From positions 542 through 8,110 of the forward strand of contig DEWO01000024.1 in the NCBI GenBank assembly GCA_002363695.1: a stretch of 7,569 nucleotides of DNA. Reading direction: 5' to 3'. Every line of letters starts with the position of its first letter. Within the stretch, counting starts at the first letter, position 1. Source of the stretch: Prevotella sp. UBA3208 (lineage in GTDB: Bacteria > Bacteroidota > Bacteroidia > Bacteroidales > Bacteroidaceae). Made by a program: the position numbers and the translations under genes. Positions 1-7,569 of the stretch are shown one piece after another. A model generated the notes under the pieces. The model did not search any database, was not told where the DNA came from, and was given only the letters and a program-made list of their open reading frames with translations.

Positions 1-8
1 TAATTGAT

Positions 9-16
9 TACTTTTG
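9..16 (+). promoter_or_regulatory. Bacteroidetes-type -7 promoter element TACTTTTG
   Basis: TACTTTTG fits the Bacteroidetes -7 consensus TAnnTTTG and lies 16 bases before the ATG of the gene remnant at 33. Any -33 element would fall outside the window, so only half of the promoter can be judged. It is probably the surviving promoter of the broken gene. Confidence 0.5.
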
Positions 17-32
17 CAAACAAAATAAAAAT

Positions 33-142
33 ATGGCACTGGCAATAAACATAGAAGACCTGCTCTGGTGATCTGGTGTCCTGCTGACATCAATAGGCCA
101 TATTCTGTTCCAGAGAATGTGACAGCGAAGAATGGAAGTAAG
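33..142 (+). pseudogene. Remnant of an AlbA_2/Schlafen-type ATP-binding protein gene (internal deletion, 3' end lost)
   Basis: The ATG at 33 opens MALAINIEDLL, which resembles the usual N-terminus of Bacteroidales proteins with a putative DNA/RNA-binding AlbA_2 (Schlafen AlbA_2, PF04326) domain. This frame stops at 69. From about 65 the next frame reads LVIWCPADINRPYSVPEN and then VTAKNGSK. That matches, from memory, the family segment of type ILVIWCPGG-x-x-RPYxxP found roughly 100 residues into the intact protein. The simplest reading is a deletion of about 300 bp joining codon 11 to the RPY segment, with similarity lost again after 142. A promoter-like element remains at 9-16. The product cannot be functional. 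The family assignment is from remembered motifs, not an alignment. Confidence 0.6.
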
Positions 143-158
143 GATATAACCTCTAAAC

Positions 159-205
159 CTTTCCAATTCTTTCCAGTGTTTAATGAATTGGAAAGAAATG
201 GAAAG
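159..205. repeat. Long inverted repeat (hairpin) past the 3' end of the PheC-like gene
   Basis: CTTTCCAATTC at 159-169 is the exact reverse complement of 185-195. In a second register, 160-175 pairs with 189-204 with one mismatch, and 159/205 extends it, because both arms carry two spaced copies of TTTCCA. The element begins 22 bases beyond the stop codon of the minus-strand gene at 227-1045 and could end that transcript. No clear T-run follows on either strand, so an intrinsic terminator is not certain; an RNA-stabilising hairpin or a short palindromic repeat is equally possible. Confidence 0.5.
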
Positions 206-226
206 AATGAAAATGGAATATAACGG

Positions 227-1045
227 TTAGTAGACATAGCGCAGTCCGTACTTCTCGTGCAGCCGGCGAAGCGTCCCGTCGGACTTCATCTGCCGGATGA
301 CAGCGTTGACCTGCTGTAACAAATCGTCCTGTCCCCTTTTCATCAACACGCCAATCTCGCCGTGCGTGAAAGGCTGTTCCAACAAAGGAGCAGCCAGGAG
401 GGGGTTGGTCTGCACATAGTAGGGGGCTTCCGTAATCTCGGTAATCATGACATCGGCCTTGCCGGCAGCAATGAGCGAGGGAATCTCTTCGTTCTTGGGA
501 TGAACGACGATGGTGGCATGGGTGAGGTTCGCGTCGGCAAACTTCTCGTTCAGCCCACCGGGATTGACCATCACCCGCACTTCAGGCCTGTCTATGTCGG
601 CCAATGACTGGAAACGGGCTGCGTCTGACGTCCGGCAGAGAATGGTCTTGCCATTGGCCAGATAGCCCTCACTCATGAGCATGGTCTCACGACGGGCATC
701 GGTGATGGTAATACCGCCAATGGCCAAGTCGAAGGTCTGAGGTTCTGCCAATACATCAGCGGTGAGCGTAGGCCACGAGGTAGGTACAAAGGCGACTCCC
801 ACGCCAAGATGCCTGGCTATCTCCCGGGCAACGTCAATGCCAAAGCCCCAATAGGTGCCGTCAGTCTCGCAGAACGACAATGGGCGATAATCGCCCGTGG
901 TACCTACGAGCAGTGTTCCGCGAGCAGTTATTTCAGCAACTTTTCCTTGGTTGTCGTTCGAGTCGCACGAGGCAAAACTGCCTGTGGCGCAGATGGTGAG
1001 TGCCGCGAGGAGCAGCCACGTCTTAAACCGGGTTGTGATGGTCAT
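227..1045 (-). CDS. Cyclohexadienyl dehydratase-like (PheC-type) periplasmic lipoprotein, SBP_bac_3 fold
   Basis: This 272-residue protein has a hydrophobic N-terminus (about 9-26) ending in FASC, with Cys27 as the likely lipidated residue, so it is probably a membrane-anchored periplasmic lipoprotein. The rest is an SBP_bac_3 fold closest to cyclohexadienyl dehydratase, which converts prephenate to phenylpyruvate or arogenate to phenylalanine. Characteristic stretches are GTTGDYRP (48-55), VPTSWPTL (87-94), IDRPEVRVMVNPGGLNEKFA (151-170), GKADVMIT (195-202) and QPFTHGE (224-230). Length matches the Pseudomonas aeruginosa enzyme (about 268 residues). By my remembered alignment, Glu206 in ITEITEA corresponds to that enzyme's proposed general acid, Glu173, which ordinary amino-acid-binding proteins lack. 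Other pocket positions differ: GKTIL instead of GKTPI, and GEIGV where PheC has AEKAY. No permease or aromatic-pathway gene is adjacent, which speaks against a plain ABC-transporter receptor but does not prove enzymatic activity. Transcription likely starts near 1074. Confidence 0.85.
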   Translation of the reverse strand: MTITTRFKTWLLLAALTICATGSFASCDSNDNQGKVAEITARGTLLVGTTGDYRPLSFCETDGTYWGFGIDVAREIARHLGVGVAFVPTSWPTLTADVLAEPQTFDLAIGGITITDARRETMLMSEGYLANGKTILCRTSDAARFQSLADIDRPEVRVMVNPGGLNEKFADANLTHATIVVHPKNEEIPSLIAAGKADVMITEITEAPYYVQTNPLLAAPLLEQPFTHGEIGVLMKRGQDDLLQQVNAVIRQMKSDGTLRRLHEKYGLRYVY

Positions 1046-1077
1046 AGTGATGAGAATTCATTGAAAATACCAGGTTG

Positions 1078-1110
1078 CAAAGGTAAGCAAAAAAACGAAA
1101 TACTCAAAAA
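1078..1110 (-). promoter_or_regulatory. Promoter of the PheC-like gene (-33 TTTTTG, 19 bp, -7 TACCTTTG)
   Basis: On the minus strand TACCTTTG occupies 1085 down to 1078, and TTTTTG occupies 1110 down to 1105, separated by 19 bp. This is the canonical Bacteroidetes arrangement of TTTG at -33 and TAnnTTTG at -7. Transcription would start about 4 bases further, leaving a leader of about 29 nt before the ATG at 1045. Confidence 0.75.
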
Positions 1111-1149
1111 AAGATAGTGATAAAGACAAGATTATTGAGGTAAAATGAT

Positions 1150-1157
1150 TATCTTTG
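1150..1157 (+). promoter_or_regulatory. -7 element TATCTTTG upstream of the alpha-galactosidase gene
   Basis: TATCTTTG fits TAnnTTTG and is followed by an A-rich leader of about 30 nt before the ATG at 1192. I see no good TTG at the expected -33 distance; the nearest, at 1135-1137, is only 12 bp away. The promoter may therefore be weak or need an activator, as is common for glycan-degradation genes in this phylum. It diverges from the PheC-like promoter. Confidence 0.55.
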
Positions 1158-1191
1158 CATCAGCATTTAAGGAAAACAACTAAAAACAACT

Positions 1192-3399
1192 ATGAGAAAA
1201 GGACTTTTCGTTGCAGCAATGCTTTGCCTGACGGCTACCACGATGCAGGCAGAGCAGGTGGTTGTCGAAACCAAGAACACCACGCTGGTACTGGATGTGG
1301 AGAAAGGGCAGCAGCCCAAGTATGTGTATTATGGCCAGAAGTTGAGCGCCCAGGAACTGCAGCACCTGCAGAAGCCTGCCGTCTTCGGACGCATGGAGGT
1401 CTACCCTGCCCACGGCCTGAACACACCTGCCGAAGCCGCACTGGCCATGACCCACGCGGACGGCAACATGTCGACAGCCCTGGTAGCAGATTACTTCGAG
1501 CAGGGCGAGGTAGTGGACGAAGGCAACTTCGTGACATGCATCACATTGAAGGACCCCGCCTACCCCGTCACCGTGACGCTGAACTACAAGGCGTACGTAC
1601 AGGAGGACATGATTGAGGCGTGGACAGAAATCACTAACAACGAGAAGCAGGCTGTCACGCTGACGTCTTTTGCCTCGGCCATGCTGCCCATCCGTCGCGG
1701 CAACGTATGGATGAGCCACTTCTACGGCTCGTGGGCCAACGAGGCCCGGCTGTGCGAGGAGCCGCTGACTCCCGGCCAGAAGGTCATTGTCAACAGGGAC
1801 GGCACACGTAACTCGCATACTGACCACGGTGAGGTGATGTTCTCACTGGACGGCAAGGGTCAGGAGAACACGGGCGATGTCATCGGCGCCGCCATCTGCT
1901 ACTCGGGCAACTACCGCCTGAAGGTTATCACGGACGATACTGACTATCACTACTTCTTTGCCGGCATCGACGAAACCAACTCGGCCTACCACCTGAAGAA
2001 GGGCGAGACTTTCAAGACTCCGACACTGGCACTGACCTACTCGACAGCCGGTCTTTCGGGTGTCTCGCGCAACTTCCACAAGTGGGGCCGCAAGTACAAA
2101 CTGATGCATGGCAACAAGGAGCGCAAGATACTGCTGAACTCGTGGGAAGGTGTCTACTTCGACATCAACCAGCAGGGCATGGACCAGATGATGAAGGACA
2201 TTGCCTCAATGGGCGGCGAGCTGTTCGTGATGGACGACGGATGGTTTGGCGACAAGTATCCGCGTAAGACCGACAACTCGAGCCTGGGCGACTGGGTGGT
2301 AGACAAGCAGAAACTGCCCGAGGGCATTGAGGGACTGCTGCGCGATGCCAGGAAGAACGGCGTGAAATTCGGCATCTGGATAGAACCCGAGATGGCCAAT
2401 ACCACCAGCGAACTGTACGAGAAGCATCCAGACTGGATTGTCAAGGCACCCAAGCGCGACGCCGTACTGGGACGCGGCGGCACGCAGGTGGTGCTCGACC
2501 TGAGCAACCCCAAGGTACAGGACTTCGTGTTCAGCATCGTCGACAATCTGATGACGAAATATCCCGAGATAGACTACATCAAGTGGGATGCCAACATGGC
2601 CATCATGAACCACGGCTCACAATACCTGACCATGCAGAACCAGAGCCACCTCTACATTGAGTACCACCGCGGTTTCGAGAAGGTGTGCCAGCGCATCCGC
2701 GACAAGTATCCCGACGTCACCATACAGGCTTGTGCCTCGGGTGGCGGACGCGCCAACTGGGGTGTACTGCCTTGGTTTGACGAGTTCTGGGTGTCAGACA
2801 ATACCGATGCCCTGCAGCGCATCTACATGCAGTGGGGCACCAGCTACTTCTTCCCCGCCATCGCTATGGCTTCCCATATCTCGGCAACCCCCAACCACAC
2901 CGTGTTCCGCACAACAGCCCTGAAGTATCGCATCGATGTAGCCATGAGCGGGCGCCTGGGTATGGAGATTCAGCCGAAGAACATGACAGACGACGAGAAA
3001 GAACTCTGCCGCAAGGCCATCGCCGAATACAAGCAGATACGTCCTATTGTGCAGTTCGGCAACATCTATCGCCTGGTATCGCCCTACGACAAGCAAGGGC
3101 TTGCCTCTATGATGTATGTCAACGACGAACAGTCGAAGGCCGTCTGGTACTGGTGGAAGACGGAGTCGTTCCAGAACGAGCACCTGCCACGCGTCAAGAT
3201 GGCAGGTCTGAACCCCACCCGTATGTATAAGGTACACGAGCTCAACCGCATTGACCTGAAGCCGTTGGATTTCGAGGGTCAGTCGTTCAGCGGTGCCTAC
3301 CTGATGTCTCACGGCCTGGATGTACCCTATCGCAACGAACCGGAATGGAACAAGAAGAGCGACTGGTCAAGCCGCGTACTATTGCTGGAAGCAGAATAA
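1192..3399 (+). CDS. Secreted GH36 family alpha-galactosidase (melibiase)
   Basis: This 735-residue enzyme should remove terminal alpha-linked galactose from raffinose-type oligosaccharides or galactomannan side chains by a retaining mechanism. A signal peptide (about 1-20, ending MQA) implies a periplasmic or exported location. The N-terminal beta-sandwich (about 25-290) precedes a TIM barrel with the GH36 signature: NSWEGVYFD (316-324), VMDDGWFG (346-353), GIWIEPEM (394-401), RGGTQVVLDLSNP (428-440), DYIKWDANMA (461-470) with nucleophile Asp466, CASGGGR (514-520), and FWVSDNTDA (532-540) with acid/base Asp536. A beta-rich C-terminal domain follows. All catalytic residues are present and the length is typical. 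The start is fixed by the signal peptide. The leader is A-rich, with AAGGA at 1169-1173, too far upstream to be a normal ribosome binding site. The MATE gene follows within 30 bp, probably on the same transcript. No SusC/SusD pair or sugar regulator lies nearby in this window. Alpha-N-acetylgalactosaminidase activity, also known in GH36, cannot be excluded. Confidence 0.93.
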   Translation: MRKGLFVAAMLCLTATTMQAEQVVVETKNTTLVLDVEKGQQPKYVYYGQKLSAQELQHLQKPAVFGRMEVYPAHGLNTPAEAALAMTHADGNMSTALVADYFEQGEVVDEGNFVTCITLKDPAYPVTVTLNYKAYVQEDMIEAWTEITNNEKQAVTLTSFASAMLPIRRGNVWMSHFYGSWANEARLCEEPLTPGQKVIVNRDGTRNSHTDHGEVMFSLDGKGQENTGDVIGAAICYSGNYRLKVITDDTDYHYFFAGIDETNSAYHLKKGETFKTPTLALTYSTAGLSGVSRNFHKWGRKYKLMHGNKERKILLNSWEGVYFDINQQGMDQMMKDIASMGGELFVMDDGWFGDKYPRKTDNSSLGDWVVDKQKLPEGIEGLLRDARKNGVKFGIWIEPEMANTTSELYEKHPDWIVKAPKRDAVLGRGGTQVVLDLSNPKVQDFVFSIVDNLMTKYPEIDYIKWDANMAIMNHGSQYLTMQNQSHLYIEYHRGFEKVCQRIRDKYPDVTIQACASGGGRANWGVLPWFDEFWVSDNTDALQRIYMQWGTSYFFPAIAMASHISATPNHTVFRTTALKYRIDVAMSGRLGMEIQPKNMTDDEKELCRKAIAEYKQIRPIVQFGNIYRLVSPYDKQGLASMMYVNDEQSKAVWYWWKTESFQNEHLPRVKMAGLNPTRMYKVHELNRIDLKPLDFEGQSFSGAYLMSHGLDVPYRNEPEWNKKSDWSSRVLLLEAE

Positions 3400-3428
3400 G
3401 ATAAGAGGTGAAAGGCGATAAGAAGGAT

Positions 3429-4784
3429 ATGCTGGCCTACATCCGCGAAGGACGCGAGATGACCCAAGGCGAGAAACTCAGGCTGATTGTCAGCCTGAGT
3501 ATTCCGTCCATTCTGGCACAGATATCTGCCACCGTCATGTTCTTCATCGATGCCTCTATGGTAGGTCATCTGGGTGCCAAGGCTTCTGCGGCCATCGGCA
3601 TTGTGGAGACCACAGGATGGCTGCTGGGCGGACTGGCCTCGGCTGCCAACATGGGATTCTCCGTACAAGTGGCCCACGCTATTGGAGCCAACGACTTCGA
3701 ACGGGCACGCAGGGTATTGCGCCAGTCACTGGTGTGCTGTCTGTTGTGGGCACTCAGCATCTCGCTGATAGCCGTTTCTATCAGCGGCCACCTGCCCTAC
3801 TGGATGGGCGGTACGGAAGAGATTGCCCACGACGCCTCGCTCTATTTTGCACTGATTGGCGTCTTTGGCATCTTCTTCCAGATGGAAGGTCTGGCAGGCT
3901 CGATGCTGAAGTGTTCAGGAAACATGAAGATTCCTTCCGTCCTGAACATCCTGATGTGCGTGATGGATGTCTGTTTCAACTATGTCTTTATCTATATCCT
4001 CAACCTGGGTGTCATGGGTGCAGCCATGGGTACGGGTGTCGCTGAGTTGATAACGGCCGGGCTGATGCTCTACTTCCTGCTCGTGCGCTCGGATATGCTG
4101 CATCTGAAAGGCCGCCCAGGGTCGTTCCGTCCCAAGAGCGACGTGGTTGGCAATGCGTTCAAGATTGGTGTCCCCATGGGGCTGCAGCATATGCTGATGG
4201 GAGGCGCACAGATTGTGAGCACGCTGATTGTGGCTCCACTGGGTACGGTGGCTATTGCCGCCCACTCGCTGGGCATCACCGTCGAGAGCCTATGCTATAT
4301 GCCCGGCTACGGCATTGCCGAGGCTGCCACCACATTGGTAGGACAGAGTTTTGGCGCCTGTCAGCGTCTGTTGACGCGCTCGTTTGCCCGTATGTCAATA
4401 GCACTGGGCATGGGCGTGATGACGATGATGGGAATGCTGATGTGGGTGTTTGCCCCCGAACTGATGTCGCTGATGACGCCTGTGGACGAGATTATCCAGA
4501 CGGGAGCCTATTGTCTGCGCATCGAAGCCTTTGCCGAACCCATGTTTGCTGCAGCCATCGTCTGTAACGGTGTGTTCATCGGTGCTGGCGACACGCTGCG
4601 TCCTGCTGCCATGAGCCTATGCTCCATGTGGGGTGTCCGTCTGACACTGGCTGCCCTGCTGGCTACTGCTTACGGACTGCCTGGTGTATGGACCGCTATG
4701 GCCATCGAGCTGACCTTCAGAGGACTGCTGTTCTTGACAAGGCTCTTTCATGGCGGCTGGATGAAGAAAATGAATGAAGCATAA
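3429..4784 (+). CDS. MATE family multidrug/metabolite efflux transporter
   Basis: The product is a polytopic inner-membrane protein of 451 residues, the usual size for the family, with about twelve hydrophobic segments. MATE proteins export drugs, dyes or metabolites in exchange for Na+ or H+. Family marks are IPSILAQISATVMFFIDASM (25-44) followed by VGHLGAKASAAIG at the first helix, and ANDFERARRVLRQSL between early helices; the second half repeats the pattern from FKIGVPMGLQH, including GIAEAATTLVGQSFGA. Three starts are possible: GTG 3408, ATG 3429 and ATG 3459. I prefer 3429 because it is an ATG and keeps a short amphipathic N-terminus before helix 1. ATG 3459 has GAAGGA six bases upstream and is a reasonable alternative. 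The gene follows the GH36 gene by 29 bp and probably shares its promoter. Its stop codon overlaps the T-rich tail of a minus-strand terminator. The substrate cannot be predicted. Confidence 0.9.
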   Translation: MLAYIREGREMTQGEKLRLIVSLSIPSILAQISATVMFFIDASMVGHLGAKASAAIGIVETTGWLLGGLASAANMGFSVQVAHAIGANDFERARRVLRQSLVCCLLWALSISLIAVSISGHLPYWMGGTEEIAHDASLYFALIGVFGIFFQMEGLAGSMLKCSGNMKIPSVLNILMCVMDVCFNYVFIYILNLGVMGAAMGTGVAELITAGLMLYFLLVRSDMLHLKGRPGSFRPKSDVVGNAFKIGVPMGLQHMLMGGAQIVSTLIVAPLGTVAIAAHSLGITVESLCYMPGYGIAEAATTLVGQSFGACQRLLTRSFARMSIALGMGVMTMMGMLMWVFAPELMSLMTPVDEIIQTGAYCLRIEAFAEPMFAAAIVCNGVFIGAGDTLRPAAMSLCSMWGVRLTLAALLATAYGLPGVWTAMAIELTFRGLLFLTRLFHGGWMKKMNEA

Positions 4785-4830
4785 AAGAATGAGATGCAGC
4801 ACTCGGGTTACCCCCCGTGGGCTGCATCTC
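4781..4830 (-). terminator. Terminator hairpin of minus-strand unit A
   Basis: GAGATGCAGC at 4791-4800 is the exact reverse complement of 4821-4830, with a C/G-rich inner part (CGGG/CCCG) that can extend the stem. On the minus strand the stem is followed by ATTCTTTTAT (4790 down to 4781), a moderately U-rich tail. On the plus strand it is followed by AAACTATC, so it serves the minus strand better than the MATE gene. The tail overlaps the MATE stop codon at 4782-4784. Confidence 0.6.
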
Positions 4831-4940
4831 AAACTATCAATAACTAAAAACCTATTCTTATGAAAAAAGCGCGTCTCACGACGTCGAGTGTTTTTCCTGA
4901 AAACTTTTACCTTATTACTAACTTTCTCTCTTGAAGACGA
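4782..4940 (-). ncRNA. Candidate small RNA (unit A), about 155 nt
   Basis: This is inferred from boundaries, not from a known RNA family. A TACCTTTG promoter element sits at 4950-4943 and a 10-bp terminator stem at 4830-4791. Between them the minus strand has no ATG-started frame; the only ATG lies inside the terminator stem. Inside, CGTC-GTGA-GACG (4883 down to 4872) can form a small hairpin with a GNRA-type loop. The 3' end is antisense to the last bases of the MATE gene. The promoter shares its sequence and upstream palindrome spacing with unit B. I do not recognise it as SRP RNA, 6S RNA or tmRNA. Confidence 0.45.
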
Positions 4941-4942
4941 TG

Positions 4943-4950
4943 CAAAGGTA
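4943..4950 (-). promoter_or_regulatory. -7 element TACCTTTG of unit A
   Basis: The minus strand reads TACCTTTG from 4950 to 4943, followed by CATCGTC, identical to the unit B promoter. At the 19-bp position the -33 triplet is TAC rather than TTG, so this promoter lacks a good -33 element. That would fit activator dependence, with the palindrome 61 bp upstream as the candidate site. Confidence 0.6.
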
Positions 4951-4977
4951 CGACGATTTTTGAGAACTTGTACTAAA

Positions 4978-5010
4978 AAGCCCCTCTTTTCGTGAAAAAA
5001 GGGGTTTATT
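4978..5010. terminator. Bidirectional intrinsic terminator between the MATE gene and rsmA
   Basis: CCCCTCTTTT at 4981-4990 pairs with AAAAAAGGGG at 4995-5004 with one mismatch and a 4-base loop (CGTG). On the minus strand the stem is followed by CTTTTTAG, a good end for rsmA. On the plus strand it is followed by TTTATTCTT, so it may also stop transcription coming from the MATE gene. It lies between unit A's promoter and its upstream palindrome. Confidence 0.75.
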
Positions 5011-5011
5011 C

Positions 5012-5025
5012 TTGACGTACATCAA
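5012..5025. promoter_or_regulatory. FNR-like palindrome TTGAC-N4-ATCAA upstream of unit A
   Basis: TTGACGTACATCAA matches the Crp/Fnr-family pattern TTGAT-N4-ATCAA with one arm base changed; flanking C and G extend the symmetry to 16 bp. Its near edge is exactly 61 bp from the TACCTTTG of unit A, placing its centre near -80 relative to the expected start. The protein that binds it is not identifiable from this window. Confidence 0.5.
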
Positions 5026-5029
5026 GCAA

Positions 5030-5066
5030 TTGTGTACGAGCACAAGTACTTTGTGTCCGAACACAC
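5030..5066. repeat. Tandem palindromes TTGTG-N6-CACAA, 21 bp apart
   Basis: TTGTGTACGAGCACAA (5030-5045) and TTGTGTCCGAACACAC (5051-5066) are two copies of a TTGTGTnCGAnCACA palindrome repeating at 21 bp, about two helical turns. They sit in the 3' flank of rsmA, beside the FNR-like palindrome at 5012-5025. They could be protein-binding sites or RNA hairpins in the rsmA 3' untranslated region; the sequence does not decide. Confidence 0.5.
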
Positions 5067-5080
5067 CGCATTTTTACTGA

Positions 5081-5878
5081 TTATTTCTCCGAGGTGACCA
5101 GCAACTTTTCCACCAGATTGGTCAATTCCACAAACTGAGGAATAGTCAGCTGCTCAGGGCGCAATGTCATGAAGGGATGATCGGCAACAGACGACAGGTC
5201 GGGTAAAAGCTGCTTTAAGGACACGCGCAGCATCTTGCGACGCTGGTTGAACACGGTCTTCACTACCCGTTTGAACAGTTGTTCGTTGCAGCCCAGATGC
5301 TGTGTCTGGTTGCGCGTCATACGAATGACGGCACTCTTGACCTTGGGAGGCGGATTGAAAACGGTTTCGTCGACCATGAACAGGTACTCCACGTCGTACC
5401 ACGCCTGGATGAGTACAGACAGGATGCCATACGCCTTGCTGCCTGGCTGGGAAGCAATGCGTTGAGCCACCTCATGCTGGATCATACCTGTACAACAGGG
5501 TATAAGCTCGCGGTTGTCTATCATCTTGAAGAATATCTGCGACGAAATGTCGTAGGGATAGTTACCCGTGAGCACAAACTGCTCACCGTCGAAAACCTTC
5601 GACAAATCCATACGCAGGAAGTCGCCTTCGATGATTGGAGTTTCGTCCCCTCGAAACAATGTTCCCTTCAGATATTCCACGCTCTCGCGGTCAATCTCCA
5701 CCACCTTGAACGGACGAGGCTTCTCCACCAGATACTGCGTCATCACACCCATACCCGGGCCGACCTCTAACACGGGCAGGTCGGGACAGGCATCCACCGT
5801 ATCGGCAATGCGACGGGCTATCGAAAGGTCGGTCAGGAAGTGCTGGCCAAGGTTCTTCTTAGGTCTTACTTGCTTCAT
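5081..5878 (-). CDS. rsmA: 16S rRNA (adenine(1518)-N6/adenine(1519)-N6)-dimethyltransferase RsmA (KsgA)
   Basis: RsmA uses S-adenosylmethionine to dimethylate two adjacent adenines in the 3'-terminal hairpin (helix 45) of 16S rRNA, a late step in small-subunit assembly in the cytoplasm. The 265-residue product has normal length and order: VRPKKNLGQHFLTD (4-17) at the N-terminus, SAM-binding motif LEVGPGMGVMT (37-47), EIDRE (61-65) for the ribose, EGDFL (84-88), catalytic motif NYPYDISSQIF (106-116), FNPPPKVKSAV (174-184), and a helical C-terminal domain with FNQRRKMLR (210-218). A longer frame reaches a TTG at 5917, but the -7 promoter element at 5913-5906 lies inside that extension, and family members begin at MKQVRPKK, so ATG 5878 is chosen. 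There is no Shine-Dalgarno sequence; an eight-codon upstream frame overlaps the start (ATGA). The gene ends at the terminator at 4978-5010. Confidence 0.97.
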   Translation of the reverse strand: MKQVRPKKNLGQHFLTDLSIARRIADTVDACPDLPVLEVGPGMGVMTQYLVEKPRPFKVVEIDRESVEYLKGTLFRGDETPIIEGDFLRMDLSKVFDGEQFVLTGNYPYDISSQIFFKMIDNRELIPCCTGMIQHEVAQRIASQPGSKAYGILSVLIQAWYDVEYLFMVDETVFNPPPKVKSAVIRMTRNQTQHLGCNEQLFKRVVKTVFNQRRKMLRVSLKQLLPDLSSVADHPFMTLRPEQLTIPQFVELTNLVEKLLVTSEK

Positions 5879-5901
5879 GTGCTCACGTATTTCGGGTTCA
5901 T
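5875..5901 (-). other. Eight-codon, nearly leaderless upstream frame overlapping the rsmA start
   Basis: ATG at 5901 lies only 4 bases after the rsmA -7 element, about where transcription should start. It encodes MNPKYVST, and its TGA overlaps the rsmA ATG as ATGA. Since rsmA lacks a Shine-Dalgarno sequence, a leaderless ribosome finishing this peptide could reinitiate at rsmA. This is inferred from arrangement alone and chance is possible. Confidence 0.35.
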
Positions 5902-5905
5902 GGTG

Positions 5906-5913
5906 CAAAGATA
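5906..5913 (-). promoter_or_regulatory. -7 element TATCTTTG of rsmA
   Basis: The minus strand reads TATCTTTG from 5913 to 5906, fitting TAnnTTTG. It starts within a few bases of the T-run of the preceding terminator (5922-5916), so the expected -33 position falls in that terminator's hairpin; no TTG is seen there. The expected start near 5902 leaves about 24 nt before the rsmA ATG. Confidence 0.6.
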
Positions 5914-5915
5914 AC

Positions 5916-5943
5916 AAAAAAACCGCAGACTTAGTGTCTGCGG
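5916..5943 (-). terminator. Strong intrinsic terminator of unit B
   Basis: On the minus strand CCGCAGAC (5943 down to 5936), a 5-base loop, and GTCTGCGG (5930 down to 5923) form a perfect 8-bp GC-rich stem followed by seven T and then GTT. It lies 32 bases past the stop of the 30-codon gene and directly ahead of the rsmA promoter, so it separates the two units. Confidence 0.85.
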
Positions 5944-5974
5944 CTCTGGTTATTTTACTAAGAAAATTTCTTTT

Positions 5975-6067
5975 TTACTTTAAAAGTACCTTTGCATGTT
6001 TGCAAATGTACATAGCCTCGAGGGCTGCAGCGGCCATAACGACCAGCGAGAACATTGTTAACATCAT
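5975..6067 (-). CDS. Small hydrophobic membrane peptide, 30 residues (unit B)
   Basis: This unrecognised small gene runs from ATG 6067 to TAA 5975. The product starts MMLTMFSLVVMAAAALEAMY and ends ICKHAKVLLK. Residues 3-22 form one Ala/Met/Val-rich hydrophobic segment interrupted by Glu17, and the tail carries three lysines and a histidine, so a single-pass inner-membrane peptide with a cytoplasmic C-terminus is likely. Support comes from its surroundings: a promoter with both elements (6177-6148), AAAGGA six bases before the ATG, and a strong terminator 32 bases after the stop, in a unit of about 230 nt. A second ATG directly follows the first. Function is unknown; small membrane peptides often modulate a transporter or sensor, or act as toxins, but nothing here selects among these. 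It lies between the divergent flippase gene and rsmA. Confidence 0.65.
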   Translation of the reverse strand: MMLTMFSLVVMAAAALEAMYICKHAKVLLK

Positions 6068-6073
6068 ACTTTT

Positions 6074-6079
6074 TCCTTT
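6074..6079 (-). promoter_or_regulatory. Ribosome binding site AAAGGA of the 30-codon gene
   Basis: The minus strand reads AAAGGA from 6079 to 6074, six bases before the ATG at 6067. A good Shine-Dalgarno sequence is unusual among the genes of this window and supports translation of the short frame. Confidence 0.6.
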
Positions 6080-6147
6080 CTCAATCTTTTGTTATCCTTT
6101 AAATCTTTTTTGCTTATCGGAACATCTCTTTGTCCCTTTTGACGATG

Positions 6148-6178
6148 CAAAGGTACGAACTATTCATGACATAGCAAG
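6148..6178 (-). promoter_or_regulatory. Promoter of unit B (-33 CTTG, 19 bp, -7 TACCTTTG)
   Basis: On the minus strand CTTG (6178 down to 6175) and TACCTTTG (6155 down to 6148) are separated by 19 bp, the same spacing as in the PheC-like promoter. The -7 element and following CATCGTC are identical to unit A. Transcription should start near 6144, giving a leader of about 77 nt before the ATG. Confidence 0.75.
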
Positions 6179-6216
6179 CGACAGATGAGTACTTTCAACG
6201 GGAAAAAGGCTTTTCT

Positions 6217-6230
6217 TTGACCTCAGTCAA
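6217..6230. promoter_or_regulatory. FNR-like palindrome TTGAC-N4-GTCAA upstream of unit B
   Basis: TTGACCTCAGTCAA has perfect arms TTGAC/GTCAA. Its near edge is exactly 61 bp from the unit B TACCTTTG, the same distance as the matching palindrome at unit A. Pattern and arm spacing fit Crp/Fnr-family operators; the regulator is not in this window. Confidence 0.55.
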
Positions 6231-6246
6231 TAAATCCAAACAATCG

Positions 6247-6260
6247 TTGATTTGTATCAA
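6247..6260. promoter_or_regulatory. FNR-like palindrome TTGAT-N4-ATCAA between divergent promoters
   Basis: TTGATTTGTATCAA is an exact match to the classical FNR pattern TTGAT-N4-ATCAA. It starts 30 bp from the start of the palindrome at 6217 and ends 48 bp before the -7 element of the flippase-like gene, with its centre near -66 of that gene. It could serve that gene, unit B, or both. Confidence 0.5.
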
Positions 6261-6308
6261 AGAAACAAAAAAATAAGGATATTGAATGACGAATTATGAA
6301 TTATTTCG

Positions 6309-6316
6309 TACCTTTG
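6309..6316 (+). promoter_or_regulatory. -7 element TACCTTTG of the flippase-like gene
   Basis: TACCTTTG lies 8 bases before the ATG at 6325, so the transcript would be almost leaderless. The nearest upstream TTG, at 6282-6284, is 24 bp away, longer than the usual 19-21 bp. The preceding bases contain a tandem GAATTAT repeat (6291-6304). The element sits inside the longer frame that opens at ATG 6286 and argues against that start. Confidence 0.6.
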
Positions 6317-6324
6317 TAGACGCT

Positions 6325-7302
6325 ATGAAGGTAAGCAACATCATACTCAAGATACTGATGCCACTGCTGTTGGGTGCAGGCATCCTCTATTGGATGTACT
6401 GGGGTGAAGACTGGCAGACCATTGTCCATGTAGCCACCGACGAGACAAACTGGACATGGATGCTGTTGTCGTTCCCCTTTGGCATCTTGGCACAAGCTTT
6501 TCGCGGGTGGCGCTGGCGACAGACGCTGGAGCCTATAGGTGAGAAGCCTCGCACGTCAGTCAGCGTACACAGCATTTTCCTGAGTTATGCCGTCTCATTG
6601 CTCATTCCCCGTGTGGGCGAGTTCACACGATGTGGCGTACTGAAGCGCTACGACAATATCTCGTTCCCCAAAGCCTTAGGAACGGTGGTGACAGAACGTG
6701 CCATCGACTCGTTGCTGGTGATGAGCATTACCATTATGGTGCTATTGTTGGAAATGAGTACCTTTGGCACTTTTTTCCAGAAGACAGGCACCAGCATCCA
6801 GGGCATTCTGCAGAAGTTCTCACTGACGGGCTATCTGGTAGTAGCCATTTGTGGGGTGGCTATTCTCATCCTGCTACACTTCCTGTTGCGCAAATTATCA
6901 ATATATAATAAGGTACGCGTGACACTGCGTGGCATCTGGCAGGGGGTCATCTCGCTGAAGGACGTGCACAACATTCCGTTATTCATCTTCTTCACCATAG
7001 GCATCTGGCTGAGCTACTTCCTGCATTACTACCTCACCTTTTTCTGCTTCGATTTCACGGAAGACCTGGGGTTGGATTGTGCGTTAGTCACGTTCATCGT
7101 TGGCTCCATAGCCGTCATCGTACCCACGCCCAACGGTGCAGGTCCCTGGCACTTTGCCGTCAAGACGATGCTTATCCTCTATGGTGTGGCTGACGAGAAA
7201 GCCCTCTACTTTGTGCTCATCGTCCACACAGTACAAACCATGCTCGTCGTTCTGCTGGGCATCTATGCCTGGCTGGCGCTGAACTTTACGCGAGTCAAAT
7301 AA
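6325..7302 (+). CDS. Flippase-like integral membrane protein (LPG_synthase_TM / YbhN / UPF0104 family)
   Basis: The 325-residue protein has about seven or eight hydrophobic segments and the family's conserved pieces: RGWRWRQTLEPIGEKP (60-75), IFLSYAVSLLIPRVGEFTRC (84-103), KRYDNISFPKALGTVVTERAID (107-128; at the second loop), and VPTPNGAGPWHF (266-277) near the end. The family (PF03706) includes the membrane half of lysylphosphatidylglycerol synthase MprF; stand-alone members are thought to move lipids or lipid-linked molecules across the inner membrane, but the substrate here is unknown. The soluble MprF aminoacyl-transfer domain is absent. ATG 6286 in the same frame has AAGGA six bases upstream, but a -7 promoter element lies between it and ATG 6325, and the 13 extra residues are not membrane-like, so I prefer 6325. 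The pepD-like gene follows after 27 bp and is likely cotranscribed. Confidence 0.88.
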   Translation: MKVSNIILKILMPLLLGAGILYWMYWGEDWQTIVHVATDETNWTWMLLSFPFGILAQAFRGWRWRQTLEPIGEKPRTSVSVHSIFLSYAVSLLIPRVGEFTRCGVLKRYDNISFPKALGTVVTERAIDSLLVMSITIMVLLLEMSTFGTFFQKTGTSIQGILQKFSLTGYLVVAICGVAILILLHFLLRKLSIYNKVRVTLRGIWQGVISLKDVHNIPLFIFFTIGIWLSYFLHYYLTFFCFDFTEDLGLDCALVTFIVGSIAVIVPTPNGAGPWHFAVKTMLILYGVADEKALYFVLIVHTVQTMLVVLLGIYAWLALNFTRVK

Positions 7303-7329
7303 ACTATATCATACAAAAAACAAGAAACT

Positions 7330-7569
7330 ATGAACGAAATTCTGAACCTGAATCCGAAGTGCATCTGGAAAAACTTCTATGCACTCACACAAGTACCACG
7401 CCCCAGCGGACATCTGGAGAAAGTACAACAGTTCCTGCTCGACTTCGGCAAGCAGGCCGGTGTAGAGGCCTTCAAGGACCCCGCAGGCAACATCGTCATG
7501 CGCAAGCCCGCCTCGGCAGGCATGGAGAACCGCAAGGGTGTCATCCTGCAAGCTCACATGGACATGGTG
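7330..7569 (+). CDS. pepD: PepD-type aminoacyl-histidine dipeptidase (M20 family), 5' part only
   Basis: The gene runs off the window; 80 codons are visible. PepD cleaves dipeptides such as carnosine-type Xaa-His using two metal ions in the cytoplasm. The start, with LNPKCIWKNFYALTQVPRPS (7-26) and then GHLEKVQQFLLDFGKQ, is characteristic of the M20C branch, followed by DPAGNIVMRKPAS (50-62) and VILQAHMDMV (71-80), where His76 and Asp78 form the family's first metal-binding H-x-D pair. The complete protein should have roughly 480 residues, so more than four fifths lies outside. The leader is A-rich (ACAAAAAACAAGAAACT) with no Shine-Dalgarno sequence, and there is no terminator or clear promoter in the 27 bp after the flippase-like gene, which suggests one transcript. 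Confidence 0.93.
   Translation, partial: MNEILNLNPKCIWKNFYALTQVPRPSGHLEKVQQFLLDFGKQAGVEAFKDPAGNIVMRKPASAGMENRKGVILQAHMDMV

Follow-up and report, generated by a model that had tools for sequence, protein, structure and literature searches.

The closest described counterparts of the promoters reported here are the class-I promoters of Crp/Fnr-family activators, such as those served by CRP and FNR in Escherichia coli; FNR holds a [4Fe-4S] cluster by four cysteines. Besides Cur, we know of few global regulators with a defined motif in Bacteroidaceae. Cur (BT4338) is a global Crp-family regulator in Bacteroides whose operator motif is given as wwwTATGTTnTAnAACATAwww in the available portions of its descriptions (PMC3878776, PMC6989115). 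In the HcpR study, HcpR1 of delta-proteobacteria uses TTGACnnnnGTCAA (wyTTGACnnnnGTCAArw), and HcpR2, to which the Bacteroides proteins belong, has the consensus GTAACnnnnGTTAC (PMC1274295); for most Bacteroides, hcp is the sole member of the predicted HcpR regulon according to that study and a preprint (PMC13370916). For the small RNA FopS under bile stress, enhancement by some further regulator has been suggested in the accessible portion of its report (PMC11697453). A search of titles and abstracts of open-access PMC papers found no description of the motif or regulon presented below.

The window, the whole stretch of 7,569 nucleotides from Prevotella sp. UBA3208 that was analysed, carries rsmA between two predicted small minus-strand units (Table 1). 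An earlier note had described these units as sharing a promoter-operator layout, and its account was borne out: the 18-mer GACGATGCAAAGGTACGA is present at 4936-4953 and 6141-6158, both palindromes are exact 14-mers, and each is separated by 61 nt from its minus-strand -7 element. No further match of GACGATGCAAAGGTACGA exists in the window allowing up to two mismatches, and none of 200 dinucleotide shuffles contain it. The note had named random sequence as the control for the pairing; the pattern TTGAYNNNNRTCAA-N58..64-TANNTTTG has two instances in the window and none in 200 shuffles, far beyond chance. Since the 18-mer consists mostly of the sigma-ABfr -7 consensus and a conserved initial stretch, it carries less information than palindrome and spacing do; the arrangement TACCTTTGCA-NN-GTCAAAAG is found in many targets. 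The 30-bp palindrome doublet of the micro-protein unit recurs in L018 and L022.

Table 1. Features in and around the two minus-strand units flanking rsmA (window coordinates)
Position	Strand	Feature	Remarks
4783..4938	-	Predicted non-coding RNA, ~155 nt, both ends inferred	GTCTTCAA start, GACGTCG-N-GA-GACG hairpin, tail TAGGTTTTTAGTTATTGATA, terminator
4790..4831	-	Terminator hairpin of downstream RNA	Inverted repeat
4943..4950	-	-7 element TACCTTTG, downstream unit, sigma-ABfr type	61 nt from palindrome
4981..5004	-	Probable rsmA terminator: hairpin then T run	Sequence reading; between the downstream unit's palindrome and promoter
5012..5025	.	Crp/Fnr-type palindrome TTGAC-GTAC-ATCAA (TTGACGTACATCAA), predicted operator of rsmA-downstream unit	Exact match; between rsmA stop codon and downstream promoter
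5081..5878	-	rsmA (ksgA), 16S rRNA dimethyladenosine transferase	TIGR00755, 254 bits vs cut-off 171
5906..5913	-	-7 element TATCTTTG ahead of rsmA, separate	Sequence match
5920..5946	-	Terminator hairpin, after micro-ORF and before rsmA promoter	Fold -18.3 kcal/mol, z -6.2
5975..6067	-	30-codon ORF MMLTMFSLVVMAAAALEAMYICKHAKVLLK, predicted membrane micro-protein	Stop included
6148..6155	-	-7 element TACCTTTG, micro-protein unit	61 nt from palindrome
6217..6230	.	Crp/Fnr-type palindrome TTGAC-CTCA-GTCAA (TTGACCTCAGTCAA), predicted operator of micro-protein unit	Exact match
6247..6260	.	Additional palindrome TTGATTTGTATCAA (TTGAT-TTGT-ATCAA)	30 bp beyond 6217-6230 palindrome

It is likely that both units belong to a genome-wide promoter set in which a Crp/Fnr-family protein binds about 61 bp upstream and would activate transcription. 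The assignment of the TTGAY-N4-RTCAA palindromes to the Crp/Fnr (FNR) operator type agrees with the earlier reading, motif and spacing being conserved; their distance is indeed compatible with activation, and co-regulation of the RNA unit and the micro-peptide unit is likely. Related genomes repeat this type of site at corresponding distances, so a conserved protein of this family likely binds it. Downstream of rsmA, an exact TTGAY-N4-RTCAA accompanies the TANNTTTGCA promoter in all 53 units (52 relatives and the window), with start-to-start distances of 74 nt (14 units), 75 nt (38) and 76 nt (1); the promoter is absent from this position in 27 of 80 relatives. Upstream of rsmA the expected conservation held in part, with palindrome and spacing in 15 of 78 assessable units and no unit within 650 nt in the other 63. 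Across the 80 loci and the window, a -7 element at a gap of 46-76 accompanies 79 of the 89 N4 palindromes (76 at 60-61), but 0 of 16 control palindromes with N2, N3, N5 or N6 spacers.

The combination extends well beyond rsmA. Palindrome and promoter occur together 63 times in nine Prevotella genomes, against none in the reversed control. At gaps of 46-76 there are 111 matches versus 3 in the control, distributed as 61 at 60-61, 27 at 68-72, 9 at 50-52 and 14 elsewhere, and at gaps of 77-107 there are 33 versus 2, 16 of them at 79-83. The operator gaps in these genomes group at 50-52, 60-61 and 68-72 nt, that is, in steps of about one helical turn. A family-wide search at gaps of 68-72 was noisier (49 matches versus 10 in the control); its matches lie in 31 genomes, 28 of which have the candidate regulator described below. 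The notion of a small regulon around rsmA did not stand up: identical architecture precedes rRNA operons, small RNAs and protein genes genome-wide, so that confinement to the rsmA region is unsupported. A promoter motif of its own between the two units indicates that rsmA is probably a neighbour rather than a target.

Among the targets, 16S rRNA follows both of the gap-70 sites checked (L148 and L149), and FopS small-RNA genes (FopS/GibS, Rfam RF04319) sit behind the same operator in some Prevotella (L086 and L098); in other Bacteroidaceae, 40 stretches hand-picked among the matches listed gave no FopS match at E 0.01. Protein targets include DUF2582, DUF6242, GreA and OEP (for DUF2582 and DUF6242, a single member of each cluster went into the Pfam scan), as well as a secreted family of ~120 aa present in Prevotella and other genera. 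Predicted ORFs of ~30 aa are also found behind the operator in related genomes, in a list biased by its filters, which asked for hydrophobicity and a run of purines upstream. Inspection by eye of the first ORFs behind motif sites showed no hcp-like gene, target recognition being short of an exhaustive annotation.

The two window units are predicted to yield different products, a non-coding RNA of ~155 nt and a 30-residue micro-protein. The peptide proposed in the earlier note corresponds to the 30-codon ORF of the upstream unit, and pooling eight homologous sequences gave pN 0.159 and pS 0.381, a ratio of 0.42. In the downstream unit no convincing ORF was seen when the sequence was inspected by eye, and the fold z of its RNA is -4.1. 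Sequences were collected for this RNA if the unit starts with GTCTTCA and contains TTTTAGTTATTGATA (L055, which does not, was dropped), and 14 of the 16 collected were aligned, L011 and L016 being omitted; conservation of the start block and the TTTTAGTTATTGATA block is partly due to selection, because the sequences were chosen by their start and by most of their tail. Seven pairs are altered on both sides, all of them within the terminator hairpin. Other downstream units mostly have GTCAAAAG- or GTGATTCAG-like starts, with a similar tail in many. The window RNA is not a FopS member: there is no match at E up to 10 and 148 of 2000 shuffles score as well, the similarity not being significant. 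A BTnc201 match at 4784-4870 (21.1 bits versus a gathering score of 105) is at chance level.

The candidate for the palindrome binder is a Crp/Fnr-family protein of ~200 aa (L169:1393-1992 and its orthologues in related genomes), present with a matching FNR-like recognition helix in all nine Prevotella genomes. Its helix, PETLSR, fits the Pro/Ser-180 and Glu-181 rule for TTGAC given in the available text of PMC1274295. With orthologue searches from a single query at fixed E-value cut-offs, the gene was found in 86 of 93 motif genomes versus 12 of 58 others (Fisher p 4e-20, kinship uncorrected), in 79 of 93 versus 8 of 58 with a stricter E-value set, and in 50 of the 51 genomes having three or more motif copies. 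A group-A Crp paralogue was rejected as binder; it occurs in 134 of 151 genomes, its recognition helix varies, and it does not discriminate motif genomes (85 of 93) from others (49 of 58; p 0.2). Cur was rejected as binder by its motif, since the window palindromes do not fit the Cur operator as given in the accessible portions of its sources, and HcpR is disfavoured because the HcpR2 consensus GTAACnnnnGTTAC, in the part of PMC1274295 at hand, is unlike them. No palindrome lies within 300 nt upstream of the regulator gene in any of the nine genomes.

That the palindrome is read by some other protein, such as a nucleoid factor or another regulator, while the Crp/Fnr gene merely co-travels by kinship is unlikely, though several genomes do not fit the candidate. 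G195 has five motif matches and no regulator even at E 1e-8, motif genomes G135, G152, G162 and G172 lack the candidate, G113 and G183 have only its distant relatives, and five genomes (G076, G092, G118, G146 and G173) encode a PETLSR-helix protein with 0 motif matches at a gap of 58-64; the co-occurrence counts are moreover uncorrected for kinship, and binding by the candidate is deduced from sequence. The fit of the half-site to the recognition-helix rule, as far as the available text of PMC1274295 gives it, and the near-constant presence of the gene in multi-copy genomes, where the Crp paralogue does not discriminate, argue for the candidate instead. The sign of its effect bears on a further alternative, repression, which we regard as improbable: position alone leaves the sign unsettled and some Crp/Fnr proteins do repress, but the sites lie well ahead of the -7 element at phased distances, and the targets include rRNA promoters.

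The earlier note had linked the palindromes to oxygen, redox or nitrosative stress, and TTGATnnnnATCAA is an FNR/DNR-type box, close also to the HcpR1 site of delta-proteobacteria (wyTTGACnnnnGTCAArw in the part of PMC1274295 available). An FNR- or HcpR-type operator of this kind is nonetheless very improbable. Nine orthologues of the candidate carry between one and three cysteines each, in contrast to the four by which FNR holds its cluster. Although HcpR is likewise of the Crp/Fnr family, the HcpR2 consensus and the predicted, mostly hcp-only regulons differ, so far as the accessible text describes them, from the motif and the targets recognised here, and these targets (rRNA, small RNA, DUF2582, GreA and small proteins) are not redox enzymes, within a non-exhaustive annotation. 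The presence of the 18-mer twice in the window could suggest that a mobile element or a duplication, instead of a regulon, gave rise to the repeats; this is barely credible, as the sequences linking palindrome to promoter and the downstream genes differ, yet the spacing is kept across species.

We propose that the Crp/Fnr-family candidate would recognise TTGAY-N4-RTCAA about 61 bp upstream of the TAnnTTTG promoter motif and contact RNA polymerase from about -80 on a fixed helix face, in the manner of class-I activation; activation rather than repression is suggested by site position alone. The expected output would connect small RNAs and small proteins, membrane-bound or secreted, to rRNA synthesis. 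Class-I Crp/Fnr promoters resemble this arrangement in their upstream palindromic operator, helical-turn steps and the protein family of the candidate binder. They differ in that window-type sites keep mostly to one position (60-61 bp) before a sigma-ABfr TAnnTTTG promoter, in their targets (here rRNA, small RNAs and micro-proteins) and in the binder, which here stops shortly past the recognition helix and lacks a Pfam HTH_Crp_2 match.

For Bacteroidaceae the analysis supplies an exact motif, one candidate protein and a set of targets (rRNA operons, FopS small RNAs, DUF2582 proteins, the secreted ~120-aa family and micro-proteins), and the promoter signature can be used to find small RNAs and ~30-residue proteins missed by gene callers. 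More tentatively, and with the balance tipping slightly against it, the promoter set may form one global Crp/Fnr regulon in Bacteroidaceae that has its operators locked in position and does the work of CRP or Fis. Such a regulon would tie rRNA synthesis to small RNAs and to an entire class of unannotated ~30-residue membrane proteins, and a second Crp-type site (TGTGTnCGnACACA in Prevotella, Cur-type in other Bacteroidaceae) would supply a further input. Cur shares its family and, as proposed here, global reach with the candidate, while its motif, in the available portions of its sources, differs from the palindrome. In other Bacteroidaceae, a loose pattern places a Cur-like site between palindrome and promoter in 23 of 41 cases, and Cur and the palindrome binder may therefore act together there.

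The common architecture that the earlier note had described for the two minus-strand units flanking rsmA was borne out: the 18-mer occurs in both, each has its palindrome in place, and 61 nt separate palindrome from -7 element in either case. The combination of palindrome, spacing and promoter appeared in 0 of 200 shuffles, not even as one copy. A strong predicted terminator stands between the micro-ORF and rsmA. The third, outer palindrome lies 48 nt ahead of a plus-strand TACCTTTG that precedes a flippase-like gene, near the 50-52 spacing phase and not on it, and might serve the divergent promoter.

Features of the rsmA region of the window
Feature	Position	Strand	Detail
Non-coding RNA (predicted), downstream unit	4783-4938	minus	
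18-mer, downstream unit	4936-4953		
-7 element, downstream unit	4943-4950	minus	
Palindrome, downstream unit	5012-5025		
Second-type palindromes	5031-5044, 5052-5065		TGTGTACGAGCACA, TGTGTCCGAACACA
rsmA	between the two units		TIGR00755
-7 element of rsmA	5906-5913		
Micro-ORF, upstream unit	5975-6067	minus	30 residues
18-mer, upstream unit	6141-6158		
-7 element, upstream unit	6148-6155	minus	
Palindrome, upstream unit	6217-6230		
Third palindrome	6247-6260		
Motif before flippase-like gene	6309-6316	plus	TACCTTTG; gene TIGR00374

Conservation was followed in the best 80 of a larger set of relatives from an RsmA protein scan, labelled Prevotella, Prevotellaceae or Bacteroidales. When the downstream promoter was called as TANNTTTGCA in the first ~240 nt past the rsmA stop, with the palindrome ignored, it was present in 53 sequences (52 relatives and the window) and absent from 27 relatives, one being too short. 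Every one of these 53 carries an exact TTGAY-N4-RTCAA upstream of the promoter, starting 74 nt (14 sequences), 75 nt (38) or 76 nt (1) away. In several relatives the palindrome abuts or overlaps the rsmA stop codon, and the distance is therefore held to the promoter, not to the gene. The upstream unit was found within 650 nt in 15 of 78 assessable sequences. Pooling the 80 relatives and the window gives 89 N4 palindromes, of which 79 are paired with a -7 element at a gap of 46-76 nt, 76 of them at 60-61 (an alternative count gives 80 pairings), as against 0 of 16 control palindromes with N2, N3, N5 or N6.

A search of related genomes gave 63 matches to TTGAY-N4-RTCAA-N58..64-TANNTTTGCA (5-8 per genome) in nine whole Prevotella genomes reached via rsmA-region loci, versus none in the reversed control. 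Widening the gap to 46-76 nt yielded 111 matches versus 3, with 61 at 60-61, 27 at 68-72, 9 at 50-52 and 14 elsewhere; gaps of 77-107 nt added 33 versus 2, 16 of them at 79-83. The peaks step by a single helical turn, the pattern predicted for an activator that has to stay on the same side of the DNA, from which a candidate Crp/Fnr protein at the palindrome would act. Genome G001 has 23 copies of the palindrome taken alone, versus 10 of the reversed control, so some single sites will be chance occurrences. The motif is found in 93 of 151 genomes across the family and in 4 of 60, G001 included, across the order.

PF00027 proteins are encoded in 9/9 of the Prevotella genomes, and two groups, A (a Crp paralogue) and B, recur in all with one copy each. 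A group B gene (~200 aa product; L169:1393-1992) was found in 86/93 motif genomes versus 12/58 motif-less ones (p 4e-20), and in 50/51 genomes with three or more motif copies; for the group A control the figures are 85/93 versus 49/58 (p 0.2). No group B gene was detected at E 1e-8 in G195 and four other motif genomes, two motif genomes have only distant relatives, and five genomes have a PETLSR-helix gene yet no motif match at gap 58-64. The group B helix reads TPETLSR in 9/9 Prevotella genomes, and among family-wide relatives a pattern match picked out PETLSR in 28/30 top-ranking loci. According to PMC1274295, TTGAC half-sites are accompanied by Ser or Pro as residue 180 and Glu as residue 181, and in our own alignment the Pro and Glu of PETLSR fall on these positions. 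Where named among the best 120 matches, group B is a Crp/Fnr family transcriptional regulator or a CRP-like cAMP-binding protein; the closest solved structure by sequence is 3dn7. The suggested response to oxygen or nitrosative stress found no support, as nine orthologues have one to three Cys, fewer than the four of FNR, and the HcpR2 consensus given in PMC1274295 differs. The simplest account, judged from sequence, is a global Crp/Fnr activator working from a position-locked predicted site; we found no prior account of the motif, regulon or regulator in the open-access papers searched.

Among the putative targets, a ~120-aa secreted hypothetical family recurs in the nine Prevotella genomes (nine proteins, one cluster); the one member scanned has no Pfam match, and its relatives are hypothetical, some with PF16231. 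Of the 16 ORFs of 100-140 aa that follow the operator in 40 stretches taken from other Bacteroidaceae, 15 match a profile of this Prevotella family at E 1.5e-16 or better, and a conserved ~30-aa protein of a different family also follows the operator there. DUF2582 winged-helix and DUF6242 proteins each form a six-member cluster (one member per cluster scanned), while single cases include GreA, OEP, a class-II aldolase and a tyrosine-recombinase N-domain. 16S rRNA lies downstream of both gap-70 sites checked in G001 (L148, L149). rsmA is the first ORF of at least 90 codons in loci L082, L101, L105 and L128, with a micro-ORF ahead of it in these regions (entered under L075, L063, L037 and L018).

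Seven relatives of the window's 30-residue ORF stand behind the same type of operator (L017, L018, L022, L028, L040, L056, L090), and some sit elsewhere in the genome; pooled pN/pS is 0.42, from few sequences and with kinship ignored. At other loci the operator precedes several further families of ~30-residue ORFs (filtered list). Fourteen downstream RNAs, picked for a GTCTTCA start and a TTTTAGTTATTGATA tail, share an invariant GACGTCG-N-GA-GACG hairpin and close with a terminator, which holds all seven pairs changed on both sides. The window RNA has a shorter mid-region than its relatives, ~50-60 nt being missing between start and hairpin. In the relatives L024 and L045 the rsmA-downstream transcript carries a pair of small ORFs, one of 27-28 and one of 25 residues, rather than being non-coding. 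The small RNA FopS (RF04319) follows the operator in 2 of 34 scanned loci (L086, L098), and the same FopS start is seen by sequence in L108 and L138, outside that set; likeness of the window RNA to FopS was rejected as not significant (148/2000 shuffles score as well).

Under a loose pattern, 15 of the 63 regulon promoters have sites similar to the second-type palindromes of the window in the interval between operator and -7 element, and sites like those of Cur, a Bacteroides Crp-family regulator (PMC3878776, PMC6989115), occupy that interval in 23 of 41 cases in other Bacteroidaceae; they may represent a second Crp-family input. A cobalamin riboswitch lies near an operator-promoter pair in L083 and L283.
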